Shown: positions 1 to 64,000 of the stretch, in pieces | How positions within the stretch are numbered: position 1 is the first letter of the stretch | Layout of the letters: each line of letters begins with the position of its first letter | Assembly: GCA_902812365.1 (NCBI GenBank) | Contig: CADDZC010000006.1 | Location: 1-64,000, forward strand | Direction of reading: 5' to 3' | Origin: Acidobacteriota bacterium | GTDB taxonomy: Bacteria > Acidobacteriota > Terriglobia > UBA7540 | Length of the DNA: 64,000 bases | The notes under the pieces: generated by a model | Told to the model about the DNA's origin: nothing | Databases searched by the model: none | The model's input: only the letters and a program-made list of their open reading frames with translations | Program-made: the position numbers and the translations under genes

Positions 1-58
1 CACCCCTTGCGGGACCAGATCCTAAGTCTGGCGCGTCTGCCAATTCCGCCACTTTCGC
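1..58 (-). tRNA. tRNA-Leu (anticodon UAG), truncated by the window edge
   Basis: Read on the minus strand from base 58, the sequence gives the acceptor strand GCGAAAG, the linker TG, a leucine-type D arm (GCGGAATTGGCAGACGCG), and an anticodon stem CCAGA/TCTGG closing the loop CTTAGGA, so the anticodon is UAG. A long class II variable arm (CCC-GCAA-GGG) follows. The T arm and the 3' half of the acceptor stem lie beyond the window start. The long variable arm plus UAG anticodon make the identity leucine. Confidence 0.95.
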
Positions 59-79
59 ATCTCACCGAGTTCTTTCTAT

Positions 80-109
80 CCAATAACTCGGCCGACCCGC
101 TTTTGTCCA
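80..109 (-). promoter_or_regulatory. possible promoter of the tRNA-Leu gene
   Basis: On the minus strand, TGGACA (104-109; five of six matches to TTGACA) is followed after 18 bases by the weak -10 TATTGG (80-85), about 22 bases before the mature tRNA 5' end. The placement suits a tRNA promoter, but the -10 match is poor. Confidence 0.3.
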
Positions 110-197
110 GCTCCGAGTTCACTCCAGCGCCGTTCCACCCGAGACGGCGCGGCTCCGCCCGAGCATCCGGCCGACGGAACCGCGGTGTCTCGTACGC

Positions 198-1466
198 TCA
201 CGCCAGGAACACCATAATCGCGGGGGTGCCGACGGGCGTGTACTTCCCTGAAAACGTCAGGTTGCCGGTTTGCCGGTTGGCGCGGAACGTGACGATGGCG
301 TCGGCGCGCTGGTTGCAGGAATACAGAAAATTGCCCGTGGGATCGAGCGTGAAGCTGCGGGGATAGTCTCCGCGCGTCCAGACTTCGCCGGCCCACGCCA
401 GTTCGCCCCGCTCGCCGACCGAAAACCAGGCGATGCTGTCGTGCAGGCGGTTGGCGGCGTAGACAAATCGGCCGTCCGGCGAGACCCGGACCTCCGAGGT
501 GTAATTCGTTCCCTGAAACCCGGCCGGCAGGGTCGACACGGTTTGGCGTGCCGTTAACTTCCCCTGGGTGGCGTCGTACTCAAAAAACACCAGTGTCGAG
601 GCCTCTTCCTGGAGTGAATACAACCAGCGACGGTTCGGATGAAAGGCGAAATGACGCGGTCCGTCCCCGGACGGCAAGGAGACGAACGGCGGATGGTGAG
701 CTTCGAGCCTTCCCTTGTCCGCGTCGAATTTCCAAACAAAAATGCGGTCCATTCCCAGATCGCTGTGCAAGACGAAGCGACCCGCCGGGTCAGACTCGAT
801 CATGTGGGCGTGAGGACGATCATGGCCGCTGATGGCGAAGCTGCCCGGAGGGGCGCTCCGGGCATGGGCGGCACCGACGGCCCCGGCGTCGTGGCGGACG
901 TCGGTGGCGCGACCCAGCTCTCCATTCGGCTCGATGGGAAGGACCGCGACCGTGCCTCCTGCATAGTTGGCCACCAACACCCATCGGCCCGAAGGGTGAA
1001 CGCTGAGATGAGCGGGGCCGGCTCCCTCGGAGCTAACCGTATTGAGCGGCGTGAGGCGGCCCGTCCGGCGGTTGATGGAAAAGGCGCTCACCGAGCCGGA
1101 GTTCGCGCCCTCGAAGGTGGACGTCTCACTGGCGGCGTAGAGGTGCGTTCGGGAAGGACTCAGGGCCAGCCAGGATGGGTTCGAGGGAGCGGGAAATACT
1201 TCGCGCTCGATCAGCTGGCCCGTGCCGGGATTCATTTCAAACAAATAGATACCCTGCCCTCGGCCCACGCTGCCTTCCGGACCTTCGGGCGAGCTGTACG
1301 TGCCGACGTAGGCCAGGATCGAGCCGCCAGCCCCGCTCGCTATTTTCCCGGGCGCGGGAACCCGGACGGCCGCCGTCGCCGCCAACCCGGCGGCTCGCTC
1401 GAGGAACTCCCGTCGTGAGGTTGGGCGGCGCGCCACCGCGGTTTCTCGGAGGTTATCGTCGGTCAT
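198..1466 (-). CDS. exported lactonase-family beta-propeller protein (6-phosphogluconolactonase-like)
   Basis: A 422-residue protein of the cycloisomerase-2 / YkgB-type lactonase family, a seven-bladed propeller. Some members hydrolyse 6-phosphogluconolactone; many relatives act on other lactones. The N-terminus carries a Tat-like signal (RREFLERAAGLAATAA), so the product is probably exported, which argues against a cytosolic pentose-phosphate role. After it comes the family hallmark YVGTYSSPEG, then repeated blade motifs such as HLSVHPSGRWVLVANY and PRHFAFHPNRRWLYSL. The ATG at 1466 was chosen because AAGGA precedes it by a few bases; a longer reading from 1535 lies inside the upstream gene. 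Its start overlaps the end of the esterase-like gene by 14 bases, so the two are probably co-translated. The substrate is unknown. Confidence 0.85.
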   Translation of the reverse strand: MTDDNLRETAVARRPTSRREFLERAAGLAATAAVRVPAPGKIASGAGGSILAYVGTYSSPEGPEGSVGRGQGIYLFEMNPGTGQLIEREVFPAPSNPSWLALSPSRTHLYAASETSTFEGANSGSVSAFSINRRTGRLTPLNTVSSEGAGPAHLSVHPSGRWVLVANYAGGTVAVLPIEPNGELGRATDVRHDAGAVGAAHARSAPPGSFAISGHDRPHAHMIESDPAGRFVLHSDLGMDRIFVWKFDADKGRLEAHHPPFVSLPSGDGPRHFAFHPNRRWLYSLQEEASTLVFFEYDATQGKLTARQTVSTLPAGFQGTNYTSEVRVSPDGRFVYAANRLHDSIAWFSVGERGELAWAGEVWTRGDYPRSFTLDPTGNFLYSCNQRADAIVTFRANRQTGNLTFSGKYTPVGTPAIMVFLA

Positions 1467-3468
1467 CGTGTTCCTTGAGCAGTGAAGTGGAGATGGAGGT
1501 GGGCGCGGCCATCGCCGCCAGGCGGTCGACGTCAAAGTGCTGATCGAAATCCAGGCAGAAGAGGTCCGGCGCTTGCTGAAACGTTACCGGCTTCTCCAGA
1601 AGATAACCGAGGGTCGGCATCCCGCCGCGAATCACGAGCGTGGAAAACAGCTTGGGCTCGAGCGCGGCGGCGACCAGAGCCGCCATCTGGCTGCGGATGC
1701 CGCTGGTCTCAAGGCGCAGTCTCCGCCCCTCCGCATGGTTCCGAAACCACTGGGCCACGGCGATCAGTTCGGCGGCTTCCAGGCCGAGTGTGCGATCGCC
1801 GGTCGCGTCGAGAATCTGCGCGTACGAATACGGTTCTGCGTCTTTCCAGGGGCTGCCGGTGAAGAGCAGATCGAGAGCCAGCACTTGTTCGTCGCGATCG
1901 ACGCGATCGCACACCGCGTCCACCGCCGCGCCCATGCCGCGGTCATCAAGGATGATCGTAGCGGGGGCGTTTTCGGGGGCGGCGATCCCTTTCATCCACA
2001 CGGCTTCGGCGGTTAACCCGGAATGGCCCCGCTCGCTCAGGGCCAACAGGTAGGAGAGCGTCTCGGTGCCCTTGCTCTTGGTGTTGGCGAGCCTCCAGGC
2101 GCGGTCCAGGTTCAACGGCTCATAGCGAACCACCGAACGAAGCGTCTGGCGCTGGCGGGCGGCCCAGGAGGCGCGGGCCGCGGCGTCAGCCGGCACGGGC
2201 GGACGCTGGATCTGGCTGGCCATCCGGCGGGCGAGTCCGAGAATCGTCAAGTTGTCCGCTGGCAGGCCCACGGCCAATTCGTCGGCGCTCTTCAATTCCT
2301 GGCCGGCGGGAATCTCGCTCTCGATGGGAGGCAGCCCGAAGTGCTGGCTGAAGAATTGATACGCCGCCAGGCGATTATCGAGCTGGTAGTTGTGGGTACC
2401 GGGGTCGCGATTTTCATGCCAGGCGAAGTTTGCTGGCTGGCCATACAGGGCGAAGAAAGGCCGGATGGCGTCGTAGTTGAGCGGTTTGACCAACGGCGCG
2501 CGGAAGCAGCAATCATCCTCCGCATCGTGCACCAGCAGCGTGGGACGTGGAGCCATGAGCGCCGTCAAATGGGTATAATCCTGGCCATCCAGAAGATCCA
2601 CGCCGTTCTGCTCCAGGTCTCCCAGATCGCCGTACGCTCGCGCCTCGAGCTTCGCCGTGAGCGACGAGTAGCCGGCTACGGGAACCGCGACCTTCACCCG
2701 CGGATCCAGCGAGCTGAGCAGGATCGTTTGCCAGCCTCCGCCGGAGAGCCCCGTCACGCCGATGCGCTCGCGATCCACATCGGCGCGGTTGTAAAGATAA
2801 TCGAGCCCGCGTCGCATCTCGAGGTAGAAAAGTCCGAGGGCGTTGGCGCCCACCAGATCCAGGTGGGCGCCAAACCAGTGCGAGTTCTCAGGATTGGCGA
2901 GCTCGCCGAAGTCAAACCACTCGATGTTCAGCGCCAGAATGCCACGCCGGGCAAAGTTGATGCACCTTTTCTGTTTGTACTCGACGGCCTTGCCGGCCGG
3001 CCCAACGTGGCCGTTGACGTTAAGAATGGCCGGCCGCTTCCCGCCCCGGCCCTCCGGCTCGTACAGCAAGGCGGCGGAATAGAATCCGGGCACGATTTCG
3101 TAACGGAGCTTGCGAATCCGATAGCCGATCCCGCCCTCGATCACGCCCCGGTCCTCGAAGCGGGGCGGTGCATTCACCCAGGCATCGGGCCAGCCGTGAA
3201 ACACCACGTCGTGCAGGAGATGCTGGCGCAGTCTCGCTGCTTCCGCCGCCCACTCGCCGACGGTTGTGGCCGCCGGCGGCTTGGCCACGCGGCCGAGCAG
3301 ATACTGCTTGAGTTGAAACACCGCGACCTCGGGCGGTAGAATCGTCTCTTTCAGAATCGGCCCGACGTATTCCGGGTCCGCTTGGGCCAGCCCCAGGCCG
3401 GCCCCGATCGACAGGCTAAGGCCCAGAAGGCAAGCGATTCTCTCGAGGGCTAGGATGCGCTGAACCAT
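1453..3468 (-). CDS. exported acetyl xylan esterase-like alpha/beta hydrolase
   Basis: A 671-residue protein with a cleavable signal peptide (hydrophobic CLLGLSLSIGAGLGLAQA, residues 13-30). The middle third matches the acetyl-xylan-esterase/dienelactone-hydrolase-like fold: nucleophile elbow GLSGGG with Ser242, a probable acid in LLVHDAEDD near residue 321, and a His in GTHNYQ near 369. A C-terminal extension of about 250 residues (after KSADEL) is predicted to form a second hydrolase-like or accessory domain without a clear nucleophile. Such proteins occur in polysaccharide-degrading bacteria, so deacetylation of plant or microbial carbohydrate is likely but not shown. It overlaps the downstream lactonase by 14 bases. 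No promoter was recognised in the 89 bases between it and glpD. Confidence 0.8.
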   Translation of the reverse strand: MVQRILALERIACLLGLSLSIGAGLGLAQADPEYVGPILKETILPPEVAVFQLKQYLLGRVAKPPAATTVGEWAAEAARLRQHLLHDVVFHGWPDAWVNAPPRFEDRGVIEGGIGYRIRKLRYEIVPGFYSAALLYEPEGRGGKRPAILNVNGHVGPAGKAVEYKQKRCINFARRGILALNIEWFDFGELANPENSHWFGAHLDLVGANALGLFYLEMRRGLDYLYNRADVDRERIGVTGLSGGGWQTILLSSLDPRVKVAVPVAGYSSLTAKLEARAYGDLGDLEQNGVDLLDGQDYTHLTALMAPRPTLLVHDAEDDCCFRAPLVKPLNYDAIRPFFALYGQPANFAWHENRDPGTHNYQLDNRLAAYQFFSQHFGLPPIESEIPAGQELKSADELAVGLPADNLTILGLARRMASQIQRPPVPADAAARASWAARQRQTLRSVVRYEPLNLDRAWRLANTKSKGTETLSYLLALSERGHSGLTAEAVWMKGIAAPENAPATIILDDRGMGAAVDAVCDRVDRDEQVLALDLLFTGSPWKDAEPYSYAQILDATGDRTLGLEAAELIAVAQWFRNHAEGRRLRLETSGIRSQMAALVAAALEPKLFSTLVIRGGMPTLGYLLEKPVTFQQAPDLFCLDFDQHFDVDRLAAMAAPTSISTSLLKEHDDRR

Positions 3469-3557
3469 GGTTTTCCTCCGCGCAAGCTCGTCCCGCAGCC
3501 GTGAGTTATAACACGAACTCCGCCGGCTCGCCGAGGCGGCTCAAGCCCGCCGCGCCA

Positions 3558-5168
3558 TTAATCGGCGGGGTGACCATCCGGCTGCCGGACGCCGCCAGCG
3601 AACGGCGCGCGTTCGGCGAACAGCCGCTCCACGGCGGGTTCCGCCTCCTTCAGCAGGCAGGCTGCCCAACTGAGGCCGGAGCGGCGCAGCAGGTAGTCTT
3701 CAGCCCGCACCGCCATCTCCTCCTCGATCCCATAGACTACCTCGGCGGCAAGCAGTGGCGGCGAGCCGGGCAACGGGGCGGACAGGGAGCGGTCCCGCTC
3801 GAGGCGAGAAAGAACGTCCTTCCAGCGGCTGCCATAGGTGCCTATGATGCGCGTCGCGATCGCGGGCGGCACGTCAAAGGAGCGCGCGGCTTCCTGGGTG
3901 GCGGCTGCCACAAACCGGTCCAAGGCGTCGATGTGGCCGCCGGGGAGCGGCGCGGCGCGGCTTGATCCTTTGCGCTGGACGCCGATTCCGAGCCGCGCCG
4001 AGACCTGGTTCACGAGCTTTTCGGCCAAAGCCCGGGACGTCGTCAGCTTTCCGCCGCAGATCGAGATGAAGTTTCCGGCCCAAGGGTCTTCGTGAAAGCG
4101 ATACTCGCGCGTATTCGCCGAGGGAGGGGCCGCCGCCTGGTGGGGCTCGAGAGCCAAGGCGCGCAGGCCCGCCCAGGCGCCCATCACATCGCCGCCGGTG
4201 AGGGCGCGACTGAGGACGCGATTCGCCGCCGCCAACAGGTAGGTTGTGTCTGACTCGTCGGGGGCCACGGTGGCCGGGTCGTCGCTAAAGTCCGTGTCCG
4301 TGGTACCGAGCAGCGCTTGGCCCTGGAAAGGAACGATCAGAAACACGCGCTCGGTCCCTGGAATCGGCGCCAGCAGAGCGTTGCGGCCGGTCACGGGCGG
4401 GACGATCAGGTGGGTTCCCTTGGTCAGGCGGACGGTTCTCGAGCCGTCAAATCCTGGGACGAGCCGGCGAACCTGATCCACCCAGGGGCCGGCGGCATTC
4501 ACCCAGAAGCGGGCGGTGAGCTCGAAGCGGCGCCGGCTGAGCACGTCTTCGACCTCGCCGGTCGACAGGACGGGGCCGGCCGACGCTCGGGGCTGGGAAA
4601 AAGAGCGCAGTTCGGCGTAGTTCACCACCACAGCCCCATGATCGGCGGCGTCAACCAGGTTCTCGACGGTCAGGCGCGCGTCGTCGGTGGTCGAGTCATG
4701 GTACAGGGCTCCGGCGCGCAGGCCGTCGCGGCGCAGCGCCGGGATGAGCTCTACCGTCTGGTCGCGGCTCAGCATGCGGTGGCGGTCTCCGGGCCCGAGG
4801 TTGCCCATCCAGTCGTAGATGAACAGGCCCAGCGAAATCTTGAGCGGAGAATAAGAATCTTCTCGATAGATGGGCAGCAGAAACGGGATCGGGCGAGCCA
4901 GATGGGGTGCCAAGGCGACCAGCCGGCGTCGCTCGCGGCGGGCTTCGCGGACGAGCTGGAAGTCTCGTTGCGCGAGGTAGCGTAACCCTCCGTGGATCAG
5001 CTTCGAGGAGCGGCTAGACGTGCCGCTGGCGAAATCACGAGCCTCCACCAACGCCACCTTCAGACCGCGCAAAGCGGCTTCGCGCGCCGTGCAGGCGCCC
5101 TGGATGCCGCCGCCAATGACGGCGAGGTCAAAGGCCTGGCTCGCCAGCGCCTCGGGATTGCGTTTCAT
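3558..5168 (-). CDS. glpD: FAD-dependent glycerol-3-phosphate dehydrogenase
   Basis: A 536-residue enzyme that oxidises sn-glycerol 3-phosphate to dihydroxyacetone phosphate and passes electrons via FAD to the quinone pool at the inner membrane face. The dinucleotide-binding motif VIGGGIQGACTAREA starts near residue 16. The family signature FASGTSSRSSKLIHGGLRYL follows near residue 46, and a C-terminal DAO_C-like helical domain carries GTYGSRWKDVL. Length and motif order are normal for GlpD. No glpK or glpF lies nearby. It is divergent from the methyltransferase gene with only 43 bases between starts. An AAGGAG lies about 20 bases before the ATG, too far for a standard ribosome site. Confidence 0.93.
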   Translation of the reverse strand: MKRNPEALASQAFDLAVIGGGIQGACTAREAALRGLKVALVEARDFASGTSSRSSKLIHGGLRYLAQRDFQLVREARRERRRLVALAPHLARPIPFLLPIYREDSYSPLKISLGLFIYDWMGNLGPGDRHRMLSRDQTVELIPALRRDGLRAGALYHDSTTDDARLTVENLVDAADHGAVVVNYAELRSFSQPRASAGPVLSTGEVEDVLSRRRFELTARFWVNAAGPWVDQVRRLVPGFDGSRTVRLTKGTHLIVPPVTGRNALLAPIPGTERVFLIVPFQGQALLGTTDTDFSDDPATVAPDESDTTYLLAAANRVLSRALTGGDVMGAWAGLRALALEPHQAAAPPSANTREYRFHEDPWAGNFISICGGKLTTSRALAEKLVNQVSARLGIGVQRKGSSRAAPLPGGHIDALDRFVAAATQEAARSFDVPPAIATRIIGTYGSRWKDVLSRLERDRSLSAPLPGSPPLLAAEVVYGIEEEMAVRAEDYLLRRSGLSWAACLLKEAEPAVERLFAERAPFAGGVRQPDGHPAD

Positions 5169-5196
5169 AAGGTCGAGTCTGCCGCCGCTCCTTGTC

Positions 5197-5202
5197 TATA
5201 AT
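5197..5202 (+). promoter_or_regulatory. -10 element (TATAAT) just before the methyltransferase gene
   Basis: A perfect TATAAT ends ten bases before the ATG at 5212 (GTG at 5209). Transcription from it would begin at or very near the start codon, giving a leaderless mRNA. No convincing -35 is visible. Confidence 0.45.
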
Positions 5203-5211
5203 GGCCCGGTG

Positions 5212-5907
5212 ATGGGTTGGCTGGGTCTTCGCCGGACGCCCGAACTCGAAGTGATGGCTGCTGCCGAGGAAGTGGACGCCTATGCTTCCGCCGCCGCCCA
5301 GAAATATCTCGGCGCGATTGACGATACCCTGGTCGAGCAAGCGCTCGCCCTCGGCATGCGGAGCGGTGTGCTCCTCGATGTCGGCACCGGCCCGGGCAAC
5401 ATCCCCCGGAAGCTGCTCCGCCGCGCCCCAGCGCTCCATGTGGTCGGAGTGGACCTCTCGCCGGCCATGATCCGTGCCGCCCGCGAAGCCGCCCGGCACG
5501 AGGGACTCTCGCCTCGCGCCTCGTTTCTGCTGGCGGATGCCGCCCGACTGCCGTTTGCCGCCGCCTCTTTTGACAGCGTCATCTCCAACTCCCTTCTTCA
5601 TCACCTCACCCAGCCGGCGGCAGTCTTCAACGAGATGGCTCGCGTCCTGAAACCCGGCGGCCGCATCCTCCTGCGCGACCTGCGCCGCCCCGGCCGCCTG
5701 GCTTTCCGCTTCCATGTGGCCTGGTTCGGGCGATATTACTCCGGCCTCATGAAAACGTTATACGCCAATTCGGTTCGCGCCGCCTATACCGGCCCGGAAC
5801 TGCGCCGGTTACTCGACCGGTCGCGCCTAGCCGCAGCCCAGGTCTTCTTTCATGGCCGCACCCACTTGGGCTTCATCTGGAAGGGCCGGAAAGACGCCGG
5901 GCCTTAG
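5212..5907 (+). CDS. SAM-dependent class I methyltransferase
   Basis: A 231-residue protein with a Rossmann methyltransferase core: motif I LLDVGTGPGN near residue 62, the acidic end of strand 2 in VVGVDLSPAMI, motif II-like FLLADAARLPF, and post-motif VLKPGGRILLRDL. This resembles the UbiE/Methyltransf_11 group. The substrate cannot be told from sequence; the C-terminal part (YYSGLMKTLYANSVRAAYT) is not diagnostic. The ATG at 5212 (or GTG at 5209) was chosen because codons upstream overlap the divergent glpD. There is no Shine-Dalgarno sequence, and the TATAAT ten bases upstream suggests leaderless expression. Confidence 0.85.
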   Translation: MGWLGLRRTPELEVMAAAEEVDAYASAAAQKYLGAIDDTLVEQALALGMRSGVLLDVGTGPGNIPRKLLRRAPALHVVGVDLSPAMIRAAREAARHEGLSPRASFLLADAARLPFAAASFDSVISNSLLHHLTQPAAVFNEMARVLKPGGRILLRDLRRPGRLAFRFHVAWFGRYYSGLMKTLYANSVRAAYTGPELRRLLDRSRLAAAQVFFHGRTHLGFIWKGRKDAGP

Positions 5908-6083
5908 ACGCTTCCGCCGCCTCGCGAGCGCAGCCTTGCGATGGCCTCTGCGCCCGGGGTGCGAGTCCCGCCGCTGACGCGATTGGCCTTGACGGCGGGC
6001 AAACAGGAGGAAATCGCGAAAACCCTGTGCCTCGCACCGCCTCCACTTTATATCCCTCACGGTTGGGGTGGGCAAGAAAATGC

Positions 6084-6108
6084 GGAGCGCCACCGGGGAC
6101 GGCGCTCC
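6084..6108. other. perfect 8-bp hairpin in the 475-base gap 5908-6382
   Basis: GGAGCGCC (6084-6091) and GGCGCTCC (6101-6108) form a perfect stem around a nine-base loop. No T-run follows, so it is not a classical terminator. The rest of the gap 5908-6382 holds no gene I can support. It has a candidate promoter near its right end. Confidence 0.4.
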
Positions 6109-6194
6109 CGACCCTGGCCAGCAAGCGCCCGCCCGAGGGTACTATCTCGGAACAGAGCGGCGGATGCCGGGATCCGGCTTTTGGGCGGAAAAGC

Positions 6195-6223
6195 TTGACA
6201 TGTTGAGTCGGGCTTCCTTAATC
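6195..6223 (+). promoter_or_regulatory. candidate promoter of the barrel/cytochrome pair
   Basis: A perfect -35 TTGACA (6195-6200) is followed after 17 bases by the weak -10 TTAATC (6218-6223). A further AT-rich element, TAGTATAGTATT, sits at about 6233-6244 and could supply the -10 instead. It is the only promoter-like sequence between the methyltransferase and the gene starting at 6383. Confidence 0.45.
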
Positions 6224-6382
6224 TGGACAATTTAGTATAGTATTGCTGGCCGCCCTGCTTGGTTCCCCTCACGGCCCGAGGTCGAGTGCCGGGCCGATTC
6301 CGGCATCACCGACGGCCCGCGGCTTGGGGACGATCCGAGTGGGAGGTCGGAAGGAACGGTTTTTCCACCGGAGCCCAACAGC

Positions 6383-7273
6383 GTGCTCAGTAGACGAAGC
6401 GTCACACGTCGGCTGGCCTGGACGGCCAGCCTGTTTTGCCTGGTCGGGACGGCTTGTCCTGGCTCCCTCAAGGCCGACAAGCCTTACTTTGTGGCCTACG
6501 ACGATGAGATGGAGGAGCCCGGAAGCCTCGAAATCTCGCTCAGCCCCCTGGTGGCCATCCCTCATCGGGCACCGAACTTTGTCGGCGGCTGGACCGAGTT
6601 CGAGTACGGCGCGAAGGGATGGTGGACGACGGAATTCTATCTGGATGGACAGACCACGGCGGGCCAGGGTGCCCTCTTCACCGGATATCGCTGGGAAAAC
6701 CGATTTCGTCCGCTGGCCGATGAGCACCGGATCAATCCGGTACTGTACGTGGAGTTCGAGGACCTGAACGGGGCCGACAAGTCTCTTCTGGAGGTGGTCA
6801 ACCACGATTCCGTGGATGACCTGGCGGTTTCGAACCGCCGGGCGCGCGCGGAAATGAAACGCGAGATCGAGACCAAACTCATCTTCTCGAGTCATTACAG
6901 AGGATGGAATTTCTCTGAGAATCTCATCGGCGAGAAAAACCTTGCCCACGCCCCGTGGGAATTCGGCTACGCGCTCGGAGTGAGCCGCCCGCTGGCCATG
7001 GCCGCCTCGCCGGAGGCGTGCCGTCTGTGCCGTGAAAATTTCACCGTCGGCGCAGAGGCGTACGGCGGATTGGGAACATGGGACCGGTTCGGGCCGGCGG
7101 GCGCGGCTCATTACTTCGGTCCTTTGCTCGCCTGGCACACACCCGAGGGAACCACTTTCCGAGTCGCGCCGACACTCGGGTTGAACCCAAACAGCGCCCG
7201 ATTTCTCATTCGATTCGGCATCGCGTATGAAATCCCGCAGTTTGGCCGCGCCGTGCGGAGGTGGTTTCGATGA
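6383..7273 (+). CDS. predicted outer-membrane beta-barrel protein of unknown function
   Basis: A 296-residue protein with a signal peptide (RRLAWTASLFCLVGTACPGSLKA). After it come alternating short amphipathic strands rich in aromatic residues (EFEYGAKGWWTTEFYLDGQ, LFTGYRWENRF, INPVLYVEFED) and a C-terminal FRVAPTLGL...FLIRFGIAYEI typical of barrel proteins. A CxxC (CRLC near residue 213) is unusual in a barrel and might bind metal or form a disulfide. GTG at 6383 is preceded by GGAG. The downstream c-type cytochrome overlaps its stop by ATGA, so the two products are probably made together; a periplasmic or outer-membrane electron-transfer role is an inference. I do not recognise a named family. 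Confidence 0.75.
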   Translation: MLSRRSVTRRLAWTASLFCLVGTACPGSLKADKPYFVAYDDEMEEPGSLEISLSPLVAIPHRAPNFVGGWTEFEYGAKGWWTTEFYLDGQTTAGQGALFTGYRWENRFRPLADEHRINPVLYVEFEDLNGADKSLLEVVNHDSVDDLAVSNRRARAEMKREIETKLIFSSHYRGWNFSENLIGEKNLAHAPWEFGYALGVSRPLAMAASPEACRLCRENFTVGAEAYGGLGTWDRFGPAGAAHYFGPLLAWHTPEGTTFRVAPTLGLNPNSARFLIRFGIAYEIPQFGRAVRRWFR

Positions 7274-7710
7274 ACGAGTGCTCGGCTCGGCAACGAAGCG
7301 GATGGAGCGGGAGATGGGCTTCGGCGCTCTGGGCCATTTTGCTGGTCACGTCCGTGATCGCTGCCGGGCGGAAAATCAAACCCGAGGAAGGTCCGGCGGC
7401 CCGCTTGCGCGACGTCCCAACATCCGCTCGGAGTGTCCCTAATCCGTTTGCGGGAGACGAAAGGGCGGTCGCCGCCGGCCGCAAGCTCTTCCAGCAGCAC
7501 TGTGCGGCCTGTCACGGAGAAGATGGGTATGGCTGTGGGCACGCCGCGAATCTTCATTCGGCCCTGATTCAGGCTGCGCCCGATGGGAGCCTCTTTTGGG
7601 TTCTGCGGAACGGCCGAATCCGGCGCGGCATGCCCTCCTGGTCGCACTTGCCAGACCCGCAGCTTTGGCAGATGGTTAGCTATCTGAAAGCGCTGGGTAA
7701 AGAACGGTAA
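7270..7710 (+). CDS. small exported class I c-type cytochrome
   Basis: A 146-residue protein with an N-terminal membrane anchor or signal (SALWAILLVTSVIAAG, residues 18-33). It has one haem-binding site CAACH (Cys78, Cys81, His82) and a distal methionine in RRGMPSW (Met121). The final helix LPDPQLWQMVSYLKALG is typical of single-haem cytochrome c domains that serve dehydrogenases or oxidases. The ATG at 7270 overlaps the stop of the barrel gene (ATGA), and a GTG at 7261 is an alternative start. The haem would be attached in the periplasm. The partner enzyme is not in view. Confidence 0.88.
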   Translation: MNECSARQRSGWSGRWASALWAILLVTSVIAAGRKIKPEEGPAARLRDVPTSARSVPNPFAGDERAVAAGRKLFQQHCAACHGEDGYGCGHAANLHSALIQAAPDGSLFWVLRNGRIRRGMPSWSHLPDPQLWQMVSYLKALGKER

Positions 7711-7793
7711 CCGGCAGCGCCTCCACCTTCCCCTGTCCCTCAGTGGGGCGGCCCCTCCTTCGGGCCTGCCCCCAGGCAGGGTCGCACAGGCCT

Positions 7794-7823
7794 TTGACAG
7801 GTTTGGCTCAACCGGACTATGCT
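7794..7823 (+). promoter_or_regulatory. sigma70-type promoter of the DUF1385-prfA pair
   Basis: TTGACA (7794-7799), an 18-base spacer and TATGCT (7818-7823). An imperfect GC-rich hairpin at 7745-7772 (GGGGC-GCCC / GGGC-GCCCC) just upstream may end the cytochrome transcript, although it has no T-run. Confidence 0.6.
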
Positions 7824-7885
7824 CAGCCGAGGGCGGAGGCGACGCATTCAAGAGTCATGAAGCCGGGGCGTCAAGAAAGCCATCC

Positions 7886-8905
7886 ATGAGCATGTCGTAC
7901 CTCTGGATCAGATTGCACGGGGCGGCCAGCCGGAGCTTACAACTCCTGGCTTGGGCGTTCTTCCAGAGTTCCGAAGAGGTCCTGGTAGGGGGCCAAGCGG
8001 TGATTGAGGGCGTGATGATGCGATCGCCGCACTCCTTTGCCGTAGCCGTGCGGCGGCCCAGCGGCGAGATCGCGGTAACGCAAGGGTTTCTCGCCCGCCC
8101 GTCGGAGAAATACCCTTTGCTGCGGTATCCGATTCTACGAGGGTTGGGCACGTTGGGTCAGGCTCTGGCGTTGGGCATTCGCGCCCTTCGCTATTCCGCG
8201 CAAGCCGCCTTGCAGGAGCCTGAGAAACCGGTCGGCGGGGAGGCGAAGAGTGAGCGGAAGGTTGAGCTTAGTAACTGGTTGCTGGCATTGAACTTAGTTC
8301 TCTCGCTCGGGTTCTTCATTGCCTTTTACAAGTTCCTGCCTCTCTACCTGACGGCGAGGCTCCAGACCCGCTACCCGATAGTTCAGAGCCTTATTGTTTT
8401 CAATCTCATAGACGGCATTATCCGCATCGTCCTGTTTCTTGCCTTTCTCGCCTTGCTGGCCCAGTCCAAAGGGATTCAACGGGTCTTCGAGTACCATGGG
8501 GCCGAGCACAAGGTTGTGTGGGCGTTTGAAAAGACGGGTCGCATTGACGTTGCCACAGCGCGCGGATGCACGCGCTTTCATCCGCGGTGCGGGACGAGCT
8601 TTCTGCTGGTCGTCATGGTGATCGCCATGGTGTTTTATATGTTTCTTCCTTTTCAATCATTTACCGCCAAGTTCGTGGCCCGGATTCTGCTTCTGCCGCT
8701 GATCGCCGGCGTGTCGTACGAGTTCATCCGCTTCTCCGCCCGGACTCAGGGTTGGTTGTGGCGCTGGGCCTCCCAACCCGGTTTGTGGCTGCAACGGATC
8801 ACGACGCGGGAGCCGGACGACCGCCAGCTCGAGACGGCGGTGCGAGCCTTGGAAGCCGCCATGGAACTCGAGAAAGCCCGTGGCGGGGAATTGGTGATCG
8901 CGTAA
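7886..8905 (+). CDS. DUF1385 family membrane protein (YqhQ-like)
   Basis: A 339-residue polytopic protein. The family hallmark GGQAVIEGVMMRSP lies near residue 34, and YHGAEHKVVWAFE and RFHPRCGTSFLL follow in the second half. Hydrophobic segments are visible around LLALNLVLSLGFFIAFY, IVLFLAFLALLA and FLLVVMVIAMVFYMFLP. The biochemical function is unknown; the family is widely found directly upstream of prfA, as here (33-base gap). The first of two ATGs was used; the second, two codons later, is equally possible. Confidence 0.88.
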   Translation: MSMSYLWIRLHGAASRSLQLLAWAFFQSSEEVLVGGQAVIEGVMMRSPHSFAVAVRRPSGEIAVTQGFLARPSEKYPLLRYPILRGLGTLGQALALGIRALRYSAQAALQEPEKPVGGEAKSERKVELSNWLLALNLVLSLGFFIAFYKFLPLYLTARLQTRYPIVQSLIVFNLIDGIIRIVLFLAFLALLAQSKGIQRVFEYHGAEHKVVWAFEKTGRIDVATARGCTRFHPRCGTSFLLVVMVIAMVFYMFLPFQSFTAKFVARILLLPLIAGVSYEFIRFSARTQGWLWRWASQPGLWLQRITTREPDDRQLETAVRALEAAMELEKARGGELVIA

Positions 8906-8938
8906 TCGCACGCCTCAGACTAGGACGGCGTATTTTCA

Positions 8939-10063
8939 ATGCATTTCTTGGACAAACTTGCTGAACTCGAACGCCACTACGAGGCCCTGACGGCACAGTT
9001 AAGTGATCCGGCGATTCTGGCCGACACGGCCGTATATCAGAAGACGGCCAAGGCGCACGCCGAATTGACGGAAGTGGTGGAAAAGTACCGGGAATGGAAG
9101 GGTATTCAGAAATCGCTGGTCGAGACGCAGCGGCTGATGGAAGAATCGTCCTCCGACCCGGGCATGAAGGTCCTGGCACAGGAAGAGTTGGCAGACCTCG
9201 AAAAGCGGCGCGGGGCCGCCGAAGCCGAGCTGAAGAGCTTGCTGTTGCCGAAAGACCCCAACGATGAGAAGAACGTGGTGCTGGAAATCCGAGCCGGCAC
9301 CGGCGGCGACGAGGCGACCTTGTTTGCCCAGGAAATCTTCCGCATGTACAGCCGCTACGCCGAGTCGCAGGGGTGGCGGGTGGAGGTGCTCTCCTCGAGC
9401 CTATCGGGCATCGGCGGGCTGAAAGAAGTGATCGCGGTGATTCGAGGCCGCAAGGTGTACAGCCGCCTCAAGTACGAAAGCGGCGTCCATCGCGTGCAGC
9501 GCGTGCCCACCACCGAGCAGCAAGGCCGCATCCACACCTCGGCCGTGTCCGTGGCCGTGCTGCCCGAGGCCGACGAGGTCGACGTCCACATTGACCCCAA
9601 AGACCTTCGCATTGACACGTTCTGTTCCTCCGGTCCGGGCGGCCAGTCGGTGAATACCACTTATTCGGCCGTCCGCATCACCCATCTGCCGACGGGCATC
9701 GTCGTCTCCTGCCAGGACGAAAAGTCGCAGATCAAGAATCGTGCCAAGGCGCTCCAAGTGTTGCGCTCGCGGCTTTATCAGATGAAACTCGACGAGCAGC
9801 AGAAGCAGATTACCGAAGAGCGGCGCTCGCAGATCGGCTCGGGCGACCGCAGCGAGAAAATCCGCACCTATAATTTCCCGCAGAACCGCCTCACCGATCA
9901 TCGCATCGGACTGACCATCCATCAGCTCGACCGGGTGATGGACGGAAGGATCGACGACGTGATCGAGGCCTTGGTGACTTATTATCAGGCCGAAAAACTG
10001 AAACAGGCGGCCGCTCTGCCCTCGCCCCGAAGCGGAGCGGAACCGGCGGAGGTTCGGCCCTGA
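8939..10063 (+). CDS. prfA: peptide chain release factor 1
   Basis: A 374-residue class I release factor that recognises UAA and UAG and triggers peptidyl-tRNA hydrolysis. The catalytic GGQ is at residues 234-236 ([11 protein letters not shown]). The RF1-type PxT stop-codon tripeptide is PTT at residues 190-192 in [18 protein letters not shown], which separates it from RF2. The N-terminal helical domain is a normal coiled-coil region. About ten extra residues at the C-terminus are not conserved. The usual partner prmC, which methylates the GGQ glutamine, does not follow it here. Confidence 0.97.
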
Positions 10064-10082
10064 GGGGTTTTGTCCGCCGGCC

Positions 10083-10105
10083 AGCCCGCGAAATCGGAGC
10101 GGGCT
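10083..10105 (+). terminator. hairpin downstream of prfA, weak terminator candidate
   Basis: AGCCCGC (10083-10089) pairs with GCGGGCT (10099-10105) around a nine-base loop, 20 bases after the prfA stop. No T-run follows, so intrinsic termination is doubtful. Confidence 0.3.
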
Positions 10106-10170
10106 CCCCGGATGCGACGCGGGCGCGCCCGGGGAGTGGCGCGGGGATCTTCCAAAGGAGGGGTGGGGCC

Positions 10171-11259
10171 ATGTGGCGCGCTGTCATGAATCCGCGGAGC
10201 TGCCGACGTTCAGCCTCGGCCGGCGCGGTGCGACTGGGCTGGGCGACTCTCGCCGTCATCGGCCTGGCTTCGCTGGCCCTCGGATTCCCCGCCGGCCAGA
10301 GCCTTCGCATCTACTTCATCGACGTCGAGGGCGGCCAGTCGACCTTGATTGTGACGCCGGCCGGCCGGTCGCTGCTCGTGGACACCGGATGGCCGGATTT
10401 CGCAGGTCGTGACGCCGGGCGCATCGTGGCGGCGGCGCGGCGGGCGCACCTCGCGCGCATCGACGATGTCGTCATCACCCACTTCCATTCGGATCACGTG
10501 GGCGGCGTGCCCCAGCTCGTCCAGCGGATGCGAGTGGGCACTTTCTTCGATCATGGCGCTAGCGTCGAACACGGCGCGGAAGCCGAGAAGCTCGTGGCGG
10601 CCTATCGAGCGGCCATCGGCCCCAGCCGGCGCGAGGTCGTTCGGCCCGGCGACCACATTCCGCTCCCGGGGGTCGGCATCACCGTGCTGACCGCGAACGG
10701 CGGCGAACTCGGCACTCCGCTGCCTGGGGCGGGCGGACCCAATCCTTACTGCGCCGCGACGCCGCGCACGGCGGATGATACGAGCGAAAATGCGCGTTCG
10801 GTGGGCTTTTTGCTGGCTTACGGCAAGTTCCGTTTCGTCGATCTGGGCGATCTGACCTGGAACAAGGAGCTTGACCTGATGTGCCCGGACAACCGCGTGG
10901 GCACGGCCAGTGTCTTGCTGGTAAGCCATCACGGCTTGGCCGTTTCGAACTCGCAGCCTTTGGTCTGGGCACTCCGCCCGCAAGTGGCGATCATGAACAA
11001 CGGCGCTCGGAAGGGCGGCGAGCCGGCCGCCTGGGAGCGCCTAAAGCGCTCGCCCGGCCTCGAAGACTTATGGCAGCTTCATTATTCGGAAGCCGGAGGC
11101 GCGGATCACAACGTCAATAAGGCCTACATCGCCAATCTCCACGAAAAGTGCCGCGGCCACTGGATCGAGCTGACCGCCGAACCGGACGGCAGCTTTACGG
11201 TGTGGAATTCCCGCAACGGCTTTGCGAAGCACTATCGGGCGAGAACCTCGCTGGAGTAG
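10171..11259 (+). CDS. exported metallo-beta-lactamase-fold hydrolase (ComEC C-terminal-like)
   Basis: A 362-residue protein. A signal anchor (LGWATLAVIGLASLALGFPAG, residues 22-42) precedes a metallo-beta-lactamase core beginning YFIDVEGGQSTLIV. The metal site THFHSDHVGG holds His104, His106, Asp108 and His109. Later metal ligands are probable in VDLGDLTW and VSHHGL. This arrangement resembles the C-terminal domain of ComEC and related MBL hydrolases. A strong AAGGAGG precedes the ATG. The substrate is unknown; an exported location makes a nuclease or phosphoesterase acting on external substrates possible, as an inference only. Confidence 0.85.
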   Translation: MWRAVMNPRSCRRSASAGAVRLGWATLAVIGLASLALGFPAGQSLRIYFIDVEGGQSTLIVTPAGRSLLVDTGWPDFAGRDAGRIVAAARRAHLARIDDVVITHFHSDHVGGVPQLVQRMRVGTFFDHGASVEHGAEAEKLVAAYRAAIGPSRREVVRPGDHIPLPGVGITVLTANGGELGTPLPGAGGPNPYCAATPRTADDTSENARSVGFLLAYGKFRFVDLGDLTWNKELDLMCPDNRVGTASVLLVSHHGLAVSNSQPLVWALRPQVAIMNNGARKGGEPAAWERLKRSPGLEDLWQLHYSEAGGADHNVNKAYIANLHEKCRGHWIELTAEPDGSFTVWNSRNGFAKHYRARTSLE

Positions 11260-11384
11260 GCTTTGTGGTACGCGACCTTCGCTTCCGTGGGCGGCTCCGG
11301 AGACTGGGGCGGATGGGCGATGTGGCCCCGTGGGGGAACGACCGGCGGGGCCAGAGGCTCCCGGGTTCAAACCGTCTTTCGGCC

Positions 11385-14216
11385 GTGCGCGCGGGGGCTT
11401 GCCCGCCGCGCAATCGCCGGTGGCGCGGCGCCGCGTGGATGACTCTGCTGGCCGCGGTTGTGGGCTGCGGGGGCGGCTCGCTTAACGGCCCGGGCGCGGC
11501 CCCGGTGAGCGGAGGGCTGCGCGCGCCGGCCGGCAGCCGGCCGACAAAGATCAACCCCGCCGGCGAAACCGTCCTGCCGAACGGCCGCATCCTTACGCCG
11601 CGGGGCGTCCTGGTGAGAGTGGCGCCCCACCCTTACGGCTTGGCGCTCTCGCCGGATGGCCAGACTCTGGTCACCGCCAACAGCGGCACGGCCCCGTTTT
11701 CGGTCTCCATCCTCACGAATCTCGCCAGTCCCCGGCCCACCGTCGCTCAGATTCCCCCCGGCTTCACCCCGTCGCCGGGTGATCCCCCGAGCGTCTACCT
11801 CGGCGTCGCCATCGCCCGGGACAACCGCACCCTGTACGTGTCGGAGGGTAACAACGGCCGCATCGGAGTCTTTGACCTCGCCACCCGGCGGCGCATCGAC
11901 TCTCTCAGCCTGGACCAGACGCTGGAAGGCCGGGCGTATCGGGACAGCTTGACCGGCGAAATCCAACTCTCACGCGATGGGCGCTTTCTGTACGCGCTGG
12001 ATCTCGCCCATTACCGCTTGGTGATCTTTGATACTGCCCGCCGGCGGATGCTCGCGAGCCTCCCGGTGGGCCGCCTGCCCTTTGGCCTGGCCCTGTCCCC
12101 CGACGACCAATGGGCCTACGTCTCGAACGTCGGGATGTTCCAGTATTCGCTGGTGCCGGGCTATGACCCGAGGGACCCAAAAGATACCGGCATCGATTTT
12201 CCACCCTTCGGATTTCCGTCTCCGGCGGCCGACGTGGGTGCGATGGTCAGCGGCAAGCGGATTCCCGGGCTGGGCGATCCGAACTCGCCGGGGTCGAATT
12301 GCGTCTGGGTGATCGATGTCTCGATTCCCAGCCAACCGGAGGTGCGGGGCAAGATTCCTACCGGGCTTCCGGTGGGGCCCGAGTCGGTGGGAGGGTCAAG
12401 TCCGGGCGGCGTCGTGGCCGGACACAAGAGCGTCTACGTGTCCAACGCCACCCAGGACTCGATCAGCATCATCGATGCCCGAACCTGGCGGGTGAAGCGC
12501 ACGGTTCGGCTCGAGCCGGCTCCGTCCGTCAAGGGACTGCGGGGCGTGCTGCCGTTCGGCCTGGCGCTCAGTCCGGACGAAAAAAGATTGTACGTCGCCT
12601 GCGCGGGCATCAATGCCGTGGCCGTCCTCGACGCGCGCAAGGGTAAAGTGCTCGGTTACCTCCCGGCGGGCTGGTTTCCGGCCCGCCTGCAAATCAGTCA
12701 CGACGGCAAGACCTTATACGTGGCGAACGCCAAAGGCTTCGGGGCCGGGCCGAACGGGGGGCCCGATTTTCATCGCGGTCCGGAAGGAACGTACATCGGG
12801 GCGATTACCCGGGGGGTGGTTTCCATTGTGCGGATTCCTGAGCCTCGGACGCTCAAGGATGAGACGGCGCGGGTGCTGCTGAATAACGGGCTCACTCGCG
12901 AAAATCCCGTAGAGAAGGGCGGCGCGGAGGCGCCAGCGCCCTTCCGCGCCATCCGCCACGTGGTCGTCATCGTTAAAGAGAATCGGACCTTTGACCAAGT
13001 GTACGGCGACTTACCCAGTGTGGCCGGCGAGCCGGTCAACGGCGATCCCGAGCTCGCCGAGTACGGCGACGAGGCGACGGTGAAGGCGGAAAGCGAGGAA
13101 CCAGCGCAGCCCCGGCTGGCCGCGGGGGAAGCGGAGGGTTCCGGCACCCCGCCCACGGTTGAGCATGCGCGCGTTTCGCCCAATCACCATGCGCTGGCCG
13201 AGCGCTTCGGCCTCAGCGATAACTACTATGTCGACGGCGACGTTTCCGTCGACGGCCACCACTGGCTGGTGGGGAATTACCCCAACGAGATGTTCGAATC
13301 GGCGTGGCCCGCCGCCTACGGAGGTCAGTTTGACTTCAAGCCCGATCCCGACGCTGCCGGACGGCTCGGCGTCGGCGCTACCAGCCCCTGGCCGGAAACC
13401 TATCTGGAAGCCGGTTCGCTCTGGGAGCACCTGGCGCGCCATCAGATCACCTTCCGCAATTACGGCGAAGGGCTCGAGATGGCGGGCGACGACGAAGAGG
13501 CGGGCCTGGAGCCGACGGGAGTTCGGGAGGCCATCAACATGCCGATGCCGGAACCGCTCTTTGAAAACACGTCGCGCACCTATCCGACTTTTAACACCAA
13601 CATTTCCGACCAGTACCGGTTCGAGCAGTTCCGGCGGGAGTTTGCGGCGCGCTACGCGAGCGGCCGGGAAGCGCTCCCCCAACTGATTTTCATCTGGCTG
13701 CCCCAGGACCACACCGCCGATCCGCGCCCGGCGGACGGCTATCCTTACCGCGCCTCGTACGTGGCTGACAACGACCTGGCGCTCGGGAAGTTCGTCCAGC
13801 TCTTCTCTCACAGCGCCTATTGGCGCGACATGGCGATCTTCGTGACCGAAGACGACGCTCAGGACGGCACCGACCACGTCGACGCTCACCGCAGCATCCT
13901 GTTGGTCGTCAGTCCGTATTCGCGGCGCGGTGTTTCGCACGTTCACACCAGCATGGAAAGCATCCTGAAAACCATCGACGAGATTTTTGGCCTCGGTTAT
14001 CTCAACCAATATGACGCCGCCGCCACCGATCTTTCCGATCGCTTCACGTCGCGGCCCGATTTTACGCCCTACGATCCGCTGCCTCCCGATCGGCGGCTCT
14101 TTGATCCCTCGCGGGTGATCGAGCGCGGCCTCGAACCCGGGGCCGGCCGGACTCCCTCGGCCCCGCTCGATGATCCGGCCCGGATCCGCCGCGAGCTGGA
14201 CGGGCGGGAGCCGTAA
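11385..14216 (+). CDS. exported YVTN beta-propeller / phosphoesterase (phospholipase C-acid phosphatase family) fusion
   Basis: About 943 residues. The N-terminal part is a beta-propeller made of YncE/YVTN-type blades (PYGLALSPDGQTLVTANSG, LPFGLALSPDDQWAYVSN, LPFGLALSPDEKRLYVACAG, ARLQISHDGKTLYVANAKG). The C-terminal part begins IRHVVVIVKENRTFDQVYGDL, the metal-site motif of the PF04185 phosphoesterase/alkaline phosphatase-like superfamily, and continues with FGLSDNYYVDGDVSVDGHHW, LPQDHT and FVTEDDAQDGTDHVDAHR. A lipoprotein-like signal MTLLAAVVGCGGG places it outside the cytoplasm. The start is uncertain: GTG at 11385 gives a basic n-region and fits the signal best. ATG 11313 (with GGAG upstream) and ATG 11439 are alternatives. 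The substrate is unknown. Confidence 0.83.
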   Translation: MRAGACPPRNRRWRGAAWMTLLAAVVGCGGGSLNGPGAAPVSGGLRAPAGSRPTKINPAGETVLPNGRILTPRGVLVRVAPHPYGLALSPDGQTLVTANSGTAPFSVSILTNLASPRPTVAQIPPGFTPSPGDPPSVYLGVAIARDNRTLYVSEGNNGRIGVFDLATRRRIDSLSLDQTLEGRAYRDSLTGEIQLSRDGRFLYALDLAHYRLVIFDTARRRMLASLPVGRLPFGLALSPDDQWAYVSNVGMFQYSLVPGYDPRDPKDTGIDFPPFGFPSPAADVGAMVSGKRIPGLGDPNSPGSNCVWVIDVSIPSQPEVRGKIPTGLPVGPESVGGSSPGGVVAGHKSVYVSNATQDSISIIDARTWRVKRTVRLEPAPSVKGLRGVLPFGLALSPDEKRLYVACAGINAVAVLDARKGKVLGYLPAGWFPARLQISHDGKTLYVANAKGFGAGPNGGPDFHRGPEGTYIGAITRGVVSIVRIPEPRTLKDETARVLLNNGLTRENPVEKGGAEAPAPFRAIRHVVVIVKENRTFDQVYGDLPSVAGEPVNGDPELAEYGDEATVKAESEEPAQPRLAAGEAEGSGTPPTVEHARVSPNHHALAERFGLSDNYYVDGDVSVDGHHWLVGNYPNEMFESAWPAAYGGQFDFKPDPDAAGRLGVGATSPWPETYLEAGSLWEHLARHQITFRNYGEGLEMAGDDEEAGLEPTGVREAINMPMPEPLFENTSRTYPTFNTNISDQYRFEQFRREFAARYASGREALPQLIFIWLPQDHTADPRPADGYPYRASYVADNDLALGKFVQLFSHSAYWRDMAIFVTEDDAQDGTDHVDAHRSILLVVSPYSRRGVSHVHTSMESILKTIDEIFGLGYLNQYDAAATDLSDRFTSRPDFTPYDPLPPDRRLFDPSRVIERGLEPGAGRTPSAPLDDPARIRRELDGREP

Positions 14217-14255
14217 AGGGATTCGGCCGGGGGCGCCCTGACGGCGCGGCGATTC

Positions 14256-14264
14256 TGATATAAT
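14256..14264 (+). promoter_or_regulatory. extended -10 promoter of the comM-like gene
   Basis: TGATATAAT is an extended -10 (TG-N-TATAAT) ending 29 bases before the start codon. CTGACG at 14238-14243 could be a weak -35, but its 15-base spacing is short. Confidence 0.5.
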
Positions 14265-14293
14265 CGCGGCGCTCGCAGCCACAGGATCGCCGG

Positions 14294-15826
14294 ATGCTCT
14301 TCAAAACCTTCAGCGCCGCCGTCTTCGGAATTGACGCCTATCTGGTCGAAGTGGAAGTAGACATCTCGGCCGGCAACCCCAACTTCATGACCGTCGGCCT
14401 GCCCGACGCGGCCGTGCGCGAGAGCCGCGAGCGCATCAAGTCGGCCATCAAGAATTGCGGCCTGGAATTCCCTTTTCAGGTCATTACCGTGAATCTCGCT
14501 CCGGCCGACGTCAAGAAGGAAGGCTCGGGATTCGATCTGGCCATTGCGCTGGGGATTCTCGGCACCACGGGCGTCCTGCTGAAGGCGGACCTGAGGTCTT
14601 ACCTCTTTCTGGGTGAACTGTCGCTGGACGGCGGCCTGCGCCCGGTCAAGGGCGCGCTGTCGATTGCCACGATGGCGCGGCAGAAAGGGATCCGGCGGCT
14701 GGTGGTGCCTCGGGAGAATGCGCGCGAGGCGGCCGTGGTCAAGGACGTGGAGGTCTACGGCCTCGGTTCGCTGGTGGAAGTGCTCGATTTGGTGAACGAG
14801 ACGCGGGCATTCGAGCCCGCCCGAGTGAGCACGGCGGAGATGCTGGCGCAAGCGGGCCAGTATGGAGTGGATTTTCGCGACGTCAAAGGACAGCTTCACG
14901 CCAAGCGGGCCATCGAAGTGGCGACCGCGGGCGGTCACAACATTCTGATGATCGGACCGCCCGGGGCCGGCAAAACGATGCTGGCCAAACGCATCCCCAC
15001 GATTCTTCCCCCGCTGACTTTTGACGAAGCCCTCCAAACCACCAAGATCCACAGCGTCGCCGGCATCCTCGAGCCCGGCACAGGGCTGGTGGGCGTGCGA
15101 CCCTTTCGCTCTCCGCACCACACCATCTCCGACGCCGGGCTGATCGGCGGCGGCGTGGTGCCCCGCCCGGGCGAAGTCAGCTTGGCGCACAACGGGCTGT
15201 TGTTTCTCGACGAGCTGCCCGAGTTCCAGCGCAACGTGCTGGAAGTGCTCCGCCAGCCGCTCGAGGACGGTTTGGTGACGATTGCCCGCGCCTCGATGTC
15301 GCTGACGTTTCCCGCCCGCTTCATGCTGGCCGCAGCCATGAACCCGTGCCCTTGTGGATTTTTCAACGACCCGTCCCGTGAGTGCACCTGCACGCCGCCG
15401 ATGATCCAGCGCTACGTGTCGAAAATATCGGGACCGCTTCTCGACCGGATCGACATCCATATCGACATGCCGGCGGTGAAATATCGCGAACTCCGCGAGG
15501 ACGCGGGTGGGGAAGCGTCGGAAAGAATCCGCGAGCGGGTGGCGGCGGCCCGCCGCCGCCAACTGGCTCGCTACCAGGGCGAGAAGATCTACTGCAACGC
15601 CCAGATGAGTTCCCGCCAGATCGCGCGCTACTGCAACATCTCCCCCGAGTGCGAGCGCCTGCTGGAAAGCGCCATGACGCGACTGGGGCTCTCCGCTCGG
15701 GCCCACGACCGTATTCTGAAGGTGGCGCGGACGATTGCCGATCTGGCCGGCGCCCGGGACATCTCGACCGAGCACATCGCGGAAGCCATCCAGTATCGTT
15801 CACTCGACCGGAGCTACTGGGCCTGA
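14294..15826 (+). CDS. comM: YifB/ComM family Mg-chelatase-like AAA+ ATPase
   Basis: A 510-residue protein of the ComM family, a hexameric branch-migration helicase that aids recombination during natural transformation in Gram-negative bacteria. The N-terminal ChlI-type domain (residues 1-170, [17 protein letters not shown] near 35) is followed by the Walker A box GPPGAGKT (221-228). Walker B is [11 protein letters not shown] near residue 300, and [12 protein letters not shown] is the characteristic cysteine-containing stretch. The C-terminal helical domain ([29 protein letters not shown]) is complete. It is transcribed alone and followed by an aminotransferase 115 bases later. Length is usual for the family. 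Confidence 0.94.
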
Positions 15827-15941
15827 CGGCGTCCTTCTGCTCCGCCGACCCCGGCCGGCGGGCCCCCGAGGACTGCCTTGTCAGTCGCCGCCGCCCGGGA
15901 TATGCTGTCGATTCATTGGCCCGCGGTGCCCGGGAGGCCGA

Positions 15942-17243
15942 ATGACCCGCGACGAGGTTCTGAAGAAAAGGAAAGACTACATCTTTTCCTGCGTAACCCA
16001 CTTCTATTCCGAGCCGCTGATTGCCGACCACGGCCAGGCGCAGTATCTGTGGGACGTGGAAGGCCGGCGCTATCTCGATTTCTTTGGCGGCATTTTGACG
16101 GTCGGGGTGGGTCACTGCCACCCCAAGGTCTCGGCGGCCATCAAGCGGCAGGCCGATCGCCTCGTCCACAGCGCCACCGTCTATCCGACGGCGGAGATCG
16201 TGGGGTTGGCGGAGAAACTGGCGCACATCACTCCGGGCCGGCTGCAAAAGAGCTTTTTTACCAACAGCGGAACGGAAGCCAACGAGGCCGCCGTGCTGGT
16301 GGCGCGGATGCACACCGGCGCCTTCGACGTGGTGGCCCTGCGCCACGGCTACAGCGGGCATTCGCACCTCGCCAAGTCGCTGACGGCCATGGCCCCGTGG
16401 CGAAAGAGCGGCGTGATTAGCGTCGGCATCGCCCACGCCGTCAATCCCTATTGTTACCGCTGCCCGCTGAAGCTCACGTATCCGGGCTGCGGCGTGGCAT
16501 GCGCCGAGGACGTGGAAGAGACCATTCGCACCGCGACCTCGGGGTCGATCGCGGCGTTCGTGGCCGAGCCGATTCAGGGCGCGGGCGGATTCATCACGCC
16601 GCCCCCGGAGTATTTCAAGATCGTCTTCGCTATCGTTAAGAAGTACGGAGGCCTGTTCATCGCCGACGAGGTGCAGACGGGTTTCGGGCGCACCGGCCAG
16701 AAGTGGTTCGGCATCGAGCATTGGGAGGTTGAACCCGACATTCTGACCGGCGCCAAGGCGATGGCCAACGGGACGCCCGTCGGCCTGACCATTGCCCGGC
16801 CGGAGGTGGCCGATTCCTTCAAGGGCAGCACGATCTCGACCTTCGGAGGCAATCCGATAACCGCCGTAGCGGCCCGGGCCACGATCGAAGTGATCGAAGA
16901 AGAACGGCTTCTGGAGAACTGCGCGCGGGTGGGGGCCTACTTCCGCCGCCGCCTGGAGGAACTGCAGCAGAAGCATCCGCTCATCGGCGACGTGCGGGGC
17001 ATGGGCTTGATGCAGGGCCTCGAGCTCGTGCGAGACCGCCGCAGCCAGGAGCCGGCCCCGGAGGAGACCAACGAACTAATGGAGCGCTGCCGCGCCCACG
17101 GCCTGCTGATCGGCAAGGGGGGACTTTATAATAACGTGGTGCGCCTCTCGCCCCCGTTGAACGTGAAGGAGTCCGACTGCGATCAGGCGATCGAGGCGAT
17201 GGACAAGGCTTTCGCCGAGATGGAAGCCGCCGGCCGGCGCTGA
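15942..17243 (+). CDS. class III pyridoxal-phosphate aminotransferase (AGXT2-like)
   Basis: A 433-residue fold-type I aminotransferase. Visible motifs are YLDFFGGILTVGVGHCHP, the cofactor-phosphate region FFTNSGTEANEAA, the Asp that contacts the pyridine nitrogen in LFIADEVQTGFGRTG, and the Schiff-base lysine in LTGAKAMANG. A cysteine-rich insertion YCYRCPLKLTYPGCGVACAED is the AGXT2-like subgroup's feature. Likely donors are beta-alanine, GABA, ornithine or similar amines; the exact substrate cannot be decided. ATG 15942 was chosen because GGGAGG lies five bases upstream; the reading frame continues open upstream without a plausible start. It is convergent with the efflux operon, 37 bases away. 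Confidence 0.88.
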   Translation: MTRDEVLKKRKDYIFSCVTHFYSEPLIADHGQAQYLWDVEGRRYLDFFGGILTVGVGHCHPKVSAAIKRQADRLVHSATVYPTAEIVGLAEKLAHITPGRLQKSFFTNSGTEANEAAVLVARMHTGAFDVVALRHGYSGHSHLAKSLTAMAPWRKSGVISVGIAHAVNPYCYRCPLKLTYPGCGVACAEDVEETIRTATSGSIAAFVAEPIQGAGGFITPPPEYFKIVFAIVKKYGGLFIADEVQTGFGRTGQKWFGIEHWEVEPDILTGAKAMANGTPVGLTIARPEVADSFKGSTISTFGGNPITAVAARATIEVIEEERLLENCARVGAYFRRRLEELQQKHPLIGDVRGMGLMQGLELVRDRRSQEPAPEETNELMERCRAHGLLIGKGGLYNNVVRLSPPLNVKESDCDQAIEAMDKAFAEMEAAGRR

Positions 17244-17280
17244 AGCCCTGCCTCCTCGCTCCCGTGTCCGCTTCTCTCCT

Positions 17281-17994
17281 CTACCGCTCGGCCACCTGCC
17301 GAGATTCGGGCTCCAGGGGAAGAAGCTGGCCCTTTTCGAGGTGCCGGGTCACCGTGGCATAGTGGGCGGCGCGCGGATCGTGGGTGACCATAACGATGGT
17401 CTTCTTGAACTCGCGGTTGAGACGGCTCAGGATGTCGAGAATTTCTTCCGCCGAGTGGGCGTCAAGATCGCCGGTGGGCTCGTCGGCCACGAGCAGCGTG
17501 GGATCGCTGACGATGGCGCGGGCGATGGCGACCCGCTGTTCTTGCCCGCCGGAAAGCTGCCGGGGGTAATGGCGGATGCGGTCGGCCAGTCCCACCAACT
17601 CGAGGGCCGCCAGCACGTGCTTCTGGCGCTCGGCGGCCGACAGGCGGGTGAGCAGCAGGGGCAGCTCCACGTTTTCGTAAGCCGTCAACACGGGGATAAG
17701 GTTGAAGGTTTGGAAGACGAAGCCGATGTGAGCGTTGCGCCACGCGGCCAGCCGATCTTCGTCGAGGCGGGCGACGTCTTCGCCGAGCACGCGCAGCTCG
17801 CCGGAAGTCGGGCGGTCAATGCCGGCGATGATGTTCAATAGCGTCGTCTTGCCCGAGCCCGAGGGCCCCATCAGGCAAAGGAACTCGCCTGCCTCCACGG
17901 TCAAATTGGCATTCTCGAGGGCTACCACCTCGAACGAGTCGCGCCGAAAAATCTTCGAAAGATTTCTGATCTCGATCACCGGTTTGCCCATCAT
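17281..17994 (-). CDS. ABC transporter ATPase (MacB/LolD type)
   Basis: A 237-residue ATPase. Walker A is GPSGSGKT near residue 41. The signature is [14 protein letters not shown] (Glu where Gln is commonest), and Walker B is [12 protein letters not shown]. The Gly-Asp-Leu-Asp D-loop and the text [25 protein letters not shown] are typical of the lipoprotein-release/MacB group that drives FtsX-like permeases. It is the last gene of the minus-strand tetR-efflux operon, 78 bases after the HlyD adaptor. Two consecutive ATGs open the frame. Confidence 0.92.
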
Positions 17995-18072
17995 GGTGTT
18001 CTCATCGCCTCGATTCTGGCGGTCTCCCGCCGGAGTGTCGCCTCAACTTGCTTCGGTCGTATTCCCCGCGCT

Positions 18073-19425
18073 TTACGCCCCTCTCAACTTCACCCGCTGG
18101 CCTGATTTCAGGCCCTCGATTCCTTTCACCACCACGCGATCATTGGGACCAAGCCCGTCGACCACCTCAACCCCGTCGCTGAGGTTGCGCCCTACCCGGA
18201 TGGACTTCAAAGCCACGCGCCCCCCGTCGTAGACGAACACCGCCGCGTGCCCTTCCTTCTCGATGAGCGCGGCGCGCGGAATCGTCAGCACGTCCGGCGC
18301 CGCCCGCCCCGTCTCCGGAGCCAGAAACGAGACGTGAGCGCTCATTTGCGGGCGCAGATAGTCGTCCGGCCTCAGGACTTTCACCTTGACCTGGATGGTT
18401 CCCTTCTGCCGGTCGGCTTCCGGAGCGATTTCCGCCACCACACCCCGGTAGACGCGGTCGGGGTAGGAGTCGGCGGTGATGCGGCAGTCTTGTCGCGGCG
18501 AAATTTTGGGAAAATCCGTCTCGTTGATATCCAGTTCCACCTGCAGATCGTTCAAGTCGGCCAGAGACACCACGGAAGCCTTCACGCCCCCGGTGCCTCC
18601 AAAGTTCATGTTGCTGACCAGCTCGCCGACCTCCACCTGGCGTTCGAGCACCGTGCCCGACACCGGAGCGCGAATCCGCGTGGCGTCCAGTTGGGTCTGG
18701 GCGTAAGCTACGGCGGCGCGAGCCTGCTCAACCTGGGCGCGAGCGTAACCGATGTCTTCCTGGCGCGGTCCGATTTTGATGAGCTGGTAGCTCTGGCGGG
18801 CACTCTCGAGCTTGGCCTGGGACATGTCGTACTGAGCCCGGGCGTTGTCCAGGTCGGCCTGCGAGCTGATGTTCTGCCGGAAAAGCTCTTCCGTCCGCCG
18901 GAGGATGAGGGCGTTGTGGTCAAACTCGGCCTGCGCTTGTTCCACCGCTGCCTGGGCCTCCAGTATCTCTTGCGGGCGCGATCCCGCCTCCAGTTTTGTC
19001 AGGTTCGCCTCGGCGGCTGCCAAATTCGCCTGGGCTTGGTTGAGTTGAGCGCGGTAATCCGTATCGTCGAGACGCACCAGGACTTGACCGGCGCTCACCC
19101 GGTCACCTTTTTCCACTCCCACCCAGACGACCTTCCCCACCACCTTCGAGCTGACGTCGATGGTGTGGTGGGCCACAATATAGCCGCCGGCGGTCAGCGC
19201 CACGGGCCCGGCCCGGGAGCTGGAATCGACCGCCACCCGCGCCACCTCCACCGTCGGCACGTTGGCCAGCAGCCGAGTCAAAATCGCGCCCGCCCCGATC
19301 AGCACGGCGATCGCGATGGCCCCAGAGGCCAGGGCTTTCGCCGGCTTCCTCCCCGCCCCGGTCTGTTTGAGCGACCGGTCGATTTGCAGGACGCTCAGGT
19401 CCTTGTCTCGCAGCTCGGGTGGCAT
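18073..19425 (-). CDS. HlyD/MacA-type periplasmic adaptor subunit
   Basis: A 450-residue membrane-fusion protein. One N-terminal transmembrane helix (ASGAIAIAVLIGAGAILTRLLA, residues 33-54) anchors it. A biotinyl-lipoyl-like half (VVGKVVWVGVEKGDRVSAGQVLVRLDD) leads into a long alpha-helical hairpin (residues about 125-240, rich in Gln/Ala heptads such as LNQAQANLAAAEANLTKLEAG). The second lipoyl half TRIRAPVSGTVLERQVEVGELV and barrel and membrane-proximal domains follow. It would link the permease pair in the inner membrane to an outer-membrane channel, but no TolC-like gene is encoded here. It sits 18 bases after permease B. Confidence 0.92.
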   Translation of the reverse strand: MPPELRDKDLSVLQIDRSLKQTGAGRKPAKALASGAIAIAVLIGAGAILTRLLANVPTVEVARVAVDSSSRAGPVALTAGGYIVAHHTIDVSSKVVGKVVWVGVEKGDRVSAGQVLVRLDDTDYRAQLNQAQANLAAAEANLTKLEAGSRPQEILEAQAAVEQAQAEFDHNALILRRTEELFRQNISSQADLDNARAQYDMSQAKLESARQSYQLIKIGPRQEDIGYARAQVEQARAAVAYAQTQLDATRIRAPVSGTVLERQVEVGELVSNMNFGGTGGVKASVVSLADLNDLQVELDINETDFPKISPRQDCRITADSYPDRVYRGVVAEIAPEADRQKGTIQVKVKVLRPDDYLRPQMSAHVSFLAPETGRAAPDVLTIPRAALIEKEGHAAVFVYDGGRVALKSIRVGRNLSDGVEVVDGLGPNDRVVVKGIEGLKSGQRVKLRGA

Positions 19426-19443
19426 AGCGCGGCCCTCGATTGC

Positions 19444-20607
19444 TTACGTTGACCGCAAAGCGGTCACGATGTTTTCGTGAGAGGCTCGCCAGGCGGGGAA
19501 AAATCCGCCGAGCAGGCCCATGATGCCTGCAAACGCCAGCCCGGCCGCCACCAGCTCCGGCGTCACCCGAAAGTTAAACGTCAGCTCGCTAAAGGTCACG
19601 AAATTGGTCGTGCCGGTGGTGATGCGGTTCACCGGCAGGGCGAGCAGGCATCCGATCAATCCGCCGAGCAGGGCGATGAACACCGACTCGAGAACGAACG
19701 ACAGCAGGATGCTGCCCCGCGAGAAGCCCATGGCTCGGAGCGTGCCGATCTCGCGCGTCCGGCGCGCCACGGCCGCATACATGGTGTTCATGGCGGCAAA
19801 CGAGGCGCCCACGGCCATCAGCACGGCAATGAAAATGCCAAAGATTTTAATGGGCGCGGCAGTGGCCGTCTGGGTGGCGTAATACTGCCGTTCGGTGACG
19901 GCCTTCAAGTGCAAGCGCCGATCGTTGGCGATCTGGTCGGTCAACCGCGCCAGAGCGCCGGCATCGGCGGCGCGAAGGATCACGTCCGAGTAGTCGGGCC
20001 GGTCGAAATCCTGCCCGAGGTCGTTGATATCGCCCCAAATTTCCGAGTTGTAGGCTGAGTCGCCCGCCTCGAAGATGCCGACCACGGTCCAGTACCCTTT
20101 GGCAAATCGCAGCTTGTCACCCAGGCTGCAATCCTGGAACCGGTCGGAAATCCGCCGGCTGACGATAACTTCGCGCAGGCCGGGCCGGAACATCCGGCCG
20201 GTCACGATTCTGAAATCCGGTCGCAGCGACGCCGCCTCGGCCGTCACCCCCCGGATGGTGAGGTTCGCCCCTTGGCTTTGGCCCCGGCGGGGCCGATTGA
20301 TGAGCACGATCAGTTCCGGCGACACCCACGGATTTCCCTGCGCATCCTTGGCGATGCCATCGAGATACTTGATCACCTGCAGCGTGTCCCGGCTGACGAA
20401 GCTGACGGATTCCGACTGCGAGCCTTCGCGCATGATCATGATGTTGAGCGGGTTGCCGGTGGCGGTGAGCGAAGATTGCAAACCGCCGGCCAGCGCCATG
20501 AGCACCACAAATACGGCCACCGTGAGCGTAATGCTCAGCGCCGTCATCAGCGTCGTGGTGCGCCGCACAAGCAAGTTCCGAACGTTGTACTTCAGCGGAA
20601 TGACCAT
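19444..20607 (-). CDS. FtsX-like ABC permease B
   Basis: A 387-residue permease with MacB-type topology. The first helix is near residues 18-45 (TTTLMTALSITLTVAVFVVLMALAGG). A large periplasmic domain of about 210 residues follows, then three C-terminal helices (IFGIFIAVLMAVGASFAAMNTMY, SFVLESVFIALLGGLIGCLLALP, LVAAGLAFAGIMGLLGGFFPAW). The coupling motif ARRTREIGTLRAMGFSRGSIL contacts the ATPase. It is adjacent to permease A (25-base gap), so the transporter is probably a heterodimer. Confidence 0.9.
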   Translation of the reverse strand: MVIPLKYNVRNLLVRRTTTLMTALSITLTVAVFVVLMALAGGLQSSLTATGNPLNIMIMREGSQSESVSFVSRDTLQVIKYLDGIAKDAQGNPWVSPELIVLINRPRRGQSQGANLTIRGVTAEAASLRPDFRIVTGRMFRPGLREVIVSRRISDRFQDCSLGDKLRFAKGYWTVVGIFEAGDSAYNSEIWGDINDLGQDFDRPDYSDVILRAADAGALARLTDQIANDRRLHLKAVTERQYYATQTATAAPIKIFGIFIAVLMAVGASFAAMNTMYAAVARRTREIGTLRAMGFSRGSILLSFVLESVFIALLGGLIGCLLALPVNRITTGTTNFVTFSELTFNFRVTPELVAAGLAFAGIMGLLGGFFPAWRASHENIVTALRST

Positions 20608-20632
20608 CAGAGGTGCCCCTCAACCGAACTTC

Positions 20633-21982
20633 TCATCCCACGAACCGCAGCGCCTCGGCGATATTCACCCTCGCCGCCCGATAGGCCGGCAGGGCCGCGC
20701 TCAAGATGCCGACGGCGGCCGCGATGCCCAGGCACAGGGCGATCGTCGCCAGCGGCACGCCGAAGTCCGCCAGAAATCCGCCCTGGTTCGTGATAAACCC
20801 AACGCCCATGTAAAACGCGCCGCCGAGCGCCACCCCGGCAGCGAACCCCAGCGCCGTCGCCACATAGCGCAGCGCCCGCAGGGCCCCGCGCACGGTCGGC
20901 CCGGCGAAGAGCATCCAGGTCCCGAAGCCGGCCACGCCGCCAACGACCAGCGCGAATCCGCCGCCCAGAAACTTGAAGTTGTTAAACGTCGCCCCGATGA
21001 AGGCGTACGCGAACTTCGCGCCCAGGGCTCCCGCCAATCCGCCCACCAGGGCGATGACCAGCGACTCGCCGGCGAGCAGCAGCAGGATGGTGCGGGGGCG
21101 AAAACCGAGCGTTTTAAGGACGGCCACTTCGCTCGTCCGCTCGCGGATCGACATGGCCATGGTATTTCCGGCCACCAGCAGAATCGTGAACACGACGGCG
21201 GCGGCGATCGACGTCAGCAGCAGCTTGATGTTTCCGAGCATGGAAACGAAACCGAGCAGGAACGCCTGCTCGGTTTCAGTCTTGGTTTCGGCCGCCGTGT
21301 TGCGGAACATGGCGTCGATGGCCTGGGATACTTTTGGAACGTCGGCGGCGGAATCCACCTTGACGCTGAAGCTGCCGACTTGCCCGGGGCGGCCCATCAG
21401 TTCGTCGAAGTAGTCATAGTGAAAATAGAAGCTGCGCTCCTGGGATTCATCCTGGGGGTCGCGGTAAACCGCACGGATCACGAACTCCGGGTTGATGCCG
21501 AAGATCGGGCTCTTGAGGGTAATGCGGTCGCCGATCTTCCAGTGGTAAGTGTCCATCAGCTTCGCGCCCACCAGCGCCGCGATGCGCTCGTTCTTCCACG
21601 CCGCCAATTGGTCGGGAGGAATCTGGAACTCGTCGAAAACCTTCTCGAACTGGTCCGTGTCGACGGCGAAATTAGCGAAAAAATTACGGGCGTCAATGTA
21701 CTGACCGCCAAACCAGGTGACGCCCACCAAGGCCCGCACGCCCGGAAGGGCGGCGATGCGCTGGCGATAAGCCTCCGGCATGGTCTGGGTGATGGAAGTG
21801 GCGCGGTGGACGACGACGCGTAAATCAGCGGTATTCGAGTTCTGACTGCCGCGGTAGATATTGGCGAGCACCGCCTCGAGGGTGCTCACCAAAAAGATAG
21901 ACACTGCGATGCTAAGGATCGTCAGCAGGGAGCGGCGGCGGTTGCGCACCGCGTTTTTCCACATCAGCCGTGCCAGTTTCAT
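20633..21982 (-). CDS. FtsX-like ABC permease A with extra transmembrane segments
   Basis: A 449-residue permease with the usual first helix (LLTILSIAVSIFLVSTLEAVLA), a periplasmic domain up to about residue 235 and the coupling stretch IRERTSEVAVLKTLGFRPRTILLLL. It is longer than its partner: between the third helix and the C-terminal LPAYRAARVNIAEALRFVG there are two or three additional hydrophobic stretches (GGGFALVVGGVAGFGTWMLFAGP, ALGFAAGVALGGAFYMGVGF, PLATIALCLGIAAAVGILSAALP). It is the first transporter gene after tetR (125-base gap), in the same direction. The substrate is unknown. Confidence 0.88.
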   Translation of the reverse strand: MKLARLMWKNAVRNRRRSLLTILSIAVSIFLVSTLEAVLANIYRGSQNSNTADLRVVVHRATSITQTMPEAYRQRIAALPGVRALVGVTWFGGQYIDARNFFANFAVDTDQFEKVFDEFQIPPDQLAAWKNERIAALVGAKLMDTYHWKIGDRITLKSPIFGINPEFVIRAVYRDPQDESQERSFYFHYDYFDELMGRPGQVGSFSVKVDSAADVPKVSQAIDAMFRNTAAETKTETEQAFLLGFVSMLGNIKLLLTSIAAAVVFTILLVAGNTMAMSIRERTSEVAVLKTLGFRPRTILLLLAGESLVIALVGGLAGALGAKFAYAFIGATFNNFKFLGGGFALVVGGVAGFGTWMLFAGPTVRGALRALRYVATALGFAAGVALGGAFYMGVGFITNQGGFLADFGVPLATIALCLGIAAAVGILSAALPAYRAARVNIAEALRFVG

Positions 21983-22107
21983 GGTCGCCCTCGCGGCTTT
22001 CTCGAACTGTGCTTACGAAATCGGGTTGCGAGAAGTTTCACCCCACCGGGCTCGCCGTTCCCGCCCCTTGCCGGGTTGCCCGTCCCGGACGTGGCGACCC
22101 GGTCCAT

Positions 22108-22797
22108 CTATTGATGGCACCCCTCTTTCTTTTGGGCGATGGCGCGAATGCCGGCCAACGAAAAGTCGGTAATGTGGTCGGCCAGCCCGGCAATGACCTC
22201 CGGGGTGAATCGGAAACCGGGCGCCATGCGAGCGAAGACGTGTTTGGCCGACATGTAAAACACGCACTGTGCCTGCACGCTGAGTGCGCATCGCCAAACC
22301 CGAGGATCGCTGGGCGGGCATCCCAGCAGCTTGGCCACCATTTCGGCCAAACGAGCCGAGGTGGGCCGGATCCCTTTTTCGACGATCAAATCGAAGGCCG
22401 GTGTCGGCTCCACCATCTCGCGCCCGATCAGCTTCTCGATCCACGGCTCCTGATCCGCTTCGGGCCCCAGCGCCCGCTCCAGCATGGAGCGCGTATAGCG
22501 TCGCAGTTGTTCCTCCGGTGTCTGGCCCTCGCCGGCATCGAGAGCCATCACCTTGCTGCGGTGCATGGCCTCAGCCGCCCGTTCGACCACTTCCTTGTAA
22601 AGTCCCAACTTGTCGCGGAAGTAGTAGTTCACGGCCGCGAGGTTGGCGTCAGCCTCTTGGCAGATCTCGCGAATGGTGACGTGATTGAAGCCGTGTTCGG
22701 CAAAGCGGCGAGCGGCAACGTCGAGGATGCGCTGGCGGGTCTGTTGGGCATCAACGGCGAGTTGGGATTCCACAGAAAGAAACCCGGTCCTAATCAC
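22108..22797 (-). CDS. TetR-family repressor with CecR-like C-terminal domain
   Basis: A 229-residue regulator. The N-terminal helix-turn-helix domain reads QQTRQRILDVAARRFAEHGFNHVTIREICQEADANLAAVNYYFRDKLGLY, as shown by its segments at residues 18-67. The ligand-binding half (DPRVWRCALSVQAQCVFYMSA) resembles the CecR/YbiH subgroup, whose E. coli member controls an HlyD/ABC exporter. Here it heads an operon with the same type of exporter, which supports efflux control. GTG at 22797 is the first in-frame start; a second GTG lies eight codons later. Its promoter overlaps two palindromes, so autorepression is likely. Confidence 0.9.
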   Translation of the reverse strand: MIRTGFLSVESQLAVDAQQTRQRILDVAARRFAEHGFNHVTIREICQEADANLAAVNYYFRDKLGLYKEVVERAAEAMHRSKVMALDAGEGQTPEEQLRRYTRSMLERALGPEADQEPWIEKLIGREMVEPTPAFDLIVEKGIRPTSARLAEMVAKLLGCPPSDPRVWRCALSVQAQCVFYMSAKHVFARMAPGFRFTPEVIAGLADHITDFSLAGIRAIAQKKEGCHQ

Positions 22798-22801
22798 GCG
22801 T

Positions 22802-22819
22802 ATGAAACATCAGTTTCAT
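22802..22819. promoter_or_regulatory. palindromic operator O1 of the tetR-efflux operon
   Basis: ATGAAAC-N4-GTTTCAT is a perfect inverted repeat with seven-base arms. It lies just downstream of the tetR -10 box and covers the expected transcription start. It shares the core AAAC-N4-GTTT with O2, 26 bases away centre to centre. Confidence 0.65.
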
Positions 22820-22824
22820 GCAAT

Positions 22825-22853
22825 TGTATAAAACGTCTGTTTTGCCCTGTCAA
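22825..22853 (-). promoter_or_regulatory. strong sigma70-type promoter of the tetR-efflux operon
   Basis: On the minus strand: TTGACA (22848-22853), a 17-base spacer and TATACA (22825-22830). The predicted start is near 22817, about 20 bases before the GTG. Operator O2 lies within the spacer and O1 over the start site. Confidence 0.75.
22830..22843. promoter_or_regulatory. palindromic operator O2 of the tetR-efflux operon
   Basis: AAAAC-N4-GTTTT is a perfect inverted repeat with five-base arms. It falls almost entirely in the spacer between the -35 and -10 boxes of the tetR promoter, so bound repressor would block RNA polymerase. Same core as O1 (AAAC-N4-GTTT). Confidence 0.6.
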
Positions 22854-22900
22854 GACTTTTCTCGGGCCCGCTCGAGGATGGCCAAGTGGGCGGAGAGCGA

Positions 22901-22929
22901 TTGCTCCGAGGCCCGATGGCCCTTATAAT
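22901..22929 (+). promoter_or_regulatory. sigma70-type promoter of the LPS core locus
   Basis: TTGCTC (22901-22906), a 17-base spacer and a perfect TATAAT (22924-22929), 33 bases before the waaA ATG. It is divergent from the tetR promoter, whose -35 ends about 47 bases to the left. Confidence 0.6.
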
Positions 22930-22962
22930 CGGTACCGGCAGGCAGTGAGCTTTGGTCCCTGC

Positions 22963-24300
22963 ATGTTTTTGATCTATAGTGTCTTATTCACGATTGGCGT
23001 GATTGTCGCGCTGCCGTATGCGGGGTGGCGCTACCGGGCCCGGAAGCTCCCGCCCAACTATTGGCGGGAACGCTTGGGCTTCTTGCCGGAGTCACTGAGC
23101 GATTTCGCCAACCGGTCGGGGCCAAGGGACGCCATCTGGTTCCACGCGGTTTCGGTCGGAGAAACGCTGGCGGTGGCGAAGCTAGTCCGGGGCATCCGGG
23201 AGCGATGGCCGGAGCGCCCGATCTTCGTCAGCCACGTGACTCCGGCGGGCCGCGAGGTTGGAGAAAAGCGCTTGCCGTCCGTCGCCGGGCGGTTTTACCT
23301 GCCGCTGGACTGGCAGTGGTCAGTGCGGCGGGTGCTCAAGGTGGTGCGGCCGGCCATGCTGGTGATTGCGGAGACGGAATTGTGGCCCAACCTGGTCAGG
23401 GCGGCGCGCGAGGCCGGGGCACGGGTGGTGCTGGTTAACGCCCGGATATCGGACCGATCCTTGCTTGGATACCGGCTATTTCGACCCTTTTTCCGTCGCG
23501 TGCTCCAGCAGATCGATTGGATTGGCGCCCAGACGCCGCTGGATCGGGACCGCTTCCAGGCGCTCGGGGCGCGCCCCGAGCGCCTGTCAGTGGTCGGTAA
23601 CATAAAGTTTGACGCCGAGGTACCGCAACTGGGGTCGCTGGCGGGGCGGTTGGGGCAGGGTTTTGCCGTTGCCGGACGTGGTCCAGTGGTGATCGCGGCC
23701 AGCACCATGCCGGATGAAGAGGCTCTGGTGGTTCAGGCCTGGGAGCAGATACGTCGAAAGCACCCTCGCGCCTTGCTGATCCTAGCTCCCCGGCACCCAG
23801 AGCGCTTCGAGCTTGTAGCTAACATACTAATAAATCAAGGAGTTAGCTTCATTCGGCGAACCCGGATTCCGGCCGGCGAACAGGAGCTCGCCGCGACGAT
23901 TCGCGACGCAGAGGTCCTGTTGCTGGATACCATCGGCGAACTGGCTGGAATCTTTGGGCTGGCGGACGTAGTATTCATCGGCGGCAGCCTGGTACCTGCG
24001 GGAGGTCACAACTTGGTGGAACCGGCCTTGTGGGGTCGGCCGATCATTTTTGGACCCCACATGGAGAATTTCCGCGACGCCGCCGGCTTATTCCTCCGCT
24101 CCAGGGCAGCCATCCAGGTGGGGGACTCCAGCGAGTTGGCTTGCGAGACCCTGAGCCTGTTGGCCGACGCGACTCACCGGCAGCAACTGGGCCAAGCGGC
24201 TCAAGCGCTGGCTGAGAGAGAGTCCGGAGCGACGCGCCGAATCCTCGATCAGATCGCCCCGTGGCTGGAGACTTCGCCCGCCGTTCCGAAGCTTCAATGA
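22963..24300 (+). CDS. waaA: 3-deoxy-D-manno-octulosonic acid (Kdo) transferase
   Basis: A 445-residue membrane-anchored GT30 enzyme that transfers Kdo from CMP-Kdo to lipid A precursor on the cytoplasmic face of the inner membrane. The N-terminal anchor is MFLIYSVLFTIGVIVALPYA. Family motifs are IWFHAVSVGETLAV, VSHVTPAGREVGEKRLP, VIAETELWPNLVR, VNARISDRSLLGYRLFRP, and the CMP-binding GGSLVPAGGHNLVEPALWGRPIIFGPHMENFRD region. ATG 22963 was chosen because it restores the normal N-terminus; the open frame upstream to 21970 is antisense to tetR. lpxK follows with an ATGA overlap. Confidence 0.95.
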   Translation: MFLIYSVLFTIGVIVALPYAGWRYRARKLPPNYWRERLGFLPESLSDFANRSGPRDAIWFHAVSVGETLAVAKLVRGIRERWPERPIFVSHVTPAGREVGEKRLPSVAGRFYLPLDWQWSVRRVLKVVRPAMLVIAETELWPNLVRAAREAGARVVLVNARISDRSLLGYRLFRPFFRRVLQQIDWIGAQTPLDRDRFQALGARPERLSVVGNIKFDAEVPQLGSLAGRLGQGFAVAGRGPVVIAASTMPDEEALVVQAWEQIRRKHPRALLILAPRHPERFELVANILINQGVSFIRRTRIPAGEQELAATIRDAEVLLLDTIGELAGIFGLADVVFIGGSLVPAGGHNLVEPALWGRPIIFGPHMENFRDAAGLFLRSRAAIQVGDSSELACETLSLLADATHRQQLGQAAQALAERESGATRRILDQIAPWLETSPAVPKLQ

Positions 24301-25415
24301 CCGGCTCGGATAAGTACCCGACCGGGCCTTACCGGGCGAAGGAAGCCGTAAACTCTGACACCTCGATGTTCAAGTCTCCTCTGTTATTGCCGCTCGCCAT
24401 GGGATTTCAGGCTGGCGTGGCGGTACGCCGAGCGGCTTACCGGAGGGGATGGTTCCAGGTCAGACGGCTGAACCGGCCGGTGGTGAGCATTGGAAACCTC
24501 AGTGTAGGGGGGACGGGAAAGACGCCGCTGGTAGCCTACGTTGCCCAAAGGCTGATCGAGCGAGGCTGGAGGCCGTCAATCCTGACGCGCGGTTATCGCC
24601 GCGAGCCGGGTCCACGGCTGGTGGCCATCGCGCCCCACGCCGGCCGCAGGGCCAATCCCCAAGAGGTCGGCGACGAGGCTGCCTGGCTGGCGGCGGCGCT
24701 TCCCGACGTCCCAATTGTCGTCGCCCGCGACCGGTATCAGGCGGGACGCCTGGCCGAGCATCATTTTAACGTGCAGATCCACCTGCTGGACGACGGCTTC
24801 CAACATTGGGCCCTCCACCGAGACGTCGATATCCTGGCGTTGGACACCACCCGCCCGCTTGCAGGTGAGGCGCTCTTCCCGGTGGGCCGGCTCCGCGAGC
24901 CGCCGCCGGCCCTGCGGCGCGCCCACGTGGCGGTGCTGACCCGGGTCGAAGTCGGTGACGCCGGAAGCCTCGAGGCCGCTGTCCGCGCCATTCATCCGCA
25001 GATCAAGATTTTTCATGGTGCCGTCAGGCTTTCGGGTCTAGCGTCCATCGGGCCGGACCGGGGACGCAATCTCCCGCCGGACGCCTTGGCCGGGAAACCG
25101 GTGCTGGCATTCTGTGGGATTGGGAATCCAGAGGCTTTCTTCGCCGACCTCCAACTGTGGGGTTTTTCCGTCATCGCCCGGGAGAGCTTCCGCGACCACC
25201 ATCGCTACGACCGCTCGGAGGTGGCGCGGTTGGTTCAACGGGCGCGGGCGGCGGGCGCTGCCGGGCTGTTAACGACGGAGAAAGACGCTATAAACTTGCC
25301 TGCCGCGGCCGACTTCGGGCTTCCGGCGATGGCTTGCCGGACCGGGATCGAGCTGGCCGAATCCGAGGGTTTCGTGGAGACCGTGGTCGGCCTGGCGGCC
25401 GCCCGGCGCGGCTAA
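24297..25415 (+). CDS. lpxK: tetraacyldisaccharide 4'-kinase
   Basis: About 372 residues. It phosphorylates the 4' position of the lipid A disaccharide at the inner membrane. The P-loop SIGNLSVGGTGKTP is near residues 64-77; ILTRGYRR, VGDEAAWLA and HLLDDGFQHWALHRDVDIL are the other family blocks. The ATG at 24297 overlaps the waaA stop (ATGA), suggesting coupling. The ATG at 24366 would give the shorter N-terminus more usual for LpxK (MFKSPLLLPLAMGFQAG), so the true start is undecided. Confidence 0.93.
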   Translation: MTGSDKYPTGPYRAKEAVNSDTSMFKSPLLLPLAMGFQAGVAVRRAAYRRGWFQVRRLNRPVVSIGNLSVGGTGKTPLVAYVAQRLIERGWRPSILTRGYRREPGPRLVAIAPHAGRRANPQEVGDEAAWLAAALPDVPIVVARDRYQAGRLAEHHFNVQIHLLDDGFQHWALHRDVDILALDTTRPLAGEALFPVGRLREPPPALRRAHVAVLTRVEVGDAGSLEAAVRAIHPQIKIFHGAVRLSGLASIGPDRGRNLPPDALAGKPVLAFCGIGNPEAFFADLQLWGFSVIARESFRDHHRYDRSEVARLVQRARAAGAAGLLTTEKDAINLPAAADFGLPAMACRTGIELAESEGFVETVVGLAAARRG

Positions 25416-25463
25416 TGGGCCGCCCGGCATCGCGTCCGGAGCCGTCAGGAGCGAAGAAGAGAA

Positions 25464-26534
25464 TTGATCGTTCGAGGAAGCGCCGTTCGCAACCCGCAAA
25501 AGATCATGGTTCGCGCAGCCAACTGGATTGGCGACGCGATCCTGGGCCTTCCCGCCCTCGAGGCGCTGCGCGAGCGTTTCTCCGAAACTGAGATCGTAGT
25601 GGTGGCCCGGCCGTGGGTGAGTGAACTTTATCGGCACCACCCGGCCGTCGGTCGGCACATCGTATATGACCCGGGCGGCGAGCACCAGGGGCGGGCGGGG
25701 TTTCGTCAATTCGTCGAGACGCTCAGAGCCGAGGCTTTCGACGCCGCCATCGTGTTCCCGAATTCGTTTCACGCGGCGTGGATGGCTTGGCGTGCCGCCA
25801 TCCCGGTTCGGGTGGGCTATGCGCGCGACGGCCGCAGCCGGCTGTTGACGGATGCCATCGTGCCGCCCCCGCCCTCCTGTTACGGTCACCAGGTGTACTA
25901 TTACTTGCAGTTGCTGTTCCGCGCGGGCTGGGTGGAGGCGGTCGAGCCGGTTTCAGAGATTCGGCTGGCGCTGCTCAAGCCGGAGCGGCAGGGAGCGGCG
26001 AAGCTGCTGGAGGAGATGGGCCTCGGGGGGCGGCGGTATTTGGTCGGATTGAACCCGGGCGCGGCCTTCGGCCCCGCCAAGCGCTGGCTTCCCGAACGTT
26101 ATGCCGCGCTCGCCGACCGTCTCGTGGCGGGGCTTGGCGCCGAAGTGCTGATCTTCGGGTCGCTGGCCGAACGGGGGCTGGCGGAAGAAATCGCGGGTGC
26201 GATGAAGCACACCCCGGTCATTCTGGCGGGCGCCACCGGCCTGCGGGAGTGGATGGCGCTGCTTTCGCAGTGCCGACTCGTGGTGACGAACGATTCCGGA
26301 CCGATGCACGTTGGGGCGGCGCTGGGATTGCCGGTGATCGCCATTTTTGGCTCGACCGACGAGCGAGCGACGGGGCCGGTGAGCCGGCGGGCGCGGGTGG
26401 TGAAGCAGCCGGTTGCCTGCAGCCCCTGCGGGCTGCGCGAGTGCCCCATCGATTTTCGTTGCATGACCGGCGTCACGGTCGAAGCGGTCTACCGAGCCGC
26501 TCTCGAGCTGGTGGCGGAGACGGAGCACGGCTGA
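25464..26534 (+). CDS. waaF: ADP-heptose:LPS heptosyltransferase II
   Basis: A GT9 enzyme of about 356 residues that adds the second heptose to the LPS inner core. The N-terminal motif VRAANWIGDAILGLPALEALRE is typical, and the ADP-heptose-binding half holds LNPGAAFGPAKRWLPERYA and VTNDSGPMHVGAALGLPVIAIFGSTD. A C-terminal Cys cluster (CSPCGLRECPIDFRCMTGV) is also usual for WaaF. The first start in frame is TTG 25464; ATG 25506 is an alternative that would trim the N-terminus to MVRAANW. Confidence 0.92.
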   Translation: MIVRGSAVRNPQKIMVRAANWIGDAILGLPALEALRERFSETEIVVVARPWVSELYRHHPAVGRHIVYDPGGEHQGRAGFRQFVETLRAEAFDAAIVFPNSFHAAWMAWRAAIPVRVGYARDGRSRLLTDAIVPPPPSCYGHQVYYYLQLLFRAGWVEAVEPVSEIRLALLKPERQGAAKLLEEMGLGGRRYLVGLNPGAAFGPAKRWLPERYAALADRLVAGLGAEVLIFGSLAERGLAEEIAGAMKHTPVILAGATGLREWMALLSQCRLVVTNDSGPMHVGAALGLPVIAIFGSTDERATGPVSRRARVVKQPVACSPCGLRECPIDFRCMTGVTVEAVYRAALELVAETEHG

Positions 26535-26600
26535 AGAGGGCCCGGCTGCGGGGGCCGTTGCACCGACCACGGCCGCGATTCTCTACTGCGTCCCGGTTCT

Positions 26601-27608
26601 ATGAAGATCACCGCCCAGGAACGTTCCCGCCTGCTGCGCCTCATCGAACGGTTCCGCCGGCAGCGTATCGTGCTGCTGGGCGATCTGGTGGCCGATGAGT
26701 TCGTGTACGGGGAGATCACGCGGGTGTCGCGGGAGGCTCCGGTGCTGATCCTGAAGGAGCGCGAGAAGCGAATTCTGCCGGGCGGCGGGGCCAACGCGGC
26801 CAACAATCTGGCGGATTTGGGCGCGGGGGTGACGCTGGTCGGTGTGGTGGGTGAGGACGAAGCGGGCCAGGCGCTGATCCGCTACTTCGAGAACAAGGGG
26901 GTCAGCACCGAGCGGGTCCTGCGGTGCCGAGCCTACCGCACCCCGACCAAGTCGCGAGTGCTCGGAACACTCAGCCACGCCCGGCCGCAGCAGATCGTGC
27001 GCGTGGACCGCGAGCCGGACCGGCTCGGGAATGAGGTTCGCCGCCGTTTGACGGAAAGCGTCCGCGAGCGCCTGGCGGAGGCCTCGGCCCTGCTGGTCTC
27101 GGATTACGGCTATGGGGCGGCCAGCGGGCACGCGGTGCAGGCTCTTCAACGAAACCGCTCGAACCGTCTGCCTGTGACTGTGGATTCCCGCTATGATCTG
27201 CTCGCCTATCGCCGCGTCACGGCGTCCACGCCCAATGAACCGGAGATCGAGGCGGCCTTTGGCGAGCGGATCGGCCATAACCTAGCGTTGCTGCACCGCC
27301 TGGCGCAGGTCCTGTTGCGCCGGCACCAGCTTCAGGCGCTTCTGGTGACGAGGGGGCGGGAGGGGATGATCTTGTATGAACCGGGCCGCCAGCCTCAGAA
27401 TCTGCCGATCTTTGGCTCCGACCAGGTGGCGGACGTGACCGGGGCCGGCGATACGGTGATTGCGGCGTTTACGGTGGCGCTGGCGGCGGGAGCCAGCTTC
27501 CGCGAGGCGGCCCTGCTGGCCGACGTAGCCGGCGGGCTGGTGGTGATGAAGAGCGGCACGGCCACGGTCACGGGGCAGGAACTGCGGGAGGCGATTCGCA
27601 ACGCATGA
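26601..27608 (+). CDS. hldA: D-glycero-beta-D-manno-heptose 7-phosphate kinase
   Basis: A 335-residue ribokinase-fold enzyme (RfaE domain 1) that phosphorylates heptose 7-phosphate at C1. Motifs: [27 protein letters not shown] near the N-terminus, [17 protein letters not shown], and the catalytic-base region [17 protein letters not shown] near residue 278. In many enterobacteria this is fused to the adenylyltransferase as HldE; here it is separate and overlaps hldC by ATGA. gmhA and gmhB are not in the window. Confidence 0.93.
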
Positions 27609-28096
27609 TGCCGGGAATCATTCCACGCGATCAGGCGACAGAGCTCGGCCGGCGTCTGCGGCGCGAAGGCCGCCGCATTGCCTTCGCCAACGGCTGCTTT
27701 GACATTCTCCACGTGGGCCACATACGCTATCTTGAGGGGGCGCGGCAACAGGGCGACGTGCTGGTGGTGGGCGTCAACAGCGACGCCTCCGTGCGCGCCC
27801 TGAAGGGAGCCGGAAGGCCGGTGCTCCCTGAAGACGCTCGGGCGGAACTGGTGGCGGCGCTGAGCGCCGTCGACTACGTGGTGATCTTTGACGACTTAAC
27901 CGCCGAGCGCCTTCTGCGTGACCTGCGCCCTCACGTGCACTGCAAAGGGACCGATTACACCGAGGAGACCGTTCCTGAGCGCGAAGCGATGCGCAGCCTG
28001 GGCGGCCAGGTCCGCATCGTGGGCGACGCCAAGGATCACTCGACGCGTGATCTGCTGGAGACCATCGCGCAGCGGGCCCGGATCGCCGGCGAGTGA
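27605..28096 (+). CDS. hldC: D-beta-D-heptose 1-phosphate adenylyltransferase
   Basis: A 163-residue nucleotidyltransferase (RfaE domain 2) that makes ADP-heptose. The HIGH-type motif [21 protein letters not shown] is near residue 28; [15 protein letters not shown] and [13 protein letters not shown] complete the family. The start overlaps the hldA stop, and a second ATG follows immediately. Together with hldA it supplies ADP-heptose to the two heptosyltransferases in this locus. Confidence 0.94.
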
Positions 28097-28198
28097 GGAA
28101 GGGGCTGCCTTGAGGTGGCGCCGGAACTGAAAACCGCCGCTTTGGGGTTGCGAGTCCGCCTTTCTTGAATTCTGCTTTCCGACATCCGTCGTTTTCCC

Positions 28199-29236
28199 AT
28201 GACCAGATTTCTCGTCATCCGCCTCAGCTCGATCGGAGACATTGTTCACGCCCTGCCGGCCGTGAGCGCGCTCGGAGAGAGCTTTCCCCAAGCTGAAATC
28301 GCCTGGGTGGTTGAACCTCGGTACGCCGGGTTGCTGCGGGGAAACCCGTTTGTTCACGAGGTGCTGGAGGTTGACACGCTGGCCTGGCGCCAGAGATTGG
28401 CGTCGGCCCGGACGTGGGCGGAGATGAAGAAGGCGCTCGGCAAGTTGCGGCATCGCTGCTGGGACGTGGCCATCGATTTTCAGGGGCTGGTGAAGACCGG
28501 TCTGATCGCCGGGTTGAGCGGTGCCCCAAGGCGGATCGGCCTCGGGCGGCCCTGGCTGAAGGAACGGGCGGCGGCGGTTTTCTATACGGAAGCGGTGGCC
28601 GCAAAGGGGCGCCGGCATGTGGTGGAAGAAGGACTGGCGCTGGTCGAGCAGGCCGGGGCGAAGCCGGTGGCTCGCGAGCGCTGGCAGTTTCCTCTGCCTT
28701 CGGACCCAGCCGAGAGCGAATCGATCGAGGCGCGCCTGCGGGCTGTAGGGGCCGAGGAGTTCATCATCATCAATCCGGGGGGCGGGTGGATGGCCAAGCG
28801 CTGGCCGCCGGCCCATTACCGGGAACTGATCCGAAGGCTCGACGCCGAGGCCGTGGGAACGATTCTGCTGACGGGTTCGCGGTCGGATGAGGGGGTGATT
28901 CGGGAAATCCTGGAAGGCGTGGCCTCGCCTCGGGCGGTATATTTTCCTTCGAATTTAACCGAGTTCATTGCCCTGGCGCGCCGCGCCCGCCTATTGGTCG
29001 GCGGCGATAGCGGACCGCTCCATCTGGCGGCCGCCGTCGGCACGCCGCTGGTGGCGATTTACGGGCCGACCAGCCCGGCGCGCAACGGGCCGTTTTCACC
29101 CGCCGACCTGGTGGTGTCAACCGGCCAGCCCATCAATCACACGCGCCGTGCCCGAAACCCGGCCTTCCTCGAAGGAGTGTCGGTGGAAGCCGTGCACGCC
29201 GCCGTGCGGCGGCGCCTCGAGGTGGCCCGTGGATAG
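28199..29236 (+). CDS. waaC: ADP-heptose:LPS heptosyltransferase I
   Basis: A 345-residue GT9 enzyme that adds the first heptose to Kdo. The N-terminus FLVIRLSSIGDIVHALPAVSAL is the WaaC-type motif, followed by DFQGLVKTGLIAGLSGA. The nucleotide-sugar half has INPGGGWMAKRWPPAHY and VGGDSGPLHLAAAVGTPLVAIYGPTSPARNGPF. The N-terminal and substrate motifs favour heptosyltransferase I over II. The next gene overlaps its stop by eight bases. Confidence 0.92.
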   Translation: MTRFLVIRLSSIGDIVHALPAVSALGESFPQAEIAWVVEPRYAGLLRGNPFVHEVLEVDTLAWRQRLASARTWAEMKKALGKLRHRCWDVAIDFQGLVKTGLIAGLSGAPRRIGLGRPWLKERAAAVFYTEAVAAKGRRHVVEEGLALVEQAGAKPVARERWQFPLPSDPAESESIEARLRAVGAEEFIIINPGGGWMAKRWPPAHYRELIRRLDAEAVGTILLTGSRSDEGVIREILEGVASPRAVYFPSNLTEFIALARRARLLVGGDSGPLHLAAAVGTPLVAIYGPTSPARNGPFSPADLVVSTGQPINHTRRARNPAFLEGVSVEAVHAAVRRRLEVARG

Positions 29237-29777
29237 CCCGTCCGGCGGGGCTTGGGCCGCCCGCTGGCGGGTGAAGCTCGGTTTCGCGGGCGGCATCCTT
29301 TACCTGATCTTTGCCCAACCGACGCCGTGGCGCCTGGCAGTTGGCAGCGCGATCGCTTTGCTCGGTCTCCTGCTCCGAGGGTTGGCCGCCGGTCAGTTGG
29401 AGAAGAACCAAAGCCTGGCCACATCGGGCCTTTACGCTGGCACGCGCCATCCGCTCTACCTGGGAAGCTTGCTAATGGGCGCCGGGTTTGTCGTGGCCGG
29501 CGCTTCGTGGTGGCTGGCGGGGCTGTTCGCACTCTTCTTTGGGCTGGTTTACGGAAATGTAATTCGTCGTGAAGACGAATTTTTAAGGCAGAAATTCGGG
29601 CGGGTGTACGATCAGTATGCGAGCGAAACGCCGGTGTTGGTTCCCCGGTGGGATCGGCTGCGGCACGCCAGTGCCGGCTTTCGGTGGGAGCGATATCGCC
29701 GCAATCGCGAGTATGAGGCGGCGCTGGGTTTCGCCGCGGCAGTGGTGATCCTGGTGGTCAAGATGAGCCTGAAATAA
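29229..29777 (+). CDS. isoprenylcysteine carboxyl methyltransferase/PEMT-like membrane protein
   Basis: A 182-residue polytopic protein with about four hydrophobic segments (GGILYLIFAQ, LAVGSAIALLGLLLRGLAAG, LGSLLMGAGFVVAGASWWLAGLFALFFGLVYG, and FAAAVVILVVKMSL at the C-terminus). The cofactor-binding signature of the ICMT/phospholipid methyltransferase family is LATSGLYAGTRHPLYLG, then RREDEFLRQKFGRVYDQYASETP. GTG 29229 has GAGGTGG just upstream and overlaps waaC by eight bases, so co-expression with LPS genes is expected. Its substrate is unknown; a lipid or envelope target is an inference. Confidence 0.82.
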   Translation: MDSPSGGAWAARWRVKLGFAGGILYLIFAQPTPWRLAVGSAIALLGLLLRGLAAGQLEKNQSLATSGLYAGTRHPLYLGSLLMGAGFVVAGASWWLAGLFALFFGLVYGNVIRREDEFLRQKFGRVYDQYASETPVLVPRWDRLRHASAGFRWERYRRNREYEAALGFAAAVVILVVKMSLK

Positions 29778-29782
29778 GGGGC

Positions 29783-29803
29783 GGGACGGCTTGGAGCCCG
29801 TCC
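29783..29803 (+). other. hairpin in front of the DUF3108 gene
   Basis: GGGACGG and CCGTCCC form a stem around a short loop in the 37-base gap before the DUF3108 start, ending one base before its AAGGGA ribosome site. It could modulate readthrough or translation; no T-run follows. Confidence 0.3.
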
Positions 29804-29814
29804 CAAGGGATGAC

Positions 29815-30639
29815 ATGAGCTGGCAGATCAGGCGGCAATGGGGAGCGCTCGGCGCGGCGATGTTTCTTATTGCCGCTCATGTCGGCAAGGCTGAACGGCC
29901 GGCCCCTCTTCCCTTTCAGCCCGGCGAGAAGCTGACCTACAACGTGACCTGGTCGGTGTTCCCGGCCGGGGAAGTGACGGCGACCCTGCAGCGCGTCGAG
30001 GACTCCCGGGGCGACGCTTACGAAGTCACGACCAAGGCCCAGTCCCGCGGGGTGGTATCGCTGCTTTACAACCTCAACGACGAGTTTCGTTCTGTCTTTG
30101 ATCCCGCCACGCTCTGCTCGCGCGGGATCACCAAGACAGTCAACGAAGGCCGGCGGCACAAGCAGACGCGCATTGTTTTCGACGGCGCGAGGAAGCTGGC
30201 CATCCTCGATGAGCGCGATCTGGCCCGACCCGGCTCGCCGCCCAAACATGCCGAACATGCCGCGCCCCCGTGCGTCGAGGACGTCGTGACCGCCTTCTAC
30301 TATGCGCGCCGGCAGCCGCTCCAGGCGGGTCAAAAATTCGAGCTGCCGGTGAACGACGGCAACAAGACGGTGACGGTCGTGGCGGAGGTGCAGGCGCGCG
30401 AGCTGATCGATACGCCGCTCGGCCGGCGCCCGGCCTGGCGCGTCGAGCCCAAGGTGTTCGGACAGCTTTACAAGCGCAAGGGACGGATGCTGATCTGGTT
30501 CAGCGACGACGCTCAGCGATTGCCGCTGCGCATCAAAGCCATGATCTCGGTGGGCACCATCACCGGCGACCTGCAGTCCGTCACCGCGGCTGCTCCGCCG
30601 GCCTCATTCTTGCCGCCCTCGGAGCGGATTCGGCCCTAG
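29815..30639 (+). CDS. exported DUF3108 family protein
   Basis: A 274-residue protein with an N-terminal signal (WGALGAAMFLIAAHVGKA). The mature part begins LPFQPGEKLTYNVTWSVFPAGEVTATL, the hallmark opening of DUF3108, a predicted periplasmic beta-rich fold. RMLIWFSDDAQRLPLRIKAMISVGTITGDL near the C-terminus is also conserved in the family. No activity is known. ATG 29815 was chosen over TTG 29791 because AAGGGA lies five bases upstream. Its last 36 bases overlap the convergent hydrolase gene. Confidence 0.85.
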   Translation: MSWQIRRQWGALGAAMFLIAAHVGKAERPAPLPFQPGEKLTYNVTWSVFPAGEVTATLQRVEDSRGDAYEVTTKAQSRGVVSLLYNLNDEFRSVFDPATLCSRGITKTVNEGRRHKQTRIVFDGARKLAILDERDLARPGSPPKHAEHAAPPCVEDVVTAFYYARRQPLQAGQKFELPVNDGNKTVTVVAEVQARELIDTPLGRRPAWRVEPKVFGQLYKRKGRMLIWFSDDAQRLPLRIKAMISVGTITGDLQSVTAAAPPASFLPPSERIRP

Positions 30640-31593
30640 ATCGCCGCGGCCTCCACCGTGATCAGGCCGAGAGACTCCGGAGGGCGGCGGCGAGAGGAAG
30701 CGCAGAATCTCAGGCAGGGCGCGGTCGCGGCATTCCAGGGGCGCGAGGTGTCCGCAGCCTTCCAACATCACCAGCACCGAGTGGGGTATTTCGCGGCGCA
30801 TCCGCTCCCCGCAGGCAGGCGGCGTTAAAGCATCCTGCCGGCCCCAAAGGATGAGCACGGGCACGCGAATGGCTGGCAGTTTTCCATCCAAGAGATCCTT
30901 GCCGGCCAACATGGAATCCAGCGCCCGCCCGCAGACCCGGGCTTGGCGGTTCGCGCGACGCAACAGGTCGCGCACGATAAACGCCGGGATCGGGCGGGGC
31001 TTCGGCGTGAGCAGGCTCTCCAGCCGCAGCACGTCGCCGGCGGTGCGCGGATGGGCGAGCAGCGTGGTGTCAAACGAGGGATGAAACTGAATTCCGGCGC
31101 TGTCGGCCACGAACGCCCGCGTGACGCGGCCAGGGTAATCGAGCGCAAACTTCAGCACCACCCACCCGCCCATCGACCAACCTCCCAGGTCGATCTGCTC
31201 AAGATGCTGGTGATCCAGAAACTGCTTAAGGACGGTCTCTTGGAGCGAGATCGAATAGTCCACATCCGGCCGGTCGGAGCGGCCGAAGCCCAGAAGGTCG
31301 ATGGCATAAACTCGAAATGAGTTTCGGGCGAGGCTGGGAATCAGGGGCAGCCAATCTTCCGCGCTGCCCCCCAGTCCGTGGACGAGGACCAAGGGAGCGC
31401 CGCGTCCCGCTACCAAGTAATGAAGGCGATAGGGGCCGAGGCACACGTACTCGCTTCTGACCCCCAAGGCCCGGGCCACCGCGCGGGCCGTCCACTCGAG
31501 GAGCAGAAGAGGGCGCCAATAGAAGGCGGTGCCGACGATGCCGGCCGCGATCAACACGGCGGCCAGGACCGAACCGAACCGGGAGGGTTTCAT
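30604..31593 (-). CDS. membrane-anchored alpha/beta hydrolase
   Basis: A 329-residue protein. An N-terminal hydrophobic anchor (GSVLAAVLIAAGIVGTAFYW) precedes an alpha/beta-hydrolase fold. It has the oxyanion HG motif VLVHGLGGSAEDW, the nucleophile elbow GWSMGG (Ser in LGGWSMGGWVVLKFAL), an Asp in LWGRQDALTPP and the catalytic His in LEGCGHLAPLE. The substrate is unknown. ATG 31593 overlaps the stop of the glucoamylase-like gene (ATGA). The open frame extending upstream to 31998 is antisense-like and rejected. Its 3' end overlaps the convergent DUF3108 gene by 36 bases. Confidence 0.88.
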   Translation of the reverse strand: MKPSRFGSVLAAVLIAAGIVGTAFYWRPLLLLEWTARAVARALGVRSEYVCLGPYRLHYLVAGRGAPLVLVHGLGGSAEDWLPLIPSLARNSFRVYAIDLLGFGRSDRPDVDYSISLQETVLKQFLDHQHLEQIDLGGWSMGGWVVLKFALDYPGRVTRAFVADSAGIQFHPSFDTTLLAHPRTAGDVLRLESLLTPKPRPIPAFIVRDLLRRANRQARVCGRALDSMLAGKDLLDGKLPAIRVPVLILWGRQDALTPPACGERMRREIPHSVLVMLEGCGHLAPLECRDRALPEILRFLSPPPSGVSRPDHGGGRGDLGPNPLRGRQE

Positions 31594-33011
31594 CGCCGCG
31601 CTTCGCCCCGGGAATCGGAAGCTCGGCCGGACTCGGGTCTGAGGCCCACGCGGTTCATCGCCGCTCCGATGTTCGCGTTGCGCATGAACCACTTCCAGAC
31701 GTCCCCGGTGGCGAAGTTCTCCGCGCTGAGCAAGGTGATGCCCTGATCGATGCCGATCACGTCGGAATCCACCCAGCCGGTGTTGGGGTTGAACGCATCC
31801 GCAAATCCGTAGCGGCCGTATACGCGCGTGCCGTAGAGCTGCTTCATGGTCCGCAGGGCAGCCAGCGAAATATGCGGCGTGAACATCAGCGAACCGGCGG
31901 GCGCGCAAGGAACGACCGTGCCGTCCACGCGTGGGTCGTCCGGCGGACCGCCCCAGGCCACGTATCCTCTCACGCTGTCGGACGCCGTAATTCCCCACAC
32001 CTCTCGGGAATAACCGGGGAACCTCGAGTGCAGGCGGATGCAGTACTTGCGCGCGGCGAGGGTGGCGATAACGGAATTCTGAAACCAGTCGATGTAGGGT
32101 GGCCTCGACTCGCGCCGGTGGCGGAAATCGACCCAGGCCTGCGAGTACTGGTGAACAAACAGCGGGCGGTCGCCATAAATGTAGTGGTAGTGGTCATACG
32201 TGATCGGCGGCCTTGACCATGCGTACCACGCCTCGGCGGGGATGGGGTGCGTCGGGGAGCCGATCGCCAGCAGATAGAGAATCATTAATTCGCAATAATG
32301 GTCCCAGCGCTGCGGAATAAAACCTTTCTCCGGCGTCCAGCCCATCGCCAGCAGGTAAGGGTCGCCGTTGCGCATCCACTGGAAGTCGACCCGCCTGTAG
32401 ATTTCGTCGGCGAGCGCAACAATCTCGCGGCTCTCCCGAAAGTATTGACGCGCGGTGAGAATGCCGGCCAGCAGCAGGGCGGTGTCAATGGAAGACAGCT
32501 CGGATTTCCACTTGCGCTCGCCCGTCTGGGCCACCATGAAATGATAAAACCAGCCGTGTACGGCGGGCGCCCGCGCAGCGAAAAAACGGAGTGCCGTGAG
32601 CGTGCGGCGGCGGGCCTCGCCGGGGGAAATCCAGCCGTGCTCGGCGCCGATGCACAGCGCCGTCAGACCGAACCCAGTGGCCGCGATGCTGGCGGCGTCG
32701 CGGCCGGGTGCGCTCTCTGCTGCCCCGGTTGTGCGGGCACGGTCCCGCACCAAACCCGTGACCGGGTCCGCCTGCTCAAGAAAATACAGGAAGGCGCGAT
32801 GACGCAGATCATGGACCAACTCCGAGTCAAGGGTAGCCTCGCGCCGGGGGGGTCCCCAGCCGGGACGAGACGCGGAAGCCTGGGCCGCCGCTCGAGCGCC
32901 GATCAAAAGCAGGAGGAGCGCGAGCAAGACGGCGGTGGTCTGGTTAGCGGAGACGCTCCGCTGGTTCTCTATGTCGGCATAGTAATATTGTAAAATCATA
33001 TCGATGTTCAT
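31590..33011 (-). CDS. exported glucoamylase-like protein (PF10091-type)
   Basis: A 473-residue protein with a signal sequence (TTAVLLALLLLLIGARAAAQA, near residues 25-45) and an alpha/alpha-barrel-like domain. Family features visible are LRHRAFLYFLEQADPVTGLVRDRA, ASIAATGFGLTALCIGAE, WFYHFM, SSIDTALLLAGIL, and FADAFNPNTGWVDSDVIGIDQGITLLSAEN. Relatives include beta-1,2-glucan hydrolases (GH144), so a glucan-degrading role in the periplasm is plausible but unproven. The N-terminus is AT-rich with ATGs at 33011 and 32999; which is used is unclear. Coupled to the downstream hydrolase by ATGA. Confidence 0.85.
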   Translation of the reverse strand: MNIDMILQYYYADIENQRSVSANQTTAVLLALLLLLIGARAAAQASASRPGWGPPRREATLDSELVHDLRHRAFLYFLEQADPVTGLVRDRARTTGAAESAPGRDAASIAATGFGLTALCIGAEHGWISPGEARRRTLTALRFFAARAPAVHGWFYHFMVAQTGERKWKSELSSIDTALLLAGILTARQYFRESREIVALADEIYRRVDFQWMRNGDPYLLAMGWTPEKGFIPQRWDHYCELMILYLLAIGSPTHPIPAEAWYAWSRPPITYDHYHYIYGDRPLFVHQYSQAWVDFRHRRESRPPYIDWFQNSVIATLAARKYCIRLHSRFPGYSREVWGITASDSVRGYVAWGGPPDDPRVDGTVVPCAPAGSLMFTPHISLAALRTMKQLYGTRVYGRYGFADAFNPNTGWVDSDVIGIDQGITLLSAENFATGDVWKWFMRNANIGAAMNRVGLRPESGRASDSRGEARR

Positions 33012-33137
33012 AATATGATCGGCGTCCCGTCACCCTTGATCGCACCCACTATGAAGCACTGCGCGGGCGAAGTCAACGGTCCCACCGTCTGGGTGCCTGT
33101 CGCCGTAGGCTGCGGGCAACCGACCCGATGAGCGCTT

Positions 33138-33166
33138 TTGCATTTCCCCGCCGCGCGGCCTAGAAT
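33138..33166 (+). promoter_or_regulatory. sigma70-type promoter of thiG
   Basis: TTGCAT (33138-33143), a 17-base spacer and TAGAAT (33161-33166). The leader would be short (about 18 bases), leaving no room for a thiamine-pyrophosphate riboswitch. Confidence 0.55.
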
Positions 33167-33190
33167 GAATTTTCGTGGAGGAGCTGGTTT

Positions 33191-33970
33191 ATGACCGATG
33201 ACGCGCTGGTGATTGCGGGCCGGGAGTTTCGCTCGCGGCTGATTGTGGGAACGGGCAAGTACCGGAGCTTTCAAGAGATGGCGCGAGCGCATGCGGCCTC
33301 GGGGGCGGAGATTGTCACCGTGGCGGTCCGCCGGGTGAACCTGACGGACCGCAGCCAAGAGTCGATGCTGGATTACATCGACCGCGAAAGATTTTTCATC
33401 CTGCCGAATACGGCGGGGTGTTACACGGCCGAGGAAGCGATTCGGACGGCGCGCCTGGCGCGCGAGGTGGGACTTTCAAACTGGGTGAAACTCGAAGTGA
33501 TCGGAGATGAGAAGACGCTCTTTCCGGACAATTTCGAACTCGTGAAGGCCACTGAGACGCTGGCGCGGGAGGGGTTTGTCGTCCTGCCGTACACCAATGA
33601 CGATCTGGTTGCCGCTCGCCGCCTGATCGATGCCGGTGCCGCCGCCGTCATGCCGCTCGGCGCGCCGATCGGCTCGGGGCTGGGCGTCCAGAACCCTGCC
33701 AACATTCGCATCCTGCGCGAGATGATCACGAGCGTTCCCATCATCCTCGACGCGGGCGTGGGAACGGCCTCGGATGCCGCTATCGCCATGGAGCTCGGCG
33801 CTGACGGCGTGTTGATGAATACCGGCATCGCGCAAGCCGAAGACGCGGTGTTGATGGCCGAAGCGATGAAACACGCCGTGCTCGCCGGACGCCAGGCGTA
33901 CCTGGCCGGACGCATACCGAAGAGGCTCTACGCGACGGCCTCGAGCCCGCTCGCCGGGGTGGTGCGATAG
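33191..33970 (+). CDS. thiG: thiazole synthase
   Basis: A 259-residue TIM-barrel enzyme that forms the thiazole phosphate of thiamine from 1-deoxyxylulose 5-phosphate, dehydroglycine and ThiS-thiocarboxylate. The Schiff-base lysine lies in [17 protein letters not shown]. The N-terminal [18 protein letters not shown] and the phosphate-binding region [33 protein letters not shown] are intact. GGAGGAG precedes the ATG. No other thi gene and no TPP riboswitch is present nearby, so its sulfur-carrier partner must be encoded elsewhere. Confidence 0.95.
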
Positions 33971-34065
33971 GTCGTAACCAGGAAACGGGCCGCCGAGATG
34001 CGCCGAGCGAAGCAGTGTTCCCGCCGCTTCCGCCGGCGGTCGCCTTCGGAATGAAGACGCGGCGC

Positions 34066-35610
34066 TCAGGGCTGGGGGATGCGCAAATCGCGGCCCGTCA
34101 TTTCCGGTGGCGGACTCAATCCCAGCAGGCCCAGCAGGGTGGGGGCGATGTCGGCGAGCGCGCCGCCCGAGCGCAGGCGCGGCGGGGCATGGTCGGCAAT
34201 CAGGATGAGCGGCACGGGATTCGTCGTGTGGGCTGTGTGAGGACCGCCGGTAACCGGATCAACCATCAGCTCGGCGTTGCCATGGTCAGCGGTGATGAGG
34301 AGCGCGCCTCCCTGGGCGCGCACGGCCTTTTCAATCTCGCCCAAACACGCGTCCACCGCTTCGACGGCCTTGATGGCGGCGGCGAGTTTCCCGCTGTGGC
34401 CCACCATGTCCGCGTTGGCGAAGTTGACGATGAGAACATCAAAGGCACCGTCCTTCACCGCTTTCACCACCGCGTCCTTGACGCCCTCGGCGCTCATTTC
34501 CGGTTTCAGATCGTAGGTGGCCACCTTGGGCGACTGCACAAGAATCCGCTCTTCGCCGGGATAGGCCTTTTCCACCCCGCCGTTAAAAAAATAGGTGACG
34601 TGGGCGTACTTCTCGGTTTCCGCCACGCGCAGGTTGCGCAAGTGAGCGTCGGCCATCACTTCCGCCAGGATGTGTCCGAGCTCCTGCGGCGGGAACACAA
34701 ACGGCAGACTAAAGGACTTGTCGTACTGTGTCATACAGACGTATTTCAGATGCTCGGGAAAATTCGGGCGGGGAAAGGTGCCGAGGTCGGCCTGCGTGAG
34801 GGCGCGGGTGATCTGACGCGCGCGGTCGGCCCGGAAGTTGAAACACATGGCGGCGTCCTCGGCCCGAATCGTCCCGACAGGGTCGCCGCGCTCGTCCGTG
34901 ATGACGATGGGGACGACAAATTCGTCGGTGACCCCTCGGTCATAGGACTCCTTAACCGCCGCCATGGGGTCGCGGGCGAGACGGCCCCGGCCGTTCACCA
35001 TCGCGTCGTAGGCCATCTCGATGCGCTCCCAGCGGTTGTCGCGGTCCATGGCGTAATAGCGACCCGAGACGGAGGCGATCTGGCCGATGTTGTATTCGCG
35101 CATTTTCTGCTGAAGCGCCGCGAGGTACTCGACGCCGCGGGTGGGAGCGGTGTCACGGCCGTCCAGGAAAACGTGCACCAACACGTTTTTGACCCCTTGC
35201 TGGCGCGCCAGGCGCAGGAGCGCGTAAAGGTGTTCCTGATGGGAATGGACGCCGCCGTCGGAAAGCAGACCCAGGAAGTGCAAGCAGCGGTCGCGGCCGT
35301 GCTTCATCAAGTCGAGCAGCACGGGTTTGGTAAAAAACTCGCCGCTGCGGATGGAGGCGTCGATGCGGGTAATTTCTTGGTAAACAATGCGACCGGCGCC
35401 GATGTTAAGGTGACCCACCTCGGAGTTGCCCATCAGGCCGTCGGGGAGCCCGACACGTTCGCCGGAGGTGTGAAGCAGTGTCCAGGGATATTGCTGGAGA
35501 AACCTGCCGTAGTTCGGAGCTTGAGCCAGGGCGATGGCATTATTATCACGCTCGGCGCGATAACCCCAGCCGTCCAGGATCAGGAGCACAACGGGTTTGG
35601 GTACGGTCAT
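34066..35610 (-). CDS. gpmI: 2,3-bisphosphoglycerate-independent phosphoglycerate mutase
   Basis: A 514-residue manganese enzyme that interconverts 3- and 2-phosphoglycerate in glycolysis and gluconeogenesis. The N-terminal metal motif is [12 protein letters not shown], with the phosphorylated serine in [16 protein letters not shown] (Ser63). The inserted transferase domain contains [16 protein letters not shown] and [12 protein letters not shown], and the C-terminal metal site reads [12 protein letters not shown] and ITADHGNAE. Length is typical. It is convergent with thiG. Confidence 0.96.
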
Positions 35611-35799
35611 GGCAGTGGCGGAAAACCCTTTCGGCTCATGTGCAAGTTGCTCGGAGATCCAGAACTCCGAATACCCTGCCGGAGTTCAGACTGGCGAGGG
35701 ACGGAGGCGGCAACGGCATCCCGGCCGGAAAGCCAAGCTCAGATAGATGAGTGTACGGCGCTGCCGCGAACGCGTCAACTGCCGCCGGTTGCGTCGGGA

Positions 35800-35828
35800 T
35801 TGACGCCCGGGCGAAGGGCTGTTACATT
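35800..35828 (+). promoter_or_regulatory. sigma70-type promoter of rpsT
   Basis: TTGACG (35800-35805), a 17-base spacer and TACATT (35823-35828), giving a leader of about 30 bases before the GTG start. The rest of the 254-base gap 35611-35864 shows no gene. Confidence 0.6.
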
Positions 35829-35864
35829 ATCAGTTCCAGATGACGCGAGAACAAAGGAGATTCT

Positions 35865-36125
35865 GTGGCCAGTCATAAGTCTGCCCTCAAGCGTATCAAG
35901 CAAATTCGCCGGCGGACGGTCCGTAACCGCGCCCATACGACGAGGTTGCGCCATCAGATTCGGCGACTGCGGGCGGCCATCGGGGCCAAAGACAAGGCGG
36001 CAGCGCAGGCTCTCCTTGCGCCCACGCTAGCGCTCATCGACCATTCGGTTCGCAAGGGGATTCTGCACCGGAACACCGCAGCACGATACAAGTCGCGGCT
36101 CACACTGGCCTTGAACGCACTCTGA
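35865..36125 (+). CDS. rpsT: 30S ribosomal protein S20
   Basis: An 86-residue basic helical protein that binds 16S rRNA. Family text: SHKSALKRIKQIRRRTVRNRAHTTRLR at the N-terminus and IDHSVRKGILHRNTAARYKSRLTLALNAL at the C-terminus. It starts with GTG, preceded by AAAGGAGA. In E. coli, S20 also begins with a non-ATG codon (TTG). The site-2 protease gene starts 24 bases downstream. Confidence 0.96.
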   Translation: MASHKSALKRIKQIRRRTVRNRAHTTRLRHQIRRLRAAIGAKDKAAAQALLAPTLALIDHSVRKGILHRNTAARYKSRLTLALNAL

Positions 36126-36149
36126 GGGCGCGGCGCCAGGTAAATCTCC

Positions 36150-37271
36150 ATGCGCTGGTCCTGGAAGATCGGCCGCATTGCCGGCATCGATATCTATATC
36201 CACGCTACCTTCTGGTTGCTGATTCTCTTTATCGTATTTGCTTACTGGATGCAGGGCCACAGCGTGGCGACGGCCCTGGGCGGCGTCGCGTTCGTGGTGG
36301 CCATTTTCGGCTGTATCGTGCTGCACGAAATGGGTCACGCGCTCGCGGCGCGCCGGTACGGCATCCGCACCCGCGATATTACGCTGCTGCCGATTGGTGG
36401 GCTGGCGCGGCTTGAGCGGATGCCCGAAGATCCCGGCCATGAATTCTGGGTGGCCATCGCCGGCATTATGGTCAATCTGATGATCGCTGGCGCCATCTGG
36501 TTGATCCTGACCGGCCTCGGCCTGCCCACCAGCAGCCGATTCGTTTGGGTTGGCGGCCATTTCTTGAACCGGCTCATGACCGTGAATCTGTGGCTTGCCG
36601 CCTTCAACCTGATTCCGGCATTTCCGATGGACGGCGGCCGGGTGCTGCGGGCCCTGCTGGCCACGCGCCTCGAGTATACACAGGCCACGCAACTGGCAGC
36701 GCGCGTCGGTCAAGTCATCGCCTTCTTCTTTGGGCTGGTGGGACTCTTTACCGGGGATTTCTTTCTGCTTTTCATCGCCTTGTTTGTCTGGATGGGCGCC
36801 GAGCAGGAGGCCGCGATGTTGCAGATTCAGACTTCGCTCGGCAGCATTCCCGTCCGGCGCGTGATGCTGACGGAGTTTCACACCCTCAGCCCGGACGATC
36901 CGTTGGGCCGCGCCGTTGACCTGATCCTGGCCGGCTGGCAGCATGACTTCCCGGTGATGTTTGGCGATCGCGTGCTGGGCCTTCTGACCCGCGACGACCT
37001 GATGAAGACGCTCGCGCAGCGGGGTTCGGAGGGAAGAGTGCGGGACGCGATGCGGCGGGAATTTCAGGTTGCCGACTCTCACGATATGCTCGAGCGCGCG
37101 CTGGCCATCCTGCGGGACTCGGGTAGCCGGGCCCTTCCGGTGCTCCACGATGGCCGGCTGGTCGGCATGCTCACGATGGATAACGTGGGCGAGTTCCTCA
37201 TGATCCAATCCGCTTTGCGGCAGGCACAGCTGGCTGAGAATCAGCGGCAGATGACCCAGGCCAAGCCTTAA
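36150..37271 (+). CDS. site-2 protease family (M50) intramembrane metalloprotease with CBS pair
   Basis: A 373-residue protein. The zinc site HEMGH (His59, Glu60, His63) lies in a transmembrane helix (FVVAIFGCIVLHEMGHALAARR), and the third ligand region is NLIPAFPMDGGR (Asp161). About five or six hydrophobic segments cover residues 15-220. The C-terminal 130 residues form two CBS domains (VMLTEFHTLSPDDPLGRAVDLIL; AMRREFQVADSHDMLERALAIL), which usually sense adenine nucleotides. Such proteases cut membrane-embedded regulators, including anti-sigma factors. An anti-sigma gene lies 6 kb downstream; a link is only an inference. No PDZ domain. Confidence 0.92.
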   Translation: MRWSWKIGRIAGIDIYIHATFWLLILFIVFAYWMQGHSVATALGGVAFVVAIFGCIVLHEMGHALAARRYGIRTRDITLLPIGGLARLERMPEDPGHEFWVAIAGIMVNLMIAGAIWLILTGLGLPTSSRFVWVGGHFLNRLMTVNLWLAAFNLIPAFPMDGGRVLRALLATRLEYTQATQLAARVGQVIAFFFGLVGLFTGDFFLLFIALFVWMGAEQEAAMLQIQTSLGSIPVRRVMLTEFHTLSPDDPLGRAVDLILAGWQHDFPVMFGDRVLGLLTRDDLMKTLAQRGSEGRVRDAMRREFQVADSHDMLERALAILRDSGSRALPVLHDGRLVGMLTMDNVGEFLMIQSALRQAQLAENQRQMTQAKP

Positions 37272-37393
37272 AAAGCGCCGGGCGCCGTTCGGGCAGCAAG
37301 GGACGAACGGCAACCCTCTTGCATTTCCCCTCCTCCGCGACTATTCTTTCCGCCGTTTGCAATCCGATATGGATTGCGTTCGCGGGGGAGCGT

Positions 37394-38737
37394 ATGGCCA
37401 GCTTGCCGGATTATGTAGCCGCTTCGATTCCGAACCCGGTTTCCAATCGCGCGCCTTGGTATAAGAACACCGCTCCGTCATATGCAGGAGTGTTTTTGTG
37501 GGTGGCGTTCTATCTGACCATCGCGGCTCCCACGATCAGTCAAGCAGGTGTTGGTGTTTGCATGGCCGGGCTCGTGGTGGCCGGTTTGCTCTGCTTTCTT
37601 CTCTACTACTACGCCCCGGCCATGCTTGGAATGCAGACAGGGCGGCCCCTCTACGTGGTCGGCACGTCGACCTTCGGAACCCTGGGAGGCTACGTCATGC
37701 CCGGGTTGCTGATGGGGTTGCTCCAAATCGGCTGGTTCGCCGTGGCCACCTCCGTGGCGAGCACGTTTATTCTGAAGGGCCTGCACAGGGATTCGAAAAC
37801 GCTTTACGCCGTCGTGTGTGTCATCTGGGCCTACGTCCTCGCTTGGGTGGCGATCAAGGGCATTCGTTACGTGGCCAAGGTGGCACAGTACTTGAACTGG
37901 GTGCCGCTGGTCATGATCCTGATCGTCTTCTGGGCTAACAAAGACGGCATCCCCCGCTATCATCCGAGCCCGTCCCATGCGAATCAACTTGGTGGCTTCC
38001 TGGCCGCGCTCACGCTGGTCATCGGATTTTTTGCCACGGCCGGAGCGGCGGGCGCGGACTTCGGCATGAACAACCGGAATCGCAGCGACGTGGTGTGGGG
38101 CGGGCTGACCGGCATCACGTTGGCCGTCATCGTGGCCGGCGGACTGCCGATGCTTTCCGTGGCTGGATACCTGGGCAAGACCGGGGATGCGTCGGGTGGC
38201 GTGCCCAGTTATGATTATTCGACCGCCATCGCCAGCGTGGGCGCGCTGGCCCCCCTCATGTTTTTCCTTTTTGCCGCGGCCTCCGTTGCGCCCACTTGCT
38301 TTTGCACGTTCATCATTTCGAACAGCTTCGGCACGATGCTGCCCAAGATTCCGAAAACAATTTCAACGCTCGCCGCCGTCACCATTGGCATGTTGCTGGC
38401 GGTCACGGGTGTCGCCAATAATCTGGTCGGGTTTTTCGTGATCGTCGGGGCCTCGTTCGGGCCGATTTGCGGCGCGATGACGGCGGATTACATTTTGGCC
38501 GGTTACCGGTGGTCGGGTCCGCGTGAGGGGATCAATTGGGCCGGGTATATCGCCTGGGCTCTCGGCTTCATCGTCGGCGTCCTCGACAAGATTCCCGGAG
38601 TGCCCGCCGCGTGGGTGTCTCTGGATCGCCCCCCAGTCCTGTGGTCGTTCGTCGTGGGCTTTTTCGTGTACTTCGCTCTCGCCAAGCTTGGTGTGCGCCC
38701 GGCCCTCCTGCCGGTGACGGAGCTAAAGGCAGCTTAA
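37394..38737 (+). CDS. NCS1-like purine/cytosine permease family transporter
   Basis: A 447-residue integral membrane protein with about twelve hydrophobic segments. It has the family opening ASLPDYVAASIPNPVSNRAPWYKNTAPSYAGVFLWVAFYLTIA, and GADFGMNNRNRSDVVWGGLTGI in the middle resembles the CodB/NCS1 substrate region. Nucleobase or related compound uptake is probable, but the substrate cannot be assigned. ATG 37394 was chosen because GGGGGAG lies just upstream; the frame extends to 37319 without a ribosome site. Confidence 0.75.
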   Translation: MASLPDYVAASIPNPVSNRAPWYKNTAPSYAGVFLWVAFYLTIAAPTISQAGVGVCMAGLVVAGLLCFLLYYYAPAMLGMQTGRPLYVVGTSTFGTLGGYVMPGLLMGLLQIGWFAVATSVASTFILKGLHRDSKTLYAVVCVIWAYVLAWVAIKGIRYVAKVAQYLNWVPLVMILIVFWANKDGIPRYHPSPSHANQLGGFLAALTLVIGFFATAGAAGADFGMNNRNRSDVVWGGLTGITLAVIVAGGLPMLSVAGYLGKTGDASGGVPSYDYSTAIASVGALAPLMFFLFAAASVAPTCFCTFIISNSFGTMLPKIPKTISTLAAVTIGMLLAVTGVANNLVGFFVIVGASFGPICGAMTADYILAGYRWSGPREGINWAGYIAWALGFIVGVLDKIPGVPAAWVSLDRPPVLWSFVVGFFVYFALAKLGVRPALLPVTELKAA

Positions 38738-38805
38738 GGCCGAAACTGGCGAGCTGGAAGCGTCCGGTTCGGAACTTGCCGAACGCTTCTTGAAAGAGGT
38801 TTGCT

Positions 38806-39564
38806 ATGCGTCTGCCCGTGTGTGCACTGGCATGCCTGATGTTGTTCAGGGCCGCTCCCCTGCGGGCCCAGCTAGTGGAACAGTTTCACCCGCCCAAGTC
38901 TGAATGTTGCCTACAGAGCGCCGCCCAACGGCTCGCCGATCAGCTTCAGGATTGGGCCCAGCTTGGCCGCTACCATGACGATGATTTGCGGCTGGAGAGA
39001 GAGGCCGCCCCGCCCGGCCGCGTCGTCTTTTTGGGAGACTCGATTACGGATGGCTGGAATCTGACCGAATACTTTCAGGGCAAGCCGTACGTTAATCGCG
39101 GCATCAGCGGCCAAACGACGCCCCAGATGTTGTTGCGGTTTTTCCCGGACGTGATCGACCTGCACCCATCAGCCGTCGTCCTGCTGGCCGGAACCAACGA
39201 CATCGCTCAGAACACAGGACCCGAGACACTCGAGATGGTGGAAGAGAACTTCCGGGCCATGGCCGAGCTGGCTCAGAAACACGGGATCAAAGTCGTGCTC
39301 TGCACGCTTCTGCCCGTGAGCGACTACACCGGGTACCGGCAGACCGACCACCGCCCGCTCGCCCAGATCGTCGAGTTAAATCGCTGGCTGAAAGCCTTCG
39401 CCGCCCGAACAGGCGCCACGCTTGCCGACTACTACTCAGCGCTCGTGGATAATCGGGGAATGCTCAAGGATGGTTACTCCAAAGACGGTCTTCACCCGAA
39501 CGACCGCGGCTACATGCTGATGGCTCCCCTCGCGGAGGCAGCCATCGAGCGGGCATTGCGCTGA
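38806..39564 (+). CDS. exported SGNH/GDSL hydrolase
   Basis: A 252-residue esterase/lipase-type enzyme with a signal peptide (LPVCALACLMLFRAAPLRA). The catalytic blocks are intact: block I FLGDSITDGW (Ser79), block II Gly in NRGISGQTT, block III GTND (Asn131), and block V DGLHPND (Asp227, His230). Carbohydrate O-acetyl or lipid ester substrates are both possible. It follows the permease by 68 bases and converges on the DUF4097 gene. Confidence 0.88.
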   Translation: MRLPVCALACLMLFRAAPLRAQLVEQFHPPKSECCLQSAAQRLADQLQDWAQLGRYHDDDLRLEREAAPPGRVVFLGDSITDGWNLTEYFQGKPYVNRGISGQTTPQMLLRFFPDVIDLHPSAVVLLAGTNDIAQNTGPETLEMVEENFRAMAELAQKHGIKVVLCTLLPVSDYTGYRQTDHRPLAQIVELNRWLKAFAARTGATLADYYSALVDNRGMLKDGYSKDGLHPNDRGYMLMAPLAEAAIERALR

Positions 39565-39617
39565 CCTGCGCTCCCCTGCGGGGCCCGCCCAATACCATGA
39601 CGGGGAGAGCGTACCCC

Positions 39618-41096
39618 TCACGACGCTGGTTTGGCCGAAAATCCCGGGCGATATCGCGTGTTCTCGGTCTTGGGTGGTTTCGGCGGCTCGGGAGCTTTCG
39701 GCGGGTGGGCAAGATGGGGGCCGCCTTGGGCCAAATGAATCGTGCCGTAAGCTGTGGTGAGACGAATCATCGAACCGCCTTTGCCGTAAGAGCCGACGAT
39801 GGAGGGCGCGTCACCTTCGGTGACCACCTTCAGGTTCGGTCCTGAAAAGTCCGATTCCACTTCGCCGTGGCGCGAGACGGCTTGGATCGTGAAACTGCTA
39901 TTGGAGGGCAGCTCCAGCTCGATCCCGCCCTTGGCCAGCGACACCTCAATGGGATGGCTGGGGGCGACGCTGGTCGCGAGGCGGATATCGCCGTTGGTGT
40001 CGGCAATTTTCACACTGTGGATGAAGTCGCTCAGGCTGATGTCCTTCTCGCGCGTCGACAGGTCGAACGGGCCGGCGATGTTTGAGGCTTCAAGCGAACC
40101 CATATCCATGTCGAGCTGGCCGGCCAGACGCTGTACCGTCAGATCGGTGCGCGAGGACGTGTAGCGCAGCGTTTGGGCGATGTGAGCGAACCGCACGTCT
40201 CCGGAGAACTCGCCATTGACCGTCGCCGAGCCGGTCACATCCGAGATTTGCACGTCGCCTCCGCGGCCTTCTACTTCGATGCTGCCCGTGATGTTGCGCG
40301 CCAGGGTGTCGCCCGCCGACTTGTGGATACGCACGAGGCCTTCGACCCCGTTCACGTGAACGTCGCCTCGCTGAGCCGCCAAGGTTTGATCGCCTTGGAG
40401 TCCTTCGAGCACAATGTCGCCGTTCTCAGCCGTGATTTCCGTCGAAGTGTCCTTCGGCACGCGGAGCGTCACGTCGAGTCTCACGTTGCCTCCCCCTTCG
40501 GGCAGGCTTTCGAGATTCGACTGGAAGAGGTAGTGGCCCGCCTGCTGCACGATTGTGAAGCGGAGCTCTTGCGAGAGTTGGCTGGCGGCCGCCTCGTCAT
40601 CGGCCCGAATGCCCTCCTTGACGACCGCTTCAATCGTCGGTTCATCCGAAGGGTGGACGTTCACGTCGCCGCGATGGTCGACCAGTACAAAGTGCGGCTG
40701 CGCTCCGACCGGCTGCGAAATCGTTCGCGTGAACGTGTATGAGTTCCGGAAGATGTCCGCCCAGTCCTCGTTGTTGCCCGCCCACCACGGTCGCCACGAA
40801 GAGGGGCGCAGAACCACATGCGAGATCATCGAACCGAGGATCAGGATCAGCACCAGCAGAACCACTTCGCTACCCGAAAATAAGGGCGGGGCAGCACTCT
40901 CGGGATGAGAGCGAGACTGGATGAAATCAAGGAGTTTCGACAGTCCCCAGAAGATAATGAGGATCGGCCAGAACTTGGCAATGATCACCCAAGGATGCAC
41001 GGCAGGATTGAAGTTCTGATAGAGGAAAATGAAGCCGATGCCGATCAGCGTCAGCGCCCAGAAGATCGATCCGCGGCGATAACCGTAAATACTCAT
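39618..41096 (-). CDS. membrane protein with LiaF-like TM hairpin and DUF4097 beta-helix domain
   Basis: A 492-residue protein. The N-terminus is a two-helix LiaI/LiaF-like module (IFWALTLIGIGFIFLYQNF, then FWPILIIFWGLSKLLDFI). A third helix VVLLVLILILGSMISHVVL follows. The remaining 370 residues form a repetitive DUF4097/putative-adhesin type beta-helix with recurrent GDI/GDV turns (TAENGDIVLEG, AAQRGDVHVNG, EGRGGDVQISD, ADTNGDIRLAT). A proline-rich tail ends it. By topology the beta-helix probably faces the periplasm. It is the last gene of the ECF-sigma operon (112-base gap from the preceding gene). Confidence 0.85.
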   Translation of the reverse strand: MSIYGYRRGSIFWALTLIGIGFIFLYQNFNPAVHPWVIIAKFWPILIIFWGLSKLLDFIQSRSHPESAAPPLFSGSEVVLLVLILILGSMISHVVLRPSSWRPWWAGNNEDWADIFRNSYTFTRTISQPVGAQPHFVLVDHRGDVNVHPSDEPTIEAVVKEGIRADDEAAASQLSQELRFTIVQQAGHYLFQSNLESLPEGGGNVRLDVTLRVPKDTSTEITAENGDIVLEGLQGDQTLAAQRGDVHVNGVEGLVRIHKSAGDTLARNITGSIEVEGRGGDVQISDVTGSATVNGEFSGDVRFAHIAQTLRYTSSRTDLTVQRLAGQLDMDMGSLEASNIAGPFDLSTREKDISLSDFIHSVKIADTNGDIRLATSVAPSHPIEVSLAKGGIELELPSNSSFTIQAVSRHGEVESDFSGPNLKVVTEGDAPSIVGSYGKGGSMIRLTTAYGTIHLAQGGPHLAHPPKAPEPPKPPKTENTRYRPGFSAKPAS

Positions 41097-41208
41097 GAAT
41101 TTCCACCCTGGTCCCGCACGTTACCGCTCCAATCGCCCGCGTACGCCTCCGGCCATTGATCGGATCCTCCCAGTGGACAACCGAGGTCGTGAGTCCCACA
41201 ACCCGCTT

Positions 41209-41418
41209 TCATATTCTCGGCCCCTCCGGCGGCCGCGGAGGCGGAAACGAATCCAGCAGCTTCACCACGCCGACTAACATCAGCAACACCGGCCACGTAC
41301 GGGAGAAGCCCCACTCGGGCACGAATTCTTGCAACAAAAACATCACTCCCAAGGCGATCAGGATGATCGGCCCCATGAGTCCGCGACGGTAGCGGGTTCG
41401 CGTTGGCGATGATCCCAT
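41209..41418 (-). CDS. small LiaI/LiaF-like membrane protein
   Basis: A 69-residue protein consisting almost only of two transmembrane helices: GPIILIALGVMFLLQEF and FSRTWPVLLMLVGVVKLLDSF. The pattern G-x-h-FLL ... WPhLLhhhGhhxLL is the LiaF/DUF5668 hairpin also found in the two larger proteins of this operon. A basic N-terminus (TRTRYRRG) suggests a cytoplasmic start. Start at 41418; ATG 41376 is an alternative. Confidence 0.78.
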   Translation of the reverse strand: MGSSPTRTRYRRGLMGPIILIALGVMFLLQEFVPEWGFSRTWPVLLMLVGVVKLLDSFPPPRPPEGPRI

Positions 41419-41487
41419 AACAATCTAAGAGTTCTTCGCTGCGAGGATCGAGGCCAGTTCCTGCCGCCCTCTTTCAGGGCTGCCCAT

Positions 41488-41682
41488 TCAATGACTCCCC
41501 GGCTTCACTCGCCCGAACGTTGTCGCTATTTCCCGCATCTTTTGCCGCTGTTCCCACTCCTTAAAATGGAGCGTCTGTTGGACGCGGCCCTCGCGGTCCA
41601 AAATCTTACTTAGGCACGCAATGGCCGCGAGGCAAACCAAGCCGCTCATGGCGGCCAGCGGGATGAAAGTGCCGAAAACCAC
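41488..41682 (-). CDS. tiny membrane protein, diverged fourth member of the array
   Basis: A 64-residue protein with one hydrophobic segment (FIPLAAMSGLVCLAAIACLS) and a charged tail (LHFKEWEQRQKMREIATTFG). The tail aligns weakly with the REMEHQRRMKEL motif of the three upstream paralogues, so it is probably a diverged copy. GTG at 41682 is preceded by GGGAGGG. It lies 20 bases after its upstream neighbour. Confidence 0.68.
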   Translation of the reverse strand: MVFGTFIPLAAMSGLVCLAAIACLSKILDREGRVQQTLHFKEWEQRQKMREIATTFGRVKPGSH

Positions 41683-41702
41683 TGGCCCTCCCGTTCGCGC
41701 CG

Positions 41703-41933
41703 CTACATTCGCGGCCCACCTCGGTCCGCTTTTGCCTTTTCCAACTCAACATCCAGTTCCTTCATCCGCCGTTGGTGCTCCATCTCCCGTATGCGCAAGT
41801 CCTGGTGAGCTCGCAGCTCCTTCTCGCGTGCCTTGTACCAGAAGAAGACGGCAACAATCACGGCGATCATCGCCGTACCAAAAATGGTCCCCACAATCGG
41901 CACCGCAAACGGTGAGTTGATCAGTTCCGACAT
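41703..41933 (-). CDS. small single-TM coiled-coil protein, array member 3
   Basis: A 76-residue protein with a transmembrane helix (IVGTIFGTAMIAVIVAVFFW, residues 13-32) followed by KAREKELRAHQDLRIREMEHQRRMKELDVELEKAKA, a highly charged helix with heptad character. It is superficially like PspB in size and layout. The ATG overlaps the previous member's 3' end by 13 bases and has GGAGG inside that overlap. The longer reading to 42077 only runs antisense-like through the neighbour and is rejected. Confidence 0.78.
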   Translation of the reverse strand: MSELINSPFAVPIVGTIFGTAMIAVIVAVFFWYKAREKELRAHQDLRIREMEHQRRMKELDVELEKAKADRGGPRM

Positions 41934-42145
41934 GGTTCCTCCGTTTCGCAACCCACGCCAGCGCTTCTGGCCCACGCCTTTTCGAGCCCTAACTCTTTCA
42001 TTTTTCGCTGGTGTCCCATCTCCCGCCGGCACAACTCCTGATGCGCCCGGAGTCCTTTCGCGCGCACTTTGTACCAAAACACGATGCCCGCGATGAATAC
42101 CAGCATCAGGATGGCTACGAGCGGAATCAGGTTTGAAACGTCCAT
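41921..42145 (-). CDS. small single-TM coiled-coil protein, array member 2
   Basis: A 74-residue protein: transmembrane helix LIPLVAILMLVFIAGIVFWY (residues 6-25), then KVRAKGLRAHQELCRREMGHQRKMKELGLEKA. It shares the AHQEL-x-x-REM-x-H-x-R-x-x-KEL core with its neighbours. After residue 57 the tail (WARSAGVGCETEEPCRN) leaves the family pattern and reads into the ribosome site and start of member 3, as if the original 3' end had been lost. GGAAAGG precedes the ATG. Confidence 0.75.
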   Translation of the reverse strand: MDVSNLIPLVAILMLVFIAGIVFWYKVRAKGLRAHQELCRREMGHQRKMKELGLEKAWARSAGVGCETEEPCRN

Positions 42146-42169
42146 TCGCCTTTCCAGCCCGAAAGGTCC

Positions 42170-42391
42170 TTACGAGCTCCGGTTCATCTTGGTCTTTTCC
42201 AGCTCCAACCGAGCCTTCTCCACTTCCAACTCTTTCAGCCGGCGCTCGTGCTCCATCTCACGGGTCCGTAATTCCTGATGTGCCTGGAGTTCCTTCTCGC
42301 GCATGTGTCCCAGCGTCTTCAACGCGACGATGAGGACGACCATCGCGAACCCTCCTAGAGGAACAATCAATCCGGCGTGCCAGAAGTCCAT
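42170..42391 (-). CDS. small single-TM coiled-coil protein, array member 1
   Basis: A 73-residue protein: transmembrane helix GLIVPLGGFAMVVLIVALKTL, then MREKELQAHQELRTREMEHERRLKELEVEKARLELEKTKM, the longest uninterrupted coiled-coil tail of the array. GAGGAAG lies three bases before the ATG. It sits 38 bases after the B-box/TM2 gene. The extension to 42553 is not supported. No named family was recognised. Confidence 0.78.
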   Translation of the reverse strand: MDFWHAGLIVPLGGFAMVVLIVALKTLGHMREKELQAHQELRTREMEHERRLKELEVEKARLELEKTKMNRSS

Positions 42392-42429
42392 GGCTTCCTC
42401 CTCAAATGCTCGGCGGGAAACGCCGACGC

Positions 42430-43104
42430 CTACGGTCCGTGCGGGCCGGCTGCTGCGCCTCCTGCGGCGCCACTGGTTCCTGACGGCGTCCCGCCACCTC
42501 CCCCACGCCGCTGCAGCAATAGCAGGCCGACCACGATCAACAGTACAGGCCAAAACCGGGAGATCGATTGAAATACGTGAACGCCAAGATTATCCAGCAG
42601 GAACAGTATGCCGAGGCAAATCAATATCCCGGCCCCGATCGGCGCGTTCAGCCTGAACTCGCCCAGTCCCAGCCACTCTTCCGGCGGTTGACCGAGCTGG
42701 CGGCGCTTGGCTGTCTGGTACGAATCAATAACCATGTAAAAGTAAAACGCCGCTGCGCCGAAGCCGAAGATCGTATCCAGCGGACCGCCCACCCGGTCCG
42801 TGAGGGCGATGAGCGACCCGAAAATCAGTACCTGAACCACCGCCTTCACCACCTGACCGTTGTAAATGGCTCCCACGCCGGGGATGAACCCCAGGAAAAG
42901 CGCGAGGCCAGGATTCGGCCCTAGGTTCGCTCCGAGGATCGGCGGGCCGACATGAAACCCGCGCATCCGGGCGGCGGCGGTTGCCAGGCAGCTCTCGCAG
43001 TAAATCATGCCCTCCACGCCCCGCTTGCATTGGGCGCACAGGGCGCGCCCGCACTGCCCGCAGTAAGCGACGGAATCGACTTCCGGGTGGGCAGAGCATT
43101 TCAT
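42430..43104 (-). CDS. B-box zinc-finger / TM2 / LiaF-like membrane protein
   Basis: A 224-residue protein. The N-terminal 40 residues form a B-box-type zinc finger (CSAH, CGQC, CAQC, CESC). A TM2-like region follows (PGLALFLGFIPGVGAIYNGQVVKAVVQVLIFGSLIAL, then FGFGAAAFYFYMVIDSYQTAKRR). The C-terminal LiaF-type hairpin reads ILICLGILFLLDNLGVHVF and FWPVLLIVVGLLLLQRR. The tail is Gly/Ala-rich. ATG 43104 overlaps the anti-sigma stop (ATGA). It probably senses or transmits an envelope signal; this is inferred from operon context only. Confidence 0.85.
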   Translation of the reverse strand: MKCSAHPEVDSVAYCGQCGRALCAQCKRGVEGMIYCESCLATAAARMRGFHVGPPILGANLGPNPGLALFLGFIPGVGAIYNGQVVKAVVQVLIFGSLIALTDRVGGPLDTIFGFGAAAFYFYMVIDSYQTAKRRQLGQPPEEWLGLGEFRLNAPIGAGILICLGILFLLDNLGVHVFQSISRFWPVLLIVVGLLLLQRRGGGGGTPSGTSGAAGGAAAGPHGP

Positions 43105-43790
43105 CGGGGCACGCTCCTTCGTGGGCGAATCCGCGGCGTCACGGCCATGCTGGCGTGGAACGGCCAGGCGTCTTCCCGCCCTGACGGCAGCGCTCCCGCC
43201 AAGGCCAGTTGGAGGTCTGACGGCGGTCGATCGTGGGTTGAACCGCCGGGCGGCGCCTGGGGTCTTACAGCGGGTTGGCCTTCCCCGGGCTGAGTGCGGA
43301 GCTGCCGGAGTCGCGACTCAATCTCGTACACGACCCGGAGGTCGTAGCAATACTTCTCGGCCCGGCCATACAGCAGATAGCCGTTCCGCTCTATCTGATA
43401 GACCCAGTTGCGCGGATTGAGGTCCCGAAGCCGGAGGTTTCGCAGATTGATGCCGGCAGCGTTAATGACGACGGAGAACGAAAACACCGCCATAGCAAAG
43501 ACGTAGACCGTGCGCGGCTGGAACAAAGGGGGAAGGAAGGCCGAGATGCGGTCCCGGAGAGTGGGGCGTCGCTTACCAGTGGTAGCGAGCACGATCTTTG
43601 ACAGCAGCCGCGGGGCCGGTTCGAGCTCTTCCGCCGCTCGGCACAACGCGATCGTGCTCTGCACGCTCTCTACCAGCTCCCGGCAAGCGAGGCAAGCGGC
43701 CAAGTGTTGCTCCACCGCCACCCGCTGGTCAGCGGCCAGCTGGCCCTCCAGGTAATCGCTCACCAAATGTTCCACTTCCCAGTGCGTCAT
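43101..43790 (-). CDS. zinc-finger anti-sigma factor
   Basis: A 229-residue single-pass protein. The N-terminal anti-sigma zinc finger contains the H-x3-C-x2-C motif HLAACLAC (VEQHLAACLACRELVESV, residues about 27-44). One transmembrane helix lies at TVYVFAMAVFSFSVVINAAG near residue 94, and the C-terminal half is probably periplasmic. It would hold the cognate sigma factor inactive at the membrane. It overlaps both neighbours by ATGA, so the sigma:anti-sigma ratio is likely set by translational coupling. Confidence 0.9.
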   Translation of the reverse strand: MTHWEVEHLVSDYLEGQLAADQRVAVEQHLAACLACRELVESVQSTIALCRAAEELEPAPRLLSKIVLATTGKRRPTLRDRISAFLPPLFQPRTVYVFAMAVFSFSVVINAAGINLRNLRLRDLNPRNWVYQIERNGYLLYGRAEKYCYDLRVVYEIESRLRQLRTQPGEGQPAVRPQAPPGGSTHDRPPSDLQLALAGALPSGREDAWPFHASMAVTPRIRPRRSVPR

Positions 43791-44371
43791 GCGCCTTTAC
43801 CTTGGTCCTCCATCTCTTGCATACGTTTCAAGACCCGCGCCAGTTCCAGTCTGCCGCGGTTGATTCGGGACTTGACCGTTCCTTCCGGGACGCCCAGCAC
43901 TTGTGCAATCTCTTGATAATCCAGGTCTTGCAAGTCGCGCAGGATCACGGCTTCGCGCATCTCGGGCGAAAGTTTCTCGAGCGCGGCCTGCACCCGTTCT
44001 CGGCGCTCGCGCGCCTCGACGCGGCTGACGGGATCGGCGGCCGGATTGTGCCGCCCCTCCACCTCCCCCAATTCGTCTTCGAGTGAAGACGTCAGCCGCT
44101 CTTTCCGGGTCCGGCGATAATGATCCACTAGGTGGTTGCGCGCTACCCGCCAAAGCCAGGTGGGGAAGCCACCCTGGGCTTCATCATAGGTTCGCAAAGT
44201 GTGGAAAATCTTAATGAAGACCTCCTGGGTTAGGTCTTCCGCCTCACTGATTCGACCGGTAAAACGATAACACAGGTTGTAAACCTTCCGGGCGTGTATC
44301 CGAAGCAATTCCTCCCAAGCTGAGTTGTCCCCTTCAAGGCACCGCTTCACCAACTCCCGGTCGTGTTCCAC
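43787..44371 (-). CDS. ECF-type RNA polymerase sigma factor (RpoE-like)
   Basis: A 194-residue group 4 sigma factor. Region 2 has WEELLRIHARKVYNLCYRFTGRISEAEDLTQEVFIKIFHTL with the -10-contacting DLTQEVF. Region 4 is LSPEMREAVILRDLQDLDYQEIAQVLGVPEGTVKSRINRGRLEL, a helix-turn-helix for the -35. It starts with GTG preceded by AGGAGAGG. Its anti-sigma factor follows with an ATGA overlap, then seven membrane-protein genes in the same direction. ECF operons are often autoregulated; no consensus ECF promoter was recognised, only an extended -10. Confidence 0.93.
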   Translation of the reverse strand: MEHDRELVKRCLEGDNSAWEELLRIHARKVYNLCYRFTGRISEAEDLTQEVFIKIFHTLRTYDEAQGGFPTWLWRVARNHLVDHYRRTRKERLTSSLEDELGEVEGRHNPAADPVSRVEARERRERVQAALEKLSPEMREAVILRDLQDLDYQEIAQVLGVPEGTVKSRINRGRLELARVLKRMQEMEDQGKGA

Positions 44372-44444
44372 TCAGCCTCTCCTGGGCATTCCATCGTACG
44401 CGGGAGGGCCTGGCTCAACCTCGAGCTCCCCCGAATTTTCGAGC

Positions 44445-44453
44445 ATTGTAACA
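44445..44453 (-). promoter_or_regulatory. extended -10 element upstream of the ECF sigma gene
   Basis: On the minus strand, TGTTACAAT (TG-N-TACAAT) lies 73 bases before the GTG start. No matching -35 is visible. Other promoters for this operon, including an autoregulated ECF-type one, cannot be excluded. Confidence 0.4.
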
Positions 44454-44522
44454 GAACGAGACGGCGGTCTGGCGATCGATGCTCTGACGGTGGGAGCCGG
44501 GTGCGCCGACGCGCTTGCCCCT

Positions 44523-45551
44523 TTAGCGGGCCACGCGGAGGCTCGCGCCTCTCAGCAGATTTTCCACCTCCTCCAGTGTCGACCAGTTGAAGTCGCCCGG
44601 GTTGGTGTGCTTCAGCGCGCTGAAGGCATTTCCGTAACGCACAGCGTCGCCGTAGGATTTCTTGACCAGGAGACCGTAAATGAATCCGGCACTAAATGAG
44701 TCACCGGCTCCGATGCGGTCCACAATCTCCACGTCATACTTGACGTCGTCGTAGAATTTCCCCTCCGCGTACGCGATGGCCGTCCAGGTGTTGCGCCATA
44801 CCAGCGGGTTTTCCCGCAAGGTGATGGCGACGCCTTGAAAGTGGAAACGTTCCACCAGCCGGCGCGCAACCTCCCGGTAGGAATCTGCCGCCACGCGTGT
44901 AAATCCCGCCGCATCCGGCTTCCCCTCCGCTTTGATTTTAAACACGACACCGGTATCTTCTTCTGTGGTGATCAGCACATCAACGTACTCCATGAGCGGC
45001 TCCTGCACGGCCTGAGCTTTGGCGGGCGACCACAATTTTCCGCGATAATTCAGATCGTAGCTCACCGTGACTCCCGCCCTCCGCGCCGCTTGTAACGCCT
45101 CGCGGGTGACCGCAGCAGCGGAATCACTCAAAGCGGGCGTGATGCCGCTTACGTGAAACCACCTGGCCCCGGTGAATAGGTCTTTCCATGCCACTTCGCC
45201 GGGCTGGATCAGGCTGATGGCCGAGCGCTCCCGGTCATAGAGCACCGCGCTCGCGCGGGGAGCAGCGCCGAACTCCACGAAGTACAGGCCCTGGCGTCCC
45301 TCGTCGCTCCAGAGCACGTGCGACGTGTCCACTCCCGCCTGTCGTGCGCGGTTGTCAAGCAACCGGCCCAGAGCGTTCTTCGGCAAGCGCGAGACCCACG
45401 TGCTCTTCAGGCCGAGGCGACGCAGGCCGGCTGCTACGTTGAGTTCGCCTCCCCCGATCTGAACGTCGAAACTGGCCGTCTGTTCGAGCCGCTGGAAGTG
45501 CGGCGGCACCAGACGAATCATCGCTTCCCCAAACGTCACGACATCAAACAT
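44523..45551 (-). CDS. kdgK: PfkB-family sugar kinase, probably 2-keto-3-deoxygluconate kinase
   Basis: A 342-residue ribokinase-fold enzyme. It opens VVTFGEAMIRLVPP, has the sugar-binding IGGGELNVAAGLRRLG, and the catalytic Asp region IVDRIGAGDSFSAGFIYGLL. VSYDLNYRGKLW and ITTEEDTGVVF are typical of KDG kinases, which make KDPG for the Entner-Doudoroff route. The substrate is inferred from motifs. It begins three bases after the aminotransferase gene's stop. Confidence 0.78.
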   Translation of the reverse strand: MFDVVTFGEAMIRLVPPHFQRLEQTASFDVQIGGGELNVAAGLRRLGLKSTWVSRLPKNALGRLLDNRARQAGVDTSHVLWSDEGRQGLYFVEFGAAPRASAVLYDRERSAISLIQPGEVAWKDLFTGARWFHVSGITPALSDSAAAVTREALQAARRAGVTVSYDLNYRGKLWSPAKAQAVQEPLMEYVDVLITTEEDTGVVFKIKAEGKPDAAGFTRVAADSYREVARRLVERFHFQGVAITLRENPLVWRNTWTAIAYAEGKFYDDVKYDVEIVDRIGAGDSFSAGFIYGLLVKKSYGDAVRYGNAFSALKHTNPGDFNWSTLEEVENLLRGASLRVAR

Positions 45552-45554
45552 GTG

Positions 45555-46796
45555 TCACCTCGTCGACGGGCAACTCATCCTGGTCGCGGGATTTCGGCTC
45601 GAAAGGCGCGCCACGAGCTTGCGGACACCTTCGGCGAAGGCTTCGGGTTGAGGTAGAAGACTGAGAACGAAGTATCCCTCGGCAGCAAAGTTGTAAAAAT
45701 GGCCGGGATGCACCAGCACGCCGTCGCGGTTCACCAGTTCGACGGCCCAGTCTTCGTCACTTTTGGTGTTTCCGCTTCCCGCCCGGCTCAGGATCGCGTG
45801 CCAGCCCCCTTCGGCCGCCAGGCGTGACAGGCCCGATGTCCCAGCCAGTGCCTCGTCGAGCCGGGCCAAATTATCGCGCAATCGCTGCCTGATTTGCGGC
45901 TGGATCGAGCGGCGTGTGGCCAACAGTCGAGGCAGGGCGTGCCCCAGCGGTGCGCTGACTGAGAGATAAGTATCCGCAATGATCTCGAGGCGTTCAACGG
46001 CGCTTGCACGCAGACTATCCGGACCGCTGACGACGATCCAGGCCAGCTTCATCTGCGGCAAAGCGCAGATTTTTGACAAACCACTTAGTGTGAACGTCAA
46101 TACGTCCCTTGTCGCGGCGTGGGAAACAACCCGGGTGTGAGCCTCCGAGGCGGCTGGCAGCAGAAGGGAATAGTCGGCAAAAACTTCGTCGGCGATCAAA
46201 GCCAGCTGGTGACGACGGCAAGTGTCGCGCAGGAATTCCAGCTCCGCGTCGTGTACGAATGAACCGGTCGGGTTATTGGGATGAACAACCAGGACAGCGC
46301 GCACCGGGGAAACCGTGGAGGCGACGGCCGCGGCGACTGACTCCCGGTTGGTCTCCCACCCGTGTTCGTAGCGCAGGGAGTACGGGGCGAGTTTCACGTC
46401 GTTTAAGTCAGCCAGAAAATCCAGCAGCGGGTAACTGGGGCGCGGGGCAAGAACTGTGTCTCCCGGTTCGGCAAGCAGGCGGAAGATATAGGAGTAAGCC
46501 TCGCTGGTGCCCGTAGTCAGGAAGATGTTTTCAGGGTCCACCTCAACGCCGCGGTCGGCGTAATACTCAACCACAGCCTGGCGGGCGTTTTGCCGGCCCT
46601 TGGGTTGTGGCTCGTACGCCAAAACTTCGGGACTGGCGAGAGCGGCAAGAATTTCCGAACTGTGGTAGGAAAAGGCGCAGCGAGTCGGGTTTGACTCGGT
46701 CAAGTCGATGATCGGCAGATTTTTTTGATGGCGTTCTTCAACGGCCTGCCTCAAGAGGTTCGGCGTAAGAGGCCAGTTCGTGCGGGATGCAAACAT
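45555..46796 (-). CDS. class I/II pyridoxal-phosphate aminotransferase
   Basis: A 413-residue fold-type I enzyme. Visible motifs: IDLTESNPTRCAF, LTTGTSEAYSYIFRLLAEPGD, VVHPNNPTGSF, LIADEVFADYSL, and the Schiff-base lysine in FTLSGLSKICALPQMKLAWI. The serine-lysine arrangement and PQMKLAW match the aspartate/alanine-type group; an amino-acid substrate is likely but not specified. It is the middle gene of a three-gene minus-strand operon (ADH upstream by 25 bases, kinase downstream by three). Confidence 0.87.
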   Translation of the reverse strand: MFASRTNWPLTPNLLRQAVEERHQKNLPIIDLTESNPTRCAFSYHSSEILAALASPEVLAYEPQPKGRQNARQAVVEYYADRGVEVDPENIFLTTGTSEAYSYIFRLLAEPGDTVLAPRPSYPLLDFLADLNDVKLAPYSLRYEHGWETNRESVAAAVASTVSPVRAVLVVHPNNPTGSFVHDAELEFLRDTCRRHQLALIADEVFADYSLLLPAASEAHTRVVSHAATRDVLTFTLSGLSKICALPQMKLAWIVVSGPDSLRASAVERLEIIADTYLSVSAPLGHALPRLLATRRSIQPQIRQRLRDNLARLDEALAGTSGLSRLAAEGGWHAILSRAGSGNTKSDEDWAVELVNRDGVLVHPGHFYNFAAEGYFVLSLLPQPEAFAEGVRKLVARLSSRNPATRMSCPSTR

Positions 46797-46821
46797 GCGG
46801 GGTCCGCTCCGGCGATCTTGG

Positions 46822-47820
46822 TCAGCTGCAGTCCAGCACGGCGGCGCCTTGGATAGCGTCGTTCTTCAGTGCGTTCAAGGCGCGATTGGCCTCCCGCAAA
46901 GGAAAGACCTCGACGTGGGTGCGGACCGGAATTTCGGAGGCGATGCGCAAAAAATCCACGCCGTCCCGGCGGGTGTTGTTGGCGACGCTGCGGACGACGC
47001 GTTCGTGGTAGAGCAGCCGATAATCCAACGGAGGAATAGTGGTCATATGAATTCCCGCCAGCGCCAGGGTTCCACCCTTCTTCAGCGCCCTCAGGGCGGC
47101 CGGCACGATTTCGCCTGCGGGCGCAAAGATGATGGCCGCATCGAGCTTTGCCGGCGGCTCCTCCAGCGTCCCGCCCGCCCATCGAGCTCCGAGCTCCAGC
47201 GCCAGTCGCTGATGCCGGGGGTCTCGCGTCGAAGCACATACCTCTACACCCCAATGCCGCGCCACCTGGATGGCCACGTGGGCCGCGGCGCCAAATCCGT
47301 AAAAACCCAACCGTCCGCCCGGTTGAATGCCGGACAGTCGCAGCGCCCGAAATCCAATGATACCCGCGCACAGCAGCGGCGCCGCCTGCTCATTCGAAAA
47401 AACCTCCGGAATCGGGTAAACAAAGGCATCGGGTGCCAGGACGTACTCGGCGTAACCGCCGTCGACCATCCAGCCGGTGAACGTCGGTGTATCACACAAG
47501 TTCTCCCGGCCGGCTCGGCAATATTCGCAGGCACCGCACGTGCGATGCAGCCAGGCCACTCCCACGCGATCGCCCAGGCGCGCCCGCGTCACGCCTTCGC
47601 CGACTTTCTCAACGATCCCCACCACCTGGTGGCCGGGAATGACCGGCGACTTCCGCGGCGGCAGCTCACCCTCGACCACGTGCAAGTCAGTGCGGCACAC
47701 GCCGCAGGCCTGCACGCGCACCCGCAGTTGACCGGGGCCGGGGGCGGGATCAGGCACGCTAGTCCACTCCAGGGGGTAAGTTTCAATGGGAGCAGGCGCT
47801 CGCAGTAAGCAGGCTTTCAT
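46822..47820 (-). CDS. zinc-dependent alcohol dehydrogenase
   Basis: A 332-residue medium-chain dehydrogenase. The catalytic zinc region [32 protein letters not shown] is near residue 37, and the structural zinc cysteines lie in [15 protein letters not shown]. The nucleotide-binding loop is [21 protein letters not shown], with an Ala replacing one Gly of GxGxx[10 protein letters not shown] and [13 protein letters not shown] point to the AdhP/adhA-like subgroup acting on primary alcohols or aldehydes. ATG 47820 gives the standard [11 protein letters not shown] start; ATG 47829 is three codons earlier. No promoter was found in the 292 bases 47821-48112, which hold no other gene. Confidence 0.88.
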
Positions 47821-48112
47821 GCTGCCCATTTTCCATCCACTCGCGATCGACGGCAAGCCCGACCTGCCGCGCTCCGCCCACGCCCATTGTGTCAGCCGAT
47901 GGCTGATCGCTGGACACGATCCTGGGACAAGGCCCGGCCAGTTCGTTGATCTGCAAGAGTCGGCGCCACCTGCGATTCGTTTCTGCGGGCCTACGAAATG
48001 CCACGTTTGGAATCCCACTCGCAAGCCTCGATAGTGGGCCGGCATCCGTTCGGCTTCTTTCCCCTTGCCATTCAGGCGATTGCCGCGTTACGATCACCCT
48101 TCGTTTGCCTCC

Positions 48113-49261
48113 ATGTTACGGACTCACAGCGGCAATTTGGATGCCTACCTGTGCCTGGGCGTAGGCTTCGGCCTGTACTCCTTCGTGAAGGGACTTCGGA
48201 CGTACCGCGAGTACCGGGTTGTCGAAGATACGCCTGAGATGCCGATCCGAAGCCTCGCCATGGGCCTCGTTCGCGTGCACGGGCAGGCGATCGGCGAGGA
48301 GCGGGTGACGAGCCCAGTGTCGCACACCCCTTGCTACTTTTATAAAGTGGAAATTGAGCGTTGGAAGAGGGACGGCAAGAGCGGCCGCTGGGCTCACTAC
48401 CGGACGGATGCGGGCGGCGTGAGGTTTTATCTGGAGGACGCCTCGGGACGGGTGCTGATCGACGCACACGATGCGGAATTCGATCTGCCGAAGGTCATGA
48501 CCCGCGAGGCCGGTGGAAGCTCAACGTCCGCCGGCGGAACCGGCGCTACGGAGGCGGAACTGCTCGGGTATGTTTCGAAGGTTACCGCCAATACGATCAC
48601 CTCGTTTGTCGCGCGTCGATTCGAGGCCGCTGGACCGCTGGATGACCCTGCTCGGGAGCGAGCCCGGCAGTCGGCGCTGGCGATTCTCAGCCAACCGCTG
48701 GGCAGCCCGGGTTTCCTCAACCAGCTGATGGAGACCCAGGTGCCAGCCTTGCGACGCAAGCTGGAGGAGATGGGTGTCCAGGGCGACCCGGCACAGGAGC
48801 GGGAGCGGCTGGCGGCCTTGGAGGCGCTCCGGTGTCCTCTCGGGAGCCCGGAATTGGTGGAGCATGTTCGGCGCATCATCGCGGCCGAAGGCGATCCGGG
48901 GAGTGAACAACGCTTTGCATGGCTGATGCAAGCCCTCCAAAATCCACAGCAGATGACGGGGTTTCCGGCCGAGATGATGCCGCCAGCTTCGGGACGTTTT
49001 CGCTTCACGGAGTACTGCGTTGTGCCCGGACACGATTACGACGTAACGGGCACCTGTGTTGAAAATCCCGCGTCCCGGGACGAGCATGACCGCAACCTGA
49101 TCGTAAAAGGGCAGAACGAACCGACCTTCCTGATCTCTGCCCGAACCCAGAGGCAGGCTGAAGGCTGGCTGCAACATCGGGCGGCGGTGATGGTTTTCGG
49201 CGGAGGCGCACTCGCCGTCGTATGCCTCGGAATTCTGCTGGCAAGGCTGGGCCTGCTTTAA
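48113..49261 (+). CDS. GIDE/MULAN-like membrane protein with internal helical repeats
   Basis: A 382-residue protein. A transmembrane helix near the N-terminus (AYLCLGVGFGLYSFVKG) precedes a GIDE-type domain: TPEMPIRSLAMGLVRVHGQAIGEERVTSPVSHTPCYFYKVEIE, which continues after an insertion with FRFTEYCVVPGHDYDVTGTC. A second transmembrane helix ends it (AAVMVFGGGALAVVCLGILLARLGLL). In eukaryotes this domain occurs in the mitochondrial E3 ligase MULAN; bacterial homologues have no RING finger and no known function. The inserted region (residues about 178-275) contains two clear and one partial helical repeat. LemA follows on the same strand. Confidence 0.8.
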   Translation: MLRTHSGNLDAYLCLGVGFGLYSFVKGLRTYREYRVVEDTPEMPIRSLAMGLVRVHGQAIGEERVTSPVSHTPCYFYKVEIERWKRDGKSGRWAHYRTDAGGVRFYLEDASGRVLIDAHDAEFDLPKVMTREAGGSSTSAGGTGATEAELLGYVSKVTANTITSFVARRFEAAGPLDDPARERARQSALAILSQPLGSPGFLNQLMETQVPALRRKLEEMGVQGDPAQERERLAALEALRCPLGSPELVEHVRRIIAAEGDPGSEQRFAWLMQALQNPQQMTGFPAEMMPPASGRFRFTEYCVVPGHDYDVTGTCVENPASRDEHDRNLIVKGQNEPTFLISARTQRQAEGWLQHRAAVMVFGGGALAVVCLGILLARLGLL

Positions 49262-49282
49262 CCCGCGGCTCAAGAAGACCTG

Positions 49283-49302
49283 GGCCACCGAAGCCGGTGG
49301 CC
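49283..49302 (+). terminator. hairpin after the GIDE-like gene
   Basis: GGCCACCG and CGGTGGCC form a perfect eight-base-pair stem around the tetraloop AAGC, 21 bases after the stop codon. No clear T-run follows, so it may instead be a processing or attenuation structure before lemA. Confidence 0.4.
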
Positions 49303-49456
49303 GGCCATCGGTTGGTTTCAGCGGCTCCGTCGGGGCGGGGTGTGGTTAGTCGGAATGAGAGCCCTTAAGGGCTGGCTGCAGCACCGAGCGCAGGGAGGGT
49401 GAGCGGGATAACCGTCCCTCACGCGGTGGACTTAACCTTTCAGAAGAGGTGACGGC

Positions 49457-50023
49457 ATGGGTCTGGCGATTCTGGTCGGCCTGGTGATCATTCTGATTCT
49501 GGTGGGTATCCTCGCTTATCTCGTCGCGATATATAACAGCCTGGTCCGTCTGAAGAACGACATTGACAAGGCGTGGTCCAACATCGACGTTTTGCTCAAG
49601 CAGCGGCACGATGAACTGCCGAAACTGATTGAGACCTGCAAGGGGTATATGCAATACGAACAAAAGACCTTGGAGTTGATTACTGAGGCCCGTAGCGCCT
49701 ATCAGAAAGCAACAACGGTGCAAGAGAAGGCGCAGGCCGACAACATGTTGAGCGGAGCTCTGAAGACGCTGTTTGCGGTGGCGGAGAACTATCCAGACCT
49801 GAAGGCCAACGCCAACTTCACCCAGCTGCAAGGGCGCATCAGCGAGTTGGAGGAAAAAATTGCCGACCGCCGCGAGTATGTCAACGATGCGATCAACACA
49901 TACAACATTCGCATCCAGCAACTGCCGGACGTGTTGATTGCCCGCTTGACGGGCCTCCAGCATCGCGATCTATTCAAGGTGGCCGAGGCAGACCGTCAAG
50001 ACGTTGAGGTGAAGTTCACTTAG
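49457..50023 (+). CDS. lemA: LemA family protein
   Basis: A 188-residue single-pass membrane protein. The N-terminal helix LAILVGLVIILILVGILAYLVAIYNSLV leads into the four-helix LemA domain: LKNDIDKAWSNIDVLLKQRHDELPKLIETCKGYMQYEQ, then FAVAENYPDLKANANFTQLQGRISELEEKIADRREYVNDAINTYN. The domain's function is unresolved. A Shine-Dalgarno GAAGAGGTGAC precedes the ATG. It sits 195 bases after the GIDE-like gene. Confidence 0.95.
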   Translation: MGLAILVGLVIILILVGILAYLVAIYNSLVRLKNDIDKAWSNIDVLLKQRHDELPKLIETCKGYMQYEQKTLELITEARSAYQKATTVQEKAQADNMLSGALKTLFAVAENYPDLKANANFTQLQGRISELEEKIADRREYVNDAINTYNIRIQQLPDVLIARLTGLQHRDLFKVAEADRQDVEVKFT

Positions 50024-50081
50024 ACTTTGGGGGGTGTCGCTATCCCCGGTGCGCTTTGGTTTCTCATCGGGAGGGGAAATC

Positions 50082-50090
50082 TGATAAAAT
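50082..50090 (+). promoter_or_regulatory. extended -10 promoter of the LysR gene
   Basis: TGATAAAAT (TG-N-TAAAAT) ends 24 bases before the LysR ATG. No clear -35 was identified. Confidence 0.4.
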
Positions 50091-50114
50091 GGTTAAGATT
50101 AAGCGCCAGAGGCT

Positions 50115-51050
50115 ATGGATTACGACCAGCTAGCGAGCTTTCTGGAAGTTGCCAAACTCCAGAGTTTCTCGCGGGCCGCAGAAAAAATTTATCGCACCCA
50201 GCCGGCCATCAGTGCGCAGGTGCGGCTACTCGAGCAGGAGTGCGGGGAAAGGCTCTTTGACCGCAGCGGCAAAAAGGTGCTGCTGACCCCGGCTGGCGAG
50301 ATTTTACATCGCTATGCCCAGAGAATTATCGAGCTGCACAAGGAGGCCTTGCAGGCTGTAGCCGAGCTGAATCAGACGGCGCGCGGCAAGCTGTACATCG
50401 GGGCCAACGAGGCCACTTGCCTTTATGTCCTGCCGAAGACGTTTGCCCGCTTCAAGCAACAATATCCGCTCGTGCAGATCAGTATTTACCGCAATTTCAG
50501 CCATAAGATTTTGCAAAAGGTGCAGGAAGGCGCCGTCGAGCTCGGCATTGTGACCCTCCCGCAAAACGCCAACAATACTGAGGTGATTCCGCTGTTCCGC
50601 GACGAGATGCAGGTGGTCGTGCCCTCTAACCACCCTCTCGCCAAAAACAGGAGCGTGACGGTTGAAGAGGTGGCGAACTATCCGCTGATTATGCCCAAGA
50701 CGGGCCGCACTCGCGTTGTGCTCGATCGTTTGCTGCGCGATTTCCGCCATCATGTGCAGGTCTCGATGGAACTCGCCAGCGTTGAGACCATCAAGAAGTT
50801 TGTCGGGGCGGGCCTTGGCATTTCGCTGATCAGCCGCGCGTACGCGCAAGCCGAGGTCACAGCAGGATTGCTGAAGCTGATTCCCCTTGAAGGCCTGAAG
50901 TTATATCGTGAGTTGGGCCTCGTTTACCGTCGGGACCGTTACTTGTCGCTGCCTGCCAAGGTTTTTATCGAGGTCGTTCGCGAGTCCGCCAGGGCTTCCG
51001 AGGCAGCTCCTGCCCCGGCTTCCACGACCAAGACGCGGTCGATCCGCTAA
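50115..51050 (+). CDS. LysR-type transcriptional regulator
   Basis: A 311-residue regulator. The N-terminal winged helix is MDYDQLASFLEVAKLQSFSRAAEKIYRTQPAISAQVRLLEQECGERLF in outline (HTH in the first 65 residues). The effector-binding domain follows (GKLYIGANEATCLYVLPKTFARFKQQYP, then VVPSNHPLA and VGAGLGISLISRAYAQ). The effector and targets are unknown. It is transcribed towards the aspartate kinase gene on the same strand, so it could be local or unrelated. Confidence 0.9.
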   Translation: MDYDQLASFLEVAKLQSFSRAAEKIYRTQPAISAQVRLLEQECGERLFDRSGKKVLLTPAGEILHRYAQRIIELHKEALQAVAELNQTARGKLYIGANEATCLYVLPKTFARFKQQYPLVQISIYRNFSHKILQKVQEGAVELGIVTLPQNANNTEVIPLFRDEMQVVVPSNHPLAKNRSVTVEEVANYPLIMPKTGRTRVVLDRLLRDFRHHVQVSMELASVETIKKFVGAGLGISLISRAYAQAEVTAGLLKLIPLEGLKLYRELGLVYRRDRYLSLPAKVFIEVVRESARASEAAPAPASTTKTRSIR

Positions 51051-51168
51051 TCCGAAGTTCGCTGAGAGGGCTTTGGTTACCGCAGCATGGACGGCCGGGC
51101 ATACCGCGGCGTCGTTCACGTGTCAGCCGAGGTGCCGGCGATAAGCGGTTGGCAAGAGGTTGATGGCC

Positions 51169-52581
51169 ATGTCGAAAGGAGAAAAACCGCTGACGATCAT
51201 GAAGTTCGGGGGCACATCGGTTGGTAACGCTGAGCGGATGCAGACGGTCGCGGGGATTGTGGCCGCGGAAGCCGAGCGCTCCGAGGTGGTGGTCGTGGTC
51301 TCGGCGATGGGGGGCGTGACCGACATGCTGATCCGGGCCGCGAATGAAGCCAGCCGCGGCGACCGCGACCACTGGAAGGGCGTGCGGCAGGAACTGGCCC
51401 GCAAACACCGCGAGGTAGCCGACCAACTGCTATCGGCAAGTGAGCAGGCCCTGGTGCTGCCGCGCTTGGCTGAAGCCGTGGAAGATTTCGAAAATTTGTG
51501 CTCCGGATTCTCGCTGGTGCGGGAAGTAACACCTCGCGCCATGGATACGCTCTCCAGCTTGGGCGAAAAGATGTCCGCTACGCTGATGGCGGCCATCTTG
51601 AGGACGCACGGCAAGGCCGCCGAGGCTGTGGACGCGACTGAGTTGATCGTTACCGACCATAATTTCGGCAACGCCACGCCCCTTATGAGCGAAACTCAGG
51701 CGAAAACGCGGCAGCGCCTAGCTGGCTTACGCCGCCGCGGGATTATTCCGGTCGTCACCGGCTTCCGCGGCGCGACACCGGACGGGGTATGTACGACGCT
51801 CGGCCGCGGAGGTTCCGACTACAGCGCCACCATCCTTGCCGCTGTGCTCGATGCCGACGAAGTGCAGATTTGGACGGATGTAGACGGCGTCATGACCGCC
51901 GATCCTCGGCTCGTCCCTTCAGCCCACATCATCCCGGAGATTTCGTACCGTGAGGCCATTGAACTTTCTTTTTTCGGCGCCAAGGTACTCCATCCGAAGA
52001 CGATTCTGCCGGTGATGAAGAAAAGGATCCCGGTCTGGACGAAAAACACGTTCAACCCGCTCTGCCCGGGGACGAAGATTGGTCCGGCCACCGGCAATGG
52101 CCAGCCGGGGGCGAAAGCCATCACCTCGGTAAGCAAGGCGGCTTTGATTACAGTCAGCGGCCGAGACACTCTGAGCTTTCCACGTCTGGCCGCCCGTGTG
52201 TTCGGAGCGCTTTCGATCGACGAGATCCCCACGCTCATGGTGACACAATCATCGGCGGACAACATCGTGTGTTTTGCCGTCCATGATGCCGACTTGCAGC
52301 AGGTCAAGGCCAGACTGGAAAAGGCTTTTGAGCTGGAGATGCTCCATGATTACATGGCAGCCTTGGAAGTTATGCCGCATGTGGCGATAGTGGTTGTGGT
52401 GGGAGAAAAGATGAAGGGGACGCCGGGGCTAGCCGGCCGGACCTTCGGCGTTCTGGGTCGGCGCGGCATCAACATCATTGCCATCGCCCAGGGGTCTTCG
52501 GAGCTGAGTATTTCGTTCGCCGTGAAGGCGGCTGATATGAAAGAGGCAGTGAGAGCCGTGCATGAGGAATTTCAACTGTGA
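51169..52581 (+). CDS. aspartate kinase
   Basis: A 470-residue monofunctional aspartokinase that makes aspartyl phosphate for lysine, threonine, methionine and diaminopimelate synthesis. It has the N-terminal IMKFGGTSVGNAERM, the nucleotide region RGGSDYSATILAAVLDADEVQIWTDVDGVMTADPR, and FFGAKVLHPKTILP. Two ACT domains end it (LITVSGRDTLSFPRLAARVF; IVVVVGEKMKGTPGLAGRTFGVLGRRGINIIAIAQGSSELSISF), implying amino-acid feedback. ATG 51169 was preferred because AGAGG lies nine bases upstream; ATG 51163 is possible. Threonine synthase follows in 66 bases. Confidence 0.94.
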   Translation: MSKGEKPLTIMKFGGTSVGNAERMQTVAGIVAAEAERSEVVVVVSAMGGVTDMLIRAANEASRGDRDHWKGVRQELARKHREVADQLLSASEQALVLPRLAEAVEDFENLCSGFSLVREVTPRAMDTLSSLGEKMSATLMAAILRTHGKAAEAVDATELIVTDHNFGNATPLMSETQAKTRQRLAGLRRRGIIPVVTGFRGATPDGVCTTLGRGGSDYSATILAAVLDADEVQIWTDVDGVMTADPRLVPSAHIIPEISYREAIELSFFGAKVLHPKTILPVMKKRIPVWTKNTFNPLCPGTKIGPATGNGQPGAKAITSVSKAALITVSGRDTLSFPRLAARVFGALSIDEIPTLMVTQSSADNIVCFAVHDADLQQVKARLEKAFELEMLHDYMAALEVMPHVAIVVVVGEKMKGTPGLAGRTFGVLGRRGINIIAIAQGSSELSISFAVKAADMKEAVRAVHEEFQL

Positions 52582-52647
52582 GAAGCAGTTGGTTGTCTGC
52601 CATGCCGGCATGACCGGGACTCAACCGGAGGCCATCGAAAGCGACGC

Positions 52648-53940
52648 ATGTCTTCTGCTTATCTCCAATGTATCGAGGAGGGTTGCCAGGCCCGCCAGGA
52701 CCCGCGCCGCGAGGAGTATCTCTGCTCGGTCTGCGGTGGCCTGCTCGAGGTGCGGTATGACTTCCGTCGCTTCGATCCGGAGGCGATACGCCGCACGTGG
52801 CACCAACGCCGTTTAAGCGGGGAGCCGATCGATCGCAGCGGCGTCTGGCGCTTTCGCGAGTTGATTGACTTCCTCGAACCCGGGGCACGGATCATCTCCC
52901 TCTCCGAGGGTTCGACTCCGCTCGTGGGCACCCGGCGTGCCGGCTGGTGGGCGGGTCCCGTGCACCTCACGATCAAGCACCAAGGCAACAATCCTACCGG
53001 ATCGTTCAAAGACTTGGGCATGACGGCGTGCATAACGCGGGCAGCGTCGCGGGATGTACAGATGGTCGCCTGCGCTTCGACGGGGAACACGTCATCGTCC
53101 ATGGCCGCCTATGCGTCTCGCGCTGGCATGAAATCCTTGCTCTTCGTGCCGTACCGGCAGATTTCGGCGGCCAAGCTGGCTCAGGCACTCGATTTTGGGG
53201 CCATTGTGGTGGAGGTCGGCGACACGTTCGATGAAGCGTTTCGGCTTTTGCGGGAGATCGCCCCGGAACTGGATCTGTATCTGGTCAATTCCGTCAACCC
53301 GTTTCGCATCGAGGGCCAGAAGACGATCGTGGCCGAGATGCTCGAACAGCGCGCCTGGCGTCCGCCGGACTACATTGTCGTGCCCGGCGGCAATCTGGGC
53401 AACGCCTCCGCCCTCGGCAAGGGGTTGCGCGAGCTCAAAGAACTGGGATTCATCGAAAAGGTGCCGCGCATCATCGTGATCCAGGCCCAGGGGGCCAATC
53501 CATTCTATCGGACTCTCGAATCCGGCTCCTCCAACCTGATTCCGGTCGAAAACCCGCATACCGAAGCCACGGCCATCCGCATCGGCCGCCCGGCGAACTG
53601 GAAAAAGGCGCGCCGGGTGTTGGAATGGAGCGGCGGATTGTGCGAGTCGGTGACCGATGAGGAGATTTTTGAGGCCAAGCGAGTGCTGGCCGAAGACGGC
53701 GTTGGTTGTGAGCCCGCGTCTGCCGCCACCGTGGCCGGTGTGCGCAAGCTCTGCCGGGCGGGCCGGATCGAGCGTCACGCCGACGTTGTCGCCGTTCTCA
53801 CCGGGAATCAACTGAAAGACACCGACTACATCATGCGACACCGTTCGGCGAGCGAAGAATCGCGCCAGCGAATGCAGGTGGAGCCGAACCTGCAAGCTCT
53901 GCGCAAGGCCTTGGAGTCCCTCCTCGCGGTTACGGCATGA
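52648..53940 (+). CDS. thrC: threonine synthase
   Basis: A 430-residue PLP enzyme converting O-phosphohomoserine to threonine. A short zinc-ribbon-like N-terminus (CIEEGC, CSVCGG) is typical of one ThrC class. The Schiff-base lysine lies in HQGNNPTGSFKDLGMTACI, and the phosphate-binding loop is PGGNLGNASALGKGL. STGNTSSSMAAYASRAGM is also conserved. Adjacent aspartate kinase and PEP carboxylase fit the aspartate route. Aspartate-semialdehyde dehydrogenase, homoserine dehydrogenase and homoserine kinase are not in view. Confidence 0.95.
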   Translation: MSSAYLQCIEEGCQARQDPRREEYLCSVCGGLLEVRYDFRRFDPEAIRRTWHQRRLSGEPIDRSGVWRFRELIDFLEPGARIISLSEGSTPLVGTRRAGWWAGPVHLTIKHQGNNPTGSFKDLGMTACITRAASRDVQMVACASTGNTSSSMAAYASRAGMKSLLFVPYRQISAAKLAQALDFGAIVVEVGDTFDEAFRLLREIAPELDLYLVNSVNPFRIEGQKTIVAEMLEQRAWRPPDYIVVPGGNLGNASALGKGLRELKELGFIEKVPRIIVIQAQGANPFYRTLESGSSNLIPVENPHTEATAIRIGRPANWKKARRVLEWSGGLCESVTDEEIFEAKRVLAEDGVGCEPASAATVAGVRKLCRAGRIERHADVVAVLTGNQLKDTDYIMRHRSASEESRQRMQVEPNLQALRKALESLLAVTA

Positions 53941-54012
53941 AAGGAGCTGGGGTGAAGATATGGGCTCGACGTTGGACCGTGCGGTGCCGGTCCTTCGACA
54001 TTTGAGGTCCTA

Positions 54013-56703
54013 ATGGACGAAACTCTCAGAAAGGAGGTTCGCTTCCTGACTACACGACTGGGGGCGATGGTGCGTGAGCAGTGTGGCGAAAAGACCTTTC
54101 AAGCCGTCGAGAACCTGCGGCAGCTCTCGAAACAGATTCGGCAGAATCCTGACCCCCGGCTGTTGTGCGCCAAAGAACGGGAAATTAACGGCCTCACGCT
54201 CTCCGCGGCCACGAACGTGGCCCACGCCTTCAGCCTGTTTTTCCATCTGGTTAATCTCTGCGAAGAGCGCCAGCGGGTGCGGCGTTTGCAGGACTACGAA
54301 CGGCAGGAGTCCGGGGCTCCCATGTCGCTGCGGCGAGTGTTCCGCGAGCTTCGCCGTCAGCGCGTTGCGCCGGCGCGGGTTAAGCGCTTGATCGAATCGA
54401 TGCGCGTCGAGCCCGTCCTGACCGCGCATCCGACGGAGGCCAAGCGGCGCAGCGTCATGAATCACCTGTATCTCATCGCCCAAACACTCGACCTCGCTCA
54501 CGGTGATCTGAGCGCGGTGACGGAGCGCCAGATTGATCCCTGGATCGAAGCCTTGTGGCTTACCGACGAGGTCCGCGAGCGGCCCATGACGCCGGCCACG
54601 GAAATCGAGAGCACTCTTGTCTATCTAGAGCGCACCATCTACGATCTGGCCGGCACGTTCGGTGAGAAATTCCGCGAAGAACTGGCGCGGTATTCGCCGC
54701 GCCTCTGGGAGCACCAGCCGGTACTGCGATTCGGCTGGTGGGTGGGCACGGACCGCGATGGCAACCCGAACGTCACGCCGGAGGTCAGTCGCCGGGCGGC
54801 GGAAAAACTTCGCGAGAGCATCCTGCGCTATTACCGGCGAAGCTGCGAACACCTGTTGCGTATCGTATCCTTCCCTTGCCGACAGCCTGCGTTGCGGCGC
54901 CGCCTCGAATCTGATCTCGCCCGCGACGTGCGTCGTTTTCCCGCCACCCGAATCTTCGAAAGCGTCGACCAGCCCCACGAACTTTACCGCCGCAAGCTGC
55001 GGATTATGGCGTGGCGACTGGACCGGACGCTCGAAGGCGGGAAAGGCGCTTACGGCAGCCCGGCGGAATTCGTCCGTGACGTCGGGCTGCTCGAGCAGCT
55101 CCTGGCCGACCATCCCAGTCCCCGGATTGCGCGCCTGGGGCCAGCACGGCTTCGCCAGGCGGCCATGGTTTTCGGCTTTCACGGTGCCAGCCTCGATTTT
55201 CGGCAGCACGCTTCGCGCACGCGAGCTGCGGTCGATGAGATACTTGCCCGCGCCGGGCGCGCCGCCGCACCAGAAGCGGAGCGCATCCGGTCGATCCAGG
55301 CGTTGCTGTACGGCCCGGGCGCGGCTCCCCGACTTTCTGAACTCGCCGCTCGCACTCTGGAGGAGTTCCGCACACTGCGGGAAATTCAAGAGCGCTCGGG
55401 CGAAAGCGCCGCCCATCGTTATGTGCTCAGCATGAGCTCGAAGCTGTCCGATGTCTGGGACGTGCTGCTGCTGGGCCGCTATGCGGGTCTGGTCCAGACA
55501 AGCGGGAGGCTTTGGAAATCGTCGTTCGATGTGATTCCGCTTTTTGAAACATTTGACGATCTCGCGGCCTGCCCCTCCATCTTCGACCGCCTCCTTTCTG
55601 ACCGCTTGTACCGCGCTCTACTTGCTTCACGCGGCAACTTTCAGGAGGTGATGCTGGGCTACTCGGATTCCGTGAAAGACAGTGGCTATTTTGCCGCTAA
55701 CTGGTCGCTTTTCCGCGCCCAAAAGAAGCTGGAGGCCGTGGCGGACCGGCACGGCATCAAGTTGGGACTGTTCCACGGCATGGGTGGAACTATTGACCGT
55801 GGTGGCGGCCAGTCTTACCGCAGCGTCCACGCTCAGCCGCACGCCGCACCCGGTGGGCGCATCCGCATCACGGAACAGGGAGAGGTGATTTCCCTCAAGT
55901 ATTCGAATCCCGTCATCGCCGAACGAAATATCGAGCAACTCGTGGCTTCGGTGCTCGACGCCCGGCTGCTGCGGCCTCGAAACCAGACTGACCTCCAGGT
56001 CAAGCGGTGGGAAGCCGCGGCCGACGAGCTTGGCGAAAGCAGCCGCCGGTTCTATCGCCGCCTGGTTTACGAGACCTCCGAATTTCCCGAGTACTTCTAT
56101 CAGGCCACGCCCATTGACCTCATCGAACAGTTGCGCCTCGGGTCGCGCCCCAGCCGCCGCTTTCGAGGGCGCGATGTCGAAAACCTCCGCGCTATCCCCT
56201 GGGTCTTCGCCTGGACCCAGTCGCGCCATTTCCTGCCCTCCTGGTACGGCCTCGGCCACGCCTTTGAGCGCTTTATTCATGACCACGCACCGGATGGTTT
56301 GTCGCTTTTGCGAGAGATGTACCAGAACTGGCCTTTCTTCGCAGTGCTGCTACAGAATGCCGAAGTGTCTCTCGCGAAAACCGATCTCTATATCGCGCGG
56401 CGTTATGCCGCACTCGTCCGACCGGTGGCGCTCGGCCAGAGAATATTTCAGTCGATCGAAGAGGAGTACCATCGCAGCCTGCGCCACGTGCTCGATATTA
56501 GCGGACGTGGTTTGCCGCTCGCCGGACAGCCGGTTTTGGCTGAATCCATTCGCCTGCGGAACCCCTACGTGGACCCTCTCAACTTTCTTCAGCTTCGCTT
56601 CCTGGAGAAGTGGCGGCGTTCGCGCCGCTCGGATCCCGAACTCTTGCGCCTCCTGCAGATTACCGTGGGCGGTATCGCGTTTGGGATGAAGAGTACGGGA
56701 TAG
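54013..56703 (+). CDS. ppc: phosphoenolpyruvate carboxylase
   Basis: An 896-residue enzyme that carboxylates PEP to oxaloacetate. Active-site blocks: [16 protein letters not shown] with the catalytic His, [34 protein letters not shown] with the catalytic Lys, and [18 protein letters not shown]. Two deviations from E. coli PEPC stand out: the glycine loop HGRGGSIGRGG reads [12 protein letters not shown] (Met at residue 590 where Arg is expected), and the C-terminal RNTG reads KSTG. The enzyme otherwise looks complete. It follows thrC by 72 bases and is probably in the same transcription unit. Confidence 0.93.
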
Positions 56704-56805
56704 CGGCCGCCCTCCGAATTTCTGGCCTGGACGGTGTGAGCAGGCGCATAAGGGCCGGTGGCCAGCCAAGGACGCAATTTTACGCTTCCCAAATCGTCGA
56801 AGCCG

Positions 56806-56814
56806 TGCTATATT
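56806..56814 (+). promoter_or_regulatory. extended -10 promoter of rpsO
   Basis: TGCTATATT (TG-N-TATATT), 46 bases before the rpsO ATG. No clear -35 was seen at the standard distance. Confidence 0.5.
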
Positions 56815-56860
56815 AACGTGCTATCAAGGGAAAAGCGATGAGAAACGAGGAGATAGGCGG

Positions 56861-57130
56861 ATGCCGTTGACCCGGGAATCGAAGACTCAACTGATCGAAC
56901 GTTATCGAGTTAAGCCAGAAGATACCGGATCACCTGAAGTACAAGTGGCTCTTCTTAGCGAGCGGATCAACTACCTCAACGAGCATTTTCGCGTCCACCG
57001 CAAGGATCATACGTCGAGGCGTGGGTTGTTCATTATGGTCGGCAAGCGTAAGCGGCTGTTGGAGTACTTGAAACGCCGTTACCCGGAGCGCTATCGGCAG
57101 TTGATTGAACGGCTCGGCATCCGTAAATAG
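56861..57130 (+). CDS. rpsO: 30S ribosomal protein S15
   Basis: An 89-residue primary 16S rRNA-binding protein. The sequence is a textbook S15: [54 protein letters not shown] in outline, ending [20 protein letters not shown] lies upstream. As in many bacteria it precedes pnp, with a terminator between. Confidence 0.97.
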
Positions 57131-57186
57131 CCCGGTTGTGAGTGGAAAGCCTGGGAATCTGGGTTGTGAACAGCGGATAGGTTGCG

Positions 57187-57218
57187 GCCACCCCCGGCGT
57201 CGGACGTGGGTGGCTTTT
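57187..57218 (+). terminator. intrinsic terminator between rpsO and pnp
   Basis: GCCACCC (57187-57193) and GGGTGGC (57208-57214) form a GC stem followed immediately by TTTTCCTTT. It lies 57 bases after the rpsO stop. Partial readthrough to pnp is usual for this gene pair. The remaining bases 57219-57491 show no gene. Confidence 0.7.
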
Positions 57219-57491
57219 CCTTTAGAGTCATTCCCCTCGTTTGCCAAGGCCAGTTGGGTTTTTGCCAGTCTCGCCTTTACCAGCCACCTCCAGGGGAGAC
57301 GAATTGTTCGAGGAGCGGTCTCTGGCCGCCGCCGTGCCCAGCTAACAGCGGCCCCATGGACAATGAACCTTGGCCCTGGCGACGTAGGCTACCGACACAG
57401 GGTATGACCCGCGCACCTGAAGGCTTCACGGAGCGCTCGCCGCGCCCAGCCGAGGCGGTGGGCAGGCGGCTTGAGCAGGGAGGAAAAGACA

Positions 57492-59612
57492 ATGCAACGA
57501 GTGAGTATTCCACTGGGTGGTAGCACCCTGACGATTGAAGTCGGCAAGCTGGCCAAACAAGCCAATGGTGCCGCCTGCGTCCGCTACGGCGATACCGTCG
57601 TGCTGGCGACGGCATGCTCTGCTGAACCGCGGGAAGGCATCGACTTCCTTCCCTTGACGGTGGATTATCGCGAGTATACTTACGCGGCCGGCAAGATACC
57701 TGGGGGCTTTTTCAAGCGGGAAGGTAGACCAACGGAAAAGGAAATTCTGACCAGTCGCTTGATCGACCGTCCGGTCCGTCCCCTATTTCCCGAAGGCTAC
57801 CGCGATGAAACGCAGGTCATCGCCATGGTGCTCTCCGCCGATGCCGACCACGACCCGGATGTGATTGGGGTGGTGGCGGGCGCGGCTGCCTTGTACCTTT
57901 CCGATATTCCGTTTCCCATACCCATCGCGGCCGTTCGCGTCGGACTGGTAGACGGCCGGCTGGTCACGAACCCCACGTACTCGGAGATGAAGTCCAGTCT
58001 GTTGAACTTGGCTGTGGCGGGCAGCGACGAGGCCATCGTGATGGTGGAAGCGGGCGCCAAGGAAGTCTCCGAGACGACGATTATCGATGCCATCCAGCAT
58101 GCCCACACCGAGATTCGCAAGATCGTGGCCGCCGAGCGCGAGCTATTTGAGAAACTCGGGGTCAAGAAACGAGCGGTATCGGCACCGGTCCGCGATGAAA
58201 CCCTGTATCAGGAAGTTGTCCGGAAGGTGGAGGCGCAGGTGCGGGAGGCCAGTGACACGTCCAAGTACGACAAGCTGACGAGCCAGCGCAAACTCGAGGA
58301 GATCAAAAAGGTGCTCGTCGGGAGCTACCCGGAAGACGACGAAGCGAAACGAAACGAGGTCGCCAAGTACTTTGACGCCCTCCATGAGCGGATTTTCCGC
58401 GACGACGTACTTTTGAAACGCCAGCGGCCCGACAAGCGAGCGTTTGACCAGGTGCGCCCCATTACCTGCGAGGTGGGCTTGCTGCCGCGCACCCACGGCT
58501 CGGCGCTGTTTACGCGCGGCGAGACCCAGGCGCTGGTGACAGCGACGCTGGGCACGGCCGAGGACATGCAGCGATTGGACGTGCTGGAGGGCGAATCGTT
58601 TAAGCGCTTCATGCTGCACTACAACTTTCCGCCTTTCAGCGTGGGTGAAGTCGGATTCCTGCGTGGTCCCGGACGGAGAGAAATCGGCCACGGGAGCCTG
58701 GCCGAACGGGCTCTGCTGGCGGTGGTGCCGGAGGAGGATGTTTTCCCTTACACCATCCGCGTCGTCTCGGACATTCTGGAGTCCAACGGATCTTCGTCCA
58801 TGGCCACGGTCTGCGGCGGGTGTCTGGCGCTGATGGATGCCGGCACCCCCATCAAGGCTCCGGTCGCCGGGATCGCCATGGGGCTGGTGAAAGAGGGCGA
58901 TAATTATGCGATCCTCACCGACATTGCCGGCGCCGAAGACCATTACGGTGACATGGACTTTAAAGTGGCCGGGACGGAGGCGGGTATCACGGCTCTACAG
59001 ATGGACATCAAGATCACCGGCGTAACTACGCAGATCATGGCCGAAGCGCTGGCACAGGCCAAGGCCGGTCGGTTGCATGTGCTGGGCAAGATGCTCGAGG
59101 CGCTTCCCAAAGCGCGGCCTACCCTCTCGTCGTACGCACCCCGCATTTACACCTTGCATATCAATCCTCGCAAGATTGGTGAGCTGATCGGCCCGGGCGG
59201 CAAAGTAATCCGAGGTATCACGGAGCAGACGGGCGTGAAAATCGATGTCGAGGATGACGGCAGGGTCAATGTGGCGGCCTCCGACGAGCAGGCCGCCAGC
59301 AAGGCCCTCAAGATGATCAAGGACCTGATGGCCGAGGCCGAACTGGGGAAGACGTATCTCGGCAAGGTCGTGCGCCTGGCGGAATTCGGCGCTTTCGTTG
59401 AGATCTTCCCTGGCACCGACGGGCTGTTGCACATCAGCGAGGTGGCTGAACATCGCATTCAAGACATTCGTAAGGAACTGAAAGAGGGTGACCAGATTCT
59501 GGTCAAGGTTATCGGCATCGAAGGTAACAAGATTCGCCTAAGCCGCAAGGCTGTGCTGCGCGACCAGCGTCAGAAGGCGGGCGCGACGGCTCCCTCTCCG
59601 CCGCGGAACTAG
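57492..59612 (+). CDS. pnp: polyribonucleotide nucleotidyltransferase (PNPase)
   Basis: A 706-residue phosphorolytic 3'-5' exoribonuclease. The two RNase PH-like cores are visible (RYGDTVVLATACSAEPREGIDFLPLTVDYREYTYAAGKIPGGFFKREGRPTEKEILTSRLIDRP in outline; LLPRTHGSALFTRGETQALVTATLG). The linking helical domain follows, then a KH domain (LHINPRKIGELIGPGGKVIRGITEQTG) and an S1 domain (YLGKVVRLAEFGAFVEIFPGTDGLLHISEV). ATG 57492 has GGAGG nine bases upstream and is preferred to the TTG at 57471. Confidence 0.97.
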   Translation: MQRVSIPLGGSTLTIEVGKLAKQANGAACVRYGDTVVLATACSAEPREGIDFLPLTVDYREYTYAAGKIPGGFFKREGRPTEKEILTSRLIDRPVRPLFPEGYRDETQVIAMVLSADADHDPDVIGVVAGAAALYLSDIPFPIPIAAVRVGLVDGRLVTNPTYSEMKSSLLNLAVAGSDEAIVMVEAGAKEVSETTIIDAIQHAHTEIRKIVAAERELFEKLGVKKRAVSAPVRDETLYQEVVRKVEAQVREASDTSKYDKLTSQRKLEEIKKVLVGSYPEDDEAKRNEVAKYFDALHERIFRDDVLLKRQRPDKRAFDQVRPITCEVGLLPRTHGSALFTRGETQALVTATLGTAEDMQRLDVLEGESFKRFMLHYNFPPFSVGEVGFLRGPGRREIGHGSLAERALLAVVPEEDVFPYTIRVVSDILESNGSSSMATVCGGCLALMDAGTPIKAPVAGIAMGLVKEGDNYAILTDIAGAEDHYGDMDFKVAGTEAGITALQMDIKITGVTTQIMAEALAQAKAGRLHVLGKMLEALPKARPTLSSYAPRIYTLHINPRKIGELIGPGGKVIRGITEQTGVKIDVEDDGRVNVAASDEQAASKALKMIKDLMAEAELGKTYLGKVVRLAEFGAFVEIFPGTDGLLHISEVAEHRIQDIRKELKEGDQILVKVIGIEGNKIRLSRKAVLRDQRQKAGATAPSPPRN

Positions 59613-59713
59613 AGCCGGTGGCCCGCCGCGGGTAGTGGCCAGATGCACAGGCGGGACCGGACCCGGATTCCGAAGCCGGCAGTAAGAATGAGGCATTCGG
59701 GAGAAACTCGCCC

Positions 59714-60070
59714 GTGCCCTTGCACATTGTTGACAAGGTCGTTCAGGACGTCCTGGTTCTCGACATGCGGGGACGCATTACCTTGGGACCAGAGACGCAG
59801 TCGCTGCGCCAGAAGGTCAAAGCGGCGCTGGACGCCGGCTACTTGCGGATTGTCTTGGATTTGGGCCAGGTGGATTATATCGACAGCTCCGGGCTGGCCA
59901 CGCTCATCTCGATCTCGAGCTCGGCGCGCAGCGTCGGTGGCGAGTTGAAGTTGCTCCACCTTACCCAGCAGGTGAACAGCTTGCTCCAGATCACCCGGCT
60001 CAGCACGGTCTTTGAGGTGTTCGACAGCTTCGAGCAGGCGTGCGGTTCCTTTGCCAGGCCACCGGACTAG
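59714..60070 (+). CDS. STAS-domain anti-sigma factor antagonist
   Basis: A 118-residue protein of the SpoIIAA/RsbV-type STAS family. The conserved phosphorylatable serine lies in VDYIDSSGLATLISISS near residue 56. It would bind a serine-kinase anti-sigma factor when unphosphorylated. GTG at 59714 is the only plausible start. No RsbW-like kinase is in the window, so its partner is encoded elsewhere. Confidence 0.9.
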   Translation: MPLHIVDKVVQDVLVLDMRGRITLGPETQSLRQKVKAALDAGYLRIVLDLGQVDYIDSSGLATLISISSSARSVGGELKLLHLTQQVNSLLQITRLSTVFEVFDSFEQACGSFARPPD

Positions 60071-60135
60071 GCATTCATCTGAAGGAACCTGTGAGCCCGT
60101 CGTCCCCGGCACCCGCTTCCTCCCTCTCGCTGCCT

Positions 60136-60164
60136 TTGACAAACCTTCCTCGCCGGGGTAGAGT
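60136..60164 (+). promoter_or_regulatory. sigma70-type promoter of the cold-shock gene
   Basis: TTGACA (60136-60141), a 17-base spacer and TAGAGT (60159-60164). The predicted leader from about 60171 to the ATG at 60257 is around 86 bases, long as in many cold-shock genes. Confidence 0.55.
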
Positions 60165-60256
60165 GCCCGTAGCGTGAGAGAGGCTTCTTAGCGGCTTCTT
60201 CTGAACTCGCGATCTGCCAAGAAGGCATTCCCCTTTTGCGCCACTCGAGGTGTTCC

Positions 60257-60463
60257 ATGCAGGGAACGATCAAGCGGCTTATCCGCGACCGAGGATTCGG
60301 TTTCATCCGCGCCGCCGACGGCCAGGAAGTGTTCTTTCACCGCAGCGGATTACAAGACCTGAACTTCGATAACCTGAAAGAAGGAGAAAACGTAGAGTTC
60401 GATTTGGAACAAGGGCAGAAGGGACCGCGCGCGGTCAAAGTACGTCCGAGTGGCGGTGAGTAG
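60257..60463 (+). CDS. cold-shock domain protein
   Basis: A 68-residue OB-fold RNA-binding protein. RNP1 is RGFGFI and RNP2 is EVFFHRS. It acts as an RNA chaperone or antiterminator in the cytoplasm. ATG 60257 was chosen (GAGGTG just upstream); the longer reading from 60236 is not needed. The gene has its own promoter and a long leader. Confidence 0.93.
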   Translation: MQGTIKRLIRDRGFGFIRAADGQEVFFHRSGLQDLNFDNLKEGENVEFDLEQGQKGPRAVKVRPSGGE

Positions 60464-60489
60464 TTCGTCGCGCGTTATGCAGCGGGACG

Positions 60490-61071
60490 TTAGGGGACCG
60501 ATGCGGCTTTGTGCTTCTGCTCGTTTCCGGTGAGCGCCTTTAGGAACTCTCGCATAAAGAACGGCAGGTCCATCCAGGTGCGCGAGGTCACAATGTTGCC
60601 GTCTACAGCCACGGCTATATTGCTGAACCTCCCTCCGGCGCGTTCGATGTCGGGCTGCAGAGCCTCGAAGGTCGCGATTTCCCGCCCTCGTACGGCATCG
60701 ACAGCGGCAAGGATCAGCGAACCATGACATAGCGCCGCTATCGGTTTCTTCTGTTCCAGAAAGTGCCGGACGATTTTCTGCAGGCTCGGATCGTTGCGCA
60801 GATACTCCGGCGCGCGTCCGCCGCTCAGAATCAAGCCGTCATACGCTTCGGGTCGGACGGCGGCAAAAGCGACGTCGGCCGGAATGCGATAGCCGGGTTT
60901 TTCCACATAAGTGTCCCACCCCGGCTCAAAATCATGGATCACCGAGCTGAGCACTTTCTTGGCGGGCGCCCCGATATGCACTTCAATGCCCTCTTCACGA
61001 AGGCGATGGTACGGATACCAGGTGTCCAGTGACTCGGTAGCGTCTCCAGCGACCAGCAAAACGCGCTGCAT
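60490..61071 (-). CDS. DJ-1/PfpI family protein
   Basis: A 193-residue class I glutamine amidotransferase-like fold. The nucleophile elbow is AALCHGSLIL with Cys near residue 115; LILSGGRAPEYLR and the N-terminal VLLVAGDATESLDTWYPYHRL match the PfpI/intracellular-protease group. Family members include glyoxalase III-like and protein-repair enzymes; which applies here is unknown. A GGGAGGAGG ribosome site precedes the ATG. It converges on the cold-shock gene. Confidence 0.9.
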   Translation of the reverse strand: MQRVLLVAGDATESLDTWYPYHRLREEGIEVHIGAPAKKVLSSVIHDFEPGWDTYVEKPGYRIPADVAFAAVRPEAYDGLILSGGRAPEYLRNDPSLQKIVRHFLEQKKPIAALCHGSLILAAVDAVRGREIATFEALQPDIERAGGRFSNIAVAVDGNIVTSRTWMDLPFFMREFLKALTGNEQKHKAASVP

Positions 61072-61099
61072 AAAACCTCCTCCCGCTCACGAACTCGGG

Positions 61100-61108
61100 A
61101 TTATAGCA
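61100..61108 (-). promoter_or_regulatory. extended -10 promoter of the DJ-1/PfpI gene
   Basis: On the minus strand, TGCTATAAT (TG-N-TATAAT) lies 28 bases before the ATG. The -35 region is poor, as expected for an extended -10 promoter. Confidence 0.55.
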
Positions 61109-61248
61109 CCGAACCCGGGCGGCGGTCCGGCACGAAGCGCCGGCCGACGTGGAAAGGCGCGCCATGCATGGATCAACATAACGGCACGTCTCCCGTATTC
61201 ACAACCGGGGCCCGTGGCTGGCCCATTCACTGGCGCGGGCTATTTCAG

Positions 61249-61635
61249 CTACCAAAGCACTTTCCACAGCTTTCTTGCCCCGGCTTTCGTGTCCTCGACG
61301 GCTGCAATGGACGCAGCAACTGTTCTCCTCGCCACGGCACCAGCGCCCTGGCGGGCCGCCAAAGCTTCCCGGGTGACGGCGGAGCCGGCTGTCGTGACCA
61401 GTGAGCCAGCGCTGTTGAGGGCCGTAGTCGCGCCACTTCTGGCGGCGGCCCCAGCGTTACCGACCGCGTCGGCCACGGTCCCGCCGCCGTTTGCCACCGC
61501 ACTGGTGACCTGCGAGCAGCCTTTGCTGAGCGCCTTTCCGGCGTAGTGGATCACCCCTGCCCGGCTCACCTGAGCCGCCCAACAGACCCCTACAGCTACG
61601 GAAATTCCCAGCGCTGTTCTGAACCTCATGGTCAT
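61249..61635 (-). CDS. small exported Ala/Gly/Thr-rich protein of unknown function
   Basis: A 128-residue protein. A signal peptide (FRTALGISVAVGVCWAAQVSRA) is followed by a low-complexity helical region with repeated small residues: SAVANGGGTVADAVGNAGAAARSGATTALNSAGSLVTTAGSAVTREAL. The end is basic (KAGARKLWKVLW). A single Cys lies in KGCSQV. GGGAGGAGG precedes ATG 61635; the longer frame to 61818 overlaps the divergent tldD region and is rejected. I do not recognise a family. It is divergent from tldD. Confidence 0.72.
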   Translation of the reverse strand: MTMRFRTALGISVAVGVCWAAQVSRAGVIHYAGKALSKGCSQVTSAVANGGGTVADAVGNAGAAARSGATTALNSAGSLVTTAGSAVTREALAARQGAGAVARRTVAASIAAVEDTKAGARKLWKVLW

Positions 61636-61816
61636 GCCTCCTCCCTCGAAGTGGGGCCTGGCGATTTCCTCGGTCAGGCTGACGCGTGAAAACACCCGGC
61701 ACGCATCGGGTTGGACGCGCGCACCGGTCGTCCGGGTTGGCAGCCGAATCGTGGATATGCTACGGTGGAGTCTTGAGCGGGCCTGGCAACGAGAAGAGGC
61801 CGTTTCCGCGGAAATC

Positions 61817-63277
61817 ATGATGGAAAGCGTCGATCGGTTTTTCTTCGAGTATTACGGCTTGACCGAACGGGACCTGGAGCGCTATCTGGGGGCCGCCTTG
61901 TCAGCGGGCGCCCATTACGCCGACCTTTACTTCGAGCACACCACCACCTCGTCTCTCCTGCTTGACGAGTCGCTGATCAAGTCGGCGACGGAAGGGATCT
62001 CGATGGGTTGCGGCATCCGGGTGCTGGCCGGCGAGCAGACTGGCTACGCCTATAGTGACGATCTCGCACCGGAGAAGATTCTGAAAGCGGCGAAGATCGC
62101 GGCCCGCATCGCTAGCGGCCCGGCCCGGGTTTCGACCGTGGGCCTGAGCACCGTTGAGCGGGATCACAATTTTTATCGAGTGGCCGCGCCGCCCACTGAT
62201 CGCGCTCTGGAGGAGAAGCTGGAGCTCGTGCGGCGGGCCGACCGGGCCGCGCGCGACTATGATCCGAGGATCGGTCAGGTGCGCGTAACTTACGCCGACC
62301 AGGTCCGCCATATCCTGATCGCCGGTTCGGATGGACGCGTCGTAACGGATTGTCAGCCGTTGGTGCGGCTGGGTGTTTCTACCATCGCGCGGCAGAATGG
62401 CAAACTGCAGTCGGGATCGCGCGGCGGCGGCGGGCGCGTGGGGCTTGATTTCTTCGAGCGCCCCCAGCACAGCCCTGAACATTTCGCGCGCGAGGCGGCC
62501 CGGCAGGCCGTCGTGCAGTTGGAGGCACGCGAGGCTCCGGCAGGCGAGATGGAGGTCGTGCTGGCGCCAGGCTGGCCGGGCATTTTGCTGCATGAGGCGG
62601 TGGGCCACGGGCTGGAGGCAGACTTCAACCGCAAAGGCATATCGGCCTTCAGCGGCCGGATCGGCCAGCGCGTTGCCTCCGAGCTGTGCACAGTCGTGGA
62701 CGATGGGACGATCCCGAACCGGCGCGGTTCCCTCAACGTCGACGACGAAGGATCGCCCACGCGCAGAAACGTTCTAATCGAGAAGGGCATTTTGCGCGGC
62801 TATTTGCAGGACAGGCTGAGTGCCGAGGTCATGAGGACCTCGCGCACCGGCAACGGCCGCCGCGAAAGTTACGAACACATTCCCATGCCTCGCATGACGA
62901 ATACATACATGCTGGCCGGAAGCGACGACCCGGAGGAGATCATCCGCTCGGTCAAGCGCGGGTTGTACGCCGTGTATTTTGGCGGCGGTCAAGTGGACAT
63001 TACCAGCGGCAAGTTTGTGTTTTCAGCCTCCGAGGCCTATCTGATCGAAGACGGCCAAGTGACGGCGCCGGTGAAAGGTGCAACCCTGATCGGCGACGGT
63101 CCGACGGTGTTGACGCGGGTGACAGCCGTGGGCCACGATTTGGAGCTCGATGAAGGCATTGGAACCTGCGGCAAGGAAGGCCAGAGCGTGCCGGTGGGAG
63201 TTGGCCTCCCGACGATCAAGGTGAGCCATCTGACCGTGGGCGGTACGGCGCCCAAGACGGCGTCGCCAATTCTCTAA
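61817..63277 (+). CDS. tldD: TldD metallopeptidase subunit
   Basis: A 486-residue protein. The zinc-site motif HEAVGHGLEADF (HExxxH) is intact, with upstream RGGGGRVGLDFF and downstream AYLIEDGQVTAPVKGATLIGDGP. TldD forms a heterodimeric cage protease with TldE/PmbA that degrades unfolded peptides and matures some ribosomal peptides (microcin B17, letD/CcdA degradation in E. coli). ATG 61817 was chosen because it begins the conserved region; ATG 61757 is possible. tldE follows after a 62-base gap. Confidence 0.93.
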   Translation: MMESVDRFFFEYYGLTERDLERYLGAALSAGAHYADLYFEHTTTSSLLLDESLIKSATEGISMGCGIRVLAGEQTGYAYSDDLAPEKILKAAKIAARIASGPARVSTVGLSTVERDHNFYRVAAPPTDRALEEKLELVRRADRAARDYDPRIGQVRVTYADQVRHILIAGSDGRVVTDCQPLVRLGVSTIARQNGKLQSGSRGGGGRVGLDFFERPQHSPEHFAREAARQAVVQLEAREAPAGEMEVVLAPGWPGILLHEAVGHGLEADFNRKGISAFSGRIGQRVASELCTVVDDGTIPNRRGSLNVDDEGSPTRRNVLIEKGILRGYLQDRLSAEVMRTSRTGNGRRESYEHIPMPRMTNTYMLAGSDDPEEIIRSVKRGLYAVYFGGGQVDITSGKFVFSASEAYLIEDGQVTAPVKGATLIGDGPTVLTRVTAVGHDLELDEGIGTCGKEGQSVPVGVGLPTIKVSHLTVGGTAPKTASPIL

Positions 63278-63339
63278 TACGCGGTGGCGGCAGCGAGGCA
63301 ACCAGCCGCAGCCTCTGGCCGCAATAGACCGCACCCGTT

Positions 63340-64000
63340 ATGTCGGAAGCCTACCTGGAACAGATCGCGCAGGAACTGGTGAGTCGGGCGGTGCGAGCGG
63401 GCGCGGCTGCCGCCGACGTCATCGTCCGCGAAGGCGACGAGTTCTCCACTACGGTTCGCCTGGGCCAGATTGAAAATCTGAAGGAAGCGGGATCCCGCGT
63501 ATTGGGACTGCGGGTTTTGGTCGGGATGCGCAGCGCGAGCGCCTATTCAAGTGACTTTTCTGCCGCTTCCATGGACCGCCTGGTAGAGCGCGCCCTGGCC
63601 ATGGCGCGCGCCGCTTCGGAAGACGCGGCAGGCGGCTTGCCCGATTCAGATTGGCTCGGACGTCACCCGGGAGAGCTCGAGTTGTACTTCAGCGATGTAG
63701 CTGAAATCCCCACCGAGCGGCGCATCGCGATAGCGCGGCGCGCCGAACAGGCTGCCCTCGACGCCGACCCACGAATCAAGAACTCGGAGGGAGCCGTGGT
63801 CGAGGCGAGCACGACCACCAAGGCTTATGCCAACTCGCTCGGTTTCGTCGGCAGTTATCGTTCCTCTTACTGTGCCGTCTCGGTTACCGCCATCGCGCTG
63901 GACAGTTCGGGCGGCGGCAGGATGCAGCGCGACTACTGGTATTCGGTAGGGCGCGGAGCTGATGCCCTCGACGATCCCGAGGCCGTGGGCCGGCGGGCGG
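63340..64000 (+). CDS. pmbA: TldE/PmbA subunit, truncated by the window edge
   Basis: The first 220 residues are visible. The frame begins MSEAYLEQIAQELVSRAVRAGAAAADVIVREG in outline, and contains LGLRVLVGMRSASAYSSDFS and ANSLGFVGSYRSSYCAVSVTAIALD, all typical of PmbA/TldE, which lacks the HExxxH site of its TldD partner. The 3' part lies beyond the window. It forms the tldD-tldE pair. Confidence 0.88.
   Translation, partial: MSEAYLEQIAQELVSRAVRAGAAAADVIVREGDEFSTTVRLGQIENLKEAGSRVLGLRVLVGMRSASAYSSDFSAASMDRLVERALAMARAASEDAAGGLPDSDWLGRHPGELELYFSDVAEIPTERRIAIARRAEQAALDADPRIKNSEGAVVEASTTTKAYANSLGFVGSYRSSYCAVSVTAIALDSSGGGRMQRDYWYSVGRGADALDDPEAVGRRA

Follow-up and report, generated by a model that had tools for sequence, protein, structure and literature searches.

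What are the four tiny membrane proteins encoded side by side within a sigma-factor operon of an Acidobacteriota bacterium, and do they take part in what that operon does? The stretch of DNA analysed here (64,000 nucleotides; hereafter the window) carries, on its minus strand, four consecutive open reading frames from 42391 to 41488 that encode related proteins of 64–76 residues, each with a single N-terminal transmembrane helix and a REMxH core. The leading copy, t1 (42170..42391, 73 aa), is of type A in the tree. According to the tree and codon model, t2 (41921..42145, 74 aa) is B-like, apparently relaxed and placed on a long branch, and its 3' end overlaps the next gene by 13 nt. That gene, t3 (41703..41933, 76 aa), is of type B (tree), while t4 (41488..41682, 64 aa), which has a GTG start, is a diverged type C (tree). 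Pairwise identity among t1–t4 is 20–44%. A profile built from them and searched against their own genome matched these four places only, the next match having E = 0.46. The tandem array of related small single-transmembrane proteins proposed by the sequence-only reading is thus borne out.

The array and its operon

The four genes lie inside a minus-strand operon, as that reading had supposed. Upstream of them are genes for an ECF sigma factor (43787..44371; Pfam Sigma70_r2 and r4_2, NCBIfam sigma70-ECF), a zf-HC2 anti-sigma factor (43101..43790; PF13490, E = 4.5e-8, with NCBIfam anti-sigma models below cut-off), and a membrane protein combining a B-box-like zinc finger with a LiaI-LiaF-like transmembrane region (42430..43104; PF18917, E = 1.8e-10, LiaF-TM above cut-off, and a zf-B_box match at E = 4.7e-4, just below cut-off). 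Downstream of t4, the order continues with a 69-aa LiaI-LiaF-like transmembrane protein (41209..41418; PF18917, E = 2.2e-9) and a LiaF-TM protein with a Toastrack (DUF4097) domain (39618..41096; PF13349, E = 7.4e-15, PF18917 and LiaF-TM above cut-off).

Toastrack, LiaF-TM and B-box contexts with a linked sigma factor have been described as PSP-like envelope-stress systems (Ravi et al. 2024, PMC11237479). The PspA-free LiaI-LiaF-TM/Toastrack operons of that work share LiaF-TM, B-box-like and Toastrack proteins and a linked sigma factor with the window operon. However, no tiny single-transmembrane proteins with a charged helix were found described in the portion of that source consulted, whereas the bacterial family of the window has one to four of them inserted. 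Classical PSP membership was ruled out, as the window's own genome has no match to PspA (PF04012, E ≤ 0.001) or PspB. The operon is therefore of an already described kind, namely a PspA-free Lia/PSP-like envelope-stress operon, and appears to sense envelope stress via its sigma factor. Simple consensus patterns, applied with crude start assignment to the region upstream of the sigma gene, revealed no conserved ECF promoter. On the plus strand, approximately 2.3 kb past the Toastrack end of the operon, an open reading frame (36150..37271) resembles by eye a membrane site-2-type metalloprotease with a HEMGH motif, and is a candidate for anti-sigma cleavage.

The tiny proteins themselves are an undescribed family. 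None of t1–t4 scored above cut-off against Pfam or NCBIfam models, so that these searches placed them in no well-characterised family; PADLOC returned zero matches, and the view that the protein type has no name holds. A sequence search of the PDB with the tiny proteins gave nothing meaningful, and a fold search of the PDB with the t3 model gave no match. Searches against PHROGs yielded weak matches only, the best being a holin for t3 (E 1e-4), which we read as chance similarity of a transmembrane-plus-charged-helix protein. As the sub-threshold transmembrane matches in a Pfam scan of family members were scattered, we trusted no single weak Pfam name.

The transmembrane helix is clear in all four copies (mean Kyte-Doolittle 2.3–2.8). 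Among 90 proteins of the family, its N-terminal flank holds 2 Lys/Arg against 43 Asp/Glu and its C-terminal flank 323 Lys/Arg, and by the positive-inside rule these charge counts predict an N-out/C-in topology. The AlphaFold (AF2) model of t3, computed with 45 sequences, is one 62-residue helix (10–71, pLDDT 85), the predicted cytoplasmic part of which contains many Glu, Arg and Lys residues. The coiled coils that the sequence-only reading expected did not fare as well. The contrast in a/d hydrophobic periodicity gave p = 0.49, 0.66 and 0.13 for types A, B and C, respectively. A canonical heptad coiled coil is accordingly not supported by this periodicity test, which is not a dedicated coiled-coil predictor, and the test found no amphipathic periodicity for packing in types A and B. 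All three types showed a weak 11-residue self-similarity (lag-11 z 2.5–2.9 among 16 lags), although these signals are not independent given that the types are related.

Distribution, order and constraint

Tiny proteins were present in 30 of 36 relatives belonging to the window's bacterial family. Gene order in the fetched loci of this family is that of the window operon, the B-box gene being followed by one to four tiny-protein genes and these by the LiaI-like gene, except for contig breaks and for stray copies in one genome. In that genome (G024), an additional B-type gene lies outside the main operon, near two contig ends (L066, L076). Copy number across the family ranges from 0 to 4 with core operon genes retained. 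In one family member (G030, locus L181), both the array and the LiaI-like gene are missing and the sigma, anti-sigma, B-box and Toastrack genes are joined directly; the array is thus dispensable for the operon core. Two further genomes (G012 and G017) have the array and no LiaI-like match.

Outside the family, a search of 200 genomes of the class recovered relatives of the B-box protein in the majority. Approximately 20 loci, spread over about ten further families of this class, show the order ECF/anti-sigma/B-box/(LiaI-like)/Toastrack, with little or no space for an extra gene at the junction where the array stands in the window. Given this array-free arrangement, insertion of the array probably took place in the common ancestor of one Acidobacteriota family. 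A search of 396 genomes of the phylum with a 45-row profile of the tiny proteins also recovered strong, single, stand-alone homologues in a family of another class (f32, L108–L113); no other genes of the window operon were detected near them within the fetched stretch.

In a tree of 90 copies, type C forms a clade (support 99/98) separate from types A (86/83) and B (89/75), which are less firmly supported in this short alignment. The fourth copy of the window falls in the C-type clade on a very long branch, in agreement with its earlier description as a diverged copy, and has Gln at a position occupied by an invariant His in the 45-row alignment. Types A, B and C are common to many genera of the family, and their order is unbroken across loci, with A or B occurring twice where there are extra copies. 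In G015, whose B-box protein is the most similar to that of the window (76% identity), orthologues of t1 and t3 are 63–72% identical to the window copies. As this exceeds the identity among the window paralogues, the duplications are older than these genera. The array does consist of related genes in one operon, as the local gene duplication first suggested would have it, but the duplication is not a recent one.

Whole-clade codon models gave omega values of 0.094 (A), 0.112 (B) and 0.187 (C); the A and B sets include t1 and t3 of the window, and t2 and t4 were left out. For the window's own branches, other branch lengths were held fixed, so that the p-values are approximate. On these branches, t3 had omega 0.04–0.05 (omega = 1 rejected over full length, p = 2e-10) and t1 had omega 0.08 (p = 4.6e-5 over full length, p = 0.08 for the core alone). 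For t2, omega was about 0.19–0.24, with omega = 1 rejected at p of about 0.003–0.004. Neutrality of t4 was not firmly rejected (p = 0.12 over full length; 0.013 for the core, with the estimate at the boundary). In their own genome, then, t1 and t3 look constrained, t2 looks relaxed or drifting, and t4 looks indistinguishable from neutral. Intact B and C copies are present in G015. In another relative (G020, L062), the middle copy of the array is shortened to 50 aa, another sign of single-copy decay.

These results bear on whether the genes are merely the product of a recent local duplication, or small reading frames decaying without function, which we consider very improbable. The very long branches of t2 (1.34) and t4 (2.49), together with the near-neutral behaviour of the latter, are what such decay would leave. 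For the family, however, it is contradicted by three types common to many genera in the same order under omega of 0.09–0.19, and by the rejection of neutrality for t1 and t3 over full length on the window's own branch. A dN/dS near 1, which would have spoken for decay, is therefore not a property of the family as a whole; decay may apply to t4 and, less so, to t2. Given their age, their order and the selection acting on most of them, the copies probably function within the apparent stress-sensing system of the operon.

Relation to DUF6249 proteins

Nearly all weak matches of the phylum-wide search were DUF6249-like proteins (PF19762), fitting the tiny-protein profile at their N-terminus, and those tested matched DUF6249 with scores on either side of its cut-off. 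Compared by hhalign over 37–45 columns, the tiny-protein profile reached 75% with a Pfam-picked DUF6249 set, aligned at the right place, and 98% with a profile-picked set, whose selection is partly circular; four other proteins of the operon reached 0.3–1.8%. Conversely, eight of 45 tiny-family members matched DUF6249, all below the curated cut-off of 33 bits (best listed E 0.0025). DUF6249 itself had no match in the window's own genome at E ≤ 0.001.

Both kinds of protein have an N-terminal transmembrane segment and a juxtamembrane helix. The tiny proteins end after this one helix, whereas DUF6249 proteins have a further helical half after a loop (helices 70–102 and 115–137 in a predicted model), probably two transmembrane helices. 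The tiny proteins and the N-terminal DUF6249 segment may have a common origin. The match spans only about 40 residues, and since the shared part is mainly membrane helix, the kinship is suggestive rather than proven.

DUF6249 genes often stand beside an ECF sigma gene in Acidobacteriota. An ECF gene adjoins them in about 11 of 12 profile-picked loci (one ECF gene, at L120, being read from translation, and that of L119 inferred from close similarity to L120) and in four of five Pfam-picked loci. The chance of such adjacency, estimated from the 16 Sigma70_r2 genes of the window's own genome, is approximately 1% of genes; several of the loci come from the same genus, hence not all are independent. 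At L114–L118, L120–L122, L124, L125, L133 and L135–L137, the DUF6249 gene is mostly beside the ECF gene and often divergent from it. In the body of literature searched, no paper linked DUF6249 to ECF sigma factors.

Possible roles beside the sigma and anti-sigma factors

At a probability of about one half, we favour a role for the tiny proteins as accessory subunits, anchored in the membrane, of the sigma/anti-sigma envelope-stress sensor, in which they would work in the manner of PspB or YhdK. PspB (PF06667) is likewise about 70–75 aa long, with an N-terminal transmembrane helix and a cytoplasmic helix, is encoded in an envelope-stress operon, and acts with PspC in signalling (PMC9239133). 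Its curated model had no match in 41 genomes, and PspB had none to t1–t4 at E ≤ 10; four of 45 family members matched it weakly (best E 8e-4). YhdK, of the Bacillus subtilis SigM system, is a membrane protein whose gene accompanies those for sigma and anti-sigma, as is the case for the tiny proteins, and is the second membrane protein required with YhdL for full anti-sigma activity restraining SigM (PMC6827917). The likeness to YhdK is an analogy of role only.

Under this proposal, the predicted N-out/C-in transmembrane helix of each protein would extend into the cytoplasm as a charged helix. Types A, B and C would pack in the membrane beside the anti-sigma, B-box/LiaF-TM and Toastrack proteins, and we infer that their helices might stabilise or gate anti-sigma binding to sigma until envelope stress rearranges the complex. 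The proposal draws on the retention of the array between B-box and LiaI-like genes throughout the family, on the same core genes in the array-free operons of other families, on purifying selection in all three types (omega 0.094–0.187) with clades in fixed order, on the charge counts and the single-helix model, on the apparent DUF6249 kinship with the ECF genes adjoining DUF6249 relatives, and on the published analogues. The array-free operon of G030, the stand-alone f32 homologues, the lack of amphipathic periodicity in A and B, and the shortness of the DUF6249 match count against it.

The main rival is that the tiny proteins are sigma-induced outputs that, like LiaI, or like PspB/C in its membrane-protecting role, would directly stabilise the inner membrane; this is possible, though we lean away from it. 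It would agree with the position of the array downstream of the regulators and adjoining LiaI/LiaF-like genes, with a copy number that varies from 0 to 4 without loss of the core, and with a genome in which another membrane protector would be useful as PspA is absent. On the other hand, DUF6249 relatives lie beside sigma genes, often with no other operon gene detected nearby, a setting that suits a sigma-circuit partner no less well, although this adjacency is not decisive, since a target of the sigma factor could sit there too. The apparent kinship with DUF6249 also allows a reading of the tiny proteins as short members of the DUF6249 type that act, mainly independently of the Lia-like operon, in another ECF system, say, or in the membrane generally. 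The profile match to the DUF6249 N-terminus, the homologues in f32 and the B-type copy outside the operon (L066) would be in keeping with such a role, yet nearly all copies found in the window's family are inside the Lia-like operon, and we regard it as unlikely.

The accessory-subunit proposal has a wider version, which we hold to be rather doubtful. DUF6249-type N-terminal helices would be an accessory module, widespread in ECF sigma circuits but unrecognised as such, which the window's family would have stripped to one transmembrane segment plus a charged 11-residue-repeat helix and triplicated as an ordered hetero-oligomer in a Lia-like sensor. The results also mark DUF6249 proteins as probable partners of ECF sigma factors, a role open to testing for a group of membrane proteins that are as yet uncharacterised. 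For the operon itself, the analysis adds an undescribed small-protein family to an apparent envelope-stress system, and shows the place and the lineage of its insertion.
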